NCBI RefSeq assembly: GCF_900107765.1
Contig: NZ_FNQY01000008.1
Coordinates: 124,001-188,000, forward strand
Source of the DNA: Arachidicoccus rhizosphaerae
GTDB taxonomy: Bacteria > Bacteroidota > Bacteroidia > Chitinophagales > Chitinophagaceae
Direction: 5' to 3'
DNA length: 64,000 nt
The position numbers and the translations under genes are program-made. Under the pieces are notes generated by a model. It was not told where the DNA came from. It did not search any database and saw only the letters and a program-made list of their open reading frames with translations. Below, one piece after another: positions 1 to 64,000 of the stretch; position 1 is the stretch's first letter, and every line of letters starts with the position of its first letter.

Positions 1-110
1 CCAGGAGTTATACACCGGCAACAAGAAGTTACTCTGCCCCTAGCAGAAGCAGCGGCGGTGGCGGCGGTGGTGGTGGCGGAGCTACGAGAAGCTCTGGCAG
101 AAGCAGATAG
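1..110 (+). CDS. C-terminal end of a Gly/Ser/Arg-rich protein (5' partial)
   Basis: The frame is open from the window edge (first full codon at base 3) to a TAG at 108-110. It encodes about 35 residues rich in Ser, Arg and Gly, with a run of nine glycines followed by a basic SSGRSR end. Tails of this kind close a number of secreted or surface Bacteroidota proteins of unknown function. The body of the gene lies outside the window, so no product can be named. A strong hairpin terminator follows 46 bp later. Confidence 0.6.
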   Translation, partial: RSYTPATRSYSAPSRSSGGGGGGGGGATRSSGRSR

Positions 111-155
111 TTGTAACTCAGGTTATAGATAGGCCTGAATAAAATATAAAACGAT

Positions 156-206
156 AAAAAAGCGCATGCCCGTTACCAGAGAAGGATAACGGGCATGCGC
201 TTTTTT
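156..206. terminator. Bidirectional rho-independent terminator
   Basis: Arms of about 20 bp (156-175 and 187-206) with a GC-rich core GCGCATGCCCGTTA, preceded by six A and followed by six T, with an 11-nt loop. It sits between the partial + strand gene and the - strand DUF4870 gene, so it can serve both. Confidence 0.85.
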
Positions 207-298
207 ATCAGGCACTCCCAGCCATTACGCCTGCTGTAAACACCAGGTAAACGAAATAGCTGAAGCAGATGCAATGGTGCACACAATCAGGCCTGCTT

Positions 299-658
299 TT
301 ATTTAATAAGTCTTAAGGCAAAGGGGTACCGATAGAGTTTGCCTTCTGAGGCCTTGATGGTAGCTACTACCACCAATACGACATCAATGATTCCAATGAC
401 CCAGAGTAGCAGGATCCCTACAATAGAGATAAACAGAATAATGCTGACAATGGCCAGCGTAATCTGAAAGTTGAGTGATTCCTTGGCATGTTCACTAACA
501 AAGGACGATTCATCTTTTTTTACCAGATAAATAATTAAAGGCCCTAAAAAGGCACTGATAAATGTAATGATATGCGCCAGAAGTCCCAGGGTCTTTTCGT
601 CCTGTGTGGGCGGCGTGGCCGGTTGGGTATCATGACCCAGGATAGAGCTATTTTCCAT
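299..658 (-). CDS. DUF4870 domain-containing membrane protein
   Basis: A 119-residue protein with a hydrophilic Pro/Thr-rich N-terminus (residues 1-22), then the DUF4870 (Tic20-like) pattern: a first hydrophobic segment around 24-47 (LGLLAHIITF start), a charged linker with KKDESSFVSEHAKESLNFQ at about 47-65, and two more hydrophobic segments to about 98. The conserved E-H-A-K-E-S-L-N-F-Q stretch is diagnostic of this family. It is predicted to sit in the inner membrane; no biochemical role is established. It is a single-gene unit that ends near the bidirectional terminator at 156-206. The ATG at 656-658 is the only reasonable start. Confidence 0.85.
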   Translation of the reverse strand: MENSSILGHDTQPATPPTQDEKTLGLLAHIITFISAFLGPLIIYLVKKDESSFVSEHAKESLNFQITLAIVSIILFISIVGILLLWVIGIIDVVLVVVATIKASEGKLYRYPFALRLIK

Positions 659-800
659 AATTTAAGCTTTTATTTGAATTAAAGTTAGCATAAATATGGA
701 TGCTGCCCCTAATTCCTGGAAAAAATACCGGATTTAGGGGAGATCGCCGTCCGCTGAATTTGAGTGGCTATAAGGATGGCTATGGGCGCCTGGTTCTTTT

Positions 801-2063
801 TTATTTATACAGCACCTGTAAATGGGCTTCATTTTGCTGATAAAGAACCGGCTGTTTACCGGTCAGATACCGGGCTCTAGCCTCCTCAGTAAAGTGACGG
901 ATGGTAAAAAGGTTCAAATCTTTTTGCACCTGCACATCAAAAATTTCACTGGCCTTCGTGGCAAACTGTTCAATTTTATCACTGTGGTCATCAATGGCAA
1001 CCTGTAAGGTAATGGCGCCCGTATGGATCAGACTTGGCTTAATCTTTAACTCCCTGAATATTTTATATAACCGGCTCATGGGCTTTTCTTCCATAAAAGA
1101 AAAATCAAGGGTTCTTAAATGGATCAGCGCCTGGTGGTGCTTATGAATTAAGATCGGCGGCAGGCCCGTGGTCGTATGCTGATTAATGACGGTGCCCGGT
1201 AATCCGGTGTCCAAAAAGCATTTAACATAAAGAGGAATGCTTTTGTTTTGCAGTGGCTTAATGGTCTTGGGGTGGATGACCTGTGCACCATAATAGGCCA
1301 TTTCTATGACTTCCCGGTAACTGAGCTGTGGCAGATAGACAGCTTCCGGAAACTGTTTGGGATCCGCATTCATAATTCCTTCCACATCTTTCCAGATGGT
1401 AAGGCTTGTGGCATTTAATATATTGGCAAATATGGCGGCGCTGAAGTCGCTGCCTTCTCTGCCCAGCGTGGTATTTTCACACTGATCGGTAGAACCGATA
1501 AATCCCTGGGTAAGGACAAAGTTGTTGCTTTCAAACAGCGGTAACAGTGCGGTCTGGGTAGCCTGAGTGGTGAAATCCCAATCTACAACTCCTTCCTGAA
1601 AATGATTGTCCGTCCTTAAGACATCTCTGACATCCAGCCAATGATTCGGGATTTTAAATTCTTTGAGGAAATAGCTGATAATACAGGTACTCATCAGTTC
1701 TCCTACACTTACAATCTGATCATAATAATAACTGAATTCTCTGACGGGTTTATCATGCAATAACCATTCTACCTCGGTGAAAAAATCAGCCAACTGGGCA
1801 ATGCAGGGATTAAATTCCAGCACCAGTAAGTATTTAGCGAGCGTCAGATGTTGTTTACGGATATCTGCGAAAAGCCTGAGCGCGTCTTCTTTTCTGCCTT
1901 CAAAAAATGCTTCGGCCACCGTTTCCAGTGCATTGGTGGTCTTGCCCATCGCAGAAATAATAATCAGGGTCTTTTCTTCCCCGGATTGTTCTAATATCTT
2001 TCCGACATGTTTTACATGGTCTACGTCCTGGACACTGGCTCCGCCAAATTTATATACCCGCAT
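801..2063 (-). CDS. Aspartate kinase (monofunctional)
   Basis: Catalyses ATP-dependent phosphorylation of aspartate to 4-aspartyl phosphate, the first step towards lysine/diaminopimelate, threonine and methionine. The 420-residue protein starts with the kinase signature KFGGAS at residues 5-10, has SAMGKTT at 37-43 and the substrate-binding GREGSDFSAA loop at 201-210, and ends with ACT-like regulatory sequence from about 330. There is no homoserine dehydrogenase domain, so it is the monofunctional type. It stands alone, with no threonine or lysine gene beside it; dapD is about 20 kb away. Feedback regulation through the ACT region is expected from the family, not shown here. Confidence 0.93.
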   Translation of the reverse strand: MRVYKFGGASVQDVDHVKHVGKILEQSGEEKTLIIISAMGKTTNALETVAEAFFEGRKEDALRLFADIRKQHLTLAKYLLVLEFNPCIAQLADFFTEVEWLLHDKPVREFSYYYDQIVSVGELMSTCIISYFLKEFKIPNHWLDVRDVLRTDNHFQEGVVDWDFTTQATQTALLPLFESNNFVLTQGFIGSTDQCENTTLGREGSDFSAAIFANILNATSLTIWKDVEGIMNADPKQFPEAVYLPQLSYREVIEMAYYGAQVIHPKTIKPLQNKSIPLYVKCFLDTGLPGTVINQHTTTGLPPILIHKHHQALIHLRTLDFSFMEEKPMSRLYKIFRELKIKPSLIHTGAITLQVAIDDHSDKIEQFATKASEIFDVQVQKDLNLFTIRHFTEEARARYLTGKQPVLYQQNEAHLQVLYK

Positions 2064-2241
2064 GATTTGATGTATGAACTTTGAGATGATAATTGTATCG
2101 CTGGCAAAAATACAGGATGAGGCGGACTATTTGATGAATTTACAGCAGCAAAGCTGTCAATAGCGGCAAAATCTATTACGAACAAGCGTTAAAAAGGCCT
2201 AAAGCAGTCGGCATTCCAAAAATATCAAGTAATTTGCGCCC

Positions 2242-3003
2242 ATGGTAGAGCCTATTATTTCAGTGCGGGATTTGGTGAAAAATTACGGTGATTTTAATGC
2301 CGTTAAAGGGATTTCCTTTGACGTAATGCCGGGAGAAATATTCGGACTGCTGGGGCCTAATGGCGCCGGCAAGTCAACGACCCTGGAAATCATTGAAACC
2401 CTGCGCCCTAAAACCAGTGGTAAAGTAGTGGTGGATGGCATCGACCTGGATGTGAATCCGGGGGCTATCAAGAAAATCATTGGCGTTCAGCTGCAGGCTG
2501 CCGGGTATTACCCGGGGCTGAACCTGCAGGAATTGGTGGAAATGTTTGCCGGATTATACAACCAGAAAGTGGACCCCTTAGTGCTTCTGGACACGGTGCA
2601 ATTAAGAGAAAAGGCAAAAAATAAGTTCAAACAGCTCAGCGGAGGACAAAAACAAAGATTTTCCATTGCTACCACACTGATTAATAAGCCCAAGATTATT
2701 TTCCTGGATGAGCCGACAACGGGACTCGATCCGCAGGCCAGACGCAATCTCTGGGAACTGATCCGGGAGATCAAGTCCAAGGGGACGACCGTTATTCTGA
2801 CCACGCATTACATGGATGAAGCCGAGTTTTTATGCGACCGGATCGCGATTGTTGATGCAGGAAATATTATTTCCCTGGATACGCCGGATCAGATGATAGA
2901 TGATCTGGTGGCCACCGGTTTTGAAAGACCTAAACAGGTTAAAATGGCCAATCTGGAAGATGTCTTTTTACACCTGACCGGTAAAACGCTCAGAGATATA
3001 TAG
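2242..3003 (+). CDS. ABC transporter ATP-binding protein
   Basis: A 253-residue ABC ATPase with Walker A GPNGAGKS (38-45), signature LSGGQ (132-136), Walker B IIFLDEP (about 152-158) and the D-loop GLDP. It resembles the ABC-2 (DrrA/CcmA-like) ATPases; the C-terminal LEDVFLHLTG stretch is typical of that group, which usually drives export of drugs, lipids or polysaccharides. The C-terminal extension is short for the group. No membrane permease lies beside it: upstream is aspartate kinase on the other strand and downstream a DinB-like gene, so its partner must be elsewhere. Substrate unknown. Confidence 0.88.
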   Translation: MVEPIISVRDLVKNYGDFNAVKGISFDVMPGEIFGLLGPNGAGKSTTLEIIETLRPKTSGKVVVDGIDLDVNPGAIKKIIGVQLQAAGYYPGLNLQELVEMFAGLYNQKVDPLVLLDTVQLREKAKNKFKQLSGGQKQRFSIATTLINKPKIIFLDEPTTGLDPQARRNLWELIREIKSKGTTVILTTHYMDEAEFLCDRIAIVDAGNIISLDTPDQMIDDLVATGFERPKQVKMANLEDVFLHLTGKTLRDI

Positions 3004-3148
3004 CAGGAAAAGCAGGACGCATGCTTTTTACATTACCTGCCTGGGTAATTATACGGCCAGTCGGCATGAAATTGGTTTGAAAGCATCAGGGCTACCATGC
3101 CCGTGCGGTCACTATTGAATTATCTAAACCTATCATATAAAACCCTGG

Positions 3149-3730
3149 ATGATGCCTACTTTAAATATCCTTTCAACAAATGGCCAAGTGCCTGATCCTG
3201 ATCTGGAAAAACTACGGTATCCTATCGGGCAGTTTGAAAAAAGGCCTTTTAGTGAGACCCAGAAAATGAAGTGGATTTCTGATATTCAGTCTTTGCCGGC
3301 GCTTATGGAACTGGCTGTGCAGAGCCTGGATGCTCCGGCCCTGCATACACCCTACCGTCCGGGCGGGTGGACGATTCATCAACTGGTTCATCACGTGGCA
3401 GACAGTCACATGAATGCGTATATCAGACTTAAAATGGCGCTGACGGAGCATCGTCCCGTTATAAAATCCTATGAGGAACATTTATGGGCGGAACTGGAAG
3501 ATACCAAGGCACTTCCCGTAAATATTTCCCTTACCTTACTACATAGCCTGCATTTGAGATGGGCCAAGATTTATGAATCCCTCAAAGAGACGGACTGGGA
3601 TAAAGTCATGATCTATCCTCAGGATCAAAAAGAGGTGGATCTGTGGGAACATTTAGGCTTATATAGCTGGCACGGCAGACACCATCTGGCACATATCATG
3701 GAGTTAAAGGACCGGATGGGCTGGAGCTAG
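3149..3730 (+). CDS. DinB/YfiT-type putative metal-dependent hydrolase or thiol transferase
   Basis: A 193-residue four-helix-bundle protein of the YfiT branch of the DinB superfamily. The conserved start LRYPIGQFE (22-30), the WTIHQLVHHVADSH helix (about 74-87) and the WHGRHHLAHI helix (174-183) supply the His ligands expected for the metal site (probably His81 or 82, His178 and His182). In bacteria that make bacillithiol, relatives transfer that thiol to electrophiles; whether that applies here is inference. The annotated start is an ATG followed at once by a second ATG (3152), which could equally be used. It is co-directional with the flanking Nudix gene (65 bp away). Confidence 0.8.
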   Translation: MMPTLNILSTNGQVPDPDLEKLRYPIGQFEKRPFSETQKMKWISDIQSLPALMELAVQSLDAPALHTPYRPGGWTIHQLVHHVADSHMNAYIRLKMALTEHRPVIKSYEEHLWAELEDTKALPVNISLTLLHSLHLRWAKIYESLKETDWDKVMIYPQDQKEVDLWEHLGLYSWHGRHHLAHIMELKDRMGWS

Positions 3731-3795
3731 CAGATTGTAAAATGACTTATTTTTGAATTTGAATTTTTTTATATCATCATTATTTTTAGACGCAA

Positions 3796-4395
3796 ATGGC
3801 AGCACCCGATAAAAATAAAGAACAGGCAATCGACGATCCCCTGAAATGGAAAGTACTGGACTCAAGTTATCTATTTAAAGAGAACTGGTTTACGGTCAGA
3901 AAGGATACATGTGAAAGAGCAGACGGGAAAATTATAGATCCTTATTATGTATTTGAATTTCCGGAGTGGGTGACAGCCCTGGCTGTTACGGCCGAGGATA
4001 AAGTCTTAATGGTCCGTCAGTATCGCCATGCTTTGGGAGAGGTAGGCCTGGAGCTACCCGGAGGATGTGTGGATGACACGGATGAAAACTTTGAGGATGC
4101 CATCCGCAGAGAATTGCTGGAAGAGACCGGATATGCATTTGAATCGGCTCATTATCTGGGCAAGATCTCCGCGAATCCTTCCACCAACAGCAACCTGATG
4201 CATATGTTTGTGGCTACGGGCGGAAGAAAGATTAAGGAGCAGGAGCTCGATGAAAATGAAGAAATTGAGGTGTTGGAACTGAGTTTTGAGCAGCTGATTA
4301 CCTTAATTGAAGAAAAAAGAATTAACCAGGCGATGCACATCTCCACTATTTTATATGGACTGCGATACTTGGGAAAATTAAGCCTGAATCCTTAG
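3796..4395 (+). CDS. NUDIX hydrolase, ADP-ribose pyrophosphatase-like
   Basis: A 199-residue Nudix protein. The Nudix helix is seen as GG at 89-90 followed by E97 and RRELLEETGY at 104-113; there is one extra residue between the glycine and the first glutamate compared with the usual spacing. The upstream VRQYRHALGEVGLELPGG stretch (73-90) is typical of ADP-ribose/ADP-sugar pyrophosphatases (NudF/YffH group), which clear ADP-ribose to AMP and ribose-5-phosphate. It is followed 26 bp later by a NadR-kinase-like gene, so both may touch NAD metabolism; that link is inference from position. Confidence 0.85.
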   Translation: MAAPDKNKEQAIDDPLKWKVLDSSYLFKENWFTVRKDTCERADGKIIDPYYVFEFPEWVTALAVTAEDKVLMVRQYRHALGEVGLELPGGCVDDTDENFEDAIRRELLEETGYAFESAHYLGKISANPSTNSNLMHMFVATGGRKIKEQELDENEEIEVLELSFEQLITLIEEKRINQAMHISTILYGLRYLGKLSLNP

Positions 4396-4421
4396 CGCCG
4401 TTTTTATCCGATTATAAGTAC

Positions 4422-4997
4422 ATGTTGCATACCCCCTTAAAAATTGTGGTGATTGGTCCGGAGAGTACGGGCAAATCTGTTCTTTGTCAGCAGTTGGCCA
4501 CACATTATGGTGCCTTATGGTGTCCGGAATATGCACGTAGTTACCTGGAACAAAATCAAAGGGATGGCCATTACACCCGGGCGGATCTGCTGGCGATTGC
4601 AAAAGGGCAGCTGAAGGCAGAGGATCTGGTGGACAGCCAGGCCAGGCAGCTGAAGGATGCAATGATGCTGATTGACACGGATATGTATGTCATGAAGATA
4701 TGGAGCGAATTTGCCTTTCAGCACTGTGATCACTGGATTCTGGAGCAGATAGCAGTGCGTCATTATGATTATTACCTTTTATGTGATATTGATCTGCCCT
4801 GGGCGCCGGACCCTTTAAGAGAATACCCTGATCCGGCAATGCGGCAAAACCTTTTTAATCATTACCTGGACCTGTTAATGCATCAGCAGACACCTTTTAG
4901 TATCATAAACGGGCAGGGAGCAGCGCGCTTACATAAGGCCATTGGTGTAGTAGACAGGGAAGTGCTAAAGGCCGGTCCGGACTTATATAAAGGATAA
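4422..4997 (+). CDS. NadR-type P-loop ATPase (ribosylnicotinamide kinase-like)
   Basis: A 191-residue P-loop protein matching the kinase (RNK) domain of NadR without the nucleotidyltransferase or DNA-binding domains. Walker A GPESTGKS lies at 12-19; CPEYARSYL (34-42) and a DIDLPWAPDPLREYPD-type segment around 125-140 are characteristic of the family. NadR RNK domains phosphorylate nicotinamide riboside to NMN. In Bacteroidota such free-standing domains are often called only AAA family ATPase, so exact substrate is uncertain. It lies directly after the Nudix hydrolase gene and before a strong bidirectional terminator. Confidence 0.75.
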   Translation: MLHTPLKIVVIGPESTGKSVLCQQLATHYGALWCPEYARSYLEQNQRDGHYTRADLLAIAKGQLKAEDLVDSQARQLKDAMMLIDTDMYVMKIWSEFAFQHCDHWILEQIAVRHYDYYLLCDIDLPWAPDPLREYPDPAMRQNLFNHYLDLLMHQQTPFSIINGQGAARLHKAIGVVDREVLKAGPDLYKG

Positions 4998-5012
4998 CTG
5001 ACTGGTCGCCTG

Positions 5013-5059
5013 CAAAATCAAAAGTGCCCTGTTTGATCAACAGGGCACTTTTGATTTTG
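5013..5059. terminator. Bidirectional terminator with 21-bp perfect arms
   Basis: Perfect arms at 5013-5033 and 5039-5059 with loop TGATC; the GTGCCCTGTT core is bordered by AAAA and TTTT tracts. It lies at the convergent junction between the NadR-like gene (+) and the APC permease (-). Confidence 0.85.
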
Positions 5060-5108
5060 TAAAGGCTTTGGAAATAATACCTGCCTTCAGGGAACAGACG
5101 AAGAGCGG

Positions 5109-6554
5109 TTAGCCTTCTTCCTGCTGCTGCTTGTCGGAGGATGCGGGTTGAAGGACATTGTTTTTTCTGGCCATATAATATAACGGGAATCCGATGGCTA
5201 CGATAATCAGACCACCAATCACATAATCTCTGGTGTAAAAAACAAGCAGGATACAAAAGGCCGCACTGATTAATACATAAATGGCCGGAAGCACAGGATA
5301 TAGGGGTGCCTTATAAGGCCTATCAGCGTTCGGCATTTTTTTGCGGAGCCTGAAAATACCGATGATGGTCAGCATATAAAATAATACCACTACAAAGGAG
5401 ACCATATTTAAAAGATCACCGTATTTACCACTCAGGCAAAGCAGACTGGCAACAATACACTGGATCCACAAACCGAACTCCGGTACTTCATGTTTATTGA
5501 GGCGTCTGGCTTTTTGGAAAAACAGACCGTCATTGGCCATGGTGTAATAGACTCTGGCACCGGCCAGAATCAGCCCGTTATTACAACCGAAAGTAGAAAT
5601 CATAATCATGACGGCAATAATCAGGGTACCAGCCGGACCGAAGGCCTGCAAGGAAGCCGCAACGGCTACCCGGTCATTGGTGGCGTAAGCGATATCATGT
5701 AAGGGTAGTACGGCCAGATAAACGACGTTTACGGCCAGATAAAGCAGGGTTACCATAAGGGTGCCTAAAAATAGACTGAGTCCTACATTTCTTTTAGGGT
5801 TTTTGACCTCACCTGCGATAAAGGTGACGTTTTCCCAGGCCACACTGCTGAACACGGAGCCGACCATGGCCGCCGCTACCGCTCCAAAGGCGGCCATCAT
5901 CGTATATTCACTGAAACTGCCATCGGCATTCAACATATGCAGGTCCAGTGCGTTTTGCCAGTTGGCTGTCCAGACATCGGATTTAAAAGCCATGAAGCCA
6001 AATAAGATGAGTCCCGCTAAAGACAGGATTTTTACAATGGTAAAGAAGGTCTGAATAATCTTTCCGTTGCGGATACCTTTGGAATTAATAACGGTCAGTA
6101 ATATGATAATGGCAATGGAGAGCACCTGAGCGGCGCTGATCTGAAATTGCCCCAGGGTCAGCATAATGACATTTTCGCCTACTTCAGGAAACAGGTAAGC
6201 CGTAAACTTACTAAAAGCCACGCCGACAGCGGCAATGGTGCCGGTCTGAATGACCGAGAAAAAACTCCATCCATATAAGAAACCGACCAGCGGGTTATAG
6301 GCTTCTTTCAGATACACATACTGGCCGCCTGCCTTTGGAAACATGGAACTCAACTCACCGTAACTGACGGCCGCAAGGATGGTCATAACGCCAGTGATCA
6401 CCCAGACCAGAATCATCCAGCCGGCGCTGCCGACGTGGCGGGTAATATCTGAGGATACAATAAAAATACCGGAACCAATCATAGAGCCTGCCACGATCAT
6501 GGTGGCATCCATCAGGTTCAAAGAATGTTTAAAAGCCGGTTTTTGTTGCTGCAT
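5109..6554 (-). CDS. APC family amino acid permease
   Basis: An inner-membrane amino acid/polyamine/organocation transporter of about 481 residues with roughly 12 hydrophobic segments. The first transmembrane segment holds the family motif GSMIGSGIF, and VAWENVTFIAGEVKNPKRN in the middle matches the conserved E-V-x-N-P-x-R loop of the LAT/YkbA type. The frame is open 46 codons further upstream, but that extension runs into the Kdo transferase gene and is not membrane-protein-like; the ATG at 6552-6554 (MQQQKPAFKH) fits the family start and leaves 13 bp to the upstream gene. The substrate cannot be told from sequence. Confidence 0.87.
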   Translation of the reverse strand: MQQQKPAFKHSLNLMDATMIVAGSMIGSGIFIVSSDITRHVGSAGWMILVWVITGVMTILAAVSYGELSSMFPKAGGQYVYLKEAYNPLVGFLYGWSFFSVIQTGTIAAVGVAFSKFTAYLFPEVGENVIMLTLGQFQISAAQVLSIAIIILLTVINSKGIRNGKIIQTFFTIVKILSLAGLILFGFMAFKSDVWTANWQNALDLHMLNADGSFSEYTMMAAFGAVAAAMVGSVFSSVAWENVTFIAGEVKNPKRNVGLSLFLGTLMVTLLYLAVNVVYLAVLPLHDIAYATNDRVAVAASLQAFGPAGTLIIAVMIMISTFGCNNGLILAGARVYYTMANDGLFFQKARRLNKHEVPEFGLWIQCIVASLLCLSGKYGDLLNMVSFVVVLFYMLTIIGIFRLRKKMPNADRPYKAPLYPVLPAIYVLISAAFCILLVFYTRDYVIGGLIIVAIGFPLYYMARKNNVLQPASSDKQQQEEG

Positions 6555-6567
6555 ATTGCTTAGAAAA

Positions 6568-7821
6568 TTAAGGAATAAGGTTTTGATCAATAAATGTAAG
6601 AATCTTATTGGTTGCGCCTGCACTTTGCCGGATAAAATCTGCGGCGGCCCTGGAGGCACTTTGATAGAGCGGCTGGTCACTGAGCAGGTCATTAAAGGTT
6701 TGTTCCAGCTCCAGTACGTTATCTACAGGAAAGGCGGCCCCTGCTTTTTCCATTTCAACGGTCTCTTTGAAGTGCTCGTAAACGGGCCCAAAAACAACAG
6801 GCTTTTCATAAACGGCAGCTTCCAGGGTGTTATGAATCCCGTCTTTGCCAAATCCGCCACCTACAAAACAGATCCTGGCATAATGATACAGCCTTTTGAG
6901 TTTACCTATATTGTCGATGATAAGTATATGCCTGTCGGCGAAGGCTTCCGGTTGTAAAAGATATTGACTGTATAAGATACTGCCCGGATAAAGCTCCAGG
7001 CAATCTTCCAGTCTGTTCGGATGAATTTCATGAGGGGCGATAATAAATCTGATCTCCGGATGAGAGGCGGCGTAATGCCTGATTTCATTATCGTCCTCCG
7101 GCCAGGTACTGCCGGCTACTATTACAGGACTGCTCTGGCAGAACTGATCTATTTTCTCGATGGGCGTCCAGTTATTTCTGACGGCTAATACGCGGTCCAC
7201 CCGGGTGTCACCCGTCCTGGTTACCGCCTGGATGTGGATGGATTCCAGTAAGCGGACAGAGTTGTCGTCCTGAACGAAGATATGACGGTAAAACCTGAGC
7301 ATTTTGATGTGCAATAAAGAACCGTACCACTTAAAGAAGGGCTGATCCTTTCTAAACAAGGCACTCACTAATATTAACGGGATTTTTCTGTCATGGACTG
7401 CTTTCAGGTAAAAATACCAGAATTCATATTTTACAAAAACAACCAGTTTGGGTTTTGTGATACTCAGCCAGCGCTTTGCATGATAGTGGCTGTCCAGCGG
7501 AAGGTAAAAGATCCAGTCCGCGCCTGTATAGTTTTTGTGGATTTCATAACCGGAAGGAGAAAAAAAGCTGAGTAGGATCTTATGATCCGGATGGCGGTCT
7601 CTTAGGGCTTCCAGTAATGGCCGGCCCTGTTCAAATTCCCCTAAAGAGGCGCAGTGAAACCAGATAACGGGAGCTGTATTTCCTTTAAAAGCCTTGGAGA
7701 GCCTTTTAAAGATGCTTTTGCGCCCCTGATACCATAGCCGGGCTTTTTTATTAAAAACCGAAGCGATTTCTACGCCTGAGGCATATAAAAATAATAATAT
7801 TCTGTACAGAATAAGTCCCAT
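6568..7821 (-). CDS. waaA: 3-deoxy-D-manno-octulosonic acid (Kdo) transferase
   Basis: A 417-residue GT30 glycosyltransferase that adds Kdo from CMP-Kdo to lipid A precursor at the cytoplasmic face of the inner membrane. An N-terminal hydrophobic anchor (residues 3-20) is followed by the conserved FHCASLGEFEQGRP segment, whose glutamate is the expected catalytic base, and a C-terminal donor-binding region with GGGFGKDGIHN and EAAVYEKPVVFGP. Length fits the family. It follows miaA with only 4 bp between them (miaA stop codon region is at 7826), so the two are likely co-transcribed in the order miaA, waaA, permease. Confidence 0.92.
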   Translation of the reverse strand: MGLILYRILLFLYASGVEIASVFNKKARLWYQGRKSIFKRLSKAFKGNTAPVIWFHCASLGEFEQGRPLLEALRDRHPDHKILLSFFSPSGYEIHKNYTGADWIFYLPLDSHYHAKRWLSITKPKLVVFVKYEFWYFYLKAVHDRKIPLILVSALFRKDQPFFKWYGSLLHIKMLRFYRHIFVQDDNSVRLLESIHIQAVTRTGDTRVDRVLAVRNNWTPIEKIDQFCQSSPVIVAGSTWPEDDNEIRHYAASHPEIRFIIAPHEIHPNRLEDCLELYPGSILYSQYLLQPEAFADRHILIIDNIGKLKRLYHYARICFVGGGFGKDGIHNTLEAAVYEKPVVFGPVYEHFKETVEMEKAGAAFPVDNVLELEQTFNDLLSDQPLYQSASRAAADFIRQSAGATNKILTFIDQNLIP

Positions 7822-7825
7822 TCAA

Positions 7826-8782
7826 TTAATGTTTAATACGAGATTGAATACAATTTAGGATTTTTTCCTTATCTGCCGGGGAAAACCAGAGAAAATCTTG
7901 CTGCTTTTTAAACCAGGTCACCTGCCTTTTGGCGTAATGACGTGTGTTCTGTTGAATTTTTTCCCGCACCTGGTCCAGCGTACAAGCCCCTTCAAAATAG
8001 GGATACCATTCCTTATAACCCACCGTTTGCAAAGCGTTTAGATGACGCATGGGATAAAGATGTTGAACTTCCTTTTCCAGCCCCTCTTTTATCATGATAT
8101 CTACCCGGTCATTAATGCGTTCATATAAAACTTCCCTGGGTAAATCCAGCGCGATACTGATGACCTGAAAGTCCCTTGGTTGCTTTTGTTGCTTGCGATA
8201 AGTCATAATAGACTCACCGGTAGCGCGGATAAATTCCAGCGCACGCATGAGCCTTTGGGGATTCATCTGTTCGGCCGACTGCCAAAATAAAGGGTCTTCC
8301 TTTTGAACGGCCCCCTGCAGCCAACTGAGTCCGGAAGTGTGATAGGCGAGTGTGACTGCTTCTCTGAGCTCAGGTGGAATGGACGGCATAATATCCATGC
8401 CTTCTGTCAGCGCCTTAATATATAACCCCGTGCCGCCGACAACCAGTACCACAGAATGCTTTTTAAAAAGTTGATCCAACTCCCTGAGGCCATAGGACTC
8501 GTACCAACCCGCGTTCAGGTTTTCCTGAATATCGTGCGAGGCGATAAAGTGGTGGGGGACGGCTGCCAGTTCTTCAGGGCTTGGTCTGGCTACGCCAATA
8601 TTTAGCTGTTTGTAACACTGCCTGGAGTCTGCCGACAGTATTTCTGTTTGAAACTGTCGGGCCAGCCAGATACCTAAGGCCGTCTTTCCCGAAGCCGTAG
8701 GCCCGGCCAGGACAACCAGTGTTTTCCCTGACAAGGCAGGCGGCTGTGAGGCATTTAAATTCGGCGCATCGGTTTTTTTCAT
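7826..8782 (-). CDS. miaA: tRNA dimethylallyltransferase
   Basis: Transfers dimethylallyl to N6 of A37 in tRNAs that read UNN codons. The 318-residue protein has the P-loop GPTASGKT near residue 27-34, the DSRQCYKQLNIG segment, and the conserved VGGTGLYIKAL and LQTVGYKEWYPYF motifs; length is normal. The N-terminus has a short extra stretch before the P-loop, but the first ATG is kept because no internal Met precedes the P-loop. It begins the - strand set miaA-waaA-permease. Confidence 0.95.
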   Translation of the reverse strand: MKKTDAPNLNASQPPALSGKTLVVLAGPTASGKTALGIWLARQFQTEILSADSRQCYKQLNIGVARPSPEELAAVPHHFIASHDIQENLNAGWYESYGLRELDQLFKKHSVVLVVGGTGLYIKALTEGMDIMPSIPPELREAVTLAYHTSGLSWLQGAVQKEDPLFWQSAEQMNPQRLMRALEFIRATGESIMTYRKQQKQPRDFQVISIALDLPREVLYERINDRVDIMIKEGLEKEVQHLYPMRHLNALQTVGYKEWYPYFEGACTLDQVREKIQQNTRHYAKRQVTWFKKQQDFLWFSPADKEKILNCIQSRIKH

Positions 8783-8850
8783 AAGATCCGTCTGTTTTTA
8801 TAGTAGAGGCAGATCCATAAGACCCGGCAGCTTTAGAAAATGAGGTAATC

Positions 8851-10011
8851 CTATTTAGTAATTACATAATTATGGATGTCTTCCAGTTTGATCTTATCGC
8901 CTGCCAGTATAATGAGTCTTTCCACCACATTTCTTAACTCACGAATATTTCCCCGCCAGTTATGTTCCTGTAAAGCCTTGAGCGCGTCTTTATCAATTTT
9001 TTTGATAGGCTGGCCATAATCCTGGGCAATATCTTCCAGAAATTTTTCGACCAGCAGGGGAATATCTTCCCTGCGGTTGTTCAAAGAGGGGGTATGTATT
9101 AAGATGACGCCCAGCCGGTGATAAAGGTCCAGCCGGAAGTTCTTTTCTTCCACTTCTTTGAGCAGATCCTTATTGGTGGCGGCAATTACCCGGACATCCA
9201 CATTGATTTCTTTTTCACCGCCCACGCGCTGAATTTTGCCTTCCTGCAGCGCCCTTAGGACTTTGGCCTGTGAGCTGAGACTCATATCGCCGACCTCATC
9301 CAAAAACAAGGTGCCGCCACTGGCCTGTTCAAATTTACCGATATGCTGTTTAACGGCTGAGGTAAAGGAGCCTTTCTCGTGTCCAAATAATTCACTTTCA
9401 ATAAGTTCCTGAGGGATGGCTGCACAGTTGACTTCCACCAGCGGTTTGCCGGCCCGGTTACTTTTTGCATGAATCCATCTGGCTACCAGTTCTTTACCCA
9501 CTCCGTTTTCTCCGGTAATGAGCACCCGGGCATCCGTCTCCGCCACTTTGTCAATGGTGGCCTTGATTTTATTAATCTCTTCCGACTGACCAATCATTTC
9601 CTGGACCTTGGCGACTCTTTTTTTGAGGGTCTTCGTTTCTTTACTCAGGACATTTTTGTCCGTAGCATTGCGGATGGTAATCAGTAACCGGTTTAAGTCC
9701 GGAGGTTTACTAATAAAATCAAAAGCGCCTTTTTTAACCGCTTCCACAGCTGATTCAATATTGCCGTGGCCGCTGATCATGATGATGGGGGTATCGGAAT
9801 TTAGCTCCATGGCTCTGGTCAGAAATTCCATACCATCGAGCTTGGGCATTTTTATATCGCAGAGAACAACGTCATAGGTGTTTTCAGAGAAGTGTTTCCA
9901 GCCGTCCTCACCGTCGACTGCCTCATCCACTTTGTAACCTTCAAAGGTCAGAATTTCCTGAAGGGTTTTGCGGATGGCCTTCTCATCATCAATCACTAAT
10001 ATTTTTGCCAT
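8851..10011 (-). CDS. NtrC-family response regulator, receiver plus AAA+ domain, no DNA-binding domain
   Basis: A 386-residue two-domain protein. The receiver (1-118) has the acidic pair at 8-9, phospho-acceptor Asp52 in CDIKMP and the SKPP loop at 101-104. The AAA+ domain (about 139-370) has Walker A GENGVGKE (167-174), Walker B GTLFLDE (233-239) and the arginine-finger region near FRLDLYHRL. The sigma-54 contact loop, GAFTGA in classical activators, reads GSFTSA (214-219). The protein stops soon after RGNIRELRNVVERL (353-366), so the Fis-type HTH is absent. Short forms like this occur in Bacteroidota; they may act without specific DNA binding. No cognate histidine kinase is adjacent. Confidence 0.87.
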   Translation of the reverse strand: MAKILVIDDEKAIRKTLQEILTFEGYKVDEAVDGEDGWKHFSENTYDVVLCDIKMPKLDGMEFLTRAMELNSDTPIIMISGHGNIESAVEAVKKGAFDFISKPPDLNRLLITIRNATDKNVLSKETKTLKKRVAKVQEMIGQSEEINKIKATIDKVAETDARVLITGENGVGKELVARWIHAKSNRAGKPLVEVNCAAIPQELIESELFGHEKGSFTSAVKQHIGKFEQASGGTLFLDEVGDMSLSSQAKVLRALQEGKIQRVGGEKEINVDVRVIAATNKDLLKEVEEKNFRLDLYHRLGVILIHTPSLNNRREDIPLLVEKFLEDIAQDYGQPIKKIDKDALKALQEHNWRGNIRELRNVVERLIILAGDKIKLEDIHNYVITK

Positions 10012-10136
10012 AACTTTTTACTTAATCGCTTAAAGTTGTTTGTTTTTAAGGGTAATAATTACCTGCGAATATAGTTTTTTTTACCTAAATCTGGCCTTGT
10101 GTGCGGTGATATTAAGCGGTCCTTAAAAATTTAGCG

Positions 10137-10184
10137 CTGATGGTAGCCGAAGCTACCCGTAGCGGGGAAAATAAATCCCCTCAG
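10137..10184. other. Compact structured element upstream of ytxH
   Basis: Two consecutive perfect hairpins, GGTAGC-CGAA-GCTACC (10142-10157) and GGGG-loop-CCCC (about 10164-10180), lie inside a short outer pairing CTGA (10137-10140) with TCAG (10181-10184), giving a small three-way-junction shape. It sits in the divergent region between the NtrC-like gene (-) and ytxH (+). Function unknown; no T tract follows, so it is not a normal terminator. Confidence 0.35.
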
Positions 10185-10295
10185 ATTTGGTATAGTCACC
10201 TGAGTTTCTTATCTTAACATTGAGTTTGATGATCTTGGCAAGGTTGTTGAATCTTCTAGATTAATCCTTATTAATAACATTTAAAACTATTCATT

Positions 10296-10601
10296 ATGAG
10301 TGCAAAACATATTTTGGTTGGAACGATTTCCGGTATTGTGGCCGGGGCAGTTGTGGGCTTAATGCTGGCGCCTCAGTCAGGTGAAGAAACCCGTAAACAG
10401 CTCGCAGATTCTACCAGAGATCTGAAAAATAAATTTAATAAATGGACGGAGAAGTCCATGGAAGAGTTGGATGATTTACAAGATGTGTTTAAATCAGAGG
10501 TGGCAGGCGTCAGTGATGACATCCGTGAACGTGTACTTAAACTGATTAAGAAAGTTAAACGTTCTGCAAACGATGTCTCTGAGGAGGTAGCAGAAGCATA
10601 A
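10296..10601 (+). CDS. YtxH domain-containing protein
   Basis: A 101-residue small membrane protein. Residues 5-25 form a Gly/Ala-rich hydrophobic segment with the family hallmark VGLMLAPQSGEETRKQL (20-36), followed by a charged amphipathic helix up to the C-terminus. YtxH proteins resemble general-stress proteins of Firmicutes and are of unknown mechanism. It is a single-gene unit, with a 284-bp divergent region upstream that contains a structured element, and an imperfect terminator downstream. Confidence 0.85.
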   Translation: MSAKHILVGTISGIVAGAVVGLMLAPQSGEETRKQLADSTRDLKNKFNKWTEKSMEELDDLQDVFKSEVAGVSDDIRERVLKLIKKVKRSANDVSEEVAEA

Positions 10602-10773
10602 AATGCATTTGCTTAACAGGGGCCCTTCTGACAGGAATTCATGCTGCCCTCAGGATCACCCAACAAAGTTTTGAAGTTATAATACCGAGATATTTGGCGG
10701 CCGGTTTTAATTTTCCAGGCCAGAATATATACCAGGAATTATAACCCTTTACTTCAACAACACAACATACAAA

Positions 10774-10826
10774 TGAGTGCTGTTCAGATTAACTGTTAGG
10801 TTAACACTGAAGGCGCTCTTTTTTTA
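10774..10826 (+). terminator. Probable terminator after ytxH
   Basis: Imperfect hairpin: GAGTGC and TCAG on the left pair with CTGA and GCGCTC on the right (one G-T pair, a bulge), plus inner GTTAA pairing, followed by seven T. It lies 170 bp past the ytxH stop, and the 10602-10954 interval otherwise shows only AT-rich sequence leading into the cytochrome gene. Confidence 0.5.
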
Positions 10827-10954
10827 TTGTAGCCACCTGCAGCAAACGGTAACGAATTTTTTATTTTGAAAGTAGTTTTCAGTTATTTATATTTACGGTA
10901 TAAATAATAAGTGGATATGTACTTATTATAAATTCTATTCAAATTCGAAGTGAT

Positions 10955-11482
10955 ATGTTGAAAATTAAAGCCAATAAAAACAAAGGCAGTGTTCTTGTTA
11001 TTTTGGGAGCACTGTTCATAGGCGTGTTGATGTCTTTTTCATTTACACAGCCTAAGCACAATTTTAAGGTGTTACCACAAGACATTACCCGGGACAGTCT
11101 GATGGGAATCATGCATGGATTCAATAAGGCACTGGGCGTTAAATGTGATTTTTGTCACGCTAAGAGTAAACTGGATTCTACCAAACTGGATTTTGCCAGT
11201 GATGAACTAAAGCATAAGGAGTTTGCCCGCCACATGATGGAAATGACCGCCTCCATCAATAAGGACTATTTTAATTTCCGCAATTCAAGTCGTCCGGATA
11301 CCATTCAGGTGGTGACCTGTGTCACCTGCCACCACGGTAGTAAGCATCCCGTCAGCAGTATGGAGGATATGGGACCGGATCATTTTAAGAAAATGGGACC
11401 CGGTATGCGTCCGGCAGGTAAAGACGGTGCTCCCGGTATGCCGCCGCCCCCTCCACCACCAGTCAACCAAAAAGCCAGTTAA
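10955..11482 (+). CDS. Diheme c-type cytochrome, secreted or membrane-anchored
   Basis: A 175-residue protein with an N-terminal membrane anchor or signal (residues 12-30) and two c-type heme-binding motifs, CDFCH at 64-68 and CVTCH at 122-126. The spacing and surrounding sequence (FNKALGVKCDFCH, then a long helix, then TCVTCHHG) match the cytochrome domain related to the photosynthetic reaction-centre cytochrome subunit, which is widespread in non-phototrophic Bacteroidota. The C-terminus is a Gly/Met/Pro-rich tail with seven consecutive prolines. It is expected in the periplasm as an electron carrier; the partner is unknown and no oxidase gene is nearby. Confidence 0.85.
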   Translation: MLKIKANKNKGSVLVILGALFIGVLMSFSFTQPKHNFKVLPQDITRDSLMGIMHGFNKALGVKCDFCHAKSKLDSTKLDFASDELKHKEFARHMMEMTASINKDYFNFRNSSRPDTIQVVTCVTCHHGSKHPVSSMEDMGPDHFKKMGPGMRPAGKDGAPGMPPPPPPPVNQKAS

Positions 11483-11562
11483 TAACAAGACCGGCTACTT
11501 CAAAAACAGTAAGGGCTGGCAGCCCTCCAAAAAGAGGGTTGAACAGGATATAAAACGATAAT

Positions 11563-11614
11563 TAAGAAAGCGCCGTATATGCAGGTAGTTGCCTGCATAT
11601 ACGGCGCTTTCTTA
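11563..11614. terminator. Bidirectional terminator with 23-bp perfect arms
   Basis: Perfect arms 11563-11585 and 11592-11614 with a 6-nt loop. It lies between the cytochrome gene (+) and pckA (-), which converge on it. Confidence 0.85.
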
Positions 11615-11670
11615 TTGTTATACCTTTATAGGTTAACCTGCATCGTGATCTCTTCGCTTAAAAAAGGCAA

Positions 11671-13290
11671 TCAGCGGATGATTTTGGGGCCGCCTGCTCT
11701 GGTAGAGGCACTGGCCTTTTGTTCATATAATTTGAAGTTTTCAATAAACAAAGAAGCCAATTTATTTGCTTGCTGGTCATAGGCTGCCTTATCCGGCCAG
11801 GCTGCTCTCGGATTGAGGATGTCTGATGGAACACCCGGGCAATACTGGGGTTTTAACACCCCAAAAACATCATGCGGTATATAAGGCACATCTTCCAGTT
11901 GATTATTTAAAGCGGCCAGAACCATGGCTCTGGTGTATTTCAGATCAATTCGTTTTCCTGTACCATAGGCGCCGCCACTCCAACCAGTATTGATCAGCCA
12001 GACATTAATCTGTGGGTGCTTTTGCAGATTACGTCCTAATAATTCTGCATATTCCGTCGGATGTAATGGTAAAAAAACATGACCAAAACAGGCGGAGAAT
12101 ACTGTCTGAGGTTCCTTGATGCCTACTTCCGTTCCGGCTACCTTGGCCGTATATCCACTGACAAAATGATACATCGCCTGCCCTCTGGTCAGTTTTGAGA
12201 TGGGGGGCAGGACGCCGAAGGCATCACAGGTCAGAAAAAAGATGTTGCTCGGCAGGTTGCCAAAGGAAGGATGTTTGGCGTTTTTGATGTAGCTGAGTGG
12301 ATAAGCTGCCCGGGTATTCTCTGTTATAGACGCGTCAGCGTAATTGATCCGGTTTTCCCCCGGATAAAAACTGACATTTTCTAGTAGGGTTCCTTTTTTT
12401 ATGGCGGCGGCTATCTCGGGTTCTTTTTCCGGACTCAGGTTAATACATTTGGCATAACAGCCGCCTTCAAAATTAAAGATGGCATGTTCCGCCCATCCGT
12501 GTTCATCATCTCCGATAAGGGCTCTGTCGGGAGCGGCACTCAGGGTGGTTTTGCCGGTACCGCTTAATCCAAAAAACAGGGCCACATCGCCCTTTTGCCC
12601 TTCATTGGCGGAGCAGTGCATGGAAAGCACTTTATGGTCATGCGGTAAAAGAAAATTCAAAACGCTGAATATGCCTTTTTTTATTTCTCCGGTATAAGCG
12701 GTGCCACCGATTAAAACGATTCTTTTGGTAAAATTAATAATCGTAAAATTGGCCTGTCTGGTACCATCGGTTGAAGGGTCGGCTAAAAAGCCGGGCGCCT
12801 GAATAATTTGCCACTTTGCCTGATGGGAGGAATCGGTAGCAGGGGTCTTTAGACTATGATCAATAAAAAGGTTATAACAAAATAAGTTGGCCCAGGGCGT
12901 TTCATTGATTACCTGTATCTTCAGATTGTATTCAGGGTATGCGGCCGCACTCACATCCCTGATCCAGATTTCCTTATCAGCCAGATAGGCGATCACTTTA
13001 TCATACAAGCGATTAAAGACTTCTGTACTGATCGGTATATTGACATTCCCCCAGTCCACTGCACTGGTGGTGATGGCGTCTTTTACAATAAACTTGTCTT
13101 TGGGAGACCTGCCGGTAAACTTCCCCGTGTTTACGCATAAAGCGCCTTCTTCACTGAGTCTGCCCTGGCCTAATTGGAGGGTTTGTTGTTCCAGCTGGTC
13201 GGGCAGCAGGTTGTAGTAGATTTTTTTTGCATCAAAGAGATTAGGCGCCGCCTTGGGTGCTGCGGTGCTGTTGTCGGATAAAGTTTGCAT
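11671..13290 (-). CDS. pckA: Phosphoenolpyruvate carboxykinase (ATP)
   Basis: Converts oxaloacetate and ATP to phosphoenolpyruvate, CO2 and ADP at the entry to gluconeogenesis. The P-loop GLSGTGKTTLSA, the N-terminal TGRSPKDKF segment and the FEGGCYAKCINL stretch identify the ATP-type enzyme. The frame is open 26 codons further upstream, but the ATG at 13288-13290 (MQTLSDN) gives 539 residues, matching the family length, and leaves room for the promoter at 13340-13369. It is divergent from serA, and the shared 491-bp intergenic region carries palindromic sites that could coordinate the two genes. Confidence 0.94.
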   Translation of the reverse strand: MQTLSDNSTAAPKAAPNLFDAKKIYYNLLPDQLEQQTLQLGQGRLSEEGALCVNTGKFTGRSPKDKFIVKDAITTSAVDWGNVNIPISTEVFNRLYDKVIAYLADKEIWIRDVSAAAYPEYNLKIQVINETPWANLFCYNLFIDHSLKTPATDSSHQAKWQIIQAPGFLADPSTDGTRQANFTIINFTKRIVLIGGTAYTGEIKKGIFSVLNFLLPHDHKVLSMHCSANEGQKGDVALFFGLSGTGKTTLSAAPDRALIGDDEHGWAEHAIFNFEGGCYAKCINLSPEKEPEIAAAIKKGTLLENVSFYPGENRINYADASITENTRAAYPLSYIKNAKHPSFGNLPSNIFFLTCDAFGVLPPISKLTRGQAMYHFVSGYTAKVAGTEVGIKEPQTVFSACFGHVFLPLHPTEYAELLGRNLQKHPQINVWLINTGWSGGAYGTGKRIDLKYTRAMVLAALNNQLEDVPYIPHDVFGVLKPQYCPGVPSDILNPRAAWPDKAAYDQQANKLASLFIENFKLYEQKASASTRAGGPKIIR

Positions 13291-13339
13291 AACGCGTTTA
13301 AAAACTTTTATTTTTATGAACGTACATTTGTTAGTTAAT

Positions 13340-13369
13340 GCAAGGTAGGAATAAATTCTTGAGAACAAA
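13340..13369 (-). promoter_or_regulatory. Predicted pckA promoter
   Basis: On the - strand TTTG is followed after 18 bases by TACCTTGC, close to the Bacteroidota consensus TTTG-N19-TAnnTTTG (one mismatch in the -7 box). It would start the transcript about 40 nt before the chosen pckA start codon. Confidence 0.5.
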
Positions 13370-13452
13370 GTATTTCTGCGTGAATAATTTCACTGTTAAA
13401 ACATTGACAGAACCCTCCTTATAAATCCTGAAAAAATATTTTTATGATTTTT

Positions 13453-13544
13453 TGTCAGACATTTTCTTTTCTAAAGCCTATTAATTTAATAGAGTATTAT
13501 CGCTCTCTTGACAATATATAAAATATTGTCAGACAATATTTTAT
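13453..13544. promoter_or_regulatory. Paired palindromic operator candidates between pckA and serA
   Basis: The 9-bp palindrome TGTCAGACA occurs at 13453-13461 and again at 13527-13535, centres 74 bp apart (about seven helical turns). The second copy is the core of a 27-bp interrupted palindrome with perfect 13-bp arms (13518-13530 and 13532-13544). A further 7-bp palindrome AATACAG-G-CTGTATT lies at 13671-13685. The whole region 13291-13781 is otherwise AT-rich and non-coding. Confidence 0.5.
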
Positions 13545-13781
13545 GTGCTGGTTGCAGACCTTAGTGAAATCCCCCCATTTAGGATAATGAATGAGCCGTT
13601 TGTGAAAAATACATCCGGTGACCATTAACATCTATTAGTTTAGATTCGATTAAATTCGCAAATGTTAAATAATACAGGCTGTATTTTTTATCGGAATTAA
13701 TTAGATTCTATGCAAAAATATTGAAGCAGCTATGTAAAATTTGCATTATTTTCAAATACTCATTAAACAAATGAAAATTGC

Positions 13782-15014
13782 ATGAAAGAGCAAACCAGTT
13801 ATCCGAAGGAAAAAATTAATATTCTCTTTTTAGAGAATATCAGTGACAAAGCCGTTGAGCGTTTTAAGTCCGCAGGTTATACGAATGTGAAAAAACTGAC
13901 CGGTGCTTTAAACGAAGAAGAACTCGCCAAGGCTATTAAAGATGTTCATTTAATTGGGATCCGCTCGAAAACTAAAATAACTGCAAAGGTTTTAAAAGCC
14001 GCCACAAAATTACAGGCCATCGGCTGTTTTTGTATTGGAACCAATCAGGTAGACCTGGATGCCGCTAAAAATGCGGGAGTCGCTGTTTTTAATGCACCTT
14101 ACAGCAACACCAGAAGTGTGGCTGAATTAGTGATTGCAACCTCTATTTTGTTAATCCGTAAGATATTAGATAAGAATAAAGCGGCGCATGACGGTATCTG
14201 GCTGAAAGATTCTAAAGAAAGCTATGAACTGCGTGGCAAAACCATGGGGATAATTGGTTATGGTAATATCGGCACCCAGTTGAGTATTTTGTCAGAAGCG
14301 TTGGGTATGAGGGTGTTATTTTATGATGTAGCGACTAAATTACCTTTAGGGAACGCGGCCTCTACCAAATCCATGAAAGAGCTGGTCAGCAAATCTGATA
14401 TTATTTCTCTGCATGTACCCGAAACACCGGACACCAAAGAGATTGTCAACGAAAAATTATTGAAATCCTTTAAGGACGGCTCTATTTTAATCAACTATGC
14501 CAGAGGGCATTGTGTAGACATAGAGGCCTTGGTAAAACACCTGCAAAGTGGTCATCTCTCCGGAGCGGCAATCGATGTATTCCCGGTTGAACCTAAAAAA
14601 ATCGGCGATGCATTTGAAACCCCGCTCAGAGGCTTAAGCAATGTGCTGCTTACACCGCATATCGGTGGTTCCACAGAAGAAGCGCAGGCGAATATCGGGG
14701 ATGATGTCAGTAAAAAACTATTTGACTACCTGGAAAACGGGGTGACCAATCAATGTATTACGGTCCCATCTATCGTATTACAGGCGCATCCCAATGCACA
14801 CCGCATTTTGCATATTCATGAAAATAAGCCGGGTGTGCTTAGTGAAATCAATACTTTATTGTCTAAAAATAAAATCAACGTATTGGGCCAATACTTAAGT
14901 ACCAATGATACCATTGGTTATGTGGTACTTGATCTGGATAAAAAACTGTCCGGAAAAGCAGTGGAATTACTCAAGGACGTAAAAGGTACCATCAAAGTGC
15001 GTACGGTTTATTAA
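13782..15014 (+). CDS. serA: D-3-phosphoglycerate dehydrogenase
   Basis: Oxidises 3-phosphoglycerate to 3-phosphohydroxypyruvate, the first step of serine synthesis. The 410-residue protein has the NAD-binding motif GIIGYGNIGTQL, the substrate-site stretch NAPYSNTRSVAEL, the catalytic His in LLTPHIGGSTEEAQ, and a C-terminal ACT domain (about 335-410) beginning HRILHIHENKPGVL. This is the short E. coli-like type (about 410 residues) where serine binding to the ACT domain gives feedback inhibition. It is divergent from pckA and ends at a bidirectional hairpin terminator; no other serine gene is adjacent. Confidence 0.95.
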   Translation: MKEQTSYPKEKINILFLENISDKAVERFKSAGYTNVKKLTGALNEEELAKAIKDVHLIGIRSKTKITAKVLKAATKLQAIGCFCIGTNQVDLDAAKNAGVAVFNAPYSNTRSVAELVIATSILLIRKILDKNKAAHDGIWLKDSKESYELRGKTMGIIGYGNIGTQLSILSEALGMRVLFYDVATKLPLGNAASTKSMKELVSKSDIISLHVPETPDTKEIVNEKLLKSFKDGSILINYARGHCVDIEALVKHLQSGHLSGAAIDVFPVEPKKIGDAFETPLRGLSNVLLTPHIGGSTEEAQANIGDDVSKKLFDYLENGVTNQCITVPSIVLQAHPNAHRILHIHENKPGVLSEINTLLSKNKINVLGQYLSTNDTIGYVVLDLDKKLSGKAVELLKDVKGTIKVRTVY

Positions 15015-15045
15015 TCGCCTACAGGGTTTACAGAAAGATACAATT

Positions 15046-15101
15046 AAAAAGCCTGTTCTCTTTTTTTGCGCTCAACGCAGAGGAGAACAGGCTTTTTTTT
15101 T
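15046..15101. terminator. Terminator after serA
   Basis: Arms AAAAAGCCTGTTCTC (15046-15060) and GAGAACAGGCTTTTT (15083-15097) with further T to 15101 and a 22-nt loop. Confidence 0.85.
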
Positions 15102-15194
15102 GCCTGTAGTAAAAGGATCGCACTGACAGATGCCTGGTCCCAGCCCTGAAATATAAACTGGCGGGTTTGTCGCTCAGTGATTAAATTTGCAGTT

Positions 15195-16301
15195 ATGAAA
15201 CAAGTGGATGTCTTGATCGTCGGGCAGGGGATAGCCGGTACTTTTCTGAGTTTTGAATTGATGGAGGCGGGTTTTTCTGTGATGGTCATCGATAACCAAC
15301 AGGGTGGTAGCGCCAGTCGGGTTGCCTCTGGCGTGATCAATCCGGTTACCGGTCGCAGGGTGGTGGAAACCTGGAAAATTGGTGCGTTATTACCCCTGGC
15401 CCTGGATAGTTATAACCGGATTGCGCTAAGACTGCAGATGCCTCCCGTTGCCAGGGCAGTGGAAATCCTCTCTGTTCACGGAAGTGAACAGATGCGGGAT
15501 GCTTTTAATAAAAGGATGGAGGCTGGCAGCGCCTATATCCGGGAGATAAATGTAGATAAACCGGGCCGGTTTTTTAACCACCCTTACGGCGCAAGCGTTA
15601 TTACACCTGCTTTGTTGATCGATATCAAAGGACTGCTGGACCGTTACAGACTTTATTTACAAAGCAAGCAATGTCTGATGGCGTGTCAGATGGACTGGTC
15701 CGCGCTACAACTGGATCAGGACAGACTCCAGCAGTACGGAGCCGTGAGCTACCCGTACGGGGCTGCCCCAGAGGAGAAGATACAGGCAAAATGGATAATT
15801 GCAGCAGACGGCTGGCAGGCCGGGAGTAATCCTTATTTTAAGCAGCTTGCTTTTCGCTATAATAAAGGAGAGGCTTTAATCGTTGATATAGCCGGCTTGT
15901 CCAGAGAATATATTTATAAGCTCAGGTATAGTGTCGTTCCCTGGGAAGGGGATACAATGACCGCCTCAAAAAATCTATTTTGGGTGGGATCTACCTATCA
16001 GTGGACTTTTGAGCATGATCAACCAAGCGATGCTTTTAAAGAAAACGTGCTTGAATTTTTAGATAAAGAACTCTTACTGCCCTATAGCGTGGAAGATCAT
16101 CTGGCGGCCGTCAGACCAGCCAGTATTAACCGACGGCCCTTTGCGGGATTTCACGAGGATTATCCGCAACTTGGGGTTTTAAATGGTCTGGGAACAAAAG
16201 GCTGCTCTTTAGCTCCATATCTGGCCCTTGGCTGGCGGGATTTATTGACCCTGGGTAAGGACTTTGATCCGGAACTCAGTCTGGATGCTGACCGGCATTA
16301 A
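15195..16301 (+). CDS. FAD-dependent oxidoreductase (DAO/DadA fold)
   Basis: A protein of about 368 residues with an N-terminal FAD-binding Rossmann motif (VDVLIVGQGIAGTFLSFEL) and a C-terminal DAO-type segment with VRPASINRRPFAGFHEDYP and GLGTKGCSLAPYLA that closes the FAD site. The frame can be read from a GTG at 15177, but the ATG at 15195 (MKQVDVLIVG) fits better. Relatives oxidise amino acids or take part in tRNA modification (MnmC C-domain-like); the substrate here cannot be assigned. It converges with the Ppx/GppA gene, with 88 bp and no clear hairpin between them. Confidence 0.8.
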   Translation: MKQVDVLIVGQGIAGTFLSFELMEAGFSVMVIDNQQGGSASRVASGVINPVTGRRVVETWKIGALLPLALDSYNRIALRLQMPPVARAVEILSVHGSEQMRDAFNKRMEAGSAYIREINVDKPGRFFNHPYGASVITPALLIDIKGLLDRYRLYLQSKQCLMACQMDWSALQLDQDRLQQYGAVSYPYGAAPEEKIQAKWIIAADGWQAGSNPYFKQLAFRYNKGEALIVDIAGLSREYIYKLRYSVVPWEGDTMTASKNLFWVGSTYQWTFEHDQPSDAFKENVLEFLDKELLLPYSVEDHLAAVRPASINRRPFAGFHEDYPQLGVLNGLGTKGCSLAPYLALGWRDLLTLGKDFDPELSLDADRH

Positions 16302-16389
16302 TTAACCGCTCCGATAATGAATGTCAACCATATGATCAAGGCGGCCTTACCTAAAGCGAAAGCGGCGTCGCCACTAAAAACAGTTCAGA

Positions 16390-17268
16390 TTATTTTTTGA
16401 CGTGGGTGTATAGTTCCCGGATCAGACCATCAGCGACCCCTATCTTTGGAACGTAAATCTCCTGAGCCCCGGTCCAGCGCATAATTTGTAAATAAATCTG
16501 AAGGGCCGGTACAATGACATCTGCCCGGTCTTCTCTTAAATTATACTGATGCATTCTTTGTGGCACCGTGAGGGCTTCAAACTGTTTATAGTAATTTCTA
16601 AGGGTTCGAATCGAAAGCGGTTTGCCTTCTTTTGTCTTACTCAGGGAGAATATTTTATTAATATTGCCCCCTGAACCGATGGCTGTTATCGGCAGATCGC
16701 AGACGATTTTTTCTTCTACCAGTTTTTTTAGCTGATTCCAGTCATTTTCAGACCACTGACCTTCCAGAAGGCGGATGGTACCGATATTAATGGATTTTTT
16801 AAAGATCTGTTTTCCCTTGACATAAAAATTGAGTTCCGTACTACCACCACCTACATCAATATATAGATAAGCATGCTCTTTACTGAGCATTTCTGCGATA
16901 TGGTTTTTAAAGACCAGGGAGGCTTCCTGGGCACCGGTAATGATTTCAATGGGTATGCCTGTTTTCTTTTTTACATCAGCGATAATGGTTTTGCTGTTCT
17001 GGGCATCCCGCATGGCACTGGTCGCACAGGCCCGGAACTGTTCTACCCCATAGGCATTCATTAAGTGGCGGTATGCCTGCATGGTATTGATCAACATGGC
17101 TTCTCTTTTAGGGCCGATTTTAGAAAGTTTGAAAACATCCATGCCAAGCCTTAGCGGTACCCGCACCAGATTCATCTTACTGAACTCCACATTTTTTCCC
17201 TTACCTTTTACATCGGCAATGAGTAAGCGGGAGGCGTTACTTCCTATGTCAATCGCTGCTAATACCAT
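16390..17268 (-). CDS. Ppx/GppA family exopolyphosphatase-like protein
   Basis: A 292-residue ASKHA-fold phosphatase. AAIDIGSNASRLLIADV (4-20) is the first phosphate-binding loop and DVGGGSTELNFY the second; the protein ends near 290, so it is the short form without the HD-like C-terminal domain. Family members hydrolyse terminal phosphate from polyphosphate or the pppGpp alarmone. The next gene upstream on the same strand is polyphosphate kinase (ppk1, 109 bp away), which supports a polyphosphate-degrading role in balance with Ppk1. Confidence 0.88.
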   Translation of the reverse strand: MVLAAIDIGSNASRLLIADVKGKGKNVEFSKMNLVRVPLRLGMDVFKLSKIGPKREAMLINTMQAYRHLMNAYGVEQFRACATSAMRDAQNSKTIIADVKKKTGIPIEIITGAQEASLVFKNHIAEMLSKEHAYLYIDVGGGSTELNFYVKGKQIFKKSINIGTIRLLEGQWSENDWNQLKKLVEEKIVCDLPITAIGSGGNINKIFSLSKTKEGKPLSIRTLRNYYKQFEALTVPQRMHQYNLREDRADVIVPALQIYLQIMRWTGAQEIYVPKIGVADGLIRELYTHVKK

Positions 17269-17377
17269 ACTGTTTTATTTTCGTTTCGGCAGCCGGACTT
17301 TAATGGCTCAGAAGGCTATGCCCTCATGAAAAAAAGTCCGGTTTCCGTTTAATATTTGTTCAGGGTGATCATTCACT

Positions 17378-19504
17378 TTATGATTCAATAGTCCTCGACT
17401 GGTCATCCGGCTCTACCGGCCGGACAAGCGCTTTATCCGCCTGTTCTTTCAGATAGTGATAGATTTCCATCTGTGAACGCACCTCCTTTTGTTTTTCGCT
17501 GCTATGAATATACTTATTTTCCAGCGAACTATCCAGAATTCTTGCCTTTACATTATCAGAAAGTTGTATTTCCAGAATATCACGGAGTCTTTTTTTGAGC
17601 GTGGGATTCTGAATTTTAACGGCGACTTCCAACCGGTGTTGCAGGTTACGTACCATCCAGTCGGCGGAGGAAATATAGGTGGCATGCTTGCCGCCATGGT
17701 GGAAAATGAAGACCCTCGCGTGCTCCAGATATTCATCCACAATACTGATGGCAAACATATTTTTTTTGAATTTTTTAAAGTGTGTATTGGCTGAACAGAT
17801 GCTGCGAACAATCATTCTGACCGGTACGCCTGCATAGGCCGCCTCGTATAGTTTCTGGATTAAAACATCGTCACTTAAGGAATTGAGTTTTAAGGTGATT
17901 CCTGATTTCTTTCCAGCCTTTGCCGCTTCAATCTCCTGGTCGATGCAGGTAATAAAATGCTCCCGCATATTGGTAGGCGCTATAATAAGATGTTTGCACT
18001 TTAATAGAATGGATTCATCTTTGAGCTCAGCACTGGCCAGGTACCTGAATATCTTTGAAATATCGGACATGATTGCCTGGTTGGAGGTCAACAGGTAAAA
18101 GTCTCCGTATATTTTAGCCGTCTTTTCATTTAAATTGCCGGTAGCGATAAAGCCATAGCTGATCAGTTTATTATGGACCCTTTTTTTTATGACACAGAGC
18201 TTGGCATGGACTTTTTTATCCGGGATGCCGATCAGGGTTTTTACACCCTCTTCTTCGAGTCTTTCTTTCCATTCCAGATTGGCCTGTTCATTAAACCTGG
18301 CTCTGAGTTCAATCATGACGGTGACCTGCTTGCCATTACGTACGGCATTGATCAGCGCATTGATGATTTTAGAATTAGAGGCCAGCCGGTAGGCGGTCAG
18401 TTCAATGGTCTCTACATCGGGATCCATAGCAGCTTCCCTTAACAGGTCTATGACCGTTACGTAACTATGGTAAGGAAGACTTAGTAAAATATCTTTTTTT
18501 AACACGACATCCGTGACCCTTCTTTTACCAAAGACATCCGGATGAGTAAAAGGGGGCTGGTTCCTGGTAGACTTAAAGGGGAGTAGTCCGGGCAGTTCTG
18601 TAAAATCCCTGAAATTGTGGATTTTTTCACCCGGTATAATATTGTCCTTTTGACTCAGATGAAGGTTTTTAATCAAAAACTGTAACAGGCCACTGTGCAT
18701 CTGTTTGTCATAACCAAAGCGGACAGCTTTGCCCTTACGGCGGTTTTTCAGTCCTTTTTTTATTTTCTGGACCAGGGTGCTGGAAAGGTCATTGTCGATG
18801 TCAAACTCCGCATCTTTGGTCACATTAAATATATAGGCTTCAAACTGGTCATAATCAAAAAAGGAAAATATAAAGGGCAGATTGAACCGGATCACATCCT
18901 CTAATAATATGATATGTGTCTCACTGGCTTTGGAGGGTAATCTTAAAAAACGCCCGTGAATGTCCGAAGGGATTTCTATCAGTGCCAGCTTATGATCCAT
19001 GGGATCCAGCTTTTTGTGCATGACCACGCCTAAATACAGGCTTTTATCTCTCAGGTAAGGAAGGGCGGGCAAATCCTCAATCAGTAAGGGGATGACGCTG
19101 GAGGCCACCTCCTGGTCAAAATAATTTCTGACAAAGGTTTTCTGTCTGGCCGACAGCGATAAAGCGTCTTTTAAATAGACCTGCTGTGCCGACATTTGGT
19201 CCACAATACCCTGCCAGATCGAATTAAATTCACTTTGCTGACGCAGCACAATTGTTTGTATTCTTTCCAGAATGGCTTCCGGTTGTTGCTCGAAGTAGAA
19301 GTTCGCTTTTTTACCTTTTAACAGCACCATGCGTTTAAGGGCTGCTACCCGTACCCGGAAGAACTCTTCCAGGTTACTGGAATGGATGGCTAAAAACTTA
19401 ATCCTTTCAGCCAGCGGTACCGTAGGATCACTGGCCTCTTGCAGGACCCGCTCATTAAAACTAAGCCAGCTGATGTCACGCGGTATATTCTGAATGGGTT
19501 TCAT
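17378..19504 (-). CDS. ppk1: Polyphosphate kinase 1
   Basis: Reversibly transfers the gamma-phosphate of ATP to polyphosphate. The 708-residue protein has the N-terminal four-domain arrangement starting RDISWLSFNERVLQEA (9-24), the HSSNLEEFFRVRVA segment (41-54), and the autophosphorylated histidine in KVHAKLCVI (His433), with the second PLD-like HARVFIFHHGG motif near the C-terminus. Length is normal for the family. It precedes the Ppx/GppA gene on the same strand, forming a synthesis/degradation pair. The upstream region 19505-19731 is AT-rich and non-coding, likely holding divergent promoters. Confidence 0.95.
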   Translation of the reverse strand: MKPIQNIPRDISWLSFNERVLQEASDPTVPLAERIKFLAIHSSNLEEFFRVRVAALKRMVLLKGKKANFYFEQQPEAILERIQTIVLRQQSEFNSIWQGIVDQMSAQQVYLKDALSLSARQKTFVRNYFDQEVASSVIPLLIEDLPALPYLRDKSLYLGVVMHKKLDPMDHKLALIEIPSDIHGRFLRLPSKASETHIILLEDVIRFNLPFIFSFFDYDQFEAYIFNVTKDAEFDIDNDLSSTLVQKIKKGLKNRRKGKAVRFGYDKQMHSGLLQFLIKNLHLSQKDNIIPGEKIHNFRDFTELPGLLPFKSTRNQPPFTHPDVFGKRRVTDVVLKKDILLSLPYHSYVTVIDLLREAAMDPDVETIELTAYRLASNSKIINALINAVRNGKQVTVMIELRARFNEQANLEWKERLEEEGVKTLIGIPDKKVHAKLCVIKKRVHNKLISYGFIATGNLNEKTAKIYGDFYLLTSNQAIMSDISKIFRYLASAELKDESILLKCKHLIIAPTNMREHFITCIDQEIEAAKAGKKSGITLKLNSLSDDVLIQKLYEAAYAGVPVRMIVRSICSANTHFKKFKKNMFAISIVDEYLEHARVFIFHHGGKHATYISSADWMVRNLQHRLEVAVKIQNPTLKKRLRDILEIQLSDNVKARILDSSLENKYIHSSEKQKEVRSQMEIYHYLKEQADKALVRPVEPDDQSRTIES

Positions 19505-19731
19505 GAGATAAATTTTATAGCCAACTAAACAGCCTAAATATGTTTTTAAAATTATATTTGTAAAATAAGTTTTACCTTTAAAGTTAGGAATTGGGAGGTA
19601 CTTAGGGATAATTAATGCGTTAAATAATTGTAACTGTTTTATTTACATATTTAATTCATTAGTTAGCTACTGGTATTCCCTGGTTGTAAGGATCGGTACA
19701 ATATCAGCTAAAGGCTTTTTGCATACGAGAT

Positions 19732-20202
19732 ATGGGCAAACTAGGACAAATTAAGCATATCTGGTCTTTTGAAGGGATTTCATTATTTGAATTGGCAAGT
19801 GATGTTTCCCTGGACGTATTTGAGCAACGCAACCAGGTGGTGCTGCCACCGGATTTAAGGGATTATTTTAAGCAACTCAATGGTACCCAGCAATTATATG
19901 ATAGTCATATGTTTCAGTTTTATGAACTCAAGTCTTTTGTGCCCATCAGACAGTTATATGATGACTGGGAGGGAGTTCCTGATTATGGCTTGATTCCCAG
20001 TACTTTAAAAAACCATCAACAGGTCTATGTATTTGCCAATTTCAGTAACCATCTGTATGCTTATGGCATTAGGCTGTATTCGGAAGCAGCAGAAAAAAAC
20101 GAGATTTACGTTATCTGCGGAGGGGACTATCATCCCATCGCTGAGAGTTTTACGCAGTTCGTAGATTTATATCTGGAGGATAATGAAGCGCTGTATTTTT
20201 AA
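19732..20202 (+). CDS. SMI1/KNR4 (SUKH) family protein
   Basis: A 156-residue SUKH-superfamily protein. It has the pattern VVLPPDLRDYFKQLNGTQ (36-53), FQFYELKSFVPI (61-72) and a GGDYHPIAESFTQFVDLYLED segment near the C-terminus. In bacteria many SUKH proteins are immunity proteins for polymorphic toxins, others are house-keeping orphans. No toxin gene, Rhs repeat or secretion marker lies next to it, so an immunity role is not supported here. It converges with rfaE2. Confidence 0.75.
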   Translation: MGKLGQIKHIWSFEGISLFELASDVSLDVFEQRNQVVLPPDLRDYFKQLNGTQQLYDSHMFQFYELKSFVPIRQLYDDWEGVPDYGLIPSTLKNHQQVYVFANFSNHLYAYGIRLYSEAAEKNEIYVICGGDYHPIAESFTQFVDLYLEDNEALYF

Positions 20203-20322
20203 AGTGTCTAGGATCGCTTTTATACAGACAGCCTTTGAAGATGGCCTTGTGATATGCTTTGCGTAAGGTTTTCAGCTATTCTGCCCGGTGCGCATTCTCC
20301 CGAAACAGTATCTGACGGGCCT

Positions 20323-20823
20323 TTATGAAAAGTGAGATCCCTTTAATTTTTTCAGAGTGGCCGTAGAGGAATAGCCCTCTAAAATGGGGTTAATAATAAC
20401 CGTTCCGCCATTTGCCTGAACTTCTTTTGCTCCAACTACCTGATCAATAGTATAATCGCCGCCTTTGACCAGAACGTCAGGCATCAGGGCCTGAATGGTC
20501 AACAGGGGAGTAGGCTCATCAAAGATCACCACGGCGTCTACAATGGTCATGGAGGCTAGTAATAAGGCGCGGTCCTGCTCTTTGTTGATGGGACGGCCCT
20601 CGCCCTTATTGTGTCGGATGCTGGCATCGGAATTGACGGCTACAATCAGGCAATCCCCATGAGCGGCGGCCTCATTTAATGAGACCAGATGGCCTGCATG
20701 TAAAATATCAAAACAGCCATTGGTAAAAGCCACTTTTTTCCCTTTTAAGCGCCAGCCGGCAACCACTCTTTTTAAATCTTCCAAACTGTAAACCTTGCTA
20801 CCTGCAAACGCTGTAATTTTCAT
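20323..20823 (-). CDS. rfaE2: D-glycero-beta-D-manno-heptose 1-phosphate adenylyltransferase
   Basis: A 166-residue nucleotidyltransferase equal to the C-terminal half of HldE. It activates heptose-1-phosphate with ATP to ADP-heptose, used for the LPS inner core. The cytidylyltransferase-like motif TNGCFDILHAGH (34-45) contains the HxGH catalytic signature, and KGGDYTIDQVVGA (about 125-137) is the second conserved block. The kinase half (RfaE1) is not adjacent. With waaA it shows that this organism makes a Kdo/heptose-type lipopolysaccharide core. Confidence 0.92.
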   Translation of the reverse strand: MKITAFAGSKVYSLEDLKRVVAGWRLKGKKVAFTNGCFDILHAGHLVSLNEAAAHGDCLIVAVNSDASIRHNKGEGRPINKEQDRALLLASMTIVDAVVIFDEPTPLLTIQALMPDVLVKGGDYTIDQVVGAKEVQANGGTVIINPILEGYSSTATLKKLKGSHFS

Positions 20824-21250
20824 GTGTTGTGTTTAGCAGGTAATTTACCATAAAATCATTACAAACCAATCATAAATAAAAATTATGTTTTTCAATCGGA
20901 GCATTTCCTTTTTTTAATTCTTCTACCTTTTAGCGCTCATCTGAATGACAATACATTTAAGGTATTGTTGTTTAGCTAATTGTATGTAGCGACTGTTGAT
21001 ATCACGGACAATTTTTACTTTTTACCAAAAAACGTCCTCCATTTTAATTCGGTGATGAGTATGGCAAGGAATATTAAACACCCCCCCCTCCAAAAGCAAA
21101 AACAATATCTATAACCCTGCTCTTCGGTGCGGTCTGCGAGGCTGTTCTGGGATGTTAGCTTCGCGCATCCTTACGGATTTGTTTATTCATTACCGCAGGG
21201 AGGATCCGGATCCCATTATTAAAAATATTTTAGAATTCATATAGCACTTA
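20824..21250. other. Intergenic region with no recognised gene
   Basis: A 427-bp stretch between rfaE2 and the GNAT gene. It is AT-rich near rfaE2, has an eight-base C run at 21081-21088 and a small GGATCCGGATCC palindrome near 21202. No coding frame of convincing length or composition was found on either strand, nor a clear hairpin terminator. Confidence 0.6.
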
Positions 21251-21697
21251 TTATTTTCGGACCATTTGTATATGAGGTATTCCGTCTTCATCGTACTGTT
21301 GACCCTCTTGTACAAATCCCAATGAGTTATAGAAGTTTTTCAAATACAATTGTGCTCCAATTCGAATGGTGGAAGTATGGTATTGCTGCTGACAGGCCTG
21401 AATGGATTTTTCCATCAGCTGTCTGCCTAATTTCAGGCCTCTGAATGGCTTGCCGATAATCACTCTTCCGATGGACGGCTCAGGGTAGGAGATTCCTGCC
21501 GGCAATAATCGCGTGTAACCGGCAAGTTTATCATCAACTAGCAACATTAAATGATAGCTGCTTTCATCTTTATCATCCAAGTCCTGATAAATACATTGCT
21601 GTTCTACAACAAACACGTCAGCTCTAAGTTTTAATATCCGATACAGTTCCTTGTTGCTAAGATTTTCAAATGATTTTACCAGGTATTTAATTTTCAT
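21251..21697 (-). CDS. GNAT family N-acetyltransferase, ElaA-like
   Basis: A protein of 148 residues closely following the ElaA pattern: MKIKYLVKSFENLSNKELYR, then LKLRADVFVVEQQCIYQDLDDKDE, and the acetyl-CoA-binding stretch IGRVIIGKPFRGLKLGRQLM. The frame is open 16 codons further upstream, but the ATG at 21695-21697 matches the usual ElaA start. The acceptor substrate is unknown. It is read in the same direction as panD but is separated from it by a terminator, so it is probably a separate unit. Confidence 0.85.
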   Translation of the reverse strand: MKIKYLVKSFENLSNKELYRILKLRADVFVVEQQCIYQDLDDKDESSYHLMLLVDDKLAGYTRLLPAGISYPEPSIGRVIIGKPFRGLKLGRQLMEKSIQACQQQYHTSTIRIGAQLYLKNFYNSLGFVQEGQQYDEDGIPHIQMVRK

Positions 21698-21763
21698 ATT
21701 ATTGCTTTTTTTATGTGGATATTTTCCCGGAAAAGAAAAGAACACAGGGTTTCATAAACAATA

Positions 21764-21809
21764 AGCACCCTGGAGCATGATGGGTTCAATAGAACCGCTC
21801 CAGGGTGCT
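21764..21809 (-). terminator. Terminator after dapD-panD
   Basis: Perfect 13-bp arms AGCACCCTGGAGC (21764-21776) and GCTCCAGGGTGCT (21797-21809), with a nested GGTTC/GAACC hairpin in the loop. It lies 50 bp past the panD stop on the - strand, followed there by a T-rich stretch. Confidence 0.75.
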
Positions 21810-21860
21810 GCTTTTTTCCGCTCCGGTGTAAGCACACCTCAGACGTTTATTTTTTCTCCT

Positions 21861-22211
21861 CTAAGGAAGCTTATTGGTTCCTTCTTTGGGAAAGACCACT
21901 TTTGGCTGAAATGTCTTGGCGGCTTCAAAGTCCATTAAGGCATAGGAGATAATGATAATGATATCACCTACGGCCCCTCTTCTGGCAGCCGGTCCGTTTA
22001 AACAGACGGTGCCACTGTTTCTTTTGCCTTTGATCAGGTAGGTTTCTATACGCTCCCCATTATTGACATTCACGATCTGAACCTTTTCGCCTTCGATCAT
22101 CCCGGCTGCCTCCATAAGTGCCTCGTCAAGGGTCAGGCTGCCAACATAGTTTAAATTGGCTTCTGTCAGAACTGCCCGGTGGACTTTGGATTTTAATACC
22201 TCAATTAACAT
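21861..22211 (-). CDS. panD: Aspartate 1-decarboxylase
   Basis: Makes beta-alanine from aspartate for pantothenate/CoA synthesis. The 116-residue proenzyme carries the self-cleavage site Gly24-Ser25 in YVGSLTLD; Ser25 becomes the catalytic pyruvoyl group. [20 protein letters not shown] is the conserved second block. Length is typical, although the last 20 residues are an extra basic tail. The gene starts 10 bp after dapD on the same strand, so the two are co-transcribed; both draw on the aspartate pool. Confidence 0.95.
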
Positions 22212-22221
22212 ACTTATTTAT

Positions 22222-23028
22222 TTAGACGGCTACGTTAAAATCACGCAGGGCATCATTGAGACTTGTTTTAAGATCTGTGCTGGGTTTACGCTGACCGATA
22301 ATCAGTGCACAGTTCACATTGTAAGTGCCTGCAGGGAAAGTTTTGGGATAGCTTCCCGGGATAACCACACTGCGGGCAGGAACGCGGCCCTTGAACTCTA
22401 CAGGAGTTTCTCCGCTGACATCGATTATTTTGGTGGACTTGGTCAGAACAACATTTGCGCCCAGTACAGCTTCTTTTTCCACGATCACACCTTCCACAAC
22501 AATACATCTGCTACCCACAAAACAACCGTCTTCTATAATAACAGGAGAGGCCTGCAGTGGTTCAAGCACACCGCCAATGCCTACACCACCACTCAGGTGT
22601 ACACCCTTTCCGATTTGTGCGCAGCTGCCGACTGTAGCCCAGGTATCTACCATGGTTCCTTCATCGACATAGGCACCGATATTCACATAGCTAGGCATCA
22701 GCACTACGTTTTTGCCTAAAAAAGCGCCATAACGGGCAACGGCATGCGGCACGGCACGCACACCCATGGCGGCATAATCTTTTTTAAGTAACATTTTATC
22801 ATGAAACTCAAAAGGCGCCAGATCCCAGGTCTGCATTTTCTGGATACCAAAATAGAGTAAGATCGCTTGCTTTACCCATTCATTGACCTGCCAGCCATTA
22901 TCAGAGGGCTGAGCGGTACGTAATCTGCCCTTATCGACCTCTTCAATCACATTACGGACAGCATCCACATATTTTTGATCTTCCAGTAAGGACCTGTCTT
23001 GCCAGGCGGCTTCAATAAGTTCTTTCAT
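22222..23028 (-). CDS. dapD: 2,3,4,5-tetrahydropyridine-2,6-dicarboxylate N-succinyltransferase
   Basis: Succinylates tetrahydrodipicolinate in the succinylase branch of diaminopimelate/lysine synthesis. The 268-residue protein has an N-terminal helical part (1-100) and a left-handed beta-helix built of hexapeptide repeats (about 105-215), including the VNIGAYVDEGTMVDTWATVGS stretch in two adjoining motifs and GGVGIGGVLEPLQASP. Length is normal. It is the first gene of a dapD-panD operon and is divergent from the YrdC gene, with only 63 bp between start codons. Confidence 0.95.
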   Translation of the reverse strand: MKELIEAAWQDRSLLEDQKYVDAVRNVIEEVDKGRLRTAQPSDNGWQVNEWVKQAILLYFGIQKMQTWDLAPFEFHDKMLLKKDYAAMGVRAVPHAVARYGAFLGKNVVLMPSYVNIGAYVDEGTMVDTWATVGSCAQIGKGVHLSGGVGIGGVLEPLQASPVIIEDGCFVGSRCIVVEGVIVEKEAVLGANVVLTKSTKIIDVSGETPVEFKGRVPARSVVIPGSYPKTFPAGTYNVNCALIIGQRKPSTDLKTSLNDALRDFNVAV

Positions 23029-23052
23029 TATAGTTTTTAATTTTTAATGGAT

Positions 23053-23087
23053 TTTGCAAAATTAATGTATCACAAGGACTAATTTTG
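23053..23087. promoter_or_regulatory. Overlapping divergent promoter elements of dapD and the YrdC gene
   Basis: The 63-bp gap holds TAATTTTG on the + strand (23080-23087) and TAATTTTG on the - strand (23057-23064), both exact matches to the Bacteroidota -7 box TAnnTTTG. A TTTG at 23053-23056 lies upstream of the + copy, at a slightly long spacing of 23 bases. Confidence 0.4.
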
Positions 23088-23091
23088 AATT

Positions 23092-23694
23092 ATGGGAAAA
23101 GACTTTGAATTTGACCTGGATCGATGTCTGGAATGTCTGAATGGTGATGGGATATTTCTATATCCCACCGATACGGTCTGGGGACTGGGAGGCGATGCGA
23201 CCAATGAAGCTGCTGCTGAGCGTATTATGAAACTGAAAAACCGGCCCGCCCATAAAAGTTTTGTTATTTTAGTGGCAGATGAACAGCAACTGGCTGGTTA
23301 TGTGGATAATATAGATCCCAGGATTACTGAGTATCTGGCGCATTTTAAAAAACCCACTACGGTTATTTACCCTTCGGCCCATGGGCTGGCGCCCACGGCC
23401 GTGGCAACAGACCAGTCGGTGGCCATCCGGATTTGCAGAGAACCCTTTTGCCAGGCGCTGTTGCTACAGTCTGGAAAACCGCTACTAAGCACTTCTGCGA
23501 ACCTAAGCGGAGAAGCAACGCCCGGTATTTTCAGTGAAATCAACTCCGTTATTAAAAATGGAGTGGATTATGTGGTACAATATAAAAGAGAGCAGCTAAG
23601 CCCTGCCGAGCCTTCCACCATTATTAAATGGCATCCTGCGTTTTTTGAATCAGGCAGCGGCCTGGCTAGTCCGGTGGAAGTCATCCGGTTGTAA
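23092..23694 (+). CDS. L-threonylcarbamoyladenylate synthase (Sua5/YciO/YrdC family)
   Basis: Makes threonylcarbamoyl-AMP from threonine, bicarbonate and ATP for t6A37 modification of tRNAs reading ANN codons. The 200-residue protein has the family stretches FLYPTDTVWGLGGDAT (21-36), KNRPAHKSFVILVAD (47-61) and LSTSANLSGEATPG. Residues lining the substrate tunnel are kept. It may be either the essential TsaC-like enzyme or the YciO paralogue; sequence alone does not settle this. It is a single gene, divergent from dapD. Confidence 0.9.
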   Translation: MGKDFEFDLDRCLECLNGDGIFLYPTDTVWGLGGDATNEAAAERIMKLKNRPAHKSFVILVADEQQLAGYVDNIDPRITEYLAHFKKPTTVIYPSAHGLAPTAVATDQSVAIRICREPFCQALLLQSGKPLLSTSANLSGEATPGIFSEINSVIKNGVDYVVQYKREQLSPAEPSTIIKWHPAFFESGSGLASPVEVIRL

Positions 23695-23928
23695 ATACAG
23701 GGTGCTGGAAAGCGGTTTGCGACCAGATGATCATGTTGGGGTAAAACAGGTTTTTCTAGCTGGATTTTTCGATATTCTCCTGTTTTAAGCTAATATTATA
23801 ATCAATTATATGAGGGGTGTATTGTTTTTAAAAATACTTATAATCAATTTGTTGTAAATTTTATGCGGACCAATATTAATTTTGTATTAACTTACAGAAG
23901 ATAGGGTACTCAAAAGGCTATTGCAGGT

Positions 23929-23936
23929 TACTTTTG
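23929..23936 (+). promoter_or_regulatory. -7 promoter element of the DUF47-PiT operon
   Basis: TACTTTTG followed by CA, an exact TAnnTTTG match 21 bp before the start codon; no good -33 TTTG is seen at the expected distance. Confidence 0.4.
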
Positions 23937-23957
23937 CACAAAATATATATATAAGTT

Positions 23958-24605
23958 ATGGGACTAAACAACTTTGGGAAAATTTTTATGCCGAAGAACA
24001 GAATATTCTATGACCTGTTCGAAAGTGTGGCAGAAACACTGGCCACTATGGGTAAAGAGCTCAAACGTATGGTAGAAGAGTCCGACAGGGATAAGCGGGC
24101 AGTAGTGGTTTCCAGGCTGGAAGACCTGGAGCATAAAAATGATGAAGCTACCCATCAGTTATTTACAGAACTGGGTCGTAATTTCATCACGCCTTTTGAC
24201 AGAGAGGATGTTCACGCGCTAGCCATGTCTTTAGATGATATTGCCGATTGTATATATGCTTCCGCCAAAAAAATTCATTTTTATAATGTTAATCCTAACG
24301 AAACCAGCATCCAGAAAATGGCCGAGCTGATCGAATTGGGAACCAAAGAAATTCAGGTGGCCGTTAATTGCCTCAGGGATATGAAGCATTTAAGAAAGAT
24401 GACGGAGTCGCTGATCCGGATTAACAGTATTGAAAATCAGGCAGATGATATCTATGATCTGAGTATTGAAAAGCTCTTCCAGGTAGAAGAGGATTTTAAA
24501 AGTCTGATTAAGAAAAGAGAAGTGTTTCAGGTAATGGAAAAAGTAGTGGATAAAATGGAAGATGCTGCCAATACGGTAGAATCCATTATTATCAAATACT
24601 CTTAA
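23958..24605 (+). CDS. DUF47 (PhoU-like) phosphate transport regulator
   Basis: A 215-residue all-helical protein with the PhoU-like DUF47 pattern: FYDLFESVAETLATMGKELK at the start, then LEHKNDEATHQLFTELGRNFITPFDREDVHALAMSLDDIADCI, whose conserved acidic and His residues bind metal in relatives. Such proteins are nearly always encoded next to PiT phosphate transporters and are thought to modulate them. Here the PiT gene follows 35 bp later, forming a two-gene operon ended by a strong terminator. Confidence 0.9.
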   Translation: MGLNNFGKIFMPKNRIFYDLFESVAETLATMGKELKRMVEESDRDKRAVVVSRLEDLEHKNDEATHQLFTELGRNFITPFDREDVHALAMSLDDIADCIYASAKKIHFYNVNPNETSIQKMAELIELGTKEIQVAVNCLRDMKHLRKMTESLIRINSIENQADDIYDLSIEKLFQVEEDFKSLIKKREVFQVMEKVVDKMEDAANTVESIIIKYS

Positions 24606-24640
24606 TGCTAAACCTACACTTCTAATATAAAAAGCAGGCT

Positions 24641-25684
24641 ATGTTCGGATTTTCCGCATTATTAATTGTCGTAATCGTCCTGGCCCTGATATTTGATTAT
24701 ATCAACGGGTTCCACGATGCTGCCAATTCCATTGCTACAATTGTATCAACTAAAGTTTTAACGCCTTTTCAGGCCGTTCTTTGGGCTGCACTCTGGAATT
24801 TTGTCGCCTATTTTGTCTTTAAAGAACATAAGGTCGCCAATACGGTGGCTAAAACCATTCATCCTGAATATATTACGATGACCATTATCCTGGCAGGGAT
24901 TGTTGCGGCCATCGTCTGGAACCTGATCACCTGGTGGTTTGGGATTCCTTCCAGCTCCTCGCATACCTTAATCGGCGGGTTTATCGGGGCGGCACTGGCC
25001 AAAGTAGGTCATTTCGATGTGATAGAAATGGTGAATCTGGGTAAAACGGTATTATTTATATTTCTGTCACCCATCATCGGTATGTTCCTGGCCTTTGTGA
25101 TTACCGTTCTGATTAACTGGATTGCCCGAAAGTCGCATCCTTATAAAGCGGAGAGATGGTTTAAAAGATTGCAGCTGGTTTCTTCCGCCGCATTTAGTCT
25201 GGGACACGGGGGCAATGATGCCCAAAAAGTAATGGGGCTGATTACGGTAGCCTTACTTTTAGACAGAAATGGCGGAGCTCCACTCGCAGAGAATGCGCCT
25301 ATTTTGGAAACTATGTTACAAAACAGCTGGATACCCTTTGCCTGTTATACCGCAATAGGTCTTGGTACCATGAGCGGAGGCTGGAAAATTGTTAAAACCA
25401 TGGGGTCCAGAATCACCAAGGTAACACCCATTGAAGGGGTTGCGGCTGAATCTGCCGCCGCATCTACGCTGATTCTGACTGAGGCGATGGGTATCCCGGT
25501 TAGTACCACCCATACAGTATCCGGTGCCATTATGGGGGTAGGAGCTACCAAGAGACTCTCCGCTGTTCGTTGGGGGGTAACCATTAACCTGGTATGGGCC
25601 TGGATTCTGACAATCCCGGTCAGCGCTATAATGGCCGCCATCATGTATTGGATATTAAGGCATATTTTTAATCTGCCGGCCTAG
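24641..25684 (+). CDS. Inorganic phosphate transporter, PiT family
   Basis: A 347-residue inner-membrane permease, probably a cation-coupled phosphate symporter. It shows the two inverted PiT signatures: DYINGFHDAANSIATIVSTK near residues 15-34 and GHGGNDAQKVMGLI in the second half, together with IPSSSSHTLIGG and the mirrored IPVSTTHTVSGAIMG. About ten hydrophobic segments are visible. It is the second gene of the DUF47-PiT operon. With ppk1 and the Ppx-like gene 5-7 kb away the window carries uptake and storage functions for phosphate, although in separate units. Confidence 0.93.
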   Translation: MFGFSALLIVVIVLALIFDYINGFHDAANSIATIVSTKVLTPFQAVLWAALWNFVAYFVFKEHKVANTVAKTIHPEYITMTIILAGIVAAIVWNLITWWFGIPSSSSHTLIGGFIGAALAKVGHFDVIEMVNLGKTVLFIFLSPIIGMFLAFVITVLINWIARKSHPYKAERWFKRLQLVSSAAFSLGHGGNDAQKVMGLITVALLLDRNGGAPLAENAPILETMLQNSWIPFACYTAIGLGTMSGGWKIVKTMGSRITKVTPIEGVAAESAAASTLILTEAMGIPVSTTHTVSGAIMGVGATKRLSAVRWGVTINLVWAWILTIPVSAIMAAIMYWILRHIFNLPA

Positions 25685-25748
25685 TAAGAAAGTTCTGATC
25701 TTCGCCGGCCCTAATTTTTCAGTGCCGGCCAGAAAATAAAAGATATTC

Positions 25749-25805
25749 AAAAAAACTGAGGTTCTGTTTTAACCAGCCAGGTTAAAACAGAACCTCAGTT
25801 TTTTT
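25749..25805 (+). terminator. Terminator after the DUF47-PiT operon, 25-bp perfect arms
   Basis: Perfect arms 25749-25773 and 25781-25805 including seven A and seven T at the base, loop CAGCCAG. Confidence 0.9.
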
Positions 25806-26590
25806 GTGTCCATCGTACATATTAAATAAATATATTAAGTGTTTTGAATGTTATAAAGGGTGTGAATAGAAGGAAACTAATCACAATTTTTAAAATATTT
25901 AATTATTATTAATGTAATTATTTTCTTGTCTTGTTCATGACAGGTAAACGAAAAATCAGCCCAAGTTGTACCGTTAAAATTAAGACGCGTTAAAGAGCAG
26001 AATTGCTATTAACAAATTTCAATTTTCTTTAAGAAAAATCATCAAAAATTTACATTTAATTTTTTGTGTGTATTATCTGATTGATTATCAATAATACTAT
26101 TTTGTTTTGTAGTGGTCTTGTAGTGGGTATTTATTTTTTTAGGGGCCTCATTTTGCAAAACTTTGTTTCATGGTTTTAACAAAAAAAAATCTGTTTGGTA
26201 AAAAACCTTAAAAATATTTTTTGGCTTCCAGTACGGAAGCTGATTAACGGCTTACCGGCGAGCTTAGAAAATCCTGCTGTTCAAAAATAGAAATAAATGG
26301 ATGACAACTTAGAGACAATTAAAGACCGGATAGACCATTAAGAGATTTCTGTGTGATGTTATGAAAGATTATGTATTCAATAATATGCTAAAAACTGTTT
26401 TTTCAAAGAAGCCAGACTCCGGTCTTTTGAAAGGAGACCGCAAAAAAGAAGGGTAATACCTCCGGGCTGGTTCCATTATATCTGCAAGGAAAGCAACCAA
26501 TTATTCATAAACGCAAAATTACAAACCAAGCGACCGGTCAGCGATCAGGAAACCTGCTGATGGTTGTAAACAAAACCAAAAATCAAGTAT
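25806..26590 (+). other. Long non-coding leader upstream of the SusC gene
   Basis: A 785-bp AT-rich interval between the PiT terminator and the SusC start. It holds no regulator gene. A 31-codon frame (26361-26456) begins ATGAAAGATTATG and contains a small GGTCT/AGACC inverted repeat, but its coding status is doubtful. Its length suggests a long 5' untranslated region or several promoter sites for the glucan locus. Confidence 0.5.
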
Positions 26591-29500
26591 ATGAGCAAGC
26601 TGAAACCAAGGTTTTTTAGAATGCCCTTTTTACTGACACTATTGATCTGCCTTTTATGGGCATATAATGTGAAAGCAGGGCAGGGGAAGATGGAGCTGAC
26701 CTATCAGCAGCAGTTATTAACCGGTCAGGTTACCGACAGTACAGGTCATGGACTGGGCGGTGTATCCGTTCAAATCAAAGGTACGACCACTGGTACACTG
26801 ACGGATGACAACGGTAATTTTTCCATTCAGGCAGGCCAAAATGATGTGTTGGTCATTCAATACGTAGGCTATATTACGCAGGAACTGACGGTTAACGGTA
26901 CGGAGCCCGTCCGTATCCGGTTAGTGCAGGATGTCACGGATTTGAGCCAGGTGTTGGTGATTGGTTATGGTACCCAGAAAAAAAGTCTGGTGACCGGCGC
27001 CATCGCACAGGTCACTTCCAAGGATATCGCCAATAAGCAGATTGGCCGACTGGATGATGCCTTAAGAGGACAGGCAGCGGGTGTGTCCGTCATTCAAAGT
27101 AATGGCGCACCGGGTTCAGCTCCTGCCGTATATGTACGTGGGGTAACTTCTATTAATAATAGTGTGCCCTTATACGTCATTGATGGAGTCGTACAAACCG
27201 GGAATGGGGGGATTGATTATCTGGATCCTAATGATATCGCTTCCATAGAAGTTCTTAAAGACGCCGCCTCTGCGGCAGTATATGGTTCCAGAGCCTCCAA
27301 CGGTGTAATCATTATCACGACCAAGCAGGGGAGATTAGGCGAAACCAACCGCGTTAATTATAGCGGACAATACGGCTGGCAGGCGCCTATTACCAAGGTC
27401 AAAATGGCCAATGCGACCCAATACGCCGAGCTGCGTAATGAGGCAGCCTTAAATGACGGCGCTTCACTGCCCTATCCGGCGGCTGGCATTTATGGCACCG
27501 GAACCAACTGGCAGGATGAGATTTTCAGTGATCATGCCATTTACCAGAACCATAGCTTAAGTATAAGCGGTGGCTCAGAGAAGGCGACTTATTATCTCTC
27601 CGCCGGCTACAGAGGTCAGCAAGGTATTATCGCACCTTCTATTGCCTTTAATAAACAATTTTCTCTGACGACCAATACCAGTTTTAAACTGGGCAAATAC
27701 GTGAAAGTAGGGGAAAACTTTAGTTTTACCAATCAGAAAAACAATACGGGCCTGAATACGAACTCTGAGTACGGCGGACCTTTAAGTGACGCCTTGAACC
27801 TGGATCCGATTACTCCTGTTACCGTTAACAGCGATTTTGTTACGGCAAATCCGGGCACGTATCCGACAAGCAGAATTCCCTATCTGATTCAAGCAGGTAA
27901 TGGTGAGTATTATGCGATCTCTCCCAGGGTGCAGCAGGAGATGACCAATCCACTTGCTTTTATCCAGACACAGAAAGGCAATTACGGCTGGTCCAATAAC
28001 TTTATCGGAAGCGGTTATATTAATATTAACCCCATTGAAGGACTGAATCTGCGTTCTCAGTTCAGTGCCAAAGGCGGGTTCTGGGGATCTGAATCTTTTG
28101 GGTCCTTTTATTATATGAATACGACCAACGACCACACGCCGCCTAATGGCACCCAGAATTCTCATTACAGAGACGCCGAACATAATCTGACCTGGAACTG
28201 GGATAATACGGCTTCTTATAGCAAAGAAGTCGGACTGCATAGTTTTGAACTCTTGGCGGGCATGAGTGCCACCAAGCAGACGGGCCAGGGGGTAAATGCC
28301 ACGCATTATGGCGAACCGGTTACGTCCTATCAGGACGCCTCCTTTAACTGGGGTGTTTCCCAGGATTCAACAGCCGGCTGGGGTTATGAAAACCAGGTGT
28401 ATACGTTGGAATCATTTTTCGGACGTCTGAGTTATAACTATGCGGAAAAATACCTTTTGATGGGTATTGTCCGTAGAGATGCTTCTTCTAAATTCGGTTC
28501 TGATAACCGGTGGGCAACATTTCCTTCCGTGCAATTAGGCTGGGTCGCAACCAAAGAAAACTTCTTTCCTAAAAACACCCCGATTAATAATTTAAAGTTC
28601 CGCTTCTCCTATGGAGAAACCGGTAATGAAATGTCCCTTGATAATTTTATGTTTCAATCCGTAGTTAACGGCGGTGGCCGTAGAAATGCGGTATTCGGGG
28701 ATAACATGCTGCTGGTAGGATATAGCCCTTCTGCGCCCAGCAACCCTGCTTTAAAATGGGAGCAGACCAGTCAGCTGGACGCCGGCTTTGATATGATGCT
28801 GTCAGGAGGCTTTTCTGTAACCTTTGATTATTATAATAAGAAAACCAGTGGTATTCTGCAAACGGTACAGATTCCGGGATTTGCCGGTTATCTGGGCCAG
28901 CCCTATGCCAATGTGGGTGATATGAGTAATAAAGGGGTTGAACTGGAGCTGGGATGGAATAAAAACTTCAGTCAGGATATCCATCTGAGACTGAATGGTA
29001 ATATCTCTTATAATCAAAACCGCGTCACTTATCTGGGAGACGGAAAAGCTTATTTAGATGGCGGAGCCAGTTGGCAGGCCAGCTTGTATAGCCTGACACG
29101 TACAGCCGTGGGACAGCCCGTGAATGCCTTTTACGGATTTAAACAGTTAGGAACCTTTAAATCTCAGGCAGAAATTGATGCTTATGGTTATACGGATGCG
29201 GGTGGCGATTTTCAGCTATTTCAACCCAATGCCAAGCCCGGTGATTTAAAATGGTGGAAGAATCCTGATAATCCGGATGACGCAGGTAAGGGCGTGATCG
29301 GCCAGGGAGACAGAACTTTCCTGGGTGATCCTAACCCGCACTGGCTATATGGCGTTAACCTGAATTTTTCCTGGAAAAACTGGGACCTGCTGGCTTTTGG
29401 TCAGGGCGTCTGGGGCAATCAGATTTTTCAGGCCTATCGACGCAGAGATGTGGGCGTAGGTGGTTATGCAGGCGGCGCGAACTATCAGGTGGAAGCGCTG

Positions 29501-29824
29501 AATGCCTGGACAACGCTCAATCCTACCAGCAATTATCCGCGTATTACGGATGCGGATCCTAATAATAACTTTGCCAATCCCTCTGATTTTTATCTGCAGA
29601 GTGGTGCTTATTTCAGATTAAAGACTCTGCAGATCGGCTATACGATGCCTAAGTCTTTACTCAATGTAATCAAAGCACAGACTGTCCGGATTTATGCGAG
29701 TGCCACGAATTTAGTTACACTAACTAAGTATACCGGTTATGACCCTGAAATAGCAGGTGGAGTGGATAAGGGCTTATACCCGCAGGCAAAGACATTTATT
29801 ATTGGTTTGAACATTGGACTTTAA
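26591..29824 (+). CDS. SusC/RagA-type TonB-dependent outer-membrane transporter
   Basis: A 1077-residue outer-membrane protein that imports glycan oligosaccharides using TonB energy. A signal peptide covers residues 1-29, followed by a carboxypeptidase-regulatory-like domain (LTGQVTDSTGHGLGGVSVQIKGT, about 43-120), a plug with VLVIGYGTQKKSLVTGAIAQV, the diagnostic SNGAPGSAPAVYVRGVTSINN and PLYVIDGVV stretches, and a large beta-barrel ending QAKTFIIGLNIGL. There is no N-terminal anti-sigma-signalling (STN) domain, so regulation by an ECF/anti-sigma pair is unlikely. It is first in an operon with SusD and two glucanases. Confidence 0.95.
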   Translation: MSKLKPRFFRMPFLLTLLICLLWAYNVKAGQGKMELTYQQQLLTGQVTDSTGHGLGGVSVQIKGTTTGTLTDDNGNFSIQAGQNDVLVIQYVGYITQELTVNGTEPVRIRLVQDVTDLSQVLVIGYGTQKKSLVTGAIAQVTSKDIANKQIGRLDDALRGQAAGVSVIQSNGAPGSAPAVYVRGVTSINNSVPLYVIDGVVQTGNGGIDYLDPNDIASIEVLKDAASAAVYGSRASNGVIIITTKQGRLGETNRVNYSGQYGWQAPITKVKMANATQYAELRNEAALNDGASLPYPAAGIYGTGTNWQDEIFSDHAIYQNHSLSISGGSEKATYYLSAGYRGQQGIIAPSIAFNKQFSLTTNTSFKLGKYVKVGENFSFTNQKNNTGLNTNSEYGGPLSDALNLDPITPVTVNSDFVTANPGTYPTSRIPYLIQAGNGEYYAISPRVQQEMTNPLAFIQTQKGNYGWSNNFIGSGYININPIEGLNLRSQFSAKGGFWGSESFGSFYYMNTTNDHTPPNGTQNSHYRDAEHNLTWNWDNTASYSKEVGLHSFELLAGMSATKQTGQGVNATHYGEPVTSYQDASFNWGVSQDSTAGWGYENQVYTLESFFGRLSYNYAEKYLLMGIVRRDASSKFGSDNRWATFPSVQLGWVATKENFFPKNTPINNLKFRFSYGETGNEMSLDNFMFQSVVNGGGRRNAVFGDNMLLVGYSPSAPSNPALKWEQTSQLDAGFDMMLSGGFSVTFDYYNKKTSGILQTVQIPGFAGYLGQPYANVGDMSNKGVELELGWNKNFSQDIHLRLNGNISYNQNRVTYLGDGKAYLDGGASWQASLYSLTRTAVGQPVNAFYGFKQLGTFKSQAEIDAYGYTDAGGDFQLFQPNAKPGDLKWWKNPDNPDDAGKGVIGQGDRTFLGDPNPHWLYGVNLNFSWKNWDLLAFGQGVWGNQIFQAYRRRDVGVGGYAGGANYQVEALNAWTTLNPTSNYPRITDADPNNNFANPSDFYLQSGAYFRLKTLQIGYTMPKSLLNVIKAQTVRIYASATNLVTLTKYTGYDPEIAGGVDKGLYPQAKTFIIGLNIGL

Positions 29825-29859
29825 TTTTTAGAAGGGAATTCTACAAAAACAAATTGTAT

Positions 29860-31413
29860 ATGAAACGAAATAAAATATTATTATATAGTAGTCTGGCGCT
29901 GGGGGCTTTGCTAAGCTTATCTGCTTGTTCCAAGTCTTTTTTGGAACCGACGCCAAAAGGAGAGTCTCTGGAAAGTAATTATTATTCAACACCCGCAGAA
30001 GCGCTGGCCGGGCTGGTGGCTGCTTACGGTCCCAGTCAGGTAACTTATACCGGCAGTTATGTCTCTCAGGAAGGGCTGGCCAATGCGGCCTCCGATGAAT
30101 GTTATTCAGGCGGCGGTAGCGTCAATGACCAGATTACCTGGACGGCGATGAATGACATGAGCTTACTGACGCCTGCACAGATGCCCAGCGGTTTATGGTC
30201 TGTAAACCTGCAGGGGGTATCCGCCTGTAATCTGATCTTATCCAAATTACCCGGCGCTTCACTGGATGACGCAACCTTAAAACGCTATACAGGTGAAGCC
30301 AAGTTCTTAAGGGCTTATTATTATTTTCATTTGGTTCGCTGGTTTGGCCGGGTGCCCTTGTTTACCTCAGCCGTTACCCTGGATGAAATCTATGCGGCCA
30401 CGCAGAGCTCTCCGGATTCTATCTATGCACAAATAGAAAAGGATTTAAATGATGCAGCACCAGATCTGCCTAAAACGGTAGATGCCTCAGAAAATGGCCG
30501 GGCCACCCAAGGCGCTGCCCTGGCTTTACTGGGGAAGGTCTATCTGTATGATAAAAAATACAGTCAGGCGGCAACAGAGCTGGCCAAGGTCAATGGTACG
30601 CCCGGAGGCACCAGCCCTTATGGTTATCATCTGATGGCGAACTATGGAGATATTTTTACCCAGAAATTTAATGCAGAGTCCATTTTTGAGATCCAGCATT
30701 CCCAGACACAGAACTATGGCGACTGGGGTGGCGGCACCGCTACCGGTAACCTGTATGCGGTCATGTGCGGTCCCAGAAACTATAGTTTTAAATCGGACCC
30801 TGCACCTACCATCGTTACTGGCTGGGGCTTTACCCCTGTCTCTTACGACCTGCATGATGCCATGGTGGTAGATGGTAAATATGATCCCAGATATCCATAT
30901 ACCATTTATAATATCGACAGTATGGCCAATGCGGGTTTATGTGCTTATTCTGCTACTGCGTATAGTGTAAGCTTTCCTTATTCAGGATATAATATCGCCA
31001 AATTTGCGCCGCTCCAGCAGTTCAAGGGCTCTGGCGGAGACCCTTATCTGAACTACGGAGTGGATTATATAGAGATCCGTCTGGCAGATACTTACCTGAT
31101 GGAAGCAGAGGCGCTGGTGCAAGGCAGCGGCGATAAATCCAGGGCACAGGCATTGTTGGACGCTGTAAGGGCAAGAGTGGGCCTGAGTCCTGTCACGGTT
31201 TCTATGGATGCCATTAAAAATGAAAGACATCTGGAGCTCGCTACAGAAGGTCACCGGTTCTTTGATCTGGTACGTTGGGGAGATGCCGATAAAGTACTCA
31301 ATCATATGGAGAAAGGATATTCCAAGAATTTTGTGACCGGCAAAAATGAGGTGTTGCCGATTCCTCTTTCTGAACTGACCAATACGAAGATGGTACAAAA
31401 CAGTGGCTATTAA
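29860..31413 (+). CDS. SusD/RagB-type surface glycan-binding lipoprotein
   Basis: A 517-residue outer-membrane lipoprotein that caps the SusC barrel and binds the incoming glycan. The SPII lipobox LSAC is near residue 23, followed by the usual KSFLEPTPKGE start, the TPR-rich middle with AKFLRAYYYFHLVRWFGRVPL, the late ADTYLMEAEALVQ helix, and the C-terminal NERHLELATEGHRFFDLVRWG block common to the family. A TTG two codons earlier could be read, but the ATG at 29860 gives the normal MKR lipoprotein signal. It is 35 bp after the SusC gene. Confidence 0.95.
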   Translation: MKRNKILLYSSLALGALLSLSACSKSFLEPTPKGESLESNYYSTPAEALAGLVAAYGPSQVTYTGSYVSQEGLANAASDECYSGGGSVNDQITWTAMNDMSLLTPAQMPSGLWSVNLQGVSACNLILSKLPGASLDDATLKRYTGEAKFLRAYYYFHLVRWFGRVPLFTSAVTLDEIYAATQSSPDSIYAQIEKDLNDAAPDLPKTVDASENGRATQGAALALLGKVYLYDKKYSQAATELAKVNGTPGGTSPYGYHLMANYGDIFTQKFNAESIFEIQHSQTQNYGDWGGGTATGNLYAVMCGPRNYSFKSDPAPTIVTGWGFTPVSYDLHDAMVVDGKYDPRYPYTIYNIDSMANAGLCAYSATAYSVSFPYSGYNIAKFAPLQQFKGSGGDPYLNYGVDYIEIRLADTYLMEAEALVQGSGDKSRAQALLDAVRARVGLSPVTVSMDAIKNERHLELATEGHRFFDLVRWGDADKVLNHMEKGYSKNFVTGKNEVLPIPLSELTNTKMVQNSGY

Positions 31414-31447
31414 TATCACTTAACCTATTATTTAAAAACTTTTATTT

Positions 31448-32509
31448 ATGAGAAATATAATGATAACAAGGGGCTGGATTGTAAGCACTGTTTTAGCCGG
31501 ATGCCTTATGGGTGGCAGCTGTTCTAAGCAAGACACGGCTTCTCTGAATGCGGGGATTCCGACGGCCAGCTTCATTTATAATGAACTGACACCCAGCAGT
31601 GCCTCGAGTGCCGATAACCTGGAGCTGATCAGCACCAGCACGGGTTCCATGAAGGCCTACTGGACGGTGCTGGATGATCAGGGGGCTAGTGTGGGCGAAT
31701 ATGTTGGAGACACTGTAAGACTGGCGCTGACCTTTGCCGGAGACTATACGGTTAAAATGGCTGCCGGCGGTCCTGGCGGGTTGTCTGACACTGTGCAGCA
31801 GTCCGTTCATATTGCCCAGGATAACACCTATGCTGTTGGTTCAACAACGCTTCTGGGTATTCTGTCAGGTGCAGGACTCGGCAAAAAAGAACGGACCTGG
31901 GTTCCGGACAGAGTGCTGAGTACCGTGATTGTATGGGATACCTATGCCAATGCTTTGGGACAGATCAACGGGGGCGGCGGCGCCTGGTGGGCTTTTGGCC
32001 CCGGAGAAATCGCTACTGACGGCAGCGGCAGGGATGGGTATTTTGACGATAAATTCACCTTTACATTTGGTAAAACAGGTCAGATGATCTATGATGACAA
32101 CAATACAGTGTATCTGGATAACGGGGGCTCCGGCTGGACAAAAGCGCTGCCTGCACCCTGGAACAGTTTTCAGGGAACGACCTCTTCCACTGCTTTATAT
32201 GACCTGGTTCCGGCCTTAAAACCCTGGGGTAGCGGCACGTTCGGATACGCCGTGTCTGCGGCACCTGCAGGGGAGATGAAACTGGGTACCATAACCATTA
32301 AAGGTAAAGGCGGACATTTTGGTCTGGCCGATAAAATCAACGGAGCGGAAGAAGTGACACCAACGGCCAGTTCGGTCACCTATGACGTGTTACAGATAGA
32401 TACCGACAAGGTAGATGACAACGGCGTCCACTATGATGTACTTTCCATTGGGGTACATTATGACGCAAGTGGTGATGTATTTACCTTTATGTTGCGATCT
32501 GACCGCTAG
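31448..32509 (+). CDS. PKD-like surface lipoprotein of the glucan locus (putative glycan-binding protein)
   Basis: A 353-residue lipoprotein with SPII lipobox ending at Cys25 (MGGSC). After a short linker comes a PKD/Ig-like segment (about 39-122; ELTPSSASSADNLELIST, then FAGDYTVKMAAGGPGG), and a C-terminal part rich in Gly and aromatic residues (WWAFGPGEIATDG, 171-183). Position right after SusD, where Sus loci keep their accessory surface glycan-binding proteins, suggests it binds beta-glucan on the outer membrane; that is inference. It has no visible catalytic motif. The Met at codon 5 (31460) is an alternative start. Confidence 0.7.
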   Translation: MRNIMITRGWIVSTVLAGCLMGGSCSKQDTASLNAGIPTASFIYNELTPSSASSADNLELISTSTGSMKAYWTVLDDQGASVGEYVGDTVRLALTFAGDYTVKMAAGGPGGLSDTVQQSVHIAQDNTYAVGSTTLLGILSGAGLGKKERTWVPDRVLSTVIVWDTYANALGQINGGGGAWWAFGPGEIATDGSGRDGYFDDKFTFTFGKTGQMIYDDNNTVYLDNGGSGWTKALPAPWNSFQGTTSSTALYDLVPALKPWGSGTFGYAVSAAPAGEMKLGTITIKGKGGHFGLADKINGAEEVTPTASSVTYDVLQIDTDKVDDNGVHYDVLSIGVHYDASGDVFTFMLRSDR

Positions 32510-32621
32510 CCTTTATCTCAGAATCCTTTAAAAAAACAACAGTCATACAAATCCTGCAAAGGATCCGGGGAGTTCTATAAGGAATTTTATGCGGGATTTG
32601 TATGTCTTTAAATAAGTTACA

Positions 32622-33716
32622 ATGAAACGAATCAATCCAGGTTTTGTTTTTTTTGCGGCCCCCTTACTGATTTTACTCTCCTGTAGTAAAGGCAGTAGCT
32701 ATCAGCCGCCGGCGACTCCAACTAACCTGTCCTATCATGTTGAGATTGTAGGTGCAACGACCGGTGATCCTGCAGGTGACGGGTCGGGGGTGGTGCATTT
32801 GAGTTTATCGGGAAAAAATGTGACTTCTTACGCGGTGTCGCTACCTACAGAAAACAAAACTTATTCACTTACTGCAGCTTCCGGTACTGTTGACATCGTA
32901 TTTAGTTCCGGGGCAGGTACTACCACCAAATATCCCATAAATATCAGTGCCTACTGTAATACCGTAAAAGCAGATACGACGCTGTATGCCTCCGTATATG
33001 TAAGTAAACCTGAAACGCCGGGCACCGTTCTTGTCTGGTCAGATGAGTTTGACAGTACGGCTCTGAATACCAATGTCTGGAATTATGAAACGGGCAATCT
33101 GGGAGTCAATAATGAACTTGAATATTATACAAAAGACGCTGACAACCTGCAGGTGAAAGACGGTTATCTGCAAATTACCGCCCTGAAATCTGCCAACTAT
33201 AATAACAGCGGCTGGGATTATACCTCCGCCAGAATCAATACCCAGGATAAGTTTAGCTTTACCTATGGCAAAGTGGTCATCCGGGCAAAGATCCCTGGAG
33301 ACGACGGAACCTGGCCTGCACTGTGGCTATTGGGTAGTAACATTAACGCTGTTGGATGGCCTGCATGCGGAGAAATTGATCTGATGGAAGAAGGAACCGT
33401 TACCGGCTTTGAAAATATTTTATCTTCCCTGCACTGGGGAACCCTTGCATCCCCCCAAGATATGATGCAGTCCAGAAAAGTGAGCGGTTCTACAACGGAT
33501 TTTCATGAATATTCAATGGACTGGCGTGCGGATCATATCGCCTTTTATTATGACGGTACCTTACTCTATAGCCAGGCCAACACCAGCAGTATGCCTTTTA
33601 ATCAAAAATTCTTTTTCATTTTTAATGTGGCAGTCGGAGGTAATATGGGAGGCACGAACATTAATCTGAAATCTGGTTCCACCATGTATGTGGATTATGT
33701 AAGGGTGTATAATTAG
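32622..33716 (+). CDS. GH16 family endo-beta-glucanase (laminarinase-like), lipoprotein
   Basis: A 364-residue lipoprotein (lipobox LLSC, Cys21). Residues 36-128 form a beta-sandwich-like module shared with the GH30 gene downstream. The GH16 catalytic domain runs from about 134 (TVLVWSDEFDSTALN) to the end, with the signature EIDLMEE at 251-257: Glu251 nucleophile, Asp253, Glu256 acid/base. The motif has the extra residue between Asp and Glu (ExDxxE) found in beta-1,3-glucan-active laminarinases. It is expected at the cell surface to cut beta-1,3-glucan for SusCD uptake. Confidence 0.9.
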   Translation: MKRINPGFVFFAAPLLILLSCSKGSSYQPPATPTNLSYHVEIVGATTGDPAGDGSGVVHLSLSGKNVTSYAVSLPTENKTYSLTAASGTVDIVFSSGAGTTTKYPINISAYCNTVKADTTLYASVYVSKPETPGTVLVWSDEFDSTALNTNVWNYETGNLGVNNELEYYTKDADNLQVKDGYLQITALKSANYNNSGWDYTSARINTQDKFSFTYGKVVIRAKIPGDDGTWPALWLLGSNINAVGWPACGEIDLMEEGTVTGFENILSSLHWGTLASPQDMMQSRKVSGSTTDFHEYSMDWRADHIAFYYDGTLLYSQANTSSMPFNQKFFFIFNVAVGGNMGGTNINLKSGSTMYVDYVRVYN

Positions 33717-33830
33717 GGATTTACTTTGTATGAATATGAAATTTATTTCCTTTTTAGTTTGTGGCCGGTTGCTTGCCTTTAAAAGAAAGGTTGATATTAA
33801 AAGCAGATGAGTGTTAAAAAAATGTACAAT

Positions 33831-35573
33831 ATGAAGCGCCTAGAAAAATACACATTGATCGTATTATGCATCAGTTTACTGTGGTGTAGTATGGCCTGTT
33901 CCAAGCATGATACGCCTTCGGGCAGCGAACGGACACCTGCCAACTTAAAGGTAAAGGTGACGGTCCAAGGATCGACTGCCCAAATGCCTGACGGGGACGG
34001 GTCAGGAGCCGTAAGCATAGAGGTGTCGGCTCAAAATGCCACGAACTATCAGGTAATCCTTCCAACAGAAAATAATAAAACCTTTACGATCAATACTCCT
34101 TCGGGAGGGCAGGCCAACTATACTTTTTCCGGCAGTCCCAATACTACGGCCACTTTCCCGGTTCAGGTAATCGCCTATAACGGATCCGCACACAAGGATA
34201 CGAGCTTTTCCGTGAAGGTGTATTTTGCAGCACTTCAGTCGGATGTCGATTTCTGGCTGACAACACCGGATAAATCGGTTTTGTTCAGCAAGCAAAATAC
34301 TGCATTAAATTTTGTGACGACTTCCAACAGCTATTCGACCATTACCGTAAATGACCAGAAAAAATATCAGTCTATTGATGGTTTTGGTTTTACGTTAACC
34401 GGTGGCAGCGCTGAATTAATCAACGGACTGGATGAGCAGACGAAAGATAATTTATTAAAGGAATTGTTTTTAACGGATGGTACCGGCATTGGCATCAGTT
34501 ATTTAAGACTCAGTATCGGAGCTTCTGATCTGAGCAGTTCGGCCTATACCTATGACGACAGCCCCGGAGACAGTGAATTAAAAAACTTTAGTATTGACAA
34601 GGAGAAAGAGGATCTGCTGCCCCTGCTTAAAAAAATTCTCGCCCTAAACCCGGATATTAAGATCCTGGCGACGCCCTGGAGTGCCCCGGCCTGGATGAAA
34701 TCCAATAATAGCCTTTATGGCGGCGGAGATCAGCCTGGTATATTATTGCCTAAGTATTTCGACGTATATGCCGATTATTTTGTAAAGTATATCCAGGCGA
34801 TGAAGGCAGCCGGTGTGCCTATTGATGCCGTGACGGTTCAGAATGAACCGCTCAATTCCTACAATAACCCTTCCATGCTAATGACCGATACAGCGGAAAA
34901 TGAATTCATCAAAAATTATCTTTGGCCTGCTTTTAATAAAAACGGAATTGATACAAAAATCATCGTCTATGATCACAATCTGGATCATCCTGAATATGCT
35001 AAGTACGTTTTAAGTGACCCTGATACTTACAAAATGGTAGACGGCTCCGCTTTTCATTTATATGCCGGAGATATCAGTACTATGTCTTCCATTCATGAGG
35101 CTTTCCCGGATAAGAACCTGTATTTTACGGAGCAGTATACCTCTGCTACCGGTGATTTTGGAGGAGATCTTAACTGGCATATTCAGAATCTGATAATAGG
35201 TGCCACCAAAAACTGGAGTCGCAATGTGCTGGAATGGAATCTGGCAGCAGATGCTCAGAATCAACCGCATTTGCAGGGAGGCTGCTCTGATTGTCTGGGT
35301 GCCCTCACCATCAGTGGCAACAGTGTCACGAAAAGAAATCAAAGTTATTATATCATTGCCCACGCTTCCAAGTTTGTCAGACCAGGATCCTCTCGTATTG
35401 ACTGTTCTGAGGTGAGCAATCTGTTAAGTGTGGCTTTTTTGACGCCTGAGAATAAGAAGGTGCTGATTGTTTTAAATAAGGCCTCGCAGGCTCAAAGTTT
35501 CAATATTCAGTATGGGGGTAAAATGGTTACGACAGCGTTGCCTGCGGGAGCGGTAGGCTCTTTTATCTGGTAA
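33831..35573 (+). CDS. GH30 family beta-glucanase (probably beta-1,6-glucanase), lipoprotein
   Basis: A lipoprotein of 580 residues (lipobox ending Cys23). Residues 39-132 repeat the module seen at the N-terminus of the GH16 enzyme. The GH30 TIM-barrel plus side beta-domain starts about residue 165 (QSIDGFGFTLTGGSA) and holds the acid/base Glu339 in TVQNEP and nucleophile Glu434 in YFTEQY. The closing VLIVLNKASQAQSFNIQYGG strand block is the usual GH30 beta-sandwich. Pairing with a laminarinase points to beta-1,6 branches rather than glucosylceramide or xylan. Two earlier starts exist (33807 GTG-less ATG, 33822); 33831 gives the cleanest signal peptide. Confidence 0.87.
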   Translation: MKRLEKYTLIVLCISLLWCSMACSKHDTPSGSERTPANLKVKVTVQGSTAQMPDGDGSGAVSIEVSAQNATNYQVILPTENNKTFTINTPSGGQANYTFSGSPNTTATFPVQVIAYNGSAHKDTSFSVKVYFAALQSDVDFWLTTPDKSVLFSKQNTALNFVTTSNSYSTITVNDQKKYQSIDGFGFTLTGGSAELINGLDEQTKDNLLKELFLTDGTGIGISYLRLSIGASDLSSSAYTYDDSPGDSELKNFSIDKEKEDLLPLLKKILALNPDIKILATPWSAPAWMKSNNSLYGGGDQPGILLPKYFDVYADYFVKYIQAMKAAGVPIDAVTVQNEPLNSYNNPSMLMTDTAENEFIKNYLWPAFNKNGIDTKIIVYDHNLDHPEYAKYVLSDPDTYKMVDGSAFHLYAGDISTMSSIHEAFPDKNLYFTEQYTSATGDFGGDLNWHIQNLIIGATKNWSRNVLEWNLAADAQNQPHLQGGCSDCLGALTISGNSVTKRNQSYYIIAHASKFVRPGSSRIDCSEVSNLLSVAFLTPENKKVLIVLNKASQAQSFNIQYGGKMVTTALPAGAVGSFIW

Positions 35574-35633
35574 AGCACCTGCCGGATATCCCTGCTTTTT
35601 GGGTTGATTTAATTTAATGCAGTTATTTTTCTC

Positions 35634-35672
35634 AGCCACACTTGGCCGCAAAAAAACAAGTGTGGCTTTTTT
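35634..35672 (+). terminator. Terminator of the glucan utilisation operon
   Basis: Perfect 11-bp arms AGCCACACTTG (35634-35644) and CAAGTGTGGCT (35657-35667), followed by a run of T. A second small hairpin with a GCGA tetraloop (35685-35700) follows. The rest of 35574-35959 is AT-rich and non-coding. Confidence 0.8.
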
Positions 35673-35959
35673 GCGCTCTTATTCCAACCTGCGAAGGTTG
35701 ATCTGCCAACAATGCAATAAAATAGTTGGAAAACTAAAATTCAGTAGATAATAACTTTGAATGAATTGCTGAGGTGAAGCTTTTTTAGTAACTTCAAACA
35801 ATTATAGTTTTTAAGAGGCAGCTATTGAGGTGCCTAAAGAATGTGAATTTGTCTATGTATACATTGCAGTGCATGTATAAATGTGTAAAATGTTTTAGCT
35901 AAAACATCAAAATAAGAAAATGACCATGGGGTAATTATTAAGACTTAATATAAGTAGCA

Positions 35960-36889
35960 ATGTCGATTCAATCTTTTTCTCTGATTATTCTTTTACTGGC
36001 AATCAATAGTTCTTTTGGTCAGATGCATCATAGAACATGTGATTCATCGCTGTATTTAATTCCAACTCAAGTTCAAAGCGAATACAATCAGCAAAATTAC
36101 CTAAAGGCGGCGAAAGCAGCCGGATGCTTTTGGGAAAGATGTAGTGAAGAAAATATCAAAAATGAGTTGGTATATATTACGGTGTATAATACGGCTTGCT
36201 GCTGGTCGCTGCTAAATGAAAAGGATTCCGCTTTCAAACAATTGAATTATGTTATTAAGGATGATTTATTTCTTCCATTGTTCAGAGAAATGCAATCTGA
36301 CGATGATTTTTTGAATTTACACACTGATGAGAGATGGCATGATCTAATTAAAAAGGGGGATTCATTGTTTGGGGATTTTTCAAAAAGCATAGATAGTGGG
36401 CTCGTTAGAATCCTTGAAAAGATTAGATATAATGATCAAAAATATAGAAGTGAGGTTGTACAACTTAATCAACAAAAAGCAGATGAAAGTACAATTAAAA
36501 AGGTATGGAGGAATGCAACTATTCAAGATTCTGTTGATATGATTAAGATAGAGGAAATTATTGAAAAATATGGGTGGCCCGGTCCCCGGCTTGTGGGCTT
36601 TGATGGCAATAAAACTGTATTTTTGGTTGTTCAGCACGCCCCTTTGAAGGTGCAATTAAAATATTTGCCTGTTATGAAAAAAGCAGTACAGGATAATTTA
36701 GCATCGTCAGGTGATCTGGCATTCCTGGTGGACAGGGTGCGATTACGACAAAAAAAGAAACAATTATACGGGACTCAGCTTAATTCGGATTTTTCTAAGG
36801 CATTTCCAATTCAGGATTCTGGTACTGTAGATTGTAGAAGATTCAAAGTGGGGCTTGTTACTTTAGATCGTTATATACATAATTGGTGA
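35960..36889 (+). CDS. Secreted DUF6624 domain-containing protein
   Basis: A 309-residue protein of unknown function. A signal peptide covers about residues 1-20 (ending SSFGQ). Residues 30-130 look like a short helical-repeat segment with several cysteines. The second half fits DUF6624: KIEEIIEKYGWPGPRLVGFDGNKTVFLVVQHAPLKVQLKYLP and the closing LVDRVRLRQKKKQLYGTQ. The gene is more AT-rich than the flanking glucan locus and uses AT-rich codons, which may signal separate acquisition. It stands alone between non-coding stretches of 385 and 553 bp. Confidence 0.75.
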   Translation: MSIQSFSLIILLLAINSSFGQMHHRTCDSSLYLIPTQVQSEYNQQNYLKAAKAAGCFWERCSEENIKNELVYITVYNTACCWSLLNEKDSAFKQLNYVIKDDLFLPLFREMQSDDDFLNLHTDERWHDLIKKGDSLFGDFSKSIDSGLVRILEKIRYNDQKYRSEVVQLNQQKADESTIKKVWRNATIQDSVDMIKIEEIIEKYGWPGPRLVGFDGNKTVFLVVQHAPLKVQLKYLPVMKKAVQDNLASSGDLAFLVDRVRLRQKKKQLYGTQLNSDFSKAFPIQDSGTVDCRRFKVGLVTLDRYIHNW

Positions 36890-37054
36890 TTTGAAGGATC
36901 TTTTTTGATGTCCTTAGATGAATGGCTACTGGTGAAAGTGAGTTAACTACTTTTTTAATGAATGACAGGAAAAAAAATGAGGTTACTTCAAAAGGTTGAA
37001 ATTTCAATGAGTTTTTCATTAGCCTCCTGCTTCATTCAAAATAGATCGATCCTG

Positions 37055-37118
37055 CTCATATTTTAACGGTCTTACAGGACAAATTGTAATTTGGCCTGTA
37101 AGACCGTTAAAATATGAG
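37055..37118. repeat. Long perfect inverted repeat, 24-bp arms
   Basis: Arms 37055-37078 and 37095-37118 are perfectly complementary; inside, after one mismatch, CAAATT pairs with AATTTG around a 2-nt centre, for about 30 bp in all. Unlike the terminators nearby there is no T tract after either arm. The surrounding region 36890-37442 contains no recognised gene. Confidence 0.8.
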
Positions 37119-37442
37119 ACAAATAAGCCAATTTATGATAGAATTTGTAGAATGGTACATTAAAATTAACCTTACCTTTAAGTCTCCCTTAGGTAAGCTA
37201 CTGGGTTGGAACTACCGATTTGTGGGGATGCAGTCTTACAGCAGGTTTAAAAACAGCAATTTTAACAGCCTCCCGCGGACGGTTTAAGCTTAGATCAAAA
37301 AAGAACAGACGCGGCTCGTCTTTGCGTAAAAAACGAACGTAAGTATGGAAAGTGGCGTGCGGGAATAATTTTTAGACGGAGCGCTCTGTGGACGAGGTAA
37401 ATAAGCAAGATAAATTTTACACCATCAAAAAATAAAAAGGAT

Positions 37443-38804
37443 ATGAAAACGATTTTATTTGGATTGGCGCTTTTGACCACTGTCGGCTGCTCGGCTGGCG
37501 AGCAAAAGACAAAGGAACCATGGGAGCCCCTGTTTAATGGAAAGGATTTATCCGGCTGGACCCAAAAGGGGGGCAAAGCTGAATTCCAGGTCAAGGACGG
37601 CATGGTTGTGGGAACTACGGTCCATCATACGCCTAATTCCTTTATTTGTACCGATAAGGATTACGGGGATTTTATTCTGGAACTGGATTATAAGGTGGAT
37701 CCGTCCATGAATTCCGGTATTCAAATCAGAAGCCATAGCACGGCGGTATACCAAAACGGGAGAGTACACGGCTATCAGGTGGAGATAGATCCTTCTGATC
37801 GCGCCTGGAGTGCTGGTATATATGAAGAGGCACAGCGCGGATGGCTGGTTCCTTTAACCGATAATCCAACTGCAGGACATGCTTTTAAACAAAATGACTG
37901 GAACCATTACCGCATTGAGGCGATAGGCGATACGATCAAAACCTGGATAAACGGAGTGGCGGCATCTAATCTGATTGATGATAAATCTCCAAACGGATTC
38001 ATAGCCTTGCAGGTGCACCAGATTGGAGATAAAGATTCCGCAGGTAGACAGATTATGTGGAAAAACGTACGCATTATCACTAAAGACGTGGCTAAGTATA
38101 GTACGGCTACAACCGCAAAACCGACTTATACCAAAAATACCCTGACTGCAGAAGAAGCGAAAAATGGCTGGAAACTGCTCTGGGACGGTAAAACGACCAA
38201 CGGATGGAAAGGCGCTAAACTGGATCATTTTCCTGATAAAGGCTGGACTATCGATAATGGAGAACTTATCGTCAATGCGGCCGATGGGAAGGAATCTGCT
38301 GATGGCGGCGATATTATAACGGATGACCAATACGGAGATTTTGAACTCAGAGTTGATTTTAAACTGACTAAAGGAGCCAACAGTGGCGTTAAATATTATG
38401 TGGATCCTGAGCTCAATAAAGGATCAGGTTCCGCCATTGGCCTGGAATACCAGATTCTGGATGATGAAAACCACCCCGATGCCAAACTGGGTGCTCAGCC
38501 GGGCAGTAGAACGGTCTGTTCTTTATACGATATGATCCGGGCCAACCCCGACAAGCCCATTAATCCGGTCGGTGAGTGGAATACAGCTTATATCGTCAGT
38601 AAAAATAATCATGTGGAACACTGGCTTAACGGAGTTAAAGTGCTGGAATATGAAAGAGGCAGCAAAGAATTTGAACGTCTGGTCAAAGAAAGTAAATATA
38701 AGGTATGGCCAAACTTTGGACTGGCTAAAAGAGGGTATATCCTCTTACAGGACCATGGAAACAAAGTCTATTTCAGAAACATCAAAATCAAAGCCTTAAA
38801 TTAA
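37443..38804 (+). CDS. Tandem DUF1080 (3-keto-disaccharide hydrolase type) lipoprotein
   Basis: A 453-residue lipoprotein (signal [16 protein letters not shown], Cys16). It carries two consecutive DUF1080 (PF06439) concanavalin-like domains: about 27-217, starting [13 protein letters not shown], and about 235-452, starting [13 protein letters not shown]. The second keeps the [18 protein letters not shown] block typical of the hydrolase group. Members of this family cleave or hydrate 3-keto-glycosides produced by Gfo/Idh/MocA dehydrogenases. Two such dehydrogenase genes follow directly (the first starts 6 bp after this stop), supporting a shared pathway. Location should be the outer membrane or periplasm. 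Confidence 0.88.
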
Positions 38805-38810
38805 ATCCTT

Positions 38811-40151
38811 ATGACAACCAGAAGAGATTTTATCACGAAGACCGTTTTAAGCAGTGCCGGACTTATGCTGGGAAAATCAGTGATGAGTATGTCTGCCCGA
38901 AGTTATAACCGAATTATCGGTGCTAACGACCGTATTCATGTAGCCCTGGCCGGGCTTGGCAGAAGGGTAGGCGCTTATTACGACCCCATGGGTAAGAAGG
39001 AAGCAAATGTAGAAGTGGTCTATTTGTGTGATGTCATGAAAAGCCAAAGGGAGCGCTGTCTTAAAGAAATATCTAAACATATCAGCAATACGCCGACGCT
39101 GGAAAATGACATCAGAAAAGTACTGGCAGACAAAAATGTAGATGTCCTGGTCAATGCTACCCCCGATCACTGGCATACCCCGGGCTCTATCCTGGCCATG
39201 CAGGCCGGTAAAAATGTCTATGTAGAAAAACCTTGCAGCCACGATATGCAGGAAAATGAGTGGCTGGTGCAGGCAGCCAAAAAGTACAAAAAAATCGTTC
39301 AGATGGGTAACCAGCAAAGATCCTCTGCACACACGATTGATATTATTGACCAGATCCATAAGGGTGTTATAGGAACGGCTTATAAGGCTGTTGCCTTCTA
39401 TTCCAATGCAAGGGGTGAAGTGCCTAAGCAGAAAGCGGCACAGCCGCCGGCAGGGCTGGACTGGGAGCTCTGGCAGGGGCCTGCCGTAAGAAGAGACTAC
39501 ACGGATAATACCTGGGATTATAACTGGCATTGGTATGGTTGGAATTATGGTACGGCAGAGGCCGGCAATAACGCCACCCATGAACTGGACGTAGCGCGCT
39601 GGGCCCTGGGAGTGGATTATCCTGAGTTTGCCGAAGTGGAAGGGGCTAAAAGACATTTCCTGAATGATGGCTGGGAAATGTATGATACCATCTTATCCAC
39701 TTTCCGGTTTCCGGACAATAAGATTATTCAGTGGGATGGCAAGAGCCGTAACGGTTATAATACTTATGGTTCTGACAGAGGTACCATTATATTTGGTTCT
39801 GAAGGGACAGTGTATGTAGACAGAAATAAATACCGCCTGATGGACCGTTCCGGTAAACTCATCAAGAATTTTGACAGCAACTCCCATGAAGCGGGTAATA
39901 CACTGGGCGGCGGCGGAGATACCACTACCGGTCATATGATTAATTTCTTAAACACCATCCGGGGCAAAGACTCCTTACATGCACCTATTGCCGATGCGTC
40001 TATTTCTATGGCCATGGTACATTATACCAATATGGCCTTCAGAACAAACAAAGGCTTTGCCGTAGATCCTACAACCGGTCATGTAAAGGATCCTGAGGTT
40101 CAAAAGCTATGGGGCAGACAGTATGCCAGCGGCTGGCAACCGAAGCTGTAA
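38811..40151 (+). CDS. Gfo/Idh/MocA family oxidoreductase, Tat-type signal (first of pair)
   Basis: A 446-residue NAD(P)-dependent dehydrogenase expected outside the cytoplasm. The N-terminus TTRRDFITKTVLSSAG is a Tat-like signal (RRDF). The Rossmann part begins DRIHVALAGLGRR (around 40-52); VNATPDHWHTPGS and the YVEKPCSHDM motif with its catalytic EKP lysine follow. The C-terminal domain has GNNATHELDVARWAL, a conserved His-containing helix of the family. The preceding tandem DUF1080 gene and the following paralogue suggest C3 oxidation of a glycoside. Start codon 6 bp after the DUF1080 stop, so they share a transcript. Confidence 0.9.
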   Translation: MTTRRDFITKTVLSSAGLMLGKSVMSMSARSYNRIIGANDRIHVALAGLGRRVGAYYDPMGKKEANVEVVYLCDVMKSQRERCLKEISKHISNTPTLENDIRKVLADKNVDVLVNATPDHWHTPGSILAMQAGKNVYVEKPCSHDMQENEWLVQAAKKYKKIVQMGNQQRSSAHTIDIIDQIHKGVIGTAYKAVAFYSNARGEVPKQKAAQPPAGLDWELWQGPAVRRDYTDNTWDYNWHWYGWNYGTAEAGNNATHELDVARWALGVDYPEFAEVEGAKRHFLNDGWEMYDTILSTFRFPDNKIIQWDGKSRNGYNTYGSDRGTIIFGSEGTVYVDRNKYRLMDRSGKLIKNFDSNSHEAGNTLGGGGDTTTGHMINFLNTIRGKDSLHAPIADASISMAMVHYTNMAFRTNKGFAVDPTTGHVKDPEVQKLWGRQYASGWQPKL

Positions 40152-40212
40152 ACGGCCTCGGACAGTAATCGCTTTGTTACCAGATTAGGACACTTTAAAA
40201 GAAAAAGATATC

Positions 40213-41547
40213 ATGACAAATCATAGCAGACGAACATTTATAAAGAATGGATCCCTTTTGGCGGCTGGTGCCGGTGTGGCGGCGCTTATGCCAGGTGGTC
40301 TGATGGCTGCGCGCAGGAAAATAGCGGCCTCCGATAAGATTCGGGTAGCGGCCATTGGCGTTAACGGAATGGGTTTTTCTGATTTAAATTCCATTCTTAA
40401 AAATCCGGATGTCGAGGTCAAAAGTATTGTGGATGTGGATGAGCGGGTCTTATCCAAAAGAGCCTCGGAGCTGGCAGCTCAGGGTCATAAAGTGACGACA
40501 CTGACGGATTATAGAAAAGTACTGGAGGATAAAGATATTGACGCGGTGATTATCGGCACTCCGGATCACTGGCACGCAAAAATGATGGTGGATGCCTCCT
40601 CGGCTGGTAAACATATTTATTGTGAAAAACCAACCGGTCACAGTATTGCAGAGTGTCAGGCAATGATGGCTGCGCAAAAAAGGTATGGTAATGTGGTACA
40701 GGTCGGGCAGTGGCAACGCTCGCAAAAGCATTTTCAGGATGCGGTGGATTTTGTCCATTCCGGCAAACTGGGCAAGGTAAGGCTTGTGAAAACCTGGGCT
40801 TATATTGGGTGGAAGGATTCCATTCCAGTGGAACCGGACAGTCCCGTACCTCCCGGAGTCCATTATGACCAGTGGCTGGGGCCTGCTACCAAACGCCCTT
40901 TTAATATTAACCGTTTTCATTTTAGCTTTCGTTGGTTTTACGATTATGCCGGTGGCCTGATGACCGACTGGGGGGTGCATATGATTGATTACGCCATGTT
41001 AGGCATGAAGGCCAAAGACCGCTTTCCCCTGGCTATTTCTGCCATTGGCGGCAAGACCGGGTACCCTGATGATGCCCAGCAGTGGCCCGATACGATGAGT
41101 GCGATTTATGATTTCGGGGATTTTAATATGGTCTGGGAACAGGCCATGGGCATCGGAGGTGGCCCTTATGGCAGAGGTCATGGGGTAGCTTTTATCGGCA
41201 ATAACGGCACCCTGGTGCTGGATAGAAGCGGCTGGGAAGTGATTGCAGAAAAAAAGAGCAAAGGGCCGCTGATGGAAGCAGTGCCTATGCAAAAGTCAGT
41301 GGATAACGGACTGGACCTGCATACCAAAAACTTTGTGGAGGTTATTAAGTCTAGGAACCTGGCGGATTTAAAAACGCCGATTCAGGATGGTTGCCAGGTA
41401 GCCATGAACTGCTGTATGGGTAATATTGCCCAACGGGTCAGTAAAACCATTCATTGGGACAGTAAAGCCCTTCAGTTTACGGATAAAGAAAGTAATGGGT
41501 ATCTGAAAAGTGAATATCATAACGGCATCAGTTTTCCAAAAGTATAA
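40213..41547 (+). CDS. Gfo/Idh/MocA family oxidoreductase, Tat-type signal (second of pair)
   Basis: A 444-residue paralogue of the preceding gene. Tat-like signal at the start (SRRTFIKNGSLLAAGAG), Rossmann entry KIRVAAIGVNGMGFSD, then IGTPDHWHAKM and YCEKPTGHSI with the catalytic lysine. C-terminal TDWGVHMIDYAMLG corresponds to the substrate-side His helix. The two dehydrogenases differ considerably, so they may act on different sugars or on opposite redox steps. It lies 61 bp after the first and ends at the terminator at 41571-41598. Confidence 0.9.
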   Translation: MTNHSRRTFIKNGSLLAAGAGVAALMPGGLMAARRKIAASDKIRVAAIGVNGMGFSDLNSILKNPDVEVKSIVDVDERVLSKRASELAAQGHKVTTLTDYRKVLEDKDIDAVIIGTPDHWHAKMMVDASSAGKHIYCEKPTGHSIAECQAMMAAQKRYGNVVQVGQWQRSQKHFQDAVDFVHSGKLGKVRLVKTWAYIGWKDSIPVEPDSPVPPGVHYDQWLGPATKRPFNINRFHFSFRWFYDYAGGLMTDWGVHMIDYAMLGMKAKDRFPLAISAIGGKTGYPDDAQQWPDTMSAIYDFGDFNMVWEQAMGIGGGPYGRGHGVAFIGNNGTLVLDRSGWEVIAEKKSKGPLMEAVPMQKSVDNGLDLHTKNFVEVIKSRNLADLKTPIQDGCQVAMNCCMGNIAQRVSKTIHWDSKALQFTDKESNGYLKSEYHNGISFPKV

Positions 41548-41570
41548 GTCGGTATGTACCATACTAATGA

Positions 41571-41600
41571 ATAAAAGACAGCATTTGCTGTCTTTTATTT
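41571..41600 (+). terminator. Terminator after the DUF1080-dehydrogenase operon
   Basis: Perfect 13-bp arms ATAAAAGACAGCA (41571-41583) and TGCTGTCTTTTAT (41586-41598) with only two bases between the arms, followed by T. Confidence 0.75.
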
Positions 41601-41767
41601 TGGGGGTAGGGCAGAGGGCTTACAGGTCTATAGCTGCCGGCCTGTCAAATAAGGAAAAAGGTCTATTGCTGATGGAATTTAAATCGTTTGCGCAGTTTAG
41701 GCCGATAAGCGAACGGATAATTGTAAAAACTGGGTTATTTTTACGGCTCAAATTAAAAAACTGGCAT

Positions 41768-42829
41768 ATGGCAAAAAAGAAGATTCTGGTTACAGGCGGA
41801 TGCGGATATATTGGTGCTCACACAGTAGTCGACCTGATGGACAATGATTTTGAAGTGATTTCCATTGATGATAACTCAAAATCTACCACCTTGTTACTGG
41901 ATGGTATTGAAAGGATTACAGGTAAAACGCTTAAAAACTATAAGGTGGATCTTAAAAACTGGCAGGATACCCGCGCCGTTTTTCAGGAGAATCCTGATAT
42001 CGAAGGAGTGATACATTTTGCAGCTTATAAAGCTGTAGGTGAATCCGTTAGTCAGCCACTGGAGTATTATGAAAATAACCTGGAATCGCTGATAAACGTG
42101 CTAAAATGTGTTGCTGAATTTAAAGTGGCGCAGTTCGTATTTTCTTCATCCTGTACCGTTTATGGCAGCCCGGACAGCATGCCGGTTACAGAAGCCTCGC
42201 CCATCAAGGACGCCGAATCTCCTTATGGAGCCACCAAGCAAATGGGAGAGCGGATTATTCAGGATTTTGCCAAAGTTCATGACACAAAGACGATATTACT
42301 CAGATATTTTAATCCTGTCGGAGCCCATCCGTCTATTGAAATCGGAGAAATTCCACTGGGTAAACCGCAGAACCTGGTGCCTGCCATTACACAGACAGCC
42401 ATCGGTAAATTACCGCAAATGACCGTGTTCGGCGCAAACTACGATACAAGAGACGGTAGCTGCCTGCGTGATTTTATCCATGTTTCCGATATCGCCCATG
42501 CCCATACACTGGCCCTGAATTACCTGTTGGAAGGTAAAAATCAATCGCTTTGTGATGTATTTAATCTAGGCACAGGTAACGGTGTAACGGTGCTGGAAGC
42601 CATTAAGGCTTTTGAAAAAGTGAGTGGAGAGAAGCTTAATTATGTTGTCGGACCTAACCGCCCGGGAGATATTGTCGCTATTTATGCCAATAACCAGCAT
42701 GCCGTTGACAGCCTGAAATGGGATATCCGATATGATCTGGATGAAATGATGCGTACGGCCTGGGCCTGGGAAAAGAAAATGGCGGTAGACGGCGGGTATA
42801 CCAATCAGCAGAAATCTGTATTAAATTAA
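41768..42829 (+). CDS. galE: UDP-glucose 4-epimerase
   Basis: Interconverts UDP-glucose and UDP-galactose (some members also UDP-GlcNAc/GalNAc). The 353-residue SDR enzyme has the NAD motif GGCGYIGAHT near residues 9-18, SSSCTVYG and the catalytic YGATK further on, and the family block LRYFNPVGAHPS. The frame is open 86 codons upstream to 41510, overlapping the previous gene and a terminator, but the sequence there is not protein-like and the ATG at 41768 (MAKKKILVTGG) is the standard start. GH109 and a hexosamine-kinase-like gene 4 kb away would benefit from a GalNAc-active epimerase, which is speculation. Confidence 0.93.
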   Translation: MAKKKILVTGGCGYIGAHTVVDLMDNDFEVISIDDNSKSTTLLLDGIERITGKTLKNYKVDLKNWQDTRAVFQENPDIEGVIHFAAYKAVGESVSQPLEYYENNLESLINVLKCVAEFKVAQFVFSSSCTVYGSPDSMPVTEASPIKDAESPYGATKQMGERIIQDFAKVHDTKTILLRYFNPVGAHPSIEIGEIPLGKPQNLVPAITQTAIGKLPQMTVFGANYDTRDGSCLRDFIHVSDIAHAHTLALNYLLEGKNQSLCDVFNLGTGNGVTVLEAIKAFEKVSGEKLNYVVGPNRPGDIVAIYANNQHAVDSLKWDIRYDLDEMMRTAWAWEKKMAVDGGYTNQQKSVLN

Positions 42830-42897
42830 AAATAAATCAATGTATTTGTTTATCTTGCAGCTTATCTCATTTTAAACAAAATTATTAAAAACGTATT

Positions 42898-43866
42898 ATG
42901 CAATTAGAGGATATCAAGCTTCAAAACGAAAAAGAAACCCGTGCGGGATTTGGAGACGGCATCTATGAGATCGCAAAAGAGAATAAAGATGTTGTCGTAT
43001 TGACAGCAGATCTGGCCGGTTCCTTCAAATTAGGCCCCTTTATTAAAGAATTTTCTGACCGCTATTATGAAATGGGGATCGCAGAGGCCAATATGATGGG
43101 TACTGCAGCTGGTCTGACCATCGGCGGAAAGATTCCATATACCACCACCTTTGCGAACTTCAGCACAGGACGTGTTTATGACCAGATTCGTCAAAGTATC
43201 GCCTATAGCGGTAAAAATGTAAAGATCTGTGCGAGCCATGCAGGTTTAACCCTGGGTGAGGATGGTGCAACGCACCAGATTCTGGAGGATATCGGCATGA
43301 TGAAAATGCTGCCGGGCATGACGGTGATCAATCCTTGTGATTATAACCAGACCAAGGCGGCTACCAAGGCTATCGCCAGCCATAACGGTCCGGTTTATCT
43401 GCGTTTCCACCGTCCAAAATGGGCAAACTTTACTGCCGAAGACGGCAGTGATTTTGTGATTGGCAAAGCACAGCTGATGGCTGAAGGTGCTGATGTCTCT
43501 TTATTTGCCTGCGGACACCTGGTTTGGTACGCGATTGAAGCCGCCCGCGCATTAAAAGAAAAAGGAATCAGTGCAGAAGTTATTAATTTACATACCATTA
43601 AGCCACTTGACGAAGAAGCAGTTATCCGTTCCATCAATAAAACAGGTTGTGCGGTAACTTGTGAAGAACATAATATCTGGGGTGGCCTGGGTGAATCCGT
43701 TGCACATGTGGCAGCTCAGCATAACCCGGTACCTATTGAGTTTATCGGCACCAAAGATACCTTTGGAGAAAGTGGTAAACCAGTTGATTTATTAGATAAA
43801 TACGGATTGACACCTCGCTTTATCGTAGCAGCCGCTGAAAAAGCCGTTGCACGTAAAAAAGCTTAA
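42898..43866 (+). CDS. Transketolase, C-terminal subunit
   Basis: A 322-residue protein equal to the second half of transketolase: the pyrimidine-binding domain (VVLTADLAGS, then YYEMGIAEANMMGTAAGL with the Glu that activates thiamine diphosphate at about 62) and the C-terminal domain (about 195-320; INLHTIKPLDEEAV). Split transketolases are common in Bacteroidota, the N-terminal half normally being the neighbouring gene. Here no N-terminal half is found in the window; galE is upstream and an ECF sigma gene downstream. The ATG at 42898 fits the usual start of this subunit. Confidence 0.92.
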   Translation: MQLEDIKLQNEKETRAGFGDGIYEIAKENKDVVVLTADLAGSFKLGPFIKEFSDRYYEMGIAEANMMGTAAGLTIGGKIPYTTTFANFSTGRVYDQIRQSIAYSGKNVKICASHAGLTLGEDGATHQILEDIGMMKMLPGMTVINPCDYNQTKAATKAIASHNGPVYLRFHRPKWANFTAEDGSDFVIGKAQLMAEGADVSLFACGHLVWYAIEAARALKEKGISAEVINLHTIKPLDEEAVIRSINKTGCAVTCEEHNIWGGLGESVAHVAAQHNPVPIEFIGTKDTFGESGKPVDLLDKYGLTPRFIVAAAEKAVARKKA

Positions 43867-43884
43867 AGTGTGAACCATTTACAG

Positions 43885-43930
43885 AAAAAAATAGGAACCT
43901 GCTTGGATTAAGGCAGGTTTTCCTATTTTT
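43885..43930 (+). terminator. Terminator after the transketolase subunit
   Basis: Left arm AAAAAATAGGAACCTGC (43886-43902) pairs with GCAGGT-TT-TCCTATTTTT (43913-43930), with a 2-nt bulge on the right. Confidence 0.75.
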
Positions 43931-43970
43931 ACCGGAGTTTTGAATTTAAGGACATTAGCCGCATTAATCT

Positions 43971-44519
43971 ATGATTTTAGACGACCAGGAGCTTCTACGG
44001 CTTTTCCGGGAAGAAAAAACCCGAGAAAAAGCATTTACTGATATTATTAAAAAGTATCAGGAAAAACTCTATTGGCATATTCGCAGAATGGTAGTCAGCC
44101 ATGAAGACGCCAATGATGTTTTGCAAAATGTATTTATCAAAGTCTGGAAAGCACTGGAAGGGTTCCGTGAAGATAGCCAGCTTTATACCTGGCTTTACCG
44201 GATTGCTACAAATGAATCCCTGACTTTTCTAGAACAACAGAAAAGAAAAAGTTCCGTCAGTTTTGATGACGTAGAAAGCGGACTTTCCAATAAAATCAAG
44301 GCGGATGACGGTTTTGATGCGAAAAAATTGGAATGGAAATTGCAGTTGGCAATTCAGCAACTACCAGAGAAACAAAGACTTGTATTTAATTTACGTTATT
44401 ATGATGAGATGCCCTACGAGCAAATGAGCCGGGTGCTGGATACCAGCGAAGGCGCATTAAAGGCCAGTTATCACCATGCGGCCAAAAAAATAGAGGAATT
44501 TATCAGAAATAATGATTAA
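43971..44519 (+). CDS. RNA polymerase sigma factor, ECF (sigma-70) family
   Basis: A 182-residue alternative sigma factor. Region 2 is about residues 20-90 (IRRMVVSHEDANDVLQNVFIKVWKAL, then TWLYRIATNESL), region 4 about 120-178 (LPEKQRLVFNLRYYDEMPYEQMSRVLDTSEGALKASYHHA with the HTH). Length and arrangement are typical ECF. It is followed 43 bp later by a single-pass membrane protein likely to control it and by a small secreted protein, forming a three-gene cassette. Its regulon is not visible in the window. Confidence 0.93.
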   Translation: MILDDQELLRLFREEKTREKAFTDIIKKYQEKLYWHIRRMVVSHEDANDVLQNVFIKVWKALEGFREDSQLYTWLYRIATNESLTFLEQQKRKSSVSFDDVESGLSNKIKADDGFDAKKLEWKLQLAIQQLPEKQRLVFNLRYYDEMPYEQMSRVLDTSEGALKASYHHAAKKIEEFIRNND

Positions 44520-44562
44520 ACGAAAGGCTTCTCAGCCTGTCGAATGATAAGTTAATACTAAA

Positions 44563-45354
44563 ATGGAAAAGAATTTGAGATATACTGGCCCCGAAGGTAC
44601 CCCTTTACTGGAGACCATCAACAAAATGGAACGGCTCTATCAAGTGCCGGTTGCCTATTTTGAAGGGTTGGCAGAGGAAATCATGACTAAAATCAGACTG
44701 GGTAATCTGTCCGGACATCTGGGTTTTCAGGTGCCGGAAGGGTATTTTGCCGGACTGGCGGATCAGATTATGCACCGGATTTTAAGCGAGCAACATACGG
44801 ACGCCGGTGGCAGGCAGTCCCTGAATTCCTTTCAGAATGCCGCTGTAGCCTCAGAACTAAATGAAATTGCGCCTTTTTTATTACAAATTGGTAATCAGAA
44901 TGTTTATAGGGTTCCAGCCGGGTATTTTGAAAGATTAAGTCCACTGGGTTATAAAGAACAGGACCTACAGATACAGACTACTGCAGATGCTCAGGGTGGA
45001 AAAGTAATTGCGCTGACGCCCAGAAAGCGTATCTGGCGCACCGCAGTAGCAGCTGCTGCTGTGGTAGTGGTATTGTTTAGCGGACAACGGTTTTTTACCA
45101 ATCACCATGATGCTAAGGTACTTCCGGTAAGCAATAATCAATTTGCCTCCAAGATTTCTACAAATAATGACAGTTTTGCAGCAGGACTTTCTGAATTGTC
45201 TGATGAAGAAATTATGGGGTATTTAAGTACACCGGATCCTGCACAAAAAGATTCTATGAGTCAGCAAGCTGATGAGGAAACGCAAAAAGCAATCAGTAAC
45301 ATGACAAATGAGGAATTGGAGAATTATTTGGACAGAACGCCGGCTACTTATTAA
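44563..45354 (+). CDS. Putative anti-sigma factor with three VPxxYF repeats
   Basis: A 263-residue protein without a recognised named domain. The N-terminal cytoplasmic part holds three copies of a short repeat, YQVPVAYFEGLAEEI (26-40), FQVPEGYFAGLADQI (55-69) and YRVPAGYFERLSP (115-127). A single transmembrane segment follows at about 159-174 after basic RKRIWR. The outer part is acidic, with ELSDEEIMGYL and MTNEELENYL short motifs near the C-terminus. Position right after an ECF sigma gene and the single-pass topology suggest it binds and restrains the sigma factor. This role is inference. Confidence 0.65.
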   Translation: MEKNLRYTGPEGTPLLETINKMERLYQVPVAYFEGLAEEIMTKIRLGNLSGHLGFQVPEGYFAGLADQIMHRILSEQHTDAGGRQSLNSFQNAAVASELNEIAPFLLQIGNQNVYRVPAGYFERLSPLGYKEQDLQIQTTADAQGGKVIALTPRKRIWRTAVAAAAVVVVLFSGQRFFTNHHDAKVLPVSNNQFASKISTNNDSFAAGLSELSDEEIMGYLSTPDPAQKDSMSQQADEETQKAISNMTNEELENYLDRTPATY

Positions 45355-45426
45355 GGTAAATTATAATATATTATCGTTTATATCTTAAATTTTTTGATTT
45401 TTTGGGGTATAAAAAATGAAAGAGGA

Positions 45427-45831
45427 ATGAAAAAAATTATATTTTTTTTAGGGATTTTGTTTTTTCATAGTTATATTTGCCTTGCACAGACTAACGGATC
45501 CCGAAACGGCGACAAAGTTGAGAAGGTAAAAATTGCTTTTTTTACCCAACAGCTTAATTTAACTGCATCAGAATCTAAAGAGTTTTGGCCTGTATATAAC
45601 AGTTATTTTTTAAAATTAAAAAATGCATGGCATTCTAATATAGGTAACCGTCCGGCTTTTGATGAGAAGGCTTCTGCTTTAAAGGATCAGTACAGAGATA
45701 ATTTTGTCCACATACTTCATTCCCATGAAAGAGCGGAGGATGTTTTTAAGGCAGAAAAAGCGTATCGGAAAATGCTGAAAGAGGAACTCAAAAACAGAAA
45801 ACAACAACCACCGGCTAAGACTAAAAATTAA
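45427..45831 (+). CDS. Small secreted helical protein (Spy/CpxP-like), third gene of sigma cassette
   Basis: A 134-residue protein with a signal peptide (1-20, MKKIIFFLGILFFHSYICLA) and a mature helical part with LNLTASESKEFWPVYNSYFLKLKN, a pattern (LT..E...FWPVYN.Y) often found in Bacteroidota proteins encoded next to ECF sigma/anti-sigma pairs. It ends in a Lys/Pro/Gln-rich tail. The start at 45427 follows GAAAGAGG, a decent ribosome-binding site; an in-frame Met 11 codons earlier is less likely. It could work as a periplasmic sensor or chaperone feeding the membrane protein upstream, by analogy with CpxP; that is not shown. Confidence 0.65.
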   Translation: MKKIIFFLGILFFHSYICLAQTNGSRNGDKVEKVKIAFFTQQLNLTASESKEFWPVYNSYFLKLKNAWHSNIGNRPAFDEKASALKDQYRDNFVHILHSHERAEDVFKAEKAYRKMLKEELKNRKQQPPAKTKN

Positions 45832-46071
45832 TAAGCAAAAGGTCCAAGCCGAAAGAACTTTAAAACTGACATACAACAACTGAACCCGGAAAACACAAAG
45901 CAATTCACATCAGCGCTCGGGTGCAATTCTTTGAATATTTGTAAAAAGAACTTGTATATAACTGTTTTACATCAGTTTTTAAAAAGATTAAAATTATATA
46001 CCTTATTATAAGTGCGTAAAATCAACACGTTTTAGCGTACTTCAACTTTTAGGTGTTTTTCATAGGTTAGC

Positions 46072-46109
46072 AACAGCCGCTCGTTTCTACGTATGGCTGT
46101 TTTTTTTTG
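46072..46109 (+). terminator. Terminator after the ECF sigma cassette
   Basis: Short arms AACAGCC (46072-46078) and GGCTGTT (46095-46101) followed by a run of T. The remainder of 45832-46229 is AT-rich and leads into the GH109 promoter. Confidence 0.65.
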
Positions 46110-46170
46110 TGTATAGGTGAGATCGTTGACGTTAACAGAATCAAAACTAGGGCAAACGATTGTGTGTTCA

Positions 46171-46202
46171 TTTGCCAAAAAAAATGCGCATCTTTAACTT
46201 TC
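46171..46202 (+). promoter_or_regulatory. Predicted promoter of the GH109 gene
   Basis: TTTG (46171-46174), a 20-base spacer, then TAACTTTC (46195-46202), one mismatch from the Bacteroidota -7 box TAnnTTTG. The start codon follows at 46230. Confidence 0.55.
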
Positions 46203-46229
46203 ACTTTATTAACGAGCAAAATTTAGCAA

Positions 46230-47588
46230 ATGAACACAACCAGAAGAGACTTTGTGAAGGCTGTCGCTGTGACAACTGCCGGAGCTGCCGTATTACCGGG
46301 TCATTTATTTGCCCGACCTAAAAAAGCGAATGAGAAAGTAAGGTTGGCCTTTATTGGTGTCGGACTAAGAGGGGAGAGTCATGTGGCGCTCGCCTGTAAC
46401 AGGGACGATGTAGAAATTGTTGCCTTATCTGATATTAACAGTCAGATGATGGACCGGGCTAAGGGCATTATCAAAAAAGCTGGCAGAGCCATGCCTCAGA
46501 TTATATTGGGGGACAATACGGCTTATAAAAAAGTATTTGAAATAAAGGATCTGGACGGTGTTATTATTGCAACGCCCTGGGAATGGCATTGCCCGATGAT
46601 TCTGGATGCCATCGCTGCCGGAATTAAATATGTCGGAACCGAAGTAATGCTGGGTATCACGCTGGAAGATCATTGGAAGGTCGTCAGAGCAGCAGAGGCC
46701 AGTGGTGCTCATGTAATGATGCTGGAAAATGTCTGTTACCGCAGAGATGTAATGGCCGTCATGAATATGGTGCGTCAGAATGTTTTTGGTGAACTCGTGC
46801 ATTTGCAAGGCGGATATCAGCATAATCTGCGCTCTGTACTGTTTACAAAAGATAAACAAAGCGGCGATTATATATTCGGGGAAAAAGCATTTTCTGAAGC
46901 GCAGTGGCGCACAGCACACTCTGTGCACCGAAACGGCGATTTATATCCCACCCACGGTATCGGGCCCTGTGCCATGATGGTTGATATTAACCGGGGTAAC
47001 CGTTTTCTGTCTTTATCCAGCTTTGATTCCAAGGCCAGAGGGCTGCATAAATATACCGCCGATGTGAACGGTGAACACGGGACAGGTACCAATGTTCGTT
47101 TTAAATGCGGTGATATGATTACCACCAATATAAAATGTGCGAACGGGGAGACCATCTTATTGCAGCATGATACCTTTGTGGCCAGACCTTATTCCCTTGG
47201 TTTCCGGGTGCAGGGAACAGAAGGACTCTGGATGGATGTAAGTAATACCATTTATGTGAACGGGGTATCTCCTAATTATGATAGCTGGGATAAAGCAGAT
47301 AGCTGGCTTGCAAAATATGATCATCCACTCTGGAAAAAATATGGGGAAGATTCCAAAGGAGCCGGTCATGGCGGTATGGACTTTTTCGTCATCCACGCCT
47401 TTGTGGAAGCTATAAAAAGAGCGGCACCGACACCTTTGGATGTTTATGATGCAGCGGCCTGGAGTGCTATTACGCCACTGAGCGAACGTTCCATTGAACT
47501 GGGTAATCAGACCGTGGAATTCCCTGATTTTACCGGTGGGAAATGGATGCTGCGTAAACAGGATTTTGCTTTAGATGACAGTTATTAA
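46230..47588 (+). CDS. GH109-type glycosidase (Gfo/Idh/MocA fold), probable alpha-N-acetylgalactosaminidase
   Basis: A 452-residue protein with a Tat-like signal (TTRRDFVKAVAVTTAG) and Rossmann entry KVRLAFIGVGLRGESH. It has the GH109 landmarks: ATPWEWHCPM, LENVCYRRDVMAVMNMV, LQGGYQHNLRSVLF and YPTHGIGPCAMMVDINRGN, not seen in ordinary Gfo/Idh/MocA dehydrogenases. GH109 enzymes hydrolyse by an NAD-assisted oxidation-elimination mechanism and release terminal alpha-GalNAc from glycoconjugates. Activity on exactly GalNAc is inferred from the family. The next gene, 105 bp downstream, is an N-acetylhexosamine-kinase-like enzyme, which fits a release-then-phosphorylate pathway. Confidence 0.88.
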   Translation: MNTTRRDFVKAVAVTTAGAAVLPGHLFARPKKANEKVRLAFIGVGLRGESHVALACNRDDVEIVALSDINSQMMDRAKGIIKKAGRAMPQIILGDNTAYKKVFEIKDLDGVIIATPWEWHCPMILDAIAAGIKYVGTEVMLGITLEDHWKVVRAAEASGAHVMMLENVCYRRDVMAVMNMVRQNVFGELVHLQGGYQHNLRSVLFTKDKQSGDYIFGEKAFSEAQWRTAHSVHRNGDLYPTHGIGPCAMMVDINRGNRFLSLSSFDSKARGLHKYTADVNGEHGTGTNVRFKCGDMITTNIKCANGETILLQHDTFVARPYSLGFRVQGTEGLWMDVSNTIYVNGVSPNYDSWDKADSWLAKYDHPLWKKYGEDSKGAGHGGMDFFVIHAFVEAIKRAAPTPLDVYDAAAWSAITPLSERSIELGNQTVEFPDFTGGKWMLRKQDFALDDSY

Positions 47589-47693
47589 TCTGGCGCCGCA
47601 ATACAATGTAAAAAAATATTAATTATCGGTTGTCAACCTGTTTGCATGAACCCGTGTGAGCGACCGACATACAAAATACAGAATTAAAACCCA

Positions 47694-48758
47694 ATGATAG
47701 AATCATCGGTAAAGGAGGCATTTAATTTTCCGGAGCCTTTAGAGATGGAAAAACTCTCTACTGGTCTTATTAATCATACCTATAAAACCACTTTCCCGGA
47801 CGGGCAGGTGTTTTTATTACAAAGTATCAATACCAAGGTATTTGATGACCCGGATAAATTGCAACGCAATTATCTGAAAATCCAGCGCCATTTTCTGCAG
47901 GAAAATGCATACCGGTTACCCGGTATATTAAAAACCCATGATGGAGGCCTATTATTTAAAGGACCGGATCATGTCTGGAGATGTTTTGAATATATTCTGG
48001 ATACATACAGTCCGGTAGTGTCTTCCACTCCGGATCAGGCTTACCTGGTATCCGCCTGTTTTGGGAATTTCTCCGCAAAATTGGATAATATGGATCCCTT
48101 AAATATCCAGACCGTACTGCCCGGGTTTCATGATCTGGGGCTACGTTTTATTCAATTTACCGATGCGCTGGCCGGAGCGTCAGATACCCGAAAAAAGGCG
48201 GCTGCTGATTTGATTAAAAAAGCGGCTGATCATGAGGCGTTAGTCGGATTTTTCGCAAAAGTTCAGTCCAGTCCAAGGTTGTTTCCGCTGCATATCCTGC
48301 ATCATGACTGCAAGATCGCCAATATCCTCTTTAAAAACGAAGATGATAAGATTTATTGCCCCATTGATCTGGATACCACCCAGCCGGGGTTGTTTATTTC
48401 GGATATAGGAGATATGATACGCTCCATGGTACCCAATTTGCCGGAAGATCACCAGGATGTGAAAGACCTGGATATTCGGGGAGACTTTTATGAGGCCATT
48501 AAGGCCGGTTATCTGGAATCCATGCATGCCTATTTAAGTAGTGAGGAACTGGCTCAAATAGATATGTCCGGTAAACTGATCGTGTATATGCAGGCGCTGC
48601 GGTTTTTGACAGACTATCTGAATGACGATATCTATTATCAGATCAGTTATAGCGAGCAGAATCTGGACCGGGCAGCTAACCAGTTTAGGTTGCTGGAGCT
48701 CATCATAGATTATGTTGAAGGACAAAGTCAACGGGCAAAAATCTACGTCCCGGGTTAA
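47694..48758 (+). CDS. APH-fold sugar kinase, N-acetylhexosamine 1-kinase (NahK)-like
   Basis: A 354-residue aminoglycoside-phosphotransferase-fold kinase. LSTGLINHTYKTTF (21-34) is the glycine loop; HHDCKIANILF (203-213) contains catalytic Asp205 and Asn210; PIDLDTTQPGLFISDIGDMIR (223-243) supplies the metal-binding Asp. These match the NahK group, which phosphorylates GlcNAc/GalNAc at the anomeric carbon, rather than antibiotic-resistance enzymes. Its place right after GH109 supports a role in GalNAc use. Product would be hexosamine-1-phosphate for nucleotide-sugar entry. Confidence 0.8.
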   Translation: MIESSVKEAFNFPEPLEMEKLSTGLINHTYKTTFPDGQVFLLQSINTKVFDDPDKLQRNYLKIQRHFLQENAYRLPGILKTHDGGLLFKGPDHVWRCFEYILDTYSPVVSSTPDQAYLVSACFGNFSAKLDNMDPLNIQTVLPGFHDLGLRFIQFTDALAGASDTRKKAAADLIKKAADHEALVGFFAKVQSSPRLFPLHILHHDCKIANILFKNEDDKIYCPIDLDTTQPGLFISDIGDMIRSMVPNLPEDHQDVKDLDIRGDFYEAIKAGYLESMHAYLSSEELAQIDMSGKLIVYMQALRFLTDYLNDDIYYQISYSEQNLDRAANQFRLLELIIDYVEGQSQRAKIYVPG

Positions 48759-48895
48759 GCGGTCGTAGCCAATATCTGCCAGTCGCTTCAAACTTTTCCG
48801 GACGAACAAGGTCTAAGAAAAGTACAATAAAGTATTGAAAAGAGGGGATAGGAATTATCCTTTATTATACATTTTTTTTGTTTAATGAGAGCGGA

Positions 48896-48929
48896 GGTCC
48901 GTGCCTGTTTAGGTTCGGGCCTTTTTTTT
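48896..48929 (+). terminator. Terminator after the GH109-kinase genes
   Basis: Stem GGTCCG with CGGGCC (48896-48901, 48916-48921) plus inner GCCT/AGGT pairing, then eight T. The wider interval 48759-49115 contains only short frames: a 60-codon frame from 48943 and a second one in another phase that together might be a decayed gene, but neither is convincing. Confidence 0.65.
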
Positions 48930-49115
48930 GCATTTTTAGTAAATGAGCAATGATTATTTTTTATTTGACCAGGAACTGACGGGAAAATTAATGACATACT
49001 TTTACTGCCACCACAAAACAGTACCCGACAGCTTTGGAAAAAGGTCAGGCAGACTCCCTGGATGTAGAATTACTACAAATAGAGATAAACAATCAGCCGG
49101 CCGGATGTTACCGGA

Positions 49116-49865
49116 TTATTTTTGAAAAGAGGGAATTTTAAAATGTCCCAGTAATACGGCGGTTGCCATGGCGGCGTTGAGCGACTCCGCTTTGCCAAAG
49201 GCCGGTATTTTAACCGCCTGGGTGACAAAAGGCAGGATTTCCTGGCGGATACCTTTGGATTCATTGCCGATGACAATAATCCCTTCCTTCACTGGCACGC
49301 TGATGGGAAAGCTGCCTAACGGTTCTCCCGATAACAAAGCGCCATATACGGTAAGGGGATTGTTGGCTAGGTAAGCCTCCAGGGGGGCATAATAAACGGA
49401 TGTTCTGAAAATACTACCCATAGTAGATTGGACTACCTTGGGATTATAGATATCTGCCGAGTCCGGAGAAGCTACTATCCGGTCTACTCCGAACCAATCT
49501 GCCATACGGATGATCGTTCCCATATTACCCGGATCACGAATGCCGTCCAGCGCCAGTATAAAGGATCCTACGGCCGGACGGGGCGGGTTTTTGTGTTCAG
49601 CCATCTGAGCGATTGCCAGAATCTCATTAGCGGTGCTCAGGTGGCTGGCTTTTGCCAGATGCTGTTCATCAATCAACTCAATAGGGGCCTTGGGAAAAGT
49701 TTTGAGCCATTTTTGTTGGGTTGTCCATACCTTTTGGACTGTAAAGGGACTCTCTAAAAGTTCCTGCACCATCTTCGGGCCTTCTACAATAAATAGCTTT
49801 TCTTTGTCCCTGGCTTTTTTATGGTATAAACTTTGGATATATTTGAGTTCATTTTTACTGATCAT
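49116..49865 (-). CDS. TrmH/SpoU family RNA 2'-O-methyltransferase
   Basis: A 249-residue SPOUT methyltransferase. The N-terminal substrate-binding part starts ISKNELKYIQSLYHKKARDKEKLFIVEGPKMVQELL, and the C-terminal knotted domain has the SAM-binding motifs LALDGIRDPGNMGTIIRMADWF, IVIGNESKGI and VKIPAFGKAESLNAAMATAVLLG. Relatives methylate 23S rRNA or tRNA riboses; the exact target is unknown. It is divergent from tamL, with the two start codons only 5 bp apart, so expression signals must overlap both coding sequences. Confidence 0.9.
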   Translation of the reverse strand: MISKNELKYIQSLYHKKARDKEKLFIVEGPKMVQELLESPFTVQKVWTTQQKWLKTFPKAPIELIDEQHLAKASHLSTANEILAIAQMAEHKNPPRPAVGSFILALDGIRDPGNMGTIIRMADWFGVDRIVASPDSADIYNPKVVQSTMGSIFRTSVYYAPLEAYLANNPLTVYGALLSGEPLGSFPISVPVKEGIIVIGNESKGIRQEILPFVTQAVKIPAFGKAESLNAAMATAVLLGHFKIPSFQK

Positions 49866-49870
49866 TATCT

Positions 49871-52312
49871 ATGCAAATTAAGTATTCAACTCATATTAAC
49901 AGAACGGTCCAGTTATGGCTGGTCGTAATCATGCTGGGGTTGAATAGCTGTGTTACGGTAAAAAATCCACCCGAAGGGGAGCCTTTTGTTTTCGATTCAA
50001 AAATAGAATTAAAAAGCGATAATATCTCCAAGGAAGAAGCCAAACTGCTAAAGACAAATCTGGCGGAGTTCTGGGTGGACAGTCTGCGCTCGCCTAAAGT
50101 TCAGAAGTATTTTGTGGCCTATAAGATCGTTTCTCCGCCTGTTTTTGATACCGCCAACCTCAGTAAGTCCATTCAGTTTATGGATAGTTATATGAACTCT
50201 GAAGGGTATTATCAGGCTATTTTTAAAGATAGTGTACGGGTGGACAGCTTGTCTGCTCCCGGGCAGAAAAGGGTAACGGTAACCATGTATGTGGATCCGA
50301 ATAAAGCCATGATTATAGACTCCCTGGGCTATGGGCTGGCAGATACGGCGCTGGAGCGGATTGCGCTGGAGAAAAAAGCAGCTTCGGCTATCGTCGCACA
50401 TAAAACTAAGTTTACAAAAGATAATGTGGCTGCGGAACTGGACAGGCTGGTGACGGATTACCGGAATCTGGGTTATTACCGGATTTCCCGCAACAACCTG
50501 ATTGCAGAGACAGATACCACAGATGCGGCGCTCTTAAAGCTGACGCTGGATCCTTTTGAACAAGCCATTAAAATGGCGCAGGCGGCTGCCAGGAATAAGG
50601 AAAACCCAACGGCCGTGGTGATTATTAAAGAACGGCCACCGGAGGATACCACCCTGGTTCGTTCCAGAGCCCGGGATTTTATCCGGTATAAGGTAGGACA
50701 CATCAATTTTTTCCCTGAAACCGGCGCTACGGAAATACCGGATTCAATTTTAAATAATTTAGGGCAATACACCGACGTATATGAGACCCGCAGCAAGCAT
50801 ATCTCCGTGTATGGCAAAGAAGGCAAGTTTGTGCCAAGGCCGATGCTCAATCATTTATACATGCGGCAGGGGGATTATTACAGCGATACCAGTTTTTATA
50901 AAACTATTAATAATCTGAGTTCCATAGGAGCCTGGCAACAAGTGGATTACAGAAATGATCTGCATGGAGATTCCGTGGACATGAATTTCTTTTTAGTACC
51001 GGCCATTAAACAAAATGTGACCGTTGATTTAGAAAGTTCCTGGAATACAGGAGATTTTGTGTCCTCCTCCAATATGTTTGGTCTGGCATTGAACCTGACC
51101 CATAGAAACAGAAATGTCTGGAAAAGAGCCATTCAATCCCTGACCAATTTAAGAACCGGTGTGGAACTGAACTTAACCAGATCCAATAGTTATTCCGACC
51201 GCTTGCTGCAAACCCTGCAGGTGGCAGGCTCTCATTCTTATTCTTTTCCCAGATTTATCACCCCCTGGCAAATAAGAAGCCGTAATCTGGATGCCATTAG
51301 GACCGTTGTTTCCGTTAATGGCAGCTATACGGATCGAAAGGATTATTTCCAGTTCAGGTCTTTTGTGACCAACTGGGGCTATGAATGGAAAAAAGGCAAT
51401 TCCTCCTGGCAGTACCGGCCCATTAATTTTGAACTTTATTCCCTGGATAAGATGGAAGGGTTGATTCAGGCAATGGAATACAACCCCTATTTGAAAAATG
51501 CCTTTAATACCGGTACGGTCATCAGTCAGCAACTTAATTATAATATCAGCTATCCTAACAAAAGGTTTACAGGCAATAACTATTTTAGAGTGGGCCTGGA
51601 AGAGTCCGGCACTTTATTCGGATTGATTCCGGCCTTAAAAGATCAGATATACCGGTATTTTAGGGTAGAGGGAGAATATATCAAGCATTTTGATTTTGTT
51701 AAAACGCAGCTGGCTCTGCGCGGCTTTGCCGGCATAGGAATTAATTATAATGGGAATAAGGATAATAAATACGGGGGCGGACTGCCCTTTTATAAACAGT
51801 TTATTGCTGGCGGACCCAATAGTATGCGCGCCTGGGGGCTCAGGCAACTGGGGTTAGGCTCTAATCTGCAAAGTGATACATCCAGTTCTTTCAGAGACCG
51901 TTATGGGGATATGCAGCTGGAAGTAAACCTGGAATATCGATATCCCTTATTTTCCATAGGCGGTGTGAAGTTTAACGGCGCATTTTTTACGGATATCGGT
52001 AATATCTGGAACATACGAAAGGATGAGAATCTTCCGGATGCAGAATTCAGCATCGGAAGGTTAGGACGGGATATTGCCATAGCCATGGGTACCGGCCTTA
52101 GAATGGACTTTAATTTTGTCGTCATCCGCGTGGACTTTGGCCTTAAATTAAAAGACCCTGCCAGAATCTCCAATGACGGCTGGATGAGCATTAAAAACTT
52201 CACCTGGCGTAATAATGAATTTGCAGGAGAAGTGGCCAATAACCCGATTACCAATAAACCGCTGGTCCGCAATAACTATGGCATACAGTTAGGCATCGGA
52301 TTGCCGTTCTAA
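49871..52312 (+). CDS. tamL: TamL, lipoprotein form of the TamA/BamA-like outer-membrane assembly factor
   Basis: An 813-residue Omp85-family protein. Unlike proteobacterial TamA it starts with an SPII signal (lipobox LNSC, Cys27), the mark of the Bacteroidota TamL group. POTRA-like repeats occupy about 45-350 and the 16-strand barrel with GGPNSMRAWGLRQLG and the final YGIQLGIGLPF strand the rest. It should insert or assemble outer-membrane proteins or lipids together with TamB. tamB, often found next to it in Bacteroidota, is absent here: the downstream neighbour is convergent purM. The 58-bp palindrome at 52335-52392 follows it. Confidence 0.9.
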   Translation: MQIKYSTHINRTVQLWLVVIMLGLNSCVTVKNPPEGEPFVFDSKIELKSDNISKEEAKLLKTNLAEFWVDSLRSPKVQKYFVAYKIVSPPVFDTANLSKSIQFMDSYMNSEGYYQAIFKDSVRVDSLSAPGQKRVTVTMYVDPNKAMIIDSLGYGLADTALERIALEKKAASAIVAHKTKFTKDNVAAELDRLVTDYRNLGYYRISRNNLIAETDTTDAALLKLTLDPFEQAIKMAQAAARNKENPTAVVIIKERPPEDTTLVRSRARDFIRYKVGHINFFPETGATEIPDSILNNLGQYTDVYETRSKHISVYGKEGKFVPRPMLNHLYMRQGDYYSDTSFYKTINNLSSIGAWQQVDYRNDLHGDSVDMNFFLVPAIKQNVTVDLESSWNTGDFVSSSNMFGLALNLTHRNRNVWKRAIQSLTNLRTGVELNLTRSNSYSDRLLQTLQVAGSHSYSFPRFITPWQIRSRNLDAIRTVVSVNGSYTDRKDYFQFRSFVTNWGYEWKKGNSSWQYRPINFELYSLDKMEGLIQAMEYNPYLKNAFNTGTVISQQLNYNISYPNKRFTGNNYFRVGLEESGTLFGLIPALKDQIYRYFRVEGEYIKHFDFVKTQLALRGFAGIGINYNGNKDNKYGGGLPFYKQFIAGGPNSMRAWGLRQLGLGSNLQSDTSSSFRDRYGDMQLEVNLEYRYPLFSIGGVKFNGAFFTDIGNIWNIRKDENLPDAEFSIGRLGRDIAIAMGTGLRMDFNFVVIRVDFGLKLKDPARISNDGWMSIKNFTWRNNEFAGEVANNPITNKPLVRNNYGIQLGIGLPF

Positions 52313-52334
52313 GGTTTTTGTGCTATTAGTAATA

Positions 52335-52392
52335 CCTATTCAAACTAAAATGCTGATAAAGAATTCTTTATCAGCATTTTAGTTTGAATAGG
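52335..52392. terminator. Perfect 58-bp palindrome at the tamL-purM convergent junction
   Basis: Both 29-bp arms (52335-52363 and 52364-52392) are perfectly complementary with no spacer; GAATTC forms the centre. The inner part, a TGCTGATAAAG/CTTTATCAGCA stem bordered by AAAA and TTTT, is a classical bidirectional terminator, to which a further 14 bp of perfect pairing are added at the base. Confidence 0.85.
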
Positions 52393-52404
52393 CAGTGTCC
52401 TCTT

Positions 52405-53583
52405 TTAATAATTATAGGTTACCCAGCCGGAGGGAGCCTTTAAATGCAGGCTTTTCTGGTCAGAAGCTTCGGTGTATCCGACAATTTTAGCCTCGATACC
52501 TAACGATGCTGCCAGATTAATCATGGAATCTGCGGCCTGTTTATCTGTGAAGATCTCCAAACGGTGACCCATATTAAAGACCTGGTACATTTCCTGATCA
52601 TCTGCTCCGGAGTTCTGGCGAATCAGCTCAAAAATAGGCGGAACGGCAAATAAGTTATCTTTTACAATTTTCAGGTTACCGGGTAAATACTTCATGCATT
52701 TGGTCTGTCCGCCGCCGCTGCAGTGAATAGCGCCTTTGATGTCCTCAAAATGCTGTTCTAATAATAATTTCATGAGCGGAGCGTAAGTTCTGGTCGGGGA
52801 CAGCAGCAGTTTGCCGGCCGGAATCTGACCAAAGCCCTCAATGTTGATTAAATCAGTAACTTTTTGATTGCCAATATATACCACTTCTTTATTTAACAGA
52901 GGCTCAAAAGTTTCAGGATATTTTTCAGCGTAATATTTACTTAATACATCATGGCGGGCACTGGTAAGTCCGTTTGATCCCAGGCCGCTGTTGTAGCTGT
53001 CCTCATAGACGGCCTTGCCGGAGGAGCCAAAACCAACGATTACCTGTCCCGGGCCAATTTTTTCATTACTGATGACCTTTGTTTTAGGGAGTCTGGCACT
53101 CATGGTACCGTTTACGGCAATCGTTCTGGCCACATCCCCTACGTCGGCGGTTTCACCTCCTAAATAATGAATATGAACACCATAGGATTTTAACTGATTG
53201 AAAAAGTCCTGGTTGCCTTTTATAATATGCTGCAGTACTTCACCGGGAATCAGCGTTTTATTACGGTCAATGGTAGAGGAAAACAGGATATTATCATAAA
53301 TGCCTACGCAAAGTAAGTCATCCAGATTCATGGCTACAGCGTCTTTAGAGATACCTTCCCATACACTTAGGTCGCCGGTTTCCTTCCAGTATAAATAGGC
53401 CAGGATACTCTTGGTGCCTGCCCCATCGGCATGCATGATATTGATGTATTGATCATCACCGCCAAGATAATCCGGATACATTTTACAGAATGCATATGGA
53501 AACAGGCCCTGATCCAGATCCTGGATGGCCTGGTGTACTTCTTCTTTCTGGGCAGATACGCCGCGCTGGGAATATAGACTCAT
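52405..53583 (-). CDS. purM: Phosphoribosylformylglycinamidine cyclo-ligase (AIR synthase)
   Basis: Fifth step of purine synthesis, closing the imidazole ring of AIR with ATP. The 392-residue protein is the Bacteroidota form, longer than the E. coli enzyme, with MSLYSQRGVSAQKEEVH at the start, NIMHADGAGTKSILAY, MNLDDLLCVG and the Gly-rich CSGGGQTKC segment. A TTG three codons upstream could be read, but the ATG at 53581-53583 matches the family start. It is a lone pur gene here. It converges with tamL across the 58-bp palindrome. Confidence 0.92.
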   Translation of the reverse strand: MSLYSQRGVSAQKEEVHQAIQDLDQGLFPYAFCKMYPDYLGGDDQYINIMHADGAGTKSILAYLYWKETGDLSVWEGISKDAVAMNLDDLLCVGIYDNILFSSTIDRNKTLIPGEVLQHIIKGNQDFFNQLKSYGVHIHYLGGETADVGDVARTIAVNGTMSARLPKTKVISNEKIGPGQVIVGFGSSGKAVYEDSYNSGLGSNGLTSARHDVLSKYYAEKYPETFEPLLNKEVVYIGNQKVTDLINIEGFGQIPAGKLLLSPTRTYAPLMKLLLEQHFEDIKGAIHCSGGGQTKCMKYLPGNLKIVKDNLFAVPPIFELIRQNSGADDQEMYQVFNMGHRLEIFTDKQAADSMINLAASLGIEAKIVGYTEASDQKSLHLKAPSGWVTYNY

Positions 53584-53792
53584 AGGCTGCAAAAATAATC
53601 GTATTTATCGGCACTTGAAAGTTTAACCGGTTCTTTTTGAAAGATTGTCAGAGATAATGGCAAAAACCGGGACTTTAGTCAAAAAGAAAGGGGATCCGTC
53701 AAATATTTTTAAAGACTTAAAAATACTTCACGTTCCCCCATTGAAAGCAAACTTCTTTATAGTAATGCAATATCGGCGATGACCAATTTGCC

Positions 53793-54656
53793 TTAGCTCA
53801 TTGACTCATTGTTAGCCAAAGTCGTCACTGCGGATGCTTTTGCTGCCTGTACAGGTTCAGTAATTAACTGATGATTGGACAGTTGAGCGGTATAAGAACT
53901 CTTGGTTGGTACGGAGTCCTTATTGGGCTTATCTGTCGTATCCTTTTTAGGCAGGGTAGTGGTATCCTGATAAAATCCAGCTGCGTTGGACTGAGGAGCT
54001 ACCATGGCTAAGGCCAGGCTGGTGGAGCTGGTGTCTTTTGTCGTAGTGTCCTTGGGATCGGTAGTTGTATCCTGATAGAAAGCTACGTTTGACTGAGGAG
54101 CCAACAGGGCAAAAGCCAGGCTCGTGGAGCTGGTGTCTTTTGTCGTAGTGTCCTTAGGATCAGTAGTTGTATCCTGATAGAACGCTGCGTTTGACTGAGG
54201 AGCCAACAGGGCAAAAGCCAGGCTCGTGGAGCTGGTGTCTTTTGTCGTAGTGTCCTTAGGATCAGTGGTGGTATCCTGATAGAAAGCTACGTTTGACTGA
54301 GGAGCCAGCAGGGCAAAAGCCAGGCTCGTGGAGCTAGTATCTTTTGTGGTGGTATCCTTAGGATTTGTAGTGGTATCCTGGTAAAATCCGGTTGCATTAT
54401 ACTGCACCATTGCCAATGAAGAGGTAGTATCCTTTGGTAAAGTTGTCGTGTCTTTAGCCGGATCTGTCGTATCCCGTAATATGGTCATGGCAGTTGCCTG
54501 CAATGCGCTGGTTGAAGGTGCTTTTACAGTGTCTTTAGGAACGGTAATCGTATCCTGAGCAGGTAAACTGTCTTTTCCTGGAATCGTGTCCTGTGCGAAG
54601 CTTGTAGAGGCTAACAGCAATGCCGCTGCTGCCATAGTAAGATGATTGAATTTCAT
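53793..54656 (-). CDS. Secreted Thr/Asp-rich protein with four 34-residue repeats
   Basis: A 287-residue protein with a clear signal peptide (1-21, cleavage after SFA). The mature chain is made of DTTT/PKDTTT-type low-complexity sequence. Residues 91-227 are four near-identical 34-residue repeats of the type FYQDTTTxPKDTTTKDT followed by SSTSLAFALLAPQSNxA, with a truncated fifth start at about 228. There is no cysteine, no catalytic motif and no anchor. I recognise no family; it could be a surface or extracellular-matrix protein. The divergent neighbour across 356 bp is the SUF operon. Confidence 0.7.
   Translation of the reverse strand: MKFNHLTMAAAALLLASTSFAQDTIPGKDSLPAQDTITVPKDTVKAPSTSALQATAMTILRDTTDPAKDTTTLPKDTTSSLAMVQYNATGFYQDTTTNPKDTTTKDTSSTSLAFALLAPQSNVAFYQDTTTDPKDTTTKDTSSTSLAFALLAPQSNAAFYQDTTTDPKDTTTKDTSSTSLAFALLAPQSNVAFYQDTTTDPKDTTTKDTSSTSLALAMVAPQSNAAGFYQDTTTLPKKDTTDKPNKDSVPTKSSYTAQLSNHQLITEPVQAAKASAVTTLANNESMS
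53976..54386 (-). repeat. Four tandem 102-bp in-frame repeats
   Basis: Each unit is 102 bp (34 codons) and the copies are nearly identical at the DNA level, so copy number can change by recombination or slippage without breaking the frame. The last copy carries an extra glycine codon and LAMV in place of FALL. Confidence 0.9.
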
Positions 54657-54948
54657 AACTAAGTGTTTTTTTATAGGTTAATAATCCACTTTGTTCTTTC
54701 AGATATTATGCCGAACTAAAACTTCTGTTGTTAAAAATATGATAATGATAGAATTTATTGAAAATCAGTTAAAAAATGTCAAATTATATAAAAATAATAA
54801 TTGTTGAGGCTCAATTGTAATTGGATAATAAATTTTGTTAATCTATTATTAAATAAACGGAATAAAAGACCTTTTTGTCTGATTTGTAATCCCCGCAAAC
54901 TTTACCAAATTAATACATTCATTTAGGTGATTAATCAATTTCTCTTTG

Positions 54949-54956
54949 TACCTTTG
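54949..54956 (+). promoter_or_regulatory. -7 promoter element of the suf operon
   Basis: TACCTTTG followed by CA, an exact TAnnTTTG match, 57 bp before the first suf start codon. The same octamer lies upstream of sufS (59334-59341). The rest of 54657-55012 is very AT-rich, non-coding and should hold the divergent promoter of the repeat protein. Confidence 0.5.
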
Positions 54957-55012
54957 CACATCGAAAGAGCAGGTGCGGAAACTAAACAGATCTGCTCAAA
55001 AAAGGAGGAATT

Positions 55013-55339
55013 ATGATTACCGTTTCTGATGCAGCAAAAGCCTATATTGATAAGTTGCAAGGTGAACAACCTGATAATAAGGGAAAGTTTATCCGTGTAG
55101 GTGTAAGAGGGGGGGGCTGTTCCGGTTTGGAATATCAGCTGGAATTTGACAGCGATCAAAGACCGGATGACCAGGTTTTTGAAGATAAAGGCATTACCGT
55201 TCTGGTAGATCGAAAAAGCCTGCTTTATTTATTCGGGACAGAGCTGGATTATTCGGGTGGACTGAATGGTAAAGGGCTGTTTTTTAATAACCCGAATGCG
55301 ACCAGAACCTGCAGCTGCGGTGAAAGTTTCGCAGTTTAA
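55013..55339 (+). CDS. sufA: SufA/IscA-type iron-sulfur carrier (HesB family)
   Basis: A 108-residue A-type carrier that accepts clusters from the SufBCD scaffold and passes them to target proteins. The three conserved cysteines are present: Cys36 in GGGCSGLEY and Cys100, Cys102 in TCSCGES at the C-terminus. Start is set by AAAGGAGGAATTATG, an unusually perfect Shine-Dalgarno site for a Bacteroidota gene, suggesting strong translation. It is the first gene of the suf cluster, 43 bp before sufB. Confidence 0.92.
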   Translation: MITVSDAAKAYIDKLQGEQPDNKGKFIRVGVRGGGCSGLEYQLEFDSDQRPDDQVFEDKGITVLVDRKSLLYLFGTELDYSGGLNGKGLFFNNPNATRTCSCGESFAV

Positions 55340-55382
55340 TAGTTAAGTTTAAGCGTATCATATATAAAATTTTTATATCGTA

Positions 55383-56867
55383 ATGGCAAATAAGGAAAAA
55401 GATGAGGATATATTAGAACAGATATCCAATCAGGAATATGAGTTCGGTTTTACCACCGATATCGAAATGGATGTTTTGCCTGCCGGATTAAATGAGGATG
55501 TCATCCGTTTTATTTCCCAGAAGAAAAATGAACCTGAATGGCTGCTGGAGTGGCGCCTGAAAGGCTTACATACATTTGAGCGTCAGGCAATGCCGAACTG
55601 GCAAAACTTCGAGATGCCGGAAGTTGATTTTCAGGCCATCTCTTATTATGCTGCTCCCAAAAATAAAAAAAAGCTGGGTAGCATGGACGAGGTAGATCCT
55701 GAACTGCTGGCTACTTTTGAAAAGTTAGGTATTCCTCTCAATGAACAAAAAATACTGGCCGGCGTAGAAGAATTAGAGGGAGAAAAACCTCAGGTAGCCG
55801 TTGACGCCGTATTTGACAGCGTCTCTGTAGCGACGACCTTTAAGGCAGAGCTGAGCAAGCTGGGCATTATATTTTCTTCCATCAGTGAAGCCGTGCAAAC
55901 CCACCCGGAATTAGTACGTAAGTACCTGGGAACGGTAGTCCCTTATTCTGATAATAAGTTTGCTTCTCTGAATACGGCCGCTTTCTCAGACGGATCATTT
56001 GTATATATTCCAAAAGGTGTACGTTGCCCAATGGAACTCTCCACTTATTTCAGGATCAATACTGAGAATACCGGGCAGTTCGAGAGAACTTTAATCATTG
56101 CAGATGAGGGGGCTTATGTGAGCTATCTGGAAGGTTGTACAGCACCTAAAAGAGATGAAAATCAGTTGCATGCTGCGATAGTAGAATTGATTGCCATGGA
56201 TAATGCAGAAATCAAATATTCTACCGTACAGAACTGGTTCCCGGGAGATAAAGAAGGCAAAGGCGGTATTTATAATTTTGTGACCAAAAGAGGTGCCTGC
56301 AGAGGCAAGAACTCCAAGATCTCCTGGACACAGGTGGAAACCGGTTCGGCCATCACCTGGAAATACCCGAGCGTTATTTTGCAGGGCGATAACTCTGTGG
56401 GAGAATTTTATTCCGTAGCTGTAACCAAGAATAAACAGATTGCAGATACAGGGACTAAGATTTATCATTTAGGAAAAAATACCCGCAGCCGTATTATCTC
56501 TAAAGGAATCTCTGCAGGATTCGGGCAAAATAGTTATCGTGGCTTGGTACAGGTAGGGCCAAAGGCAGACAATGCCCGTAATTTTACGCAGTGCGATTCT
56601 TTGTTAATCGGTGATCTGTGTGGCGCCCATACTTTCCCTTATATCGAATCCAAAAACAATACAGCGACTATTGAACACGAAGCAACGACGTCTAAAATCG
56701 GTGAAGATCAGATCTTCTACCTGAATCAAAGAGGTATTGATACGGAACAGGCCGTGGCGCTTATTGTCAATGGGTATGCCAGGGAAGTACTGAATCAGTT
56801 ACCTATGGAGTTCGCTGTGGAAGCCCAGAAATTACTGAGTCTCACACTGGAAGGCAGTGTCGGTTAA
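55383..56867 (+). CDS. sufB: Fe-S cluster assembly protein SufB
   Basis: A 494-residue beta-helix protein, core of the SufBCD scaffold on which Fe-S clusters are built. N-terminal [19 protein letters not shown], the [20 protein letters not shown] stretch, and the late [20 protein letters not shown] and [17 protein letters not shown] blocks are all family hallmarks. Length is normal. It follows sufA and precedes sufC by 75 bp, all on one strand. Confidence 0.96.
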
Positions 56868-56942
56868 TAGTTTAACCTTCCACTCTCTTTCAGATTAATA
56901 TTATACATTTTACAGAATATTTAAACATAGCAGCATCATATA

Positions 56943-57692
56943 ATGTTAAACATTAAAAATCTATTCGCATCTGTTGAAGATAAACAAATATTAAAAGGGA
57001 TTAACCTGGAGGTAGGAGCTGGTGAAGTTCACGCCATTATGGGACCCAATGGTTCAGGTAAGAGTTCGCTGGCCTCCGTGCTGGCGGGCCGTGAAAACTA
57101 TGAAGTTACTGGTGGTACTGTTACCTTGGATGGCAAGGATTTACTGGATCTTTCTCCTGAAGACAGAGCAAGAGAAGGCGTGTTTTTGGCTTTCCAGTAT
57201 CCTGTGGAAATCCCGGGAGTTTCCAATATCAACTTTTTAAAGACGGCTTTAAATGAAATCCGTGCCTACCATGGCAAAGCGCCGCTGGATGCCAAGACCT
57301 TCCTGCAGCTCACCAAGGAAAAGCAGAAATTAGTGGAGTTTGATGCCAAACTGGTCAACCGCTCCCTAAATGAAGGGTTCTCCGGCGGAGAAAAGAAACG
57401 CAATGAAATCCTGCAACTCGCAATGCTGGAACCTAAACTGGCCATTTTGGATGAAACGGATTCCGGTTTGGATATCGATGCACTGCGTATTGTTGCAAAC
57501 GGTGTAAATAAATTACGTGCCAAAGACAATGCCTTTGTATTGATTACCCACTATCAGCGTTTGCTGGAATATATTGTACCGGACTTTGTCCATGTACTCT
57601 ATAATGGTCGTATCGTTAAATCAGGTGGCAAGGAACTGGCACTTGAATTAGAGGAAAAAGGATACGACTGGATCAAAGAAGAAAATAAGTAA
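56943..57692 (+). CDS. sufC: Fe-S cluster assembly ATPase SufC
   Basis: A 249-residue cytosolic ABC-type ATPase that drives the SufBCD complex. Walker A GPNGSGKSSL (about 34-43), signature SGGEKKRNEIL and Walker B ILDETDSGLDID are seen; the TDSGLD and FLAFQYPVEIPGV segments separate it from transporter ATPases. It is not a transporter subunit, despite the fold. 195 bp separate it from sufD, unusually long within this cluster. Confidence 0.95.
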   Translation: MLNIKNLFASVEDKQILKGINLEVGAGEVHAIMGPNGSGKSSLASVLAGRENYEVTGGTVTLDGKDLLDLSPEDRAREGVFLAFQYPVEIPGVSNINFLKTALNEIRAYHGKAPLDAKTFLQLTKEKQKLVEFDAKLVNRSLNEGFSGGEKKRNEILQLAMLEPKLAILDETDSGLDIDALRIVANGVNKLRAKDNAFVLITHYQRLLEYIVPDFVHVLYNGRIVKSGGKELALELEEKGYDWIKEENK

Positions 57693-57886
57693 TTTATATA
57701 AGTCGGCCTCCGCTAAGCATCCGGATTGATTGCAAGGCAGAGCTGACAGGTATTAATAAGGAACCGGATCAAGGTAACAAGTGGATAATCTCATATTTCT
57801 TTCATCAGAAGGAAAGCTTGGAATAGCTGCCATTTGGCAGCCATTAGATGATTACCGCTTGTTACGCTATAAATAACTCAAATAGT

Positions 57887-59236
57887 ATGTCTCAACAAGT
57901 AGTCGAAAATTCTAATTCTTTATCCTTGAAAGATAGTCTGGTTAAGGAATTTGGATTGACATATTCAAAAAATCAGGCAAGTGAACCTGAAGCGCTTCTT
58001 CAGAAAAGAGAAGCGGCCCTGGCGGCCTTCCAGCAGGCAGGGATCCCTACGACCAAAAATGAAGAATGGCGCTTTACCAATCTGGCACCTTTTTTAAAGG
58101 ATAGCTACCAGATGCAACCAACCGGATGTTTAAGCCGGGAGCAGATAGAACAGGCGATTACCTCGGCTCAGGTGAAGGACTTAAATGCTTATCGTCTGGT
58201 GCTGGTCAATGGCGTCATTGATTTTAGTTTTAGCAATCTTCCTGAAAATAAACAGGGCTGGACACTGCAGTCAGTGGCTGAGTTAAAGGCAGCCCCCGCT
58301 TTTGCTGCAGTGCTGAATGCCAGTTTGCCCATCGAAAAATATCCATTTGCAGCCATCAATACGGCTTGCTTTACAGACGGGTTTTATCTGGAACTCAACC
58401 GTGATTTTAGTTTGGATAAACCCCTGCAGATTATTCACGTTTACGGAGATCAGGAAAACCTGTTTTTGCAGCCCAGAAACATCATTCAGGTAAACCGTGG
58501 TGCATCTGCTGAAGTATTGGAATCCAGTGTACTGGTAACAGGGCAGCTTTTATTTGTCAATGGTGTAACGGAGATCCAGGTCGAGGAGAATGCGCATTTT
58601 AAACATGCTCATTTTCAGGTAGGAGAGCAACAGGAACGCTGGATTATGCATACACAGGTGCGTCAGTTAAGGGATAGCCGCTATGACAACTACACCCTTA
58701 CCTTGCCTCATGCTGACCTGGTTCGCAATAACCTGAATGTTATTCTGGATGGCCCGAATACGGAAACTCATTTATATGGCTTATATATGGTCGAGGATAA
58801 GCACCTGGTAGACAATCACTCCCTGGTAGATCACCGTCATCCCAATTGTATGAGTAACCAGCTTTATAAAGGCGTTATACTGGATGGTGGCAAAGGTGTA
58901 TTCAATGGTAAGATCTATGTACACCGCCCGGCCCAGAAGACCAACGCCTTCCAGCAGAATAATAATCTGCTGTTCAGCCCGAACGGCACCATTAATTCCA
59001 AGCCACAGCTGGAGATTTATGCGGATGATGTTAAATGTAGTCACGGTAGCACCGTCGGCCAGTTTGATGAAGAAGCGTTATTTTATCTCCGTTCACGTGG
59101 GATCGGGGCAGAAACCGCGCATAGCCTGATGGTGACCGCCTTTGCCTTTGATGTGACTAATAAAATTGAAAATGAAGCCTTACGAGCTCATATAGAGCAT
59201 CTGATCGAAAAAACGATATCTGCTGCTCAGGCATAA
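57887..59236 (+). CDS. sufD: Fe-S cluster assembly protein SufD
   Basis: A 449-residue SufB paralogue that completes the SufBC2D scaffold. KNEEWRFTNLAPFL at about 52-65, RNNLNVILDGPNTETHLYGLY and GKIYVHRPAQKTNAFQQNNNLL, then CSHGSTVGQFDEEALFYLRSRGI are conserved family blocks. A reading frame continues 13 codons upstream (57848), but the ATG at 57887 (MSQQVVENSN) is preferred. It is followed within 36 bp by a hairpin terminator, so transcription past this gene may be reduced. Confidence 0.94.
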   Translation: MSQQVVENSNSLSLKDSLVKEFGLTYSKNQASEPEALLQKREAALAAFQQAGIPTTKNEEWRFTNLAPFLKDSYQMQPTGCLSREQIEQAITSAQVKDLNAYRLVLVNGVIDFSFSNLPENKQGWTLQSVAELKAAPAFAAVLNASLPIEKYPFAAINTACFTDGFYLELNRDFSLDKPLQIIHVYGDQENLFLQPRNIIQVNRGASAEVLESSVLVTGQLLFVNGVTEIQVEENAHFKHAHFQVGEQQERWIMHTQVRQLRDSRYDNYTLTLPHADLVRNNLNVILDGPNTETHLYGLYMVEDKHLVDNHSLVDHRHPNCMSNQLYKGVILDGGKGVFNGKIYVHRPAQKTNAFQQNNNLLFSPNGTINSKPQLEIYADDVKCSHGSTVGQFDEEALFYLRSRGIGAETAHSLMVTAFAFDVTNKIENEALRAHIEHLIEKTISAAQA

Positions 59237-59271
59237 CGGGACGTACTTTCTAGCTTGAAAGGGCGTTTAAT

Positions 59272-59306
59272 AAAGAGCCGGGAGTAAAACGCTTCCCGGC
59301 TCTTTT
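59272..59306 (+). terminator. Internal terminator or attenuator between sufD and sufS
   Basis: Arms AAAGAGCCGGGA (59272-59283) and TCCCGGCTCTTT (59294-59305), followed by a T. It sits inside an otherwise co-directional suf cluster. Confidence 0.75.
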
Positions 59307-59333
59307 GCAAAGAGCTGTCCCGTAATTTTATAG

Positions 59334-59341
59334 TACCTTTG
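59334..59341 (+). promoter_or_regulatory. -7 promoter element upstream of sufS
   Basis: TACCTTTG, identical to the element before sufA, lies 36 bp before the sufS start and just after the internal terminator. A TTTG at 59304-59307 is present but at a long spacing (26 bases). Confidence 0.45.
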
Positions 59342-59376
59342 TTATATCCGATTTATCTAATCTTTGAACATATAAG

Positions 59377-60612
59377 ATGTCTACGATACTCTCCTCATCA
59401 GAAATAAAAGAACTCCGCCGGGATTTTCCAATATTGAATCAAAAAGTCTATGGTCATCCCCTGGTTTACCTGGACAATGCAGCGACTACGCAAAAACCCA
59501 GTCAGGTATTAGAAGTACTGGACAATTATTATAAGGGCTTTAATGCGAATGTCCACAGAGGCGTGCATCATTTAAGTCAGGTGGCGACGGACGCTTATGA
59601 AGAGGCCAGAAAGACCGTTGCCGATTACATTGATGCAGGGGAGGATCATGAAGTTATTTTTACCAGAGGCACCACAGAGGGCATCAATCTGGTAGCCAGC
59701 TGTTTTGGTAAGGCGTTTTTAAAGCCGGGCGACAGCGTTGTTATTACGGCCATGGAACATCACTCCAATATTGTTCCCTGGCAGATGATCTGTGAAGAGA
59801 AAGGCGCTACCCTGAAAGTTATTCCTTTTGATGAAAACGGGGTGCTTCAGTTAGATAAGCTGGACAGTTTACTGGATGACTCGGTACGAATCCTTGCCTT
59901 TACTTATGTGTCCAATTCTCTGGCAACGGTAAACCCGGTCAAGGAAATCATAGCCGCAGCACATAATAAAAATATTCCCGTACTGCTGGATGCAGCGCAG
60001 GCGGTGCAGCATATGGCTGTTTCCGTAAGAGAACTGGATGTAGATTTTATGGTGTTTTCAGGCCATAAGATTTATGGTCCTACCGGCATAGGTATTTTGT
60101 ATGGTAAAAGGGAATGGCTGGATAAATTACCTCCTTATCAGGGTGGTGGCGATATGATCAAAACCGTAACGCTGGAAAAAACCATTTATAACGAACTGCC
60201 TTTTAAATTTGAGGCGGGTACACCGGATATTGCAGGTGCCATTGGACTGGCTGCCGCATTAAAATATGTAAATTCCATAGGACTTGGCCGGATCCATGAC
60301 ACCGAGGCGGCACTGATGGATTATGCGATGGAGCAGTTACAGAAAGTGGATCAGCTCCGAATGATCGGACAGGCAAAAAACAGATCCGGGGCTATTTCTT
60401 TTTTACTAGGGTCAGCTCATCCCTTTGATACGGGAGAACTATTGGATAAACAGGGAATTGCCGTTAGGACCGGACACCACTGCTGTCAGCCTGTAATGGA
60501 TATCTTCGGTATTCCGGGAACGGTGAGGGCCTCCTTTGCTTTTTATAATACCGCCGGGGAAATTGATGCCCTGGTCGCCGGTTTACAAAGAGCAGCCAGG
60601 ATTTTATTATAA
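59377..60612 (+). CDS. sufS: Cysteine desulfurase SufS
   Basis: A 411-residue PLP-dependent class II cysteine desulfurase that releases sulfur as persulfide. YLDNAATTQKP at 31-41, TRGTTEGINLVA (96-107), the PLP lysine Lys231 in SGHKIYGPTGIG, and the active cysteine in RTGHHCCQPVM (Cys369/370) are visible. Length is typical of the SufS/CsdA group. It is followed 87 bp later by sufE, which enhances and accepts the sulfur. It probably has its own promoter. Confidence 0.95.
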   Translation: MSTILSSSEIKELRRDFPILNQKVYGHPLVYLDNAATTQKPSQVLEVLDNYYKGFNANVHRGVHHLSQVATDAYEEARKTVADYIDAGEDHEVIFTRGTTEGINLVASCFGKAFLKPGDSVVITAMEHHSNIVPWQMICEEKGATLKVIPFDENGVLQLDKLDSLLDDSVRILAFTYVSNSLATVNPVKEIIAAAHNKNIPVLLDAAQAVQHMAVSVRELDVDFMVFSGHKIYGPTGIGILYGKREWLDKLPPYQGGGDMIKTVTLEKTIYNELPFKFEAGTPDIAGAIGLAAALKYVNSIGLGRIHDTEAALMDYAMEQLQKVDQLRMIGQAKNRSGAISFLLGSAHPFDTGELLDKQGIAVRTGHHCCQPVMDIFGIPGTVRASFAFYNTAGEIDALVAGLQRAARILL

Positions 60613-60699
60613 CAACAAAGGGTAGATATAATGCCTGGATAAGCGGTGAAAACTAAAAATGGCATAAAGAGCAATATAGATTTAAAGCGATAACAACAA

Positions 60700-61146
60700 A
60701 TGGCAACAGAGCATATCAGTAATCAGACTATAGAGGAAGCGCAGCAGGAAATAATAGATGAGTTCGCGTTTTTAACCGACTGGATGGATAAATATGAAAT
60801 GATTATCCAGATGGGTAAGGAACTGCCCGCCATTGATGAAAAATACAAAGTTCCGGAGAACCTGATTAAGGGTTGTCAGTCGCAGGTATGGTTACACGCC
60901 GATTTTAAAGAAGGCAAGCTTATTTTTACAGCAGATAGTGATGCCTTGATTACGAAGGGACTGGTGGCGCTGGTGGTCAGCGTACTGTCCGGCCATACGC
61001 CTAAAGAAATAATCGCCAGTGACCTGCATTTTGTGGATGATATAGGTCTCAAAAGTCATCTTTCACCCACAAGATCCAACGGGTTACTATCCATGTTAAA
61101 GCAAATCAAGCATTATGCGATTGCTTTTAATACTTTACAACATTAA
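60700..61146 (+). CDS. sufE: Sulfur acceptor protein SufE
   Basis: A 148-residue protein that accepts persulfide sulfur from SufS. The active cysteine is Cys59 in LIKGCQSQVW, and the N-terminal helix TIEEAQQEIIDEFAFLTDWMDKYEMIIQMGKEL is typical. FTADSDALITKGLVALVVSVLSG is the conserved central block. Placement between sufS and the DUF59 gene is standard in Bacteroidota suf clusters. Confidence 0.94.
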   Translation: MATEHISNQTIEEAQQEIIDEFAFLTDWMDKYEMIIQMGKELPAIDEKYKVPENLIKGCQSQVWLHADFKEGKLIFTADSDALITKGLVALVVSVLSGHTPKEIIASDLHFVDDIGLKSHLSPTRSNGLLSMLKQIKHYAIAFNTLQH

Positions 61147-61176
61147 AATTAGTTATTAACTGAAAAATAAACAGTT

Positions 61177-61491
61177 ATGTCAAACGATATTACACTAAGA
61201 GACCAGATTGAAGATACGCTGAGAACGGTATATGACCCGGAAATCCCCTGCAATATTATGGAACTGGGGCTGGTATATAAAATTGAGATGAAAGAGGACA
61301 ATGTGGTGTTTATTACCATGACACTGACGGCGCCTAATTGCCCGGTGGCCGGCGACATCGTCAATGAAGTTCAGCAGAAGGTCCAGGATATTCAAGGCGT
61401 AAAAGAAGCGCATATTCAACTGACCTTTGATCCGGCCTGGGACAAGGATATGATGAGTGACGAGGCTAAACTGGAACTTGGTTTTATGTAA
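61177..61491 (+). CDS. SUF-associated DUF59 (MIP18/SufT-like) protein
   Basis: A 104-residue protein of the DUF59/FeS assembly (MIP18) family. IEDTLRTVYDPEIPCNIMELGLVYKI (9-34) and MTLTAPNCPVAGDI, whose cysteine is conserved, are the two hallmark blocks. Relatives help deliver clusters to target proteins. It lies 30 bp after sufE and closes the recognised suf cluster. Confidence 0.9.
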   Translation: MSNDITLRDQIEDTLRTVYDPEIPCNIMELGLVYKIEMKEDNVVFITMTLTAPNCPVAGDIVNEVQQKVQDIQGVKEAHIQLTFDPAWDKDMMSDEAKLELGFM

Positions 61492-61511
61492 ATTAACTTT
61501 AAGCACAGCTC

Positions 61512-61958
61512 TTGAATAAGGCACTCTTTTTAATATTTATTGTGGTATTTGGGTTATATATACCCTTTAGCCGTACTCCGGACTTTTTTGACGGCCTGAA
61601 AACGCCCGCTACCATTCATTTTAAAGCGGATAGCGCAAGTCATAAACTCATGCCTTTTGCCGATTTTAGCTTAAACGGTCAGACCTCTTACAGCGTATCC
61701 GCCGATTATATTTTTCGGTCTTTCAAAGAAGGTCAGAAAGTTCAGGTGATTTATGAAAATGCCAATCCCGCTGAAGGCGCAATTTATAGCTGGTGGGGAT
61801 ACTGGATTACCTGGAAAGAACTGTTATTTTGTATTATTGGATATATTGTACTGTTCCAGGCTGCTAAGTCGATTGTCAATCAGCCGGCTCAGGAGGCTAT
61901 GGATGAACTCCGTGATTATGAGAAAAAACCCAAGATCAGAAAATCCAGGTATAAATAA
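61512..61958 (+). CDS. DUF3592-like small membrane protein (TTG start)
   Basis: A 148-residue protein with an N-terminal hydrophobic segment (3-18), a beta-rich extracytoplasmic part (about 20-95) with GQKVQVIYENANPAEGAIYSWWGYW, and a second membrane segment (about 102-120) before a basic tail. The pattern resembles DUF3592. The only start that keeps the first membrane segment is the TTG at 61512; the first in-frame ATG comes at codon 49. It begins 20 bp after the SUF-linked DUF59 gene and is probably co-transcribed; a link to Fe-S assembly is not known. Confidence 0.6.
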   Translation: MNKALFLIFIVVFGLYIPFSRTPDFFDGLKTPATIHFKADSASHKLMPFADFSLNGQTSYSVSADYIFRSFKEGQKVQVIYENANPAEGAIYSWWGYWITWKELLFCIIGYIVLFQAAKSIVNQPAQEAMDELRDYEKKPKIRKSRYK

Positions 61959-61981
61959 TTACCCGTTTGCGTGATTTTTAA

Positions 61982-62554
61982 TTATTGTAACGCTATTTGT
62001 CTTTTTACATTTTTTAAAGCAGCGTTTGTACAATAGTGTTGGTAGGGTATGGAAAAGATGGGACCTAGTATTCTTGTTAAAAGGGTCGCCGGCCTGGAAA
62101 AGGTATGAATTTTAAAAATCAATTGTTGATCCTTATTTTGTTCTACCGTAAAGCTAGATATTCCTTTTTCAACGTGACCGTCCAGGGTTTGATAGCTAAA
62201 ACCTTTTTTTAAGGGCAGATCTATGATTTCCTTAATACGTACGCCAAATATAATTTTTTGAGAGAGTCGTTTAATGGGAGGAAGGTAAACCTGTTGCAAA
62301 ATGGTGTCGCCTGGCTGCATCGTCCGATTTTCTGTATGCCATTCACTCAGAAAGGACATAATGTTTTCAGGAAAAATATGATAGTCAAATAAAAAATCAA
62401 GATTTATTTTTTCAATGGAAAAGGGCGTATCAAGATAGGTGGTAGATATCTTTTCCACTAATCTATTGGAATCATACGCCATTATATTTTTGGTCTTTAA
62501 TCGTTCAAGAATGGACTTGAAACCTGGCTGTTGATTCTTTAAATAGATGTTCAT
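61982..62554 (-). CDS. DUF1990 family protein
   Basis: A 190-residue protein with the DUF1990 pattern in its second half: IIFGVRIKEIIDLPLKKGFSYQTLDGHVEKGISSFTVEQ, then IFKIHTFSRPATLLTRILGPIFSIPYQHYCTNAALKNV. Family members have no known activity; they resemble START/PYR-like ligand-binding folds. It is a lone gene, converging with the DUF3592-like gene at 23 bp with no hairpin between. Confidence 0.8.
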   Translation of the reverse strand: MNIYLKNQQPGFKSILERLKTKNIMAYDSNRLVEKISTTYLDTPFSIEKINLDFLFDYHIFPENIMSFLSEWHTENRTMQPGDTILQQVYLPPIKRLSQKIIFGVRIKEIIDLPLKKGFSYQTLDGHVEKGISSFTVEQNKDQQLIFKIHTFSRPATLLTRILGPIFSIPYQHYCTNAALKNVKRQIALQ

Positions 62555-62586
62555 AAATAAAAGTTTTGATCCTGCTGACTATTTTG

Positions 62587-62925
62587 TTATGCTTGCGTAG
62601 TACAATAGCGGATTAAAATTAAGGGTTTCCTTATAGTTAATTCTAATTTTTTCAGAGGGGAAGTCTCCCAGATGAGGCCCTTAATGATGGATATTTGTAC
62701 CCGGCAGTAATAGGTATTATCATCCGGTCTTAACTGCGGAAACTGACCGTCATTATTTTTATTATAGTCAATACACAGGTTACTGGCAGGGGCTGAATTA
62801 AACTACGCGTATGCAATATATCTGTACGGCTCCGCAGTTTTGTGAAACTTCGTATCAAAGTCCAGGTTTTTAGCAGCGCAAGAGGTCCTGCCGCATAACA
62901 TGATCCCAATGAAGGAAAGAACCAT
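62587..62925 (-). pseudogene. Possible decayed secreted-protein gene with in-frame amber codon
   Basis: Read on the - strand from the ATG at 62923-62925 the frame begins like a signal peptide (MVLSFIGIMLCGRTSCAAKN), runs 40 codons to a TAG at 62803-62805, then stays open in the same frame for 71 codons with protein-like composition (FNSAPASNLCIDYNKNNDGQ and on) to a TAA at 62587-62589. No family was recognised. It could be a gene broken by a single point mutation or a chance frame. The rest of 62555-63293 is AT-rich and non-coding. Confidence 0.3.
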
Positions 62926-63276
62926 CCTACATTTCCTAAGCCGATACTTATTGTTTGTTTGTTTGGGTGCTGTTTCCGTTACAATAAGATATCGGGAAGG
63001 TTTCCGTAACTTTAACAACAGCCCCTACTCCAAAGTTTAAAAGTTAAAATATCAATAAAGAATGTTGCTTTTTATAAATTATGGGATAACCAACGTAAGG
63101 ATGTTATTCGGAAGGACACTTGTTTTGTGATTTAAGCCTGAAGTATTTACCCGCATTAATTTATATCTTGCTGATACACAATAGGTATTAGAGTGATTAA
63201 CTGTCTTTTTGCTATTTTTTAATTTTTTTTCAATCAATTCTTAAATTATTTAATAATTCTCCATTATCTTAGCCAA

Positions 63277-63290
63277 CGTAAACGTTTGCA
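63277..63290 (+). promoter_or_regulatory. LacI-type operator at the start of the LacI-family gene
   Basis: CGTAAACGTTTGCA is close to the symmetric LacI/PurR-type site TGCAAACGTTTGCA with central CG. It ends 3 bp before the GTG start codon, so a bound repressor would block transcription, indicating self-repression. Confidence 0.5.
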
Positions 63291-63293
63291 TAA

Positions 63294-64000
63294 GTGAATA
63301 AAAAAATAACAATAACTGATTTAGCTGAGCTTCTGGGCACAACACCCGGAACCGTTTCACGTGCCCTGAATAACCATCCGGCTATCAGTGATGCCATGAA
63401 AAAGAAAGTGCATGCGCTAGCCGATAAAATGCACTATAAGCGCAATCAAATTGCTTCTTCCTTACGGTTAGGCAAGTCTTATACCATCGGCGTGCTGATT
63501 CCCAGTGCCGACATTAACTTTTTTGGTTCTGTCGTGCATGGGATAGAAAGCGTGGCCAATGAAAATGGTTATCGCACCCTGCTATTTCAGACCAATGAAG
63601 GTTATAAGTCTGAAATGGAAGGGCTGGAAGCGCTTTTGTCTGCGCATGTGGATGGTGTTCTGGTTTCCATTGCTAAAGAAACCAAGGATTACGGACACTT
63701 TACAGCCGCCAGGGATATCGGTATGCCACTAGTCTTTTTTGACAGAGCAAAGGAAGGGCTGGATATATCCTCTGTTGTCATTGATGACTTTAACGGCGCT
63801 TTCCTGGCTACTGAGCATTTAATTGAACAAGGATTTAAAAAAATAGCCCACATTGCAGGGCAACAACATATTAAAGCCTTCCATGACCGCTTCAACGGTT
63901 ATAAGGCTGCACTGAAAAAACATAAGCTTCCTTTTAAAAAGCAATGGATATTTGACGGAGACGTCTCCATCAACTCCGGCAAACAGGCGATAGACCATTT
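63294..64000 (+). CDS. LacI-family transcriptional regulator (3' partial)
   Basis: The gene opens with a GTG at 63294 and is still open at the window edge after about 235 codons. The N-terminal helix-turn-helix reads ITITDLAELLGTTPGTVSRALNNHPAIS (5-32), followed by the hinge helix with IASSLRLGKS. From about 63 the periplasmic-binding-protein-like effector domain starts (YTIGVLIPSADINFFGSVVHGIE). It probably controls a carbohydrate-use locus located beyond the right edge. The ligand cannot be told from the fragment. The operator at 63277-63290 suggests autoregulation. Confidence 0.93.
   Translation, partial: MNKKITITDLAELLGTTPGTVSRALNNHPAISDAMKKKVHALADKMHYKRNQIASSLRLGKSYTIGVLIPSADINFFGSVVHGIESVANENGYRTLLFQTNEGYKSEMEGLEALLSAHVDGVLVSIAKETKDYGHFTAARDIGMPLVFFDRAKEGLDISSVVIDDFNGAFLATEHLIEQGFKKIAHIAGQQHIKAFHDRFNGYKAALKKHKLPFKKQWIFDGDVSINSGKQAIDH

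Follow-up and report, generated by a model that had tools for sequence, protein, structure and literature searches.

Two neighbouring genes of Arachidicoccus rhizosphaerae, encoding a GH16 laminarinase-like lipoprotein and a GH30 endo-1,6-beta-glucanase-like lipoprotein, share a homologous module at the N-terminus of their products. The two carriers are catalytically unrelated, as an earlier account drawn from the DNA alone (the sequence-only reading) had stated, and the module falls under the cut-off of every Pfam family. That account also saw in the module the best candidate for something undescribed. Instead, it appears to be related, with much divergence, to the PKD-like domains that many Bacteroidota carry on the lipoproteins of their beta-glucan loci, and an arrangement of PKD domain, surface glycan-binding protein (SGBP) core and catalytic domain, PKD-SGBP-GH16_3, is already in print (PMC11345257). 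We favour, with moderate confidence, a reading in which this diverged PKD-like lineage, placed behind a lipid anchor, was copied from the GH16 to the GH30 enzyme in an ancestor of Arachidicoccus and would act as a stalk.

The locus and the shared module

The window is the whole stretch of DNA analysed, 64,000 nucleotides long, and the features of the locus are as follows.

26591..29824, forward strand: SusC-type TonB-linked outer-membrane transporter (TIGR04056, 851.6 bits, cut-off 368.25)
29860..31413, forward strand: SusD-type lipoprotein (PF07980 and PF14322 above cut-off; alternative ORF start, TTG, at 29854)
31448..32509, forward strand: P0003, a third lipoprotein, placed as a surface glycan-binding protein would be (unmatched in Pfam and NCBIfam)
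32622..33716, forward strand: P0001, GH16 laminarinase-like lipoprotein, 364 aa (PF00722, 63.6 bits, cut-off 22)
32682..32684, forward strand: predicted lipidation residue Cys21 of the GH16 protein (lipobox-like LLSC by sequence; the module profile match begins 8 residues on)
32715..33005, forward strand: module copy 1, GH16 residues 32-128, predicted diverged PKD-like beta-sandwich
about 33024-33713, forward strand: GH16 catalytic part of P0001
33807..35573, forward strand: P0002, GH30 endo-1,6-beta-glucanase-like lipoprotein, 588 aa (PF02055, 169.6 bits, cut-off 23)
33897..33899, forward strand: predicted lipidation residue Cys31 of the GH30 protein (lipobox-like SMAC by sequence; the module profile match begins 8 residues on)
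33933..34229, forward strand: module copy 2, GH30 residues 43-141, predicted diverged PKD-like beta-sandwich
about 34239-35570, forward strand: GH30 catalytic part of P0002

The enzyme families suggest that the substrate of the locus is beta-1,3/1,6-glucan. The best solved structures for the GH16 protein include laminarinases and endo-1,3-glucanases, and the GH30 protein scores 393.8 bits against NF053856 (BT3312-type), under the equivalog cut-off of 700. An identical gene order, namely SusC, SusD, lipoprotein, GH16 and GH30, is found on the A. ginsenosidivorans chromosome (L051). In the third lipoprotein, P0003, the N-terminal ~90 residues are PKD-like in look, and comparison of this domain with the modules by hhalign gave a probability of 63 (E 7e-5) over 37 columns. 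The counterpart of P0003 in G116 matches PF00801 with 33.0 bits (cut-off 23.5). The C-terminal ~225 residues have no family match, and their structure model is of low confidence (mean pLDDT 31.5). Homology between this part and the SGBP core found in other genera was considered and set aside, as the hhalign probability was only 5.

The modules are N-terminal, extend over about 100 residues and, in a single pairwise BLASTP comparison, align with an E value of 2e-21. Between GH16 residues 32-128 and GH30 residues 43-141, 39 of 99 positions are identical (39 %) and 56 are positive, with 2 gaps, which bears out the homology that had been proposed. The motifs on which that proposal was built (GDGSG, N-x-T-x-Y-x-V, the exact LPTEN and the last strand, D-T...V-Y) all lie inside the alignment. 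The GDGSG core is present in every aligned Arachidicoccus copy, and LPTE reads LTTE in one copy. GH16 and GH30 modules within one genome are 39-59 % identical, which does not support recent gene conversion between them. A third copy was not found in the genome that contains the window: a sequence search at E <= 10 recovered these two modules plus a single hit of chance level (E 0.33, five internal stops), and a profile search at E <= 1e-3 recovered the same two copies and nothing else.

Family assignment and predicted fold

In Pfam scans, neither window copy matched PKD (PF00801 or PF18911), and PKD matches were also absent from four other Arachidicoccus enzymes. The best Pfam score of the window modules was to Cadherin-like (18 bits, cut-off 24.2). 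No CBM family was matched by them in Pfam. BACON (PF13004) was rejected, with no Pfam match and an hhalign probability of 7.8 over 14 columns, and DUF1735 (PF08522) was rejected as absent from the Pfam matches. For fibronectin type III (PF00041) there was no Pfam match, and the hhalign probability was 11.8 over 75 columns. PDB searches with the GH16 module alone and with profiles A2 and A4 returned nothing better than E 0.008, although a family missing from the PDB is no evidence either way.

Relatives of the module bridge this gap. By hhalign, the Arachidicoccus modules were linked to GDGSG-type GH16 modules of other genera (probability 99.7), to the modules of SGBPs and SGBP-GH16 fusions (99.2), to ordinary PKD-type GH16 modules (95.9) and to tandem PKD lipoproteins (92.9), and a profile of six enzyme modules matched a profile built from seven SGBP N-terminal domains with a probability of 98.5. 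The SGBP/fusion modules in turn matched PKD_4 (96.5, E 1e-9) as opposed to fn3 (8.5) and BACON (6.0). These PKD_4, fn3 and BACON control profiles were built from domains of other genomes; they lack rows for 2 of 30 fn3 loci that lay close to the end of a contig, for 1 of 13 BACON loci that was too short and for 2 of 30 PKD_4 loci whose strand was not given. Several relatives also reach Pfam cut-offs themselves. Among seven GH16-only relatives scanned, three pass a PKD cut-off (L083, PKD 29.7 against 23.5; L082, PKD_4 28.7 against 27; L093, PKD 25.9 against 23.5) and four have no PKD match of any kind. Among seven SGBP-like relatives the corresponding figures are one above the cut-off, four below it and two without a match; SGBP-like L010 scores 28.1 for PKD_4 (cut-off 27).

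Judged from these profile comparisons, the module is PKD-like by descent, with homology to accepted PKD domains reached through the intermediates. However, the Arachidicoccus profile does not link directly to PKD_4 (hhalign probability 0.6). For the GDGSG-type GH16 modules from other genera, PKD_4 (44.7) and fn3 (48.7) score alike, and the ordinary PKD-type GH16 modules are linked to both (98.4 and 91.4, respectively). Since the direct link to PKD_4 fails and fn3 also matches one of the bridging sets, we use the name PKD-like and do not list the module as a member of Pfam PKD. The FGDG-type loop is a PKD motif, and the modules lack it; LPTE occupies the site of FGNG or YGDG in several bridging relatives. 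Modules and PKD domains have in common the strand pattern Y-x-V ... Y-x-I-x-V-x-A. Compared with PF00801 and PF18911, the module is therefore alike in predicted fold and in homology via intermediate sequences, and differs in its LPTE loop and in scoring below the curated cut-off.

The AlphaFold2 model of the module, made from four sequences, has seven strands, a mean pLDDT of 80.9 and a pTM of 0.69; the weakest block besides the C-terminal end is residues 21-30 (mean 60), at the start of the GDGSG loop. In VIA-align, compact PKD chains (6aem, 4l9d, 4aqo and 1b4r) gave Z scores of 8.1-8.5 and an rmsd of 2.0-2.6 over 76-80 residues. PKD, fibronectin-III and GH2 Ig-like domains were tied in these scores, and the top row was a GH2 enzyme (Z 9.1). 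Foldseek with the same model gave no match at E <= 0.001, with the PKD domain 1wgo at rank 43. Domains of the Brr2 Sec63 region, which made up the first Foldseek rows, had E values of 1.3e-3 and up and were rejected as kin. The model supports an Ig-like sandwich and nothing finer. An undescribed fold or family is ruled out by the bridging homologues and the structure model. The sequence-only reading had said that its view would fall to a strong match of both segments to an Ig, PKD or BACON family; such a match is found by way of the bridging relatives and the fold, but not directly.

Distribution of relatives and history in Arachidicoccus

Within the family, 195 genomes were searched and 16 gave matches, including three from the genus itself. 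In the 13 others, the matching segment forms the N-terminal domain of a lipoprotein-like protein of ~300 residues, and these carriers look like surface glycan-binding proteins. More widely, at E <= 1e-3, related domains were found in 57 of 396 genomes of the order (enzyme profile) and in 47 of 395 genomes of the phylum (broader combined profile), counts that include a minority of matches that are weak or in very long frames. The description of the module as locus-specific consequently holds within its own genome, where there are two copies, but not for the domain family.

The distinct modules scoring >30 bits numbered 101, with 38 on SGBP-like proteins, 36 on GH16, 23 on SGBP-GH16 fusions and 4 on GH30. 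All 101 start 7-26 residues after a lipobox-like Cys, as judged by a permissive rule. In the related loci, SusC and SusD are often followed by a lipoprotein that carries two PKD-like domains and additional repeats, then by a PKD-SGBP-core lipoprotein and a PKD-GH16 enzyme; in other loci SGBP and GH16 are joined as PKD-SGBP-GH16. A GH16 or GH30 gene lies in the ~1.5 kb flanks of 60 of the 64 distinct best-matching places, the exceptions being L006, L071, L075 and L078. This count covers the best matches with loci, omits the genome of the window, takes in two further Arachidicoccus places and has had duplicates merged by hand. A conserved genomic association, for which the sequence-only reading had advised looking, is thus seen. 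In an alignment of 16 modules taken from all four types of carrier (SGBP, GH16, fusion and GH30), which leaves aside the ordinary PKD-type modules, five loop residues (P, G, D, G and G) never vary, and S and V hardly do.

For other genera, 10 distinct GH30 ORFs had their 5' end in view, and none of them encodes the module. Among the loci examined it is apparently seen on GH30 only in Arachidicoccus; the census covers the inspected loci, and GH30 proteins elsewhere may carry it. In the genus, five of six genomes have the module, four on both enzymes and one (G890) on GH16 only. The sixth (G018) has none, and its GH30 gene adjoins SusD.

Two trees were built. In the first (101 rows, of which L090, L023 and L050 were flagged as long branches), the Arachidicoccus set (8 rows, SH-aLRT 97) stands weakly beside L090 (59), and 32 other GH16 modules form a separate set (SH-aLRT 93) apart from it. 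The second tree had 41 rows, the three long branches having been dropped, the SGBP/fusion rows thinned, the GH16 rows picked and the G890 GH16 module added. Here nine Arachidicoccus modules form one set (100/100), within which the GH16 copies group at 98/92 and the GH30 copies weakly at 85/61. Sixteen rows, the nine from Arachidicoccus and seven GDGSG-type GH16 modules, are split at 98/92 from the other 25 (13 SGBP, 6 fusions and 6 ordinary PKD-type GH16). A GH16 origin of the Arachidicoccus modules is thus drawn from the second tree, as the first does not join them to GH16. As the nine copies fall in one clade, one of the two enzymes was most likely the donor of the other's module, and copying would have run from GH16 to GH30. 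The simplest reading is one copying event before these Arachidicoccus species split, followed by loss in G890. The stem of the clade is long, at 1.02 changes per column in the second tree, and for that reason function may have shifted.

Function of the module

In the reading that we favour, a PKD-like lineage of the immunoglobulin fold would sit directly behind the lipid anchor in surface lipoproteins of Bacteroidota beta-glucan loci. In the Arachidicoccus ancestor the module of one glucanase, most likely that of GH16, would have been copied onto the adjoining GH30. Lipidation, predicted from the lipobox-like sites, would anchor each enzyme to the outer membrane, with the sandwich domain holding the catalytic domain above the surface, beside SusC, SusD and the third lipoprotein. 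The module is then most likely a membrane-proximal stalk for the catalytic domain, and perhaps would also dock the enzyme beside SusCD. Four observations lead to the stalk: the position behind the anchor, the lack of tryptophan in 99 of 101 modules, the faster change of the module and the presence of another sandwich in this place elsewhere. Of 16 orthologue pairs, 12 show less identity in the module than in the catalytic part, 2 show the same rounded value and 2 show more, a pattern expected of a structural part. A rigid spacer, to which the favoured stalk would correspond, was one of three roles suggested earlier.

Known systems offer close parallels. The GH16_3 enzyme of Maribacter forsetii is described as having a lipid attachment site, a PKD domain, a laminarin-binding (BfSGBP-B-like) part and GH16 (PMC11345257), and fusions of this type were found here in L032, L034, L045 and others. 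The window GH16 is likewise predicted to be lipid-anchored, with a PKD-type domain first and GH16 last, but unlike the enzyme described there it has no SGBP core between module and catalytic domain, and its module is far more diverged, under the Pfam PKD cut-off. In the B. fluxus GH16, BACON stands in the module's place (PMC11345257). BACON, the N-termini of SusE and SusF, and DUF1735 of polysaccharide utilisation locus lipoproteins have been interpreted as membrane-bound spacers (PMC11216935). Like these domains as described, the window module is an N-terminal Ig-like sandwich (predicted) right behind a predicted lipid anchor; unlike them, it belongs to a different sequence family, with no Pfam match to theirs. 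In the levan utilisome, as reported, a lipidated N-terminal Ig-like domain is found next to SusC in a similar layout, but there it is on the binding protein and here on an enzyme (PMC7618045).

A docking role is the most serious rival of the stalk. The module would provide a common PKD-like surface for contact with SusC, with the other enzyme or with the third lipoprotein in a utilisome-like complex. One domain lineage does occur on several surface lipoproteins of a single locus, with loop residues invariant in the 16 aligned modules, and the window's genome has a second GH16/GH30 pair, ~100 kb away and module-free, around which profile searches of a 16 kb region found no SusC or SusD. Against this, GH30 proteins near SusC/SusD manage without the module, both in the 10 ORFs of other genera and in G018, and the modest identity of GH16 and GH30 modules within one genome speaks against strong conservation of a common interface. 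The enzyme of the levan utilisome is itself on SusC, and such a domain is not mentioned in the available part of that account (PMC7618045). SusC and the enzyme do, however, form a rigid unit there with the binding protein's N-terminal domain (PMC7618045), and for this reason we regard docking as possible, if on the unlikely side. A stronger version, which we think improbable, makes the module a shared address tag, spread over the binding protein, the laminarinase and the Arachidicoccus 1,6-glucanase for assembly at SusCD, by which a formerly free GH30 would have been recruited.

The accessory domain of a glucanase is often a carbohydrate-binding module, and the enzyme families point the locus at beta-glucan, so tethering of both enzymes to beta-1,3/1,6-glucan was also considered. 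Tyrosines are present in the modules, but tryptophan is found in just 2 of 101 and a CBM match is absent. Moreover, many relatives have a separate core behind the module, and it is mostly there (residues 109-314) that L007 matches PDB 7kv5, a 'PKD domain protein' that we take to be BfSGBP-B and that reportedly comes from a 2021 study by Tamura. BfSGBP-B is described as binding laminarin (PMC11345257). The glucan-binding role suggested earlier thus finds no support here and is quite unlikely. Finally, a signal peptide, lipobox and module could travel as a single block, and the module might have been carried passively in a copy of the 5' end, without function on GH30. The faster change of the module would suit such hitch-hiking. 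However, the GH30 module is retained with an open frame in four of six Arachidicoccus genomes, with its core intact, and we give this explanation very little credence.

Both the accessory domain, of which the module is a diverged variant, and its architecture were known before, and the pairing is real and mostly ordinary. What is apparently new is the strong sequence drift, with LPTE replacing the PKD loop, and the presence on GH30. Neither an Arachidicoccus nor a PKD-GH30 case was among the matches listed in the open-access literature, and earlier publication is possible. The assignment names a module left blank by the profile libraries used, and points to a recurrent design in proteins of glucan loci, in which an Ig-like stalk would lie between lipid anchor and working domain. 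The Arachidicoccus GH30 proteins and their module-free GH30 relatives in the same genomes are a clean natural comparison, which could separate mere lifting off the membrane from recruitment to SusCD.

GH16 and GH30 genes and large lipoproteins of other loci

A second GH16/GH30 cluster, which lacks the module, lies outside the window in the same genome (L109; contig 23, 50000-66000). No lipobox-like cysteine was seen by eye in either enzyme of this cluster.

L109:7106-8671, GH16 of the module-free cluster
L109:8716-10122, GH30 of the module-free cluster

The GH30 of A. ginsenosidivorans, encoded in the counterpart locus L051, ends at residue 541, within the C-terminal sandwich domain, whereas its relatives are 580-588 residues long, and only 22 of 65 positions of PF17189 are matched.

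L051:9896-11521, GH30 of A. ginsenosidivorans

Between SusD and the gene for the surface glycan-binding protein (SGBP) or SGBP-GH16, related loci carry genes for large lipoprotein-like proteins, each of which has a pair of PKD-like domains as well as C-terminal domain repeats of unassigned family. Two examples from other genomes are listed, and similar proteins are found in other related loci.

L083:6064-8136, large lipoprotein-like protein, two PKD-like domains
L090:4223-6379, large lipoprotein-like protein, two PKD-like domains

Downstream genes

Window 37443-41547, three genes, one tandem-domain hydrolase-like and two oxidoreductase-like (named by eye)

Both oxidoreductase-like proteins have twin-arginine-like starts (by eye), and the order of the three genes is the same in A. 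ginsenosidivorans.

The third lipoprotein

Window 31448-32509, + strand, P0003, lipoprotein in the glycan-binding position of the locus

The C-terminal approximately 225 residues of P0003 matched no Pfam or NCBIfam family, and no tie was found between this part and the SGBP core (behind the PKD-like module) of other genera. The A. ginsenosidivorans counterpart is 74% identical over the whole protein. Within this locus, P0003 may be less well described than the module.
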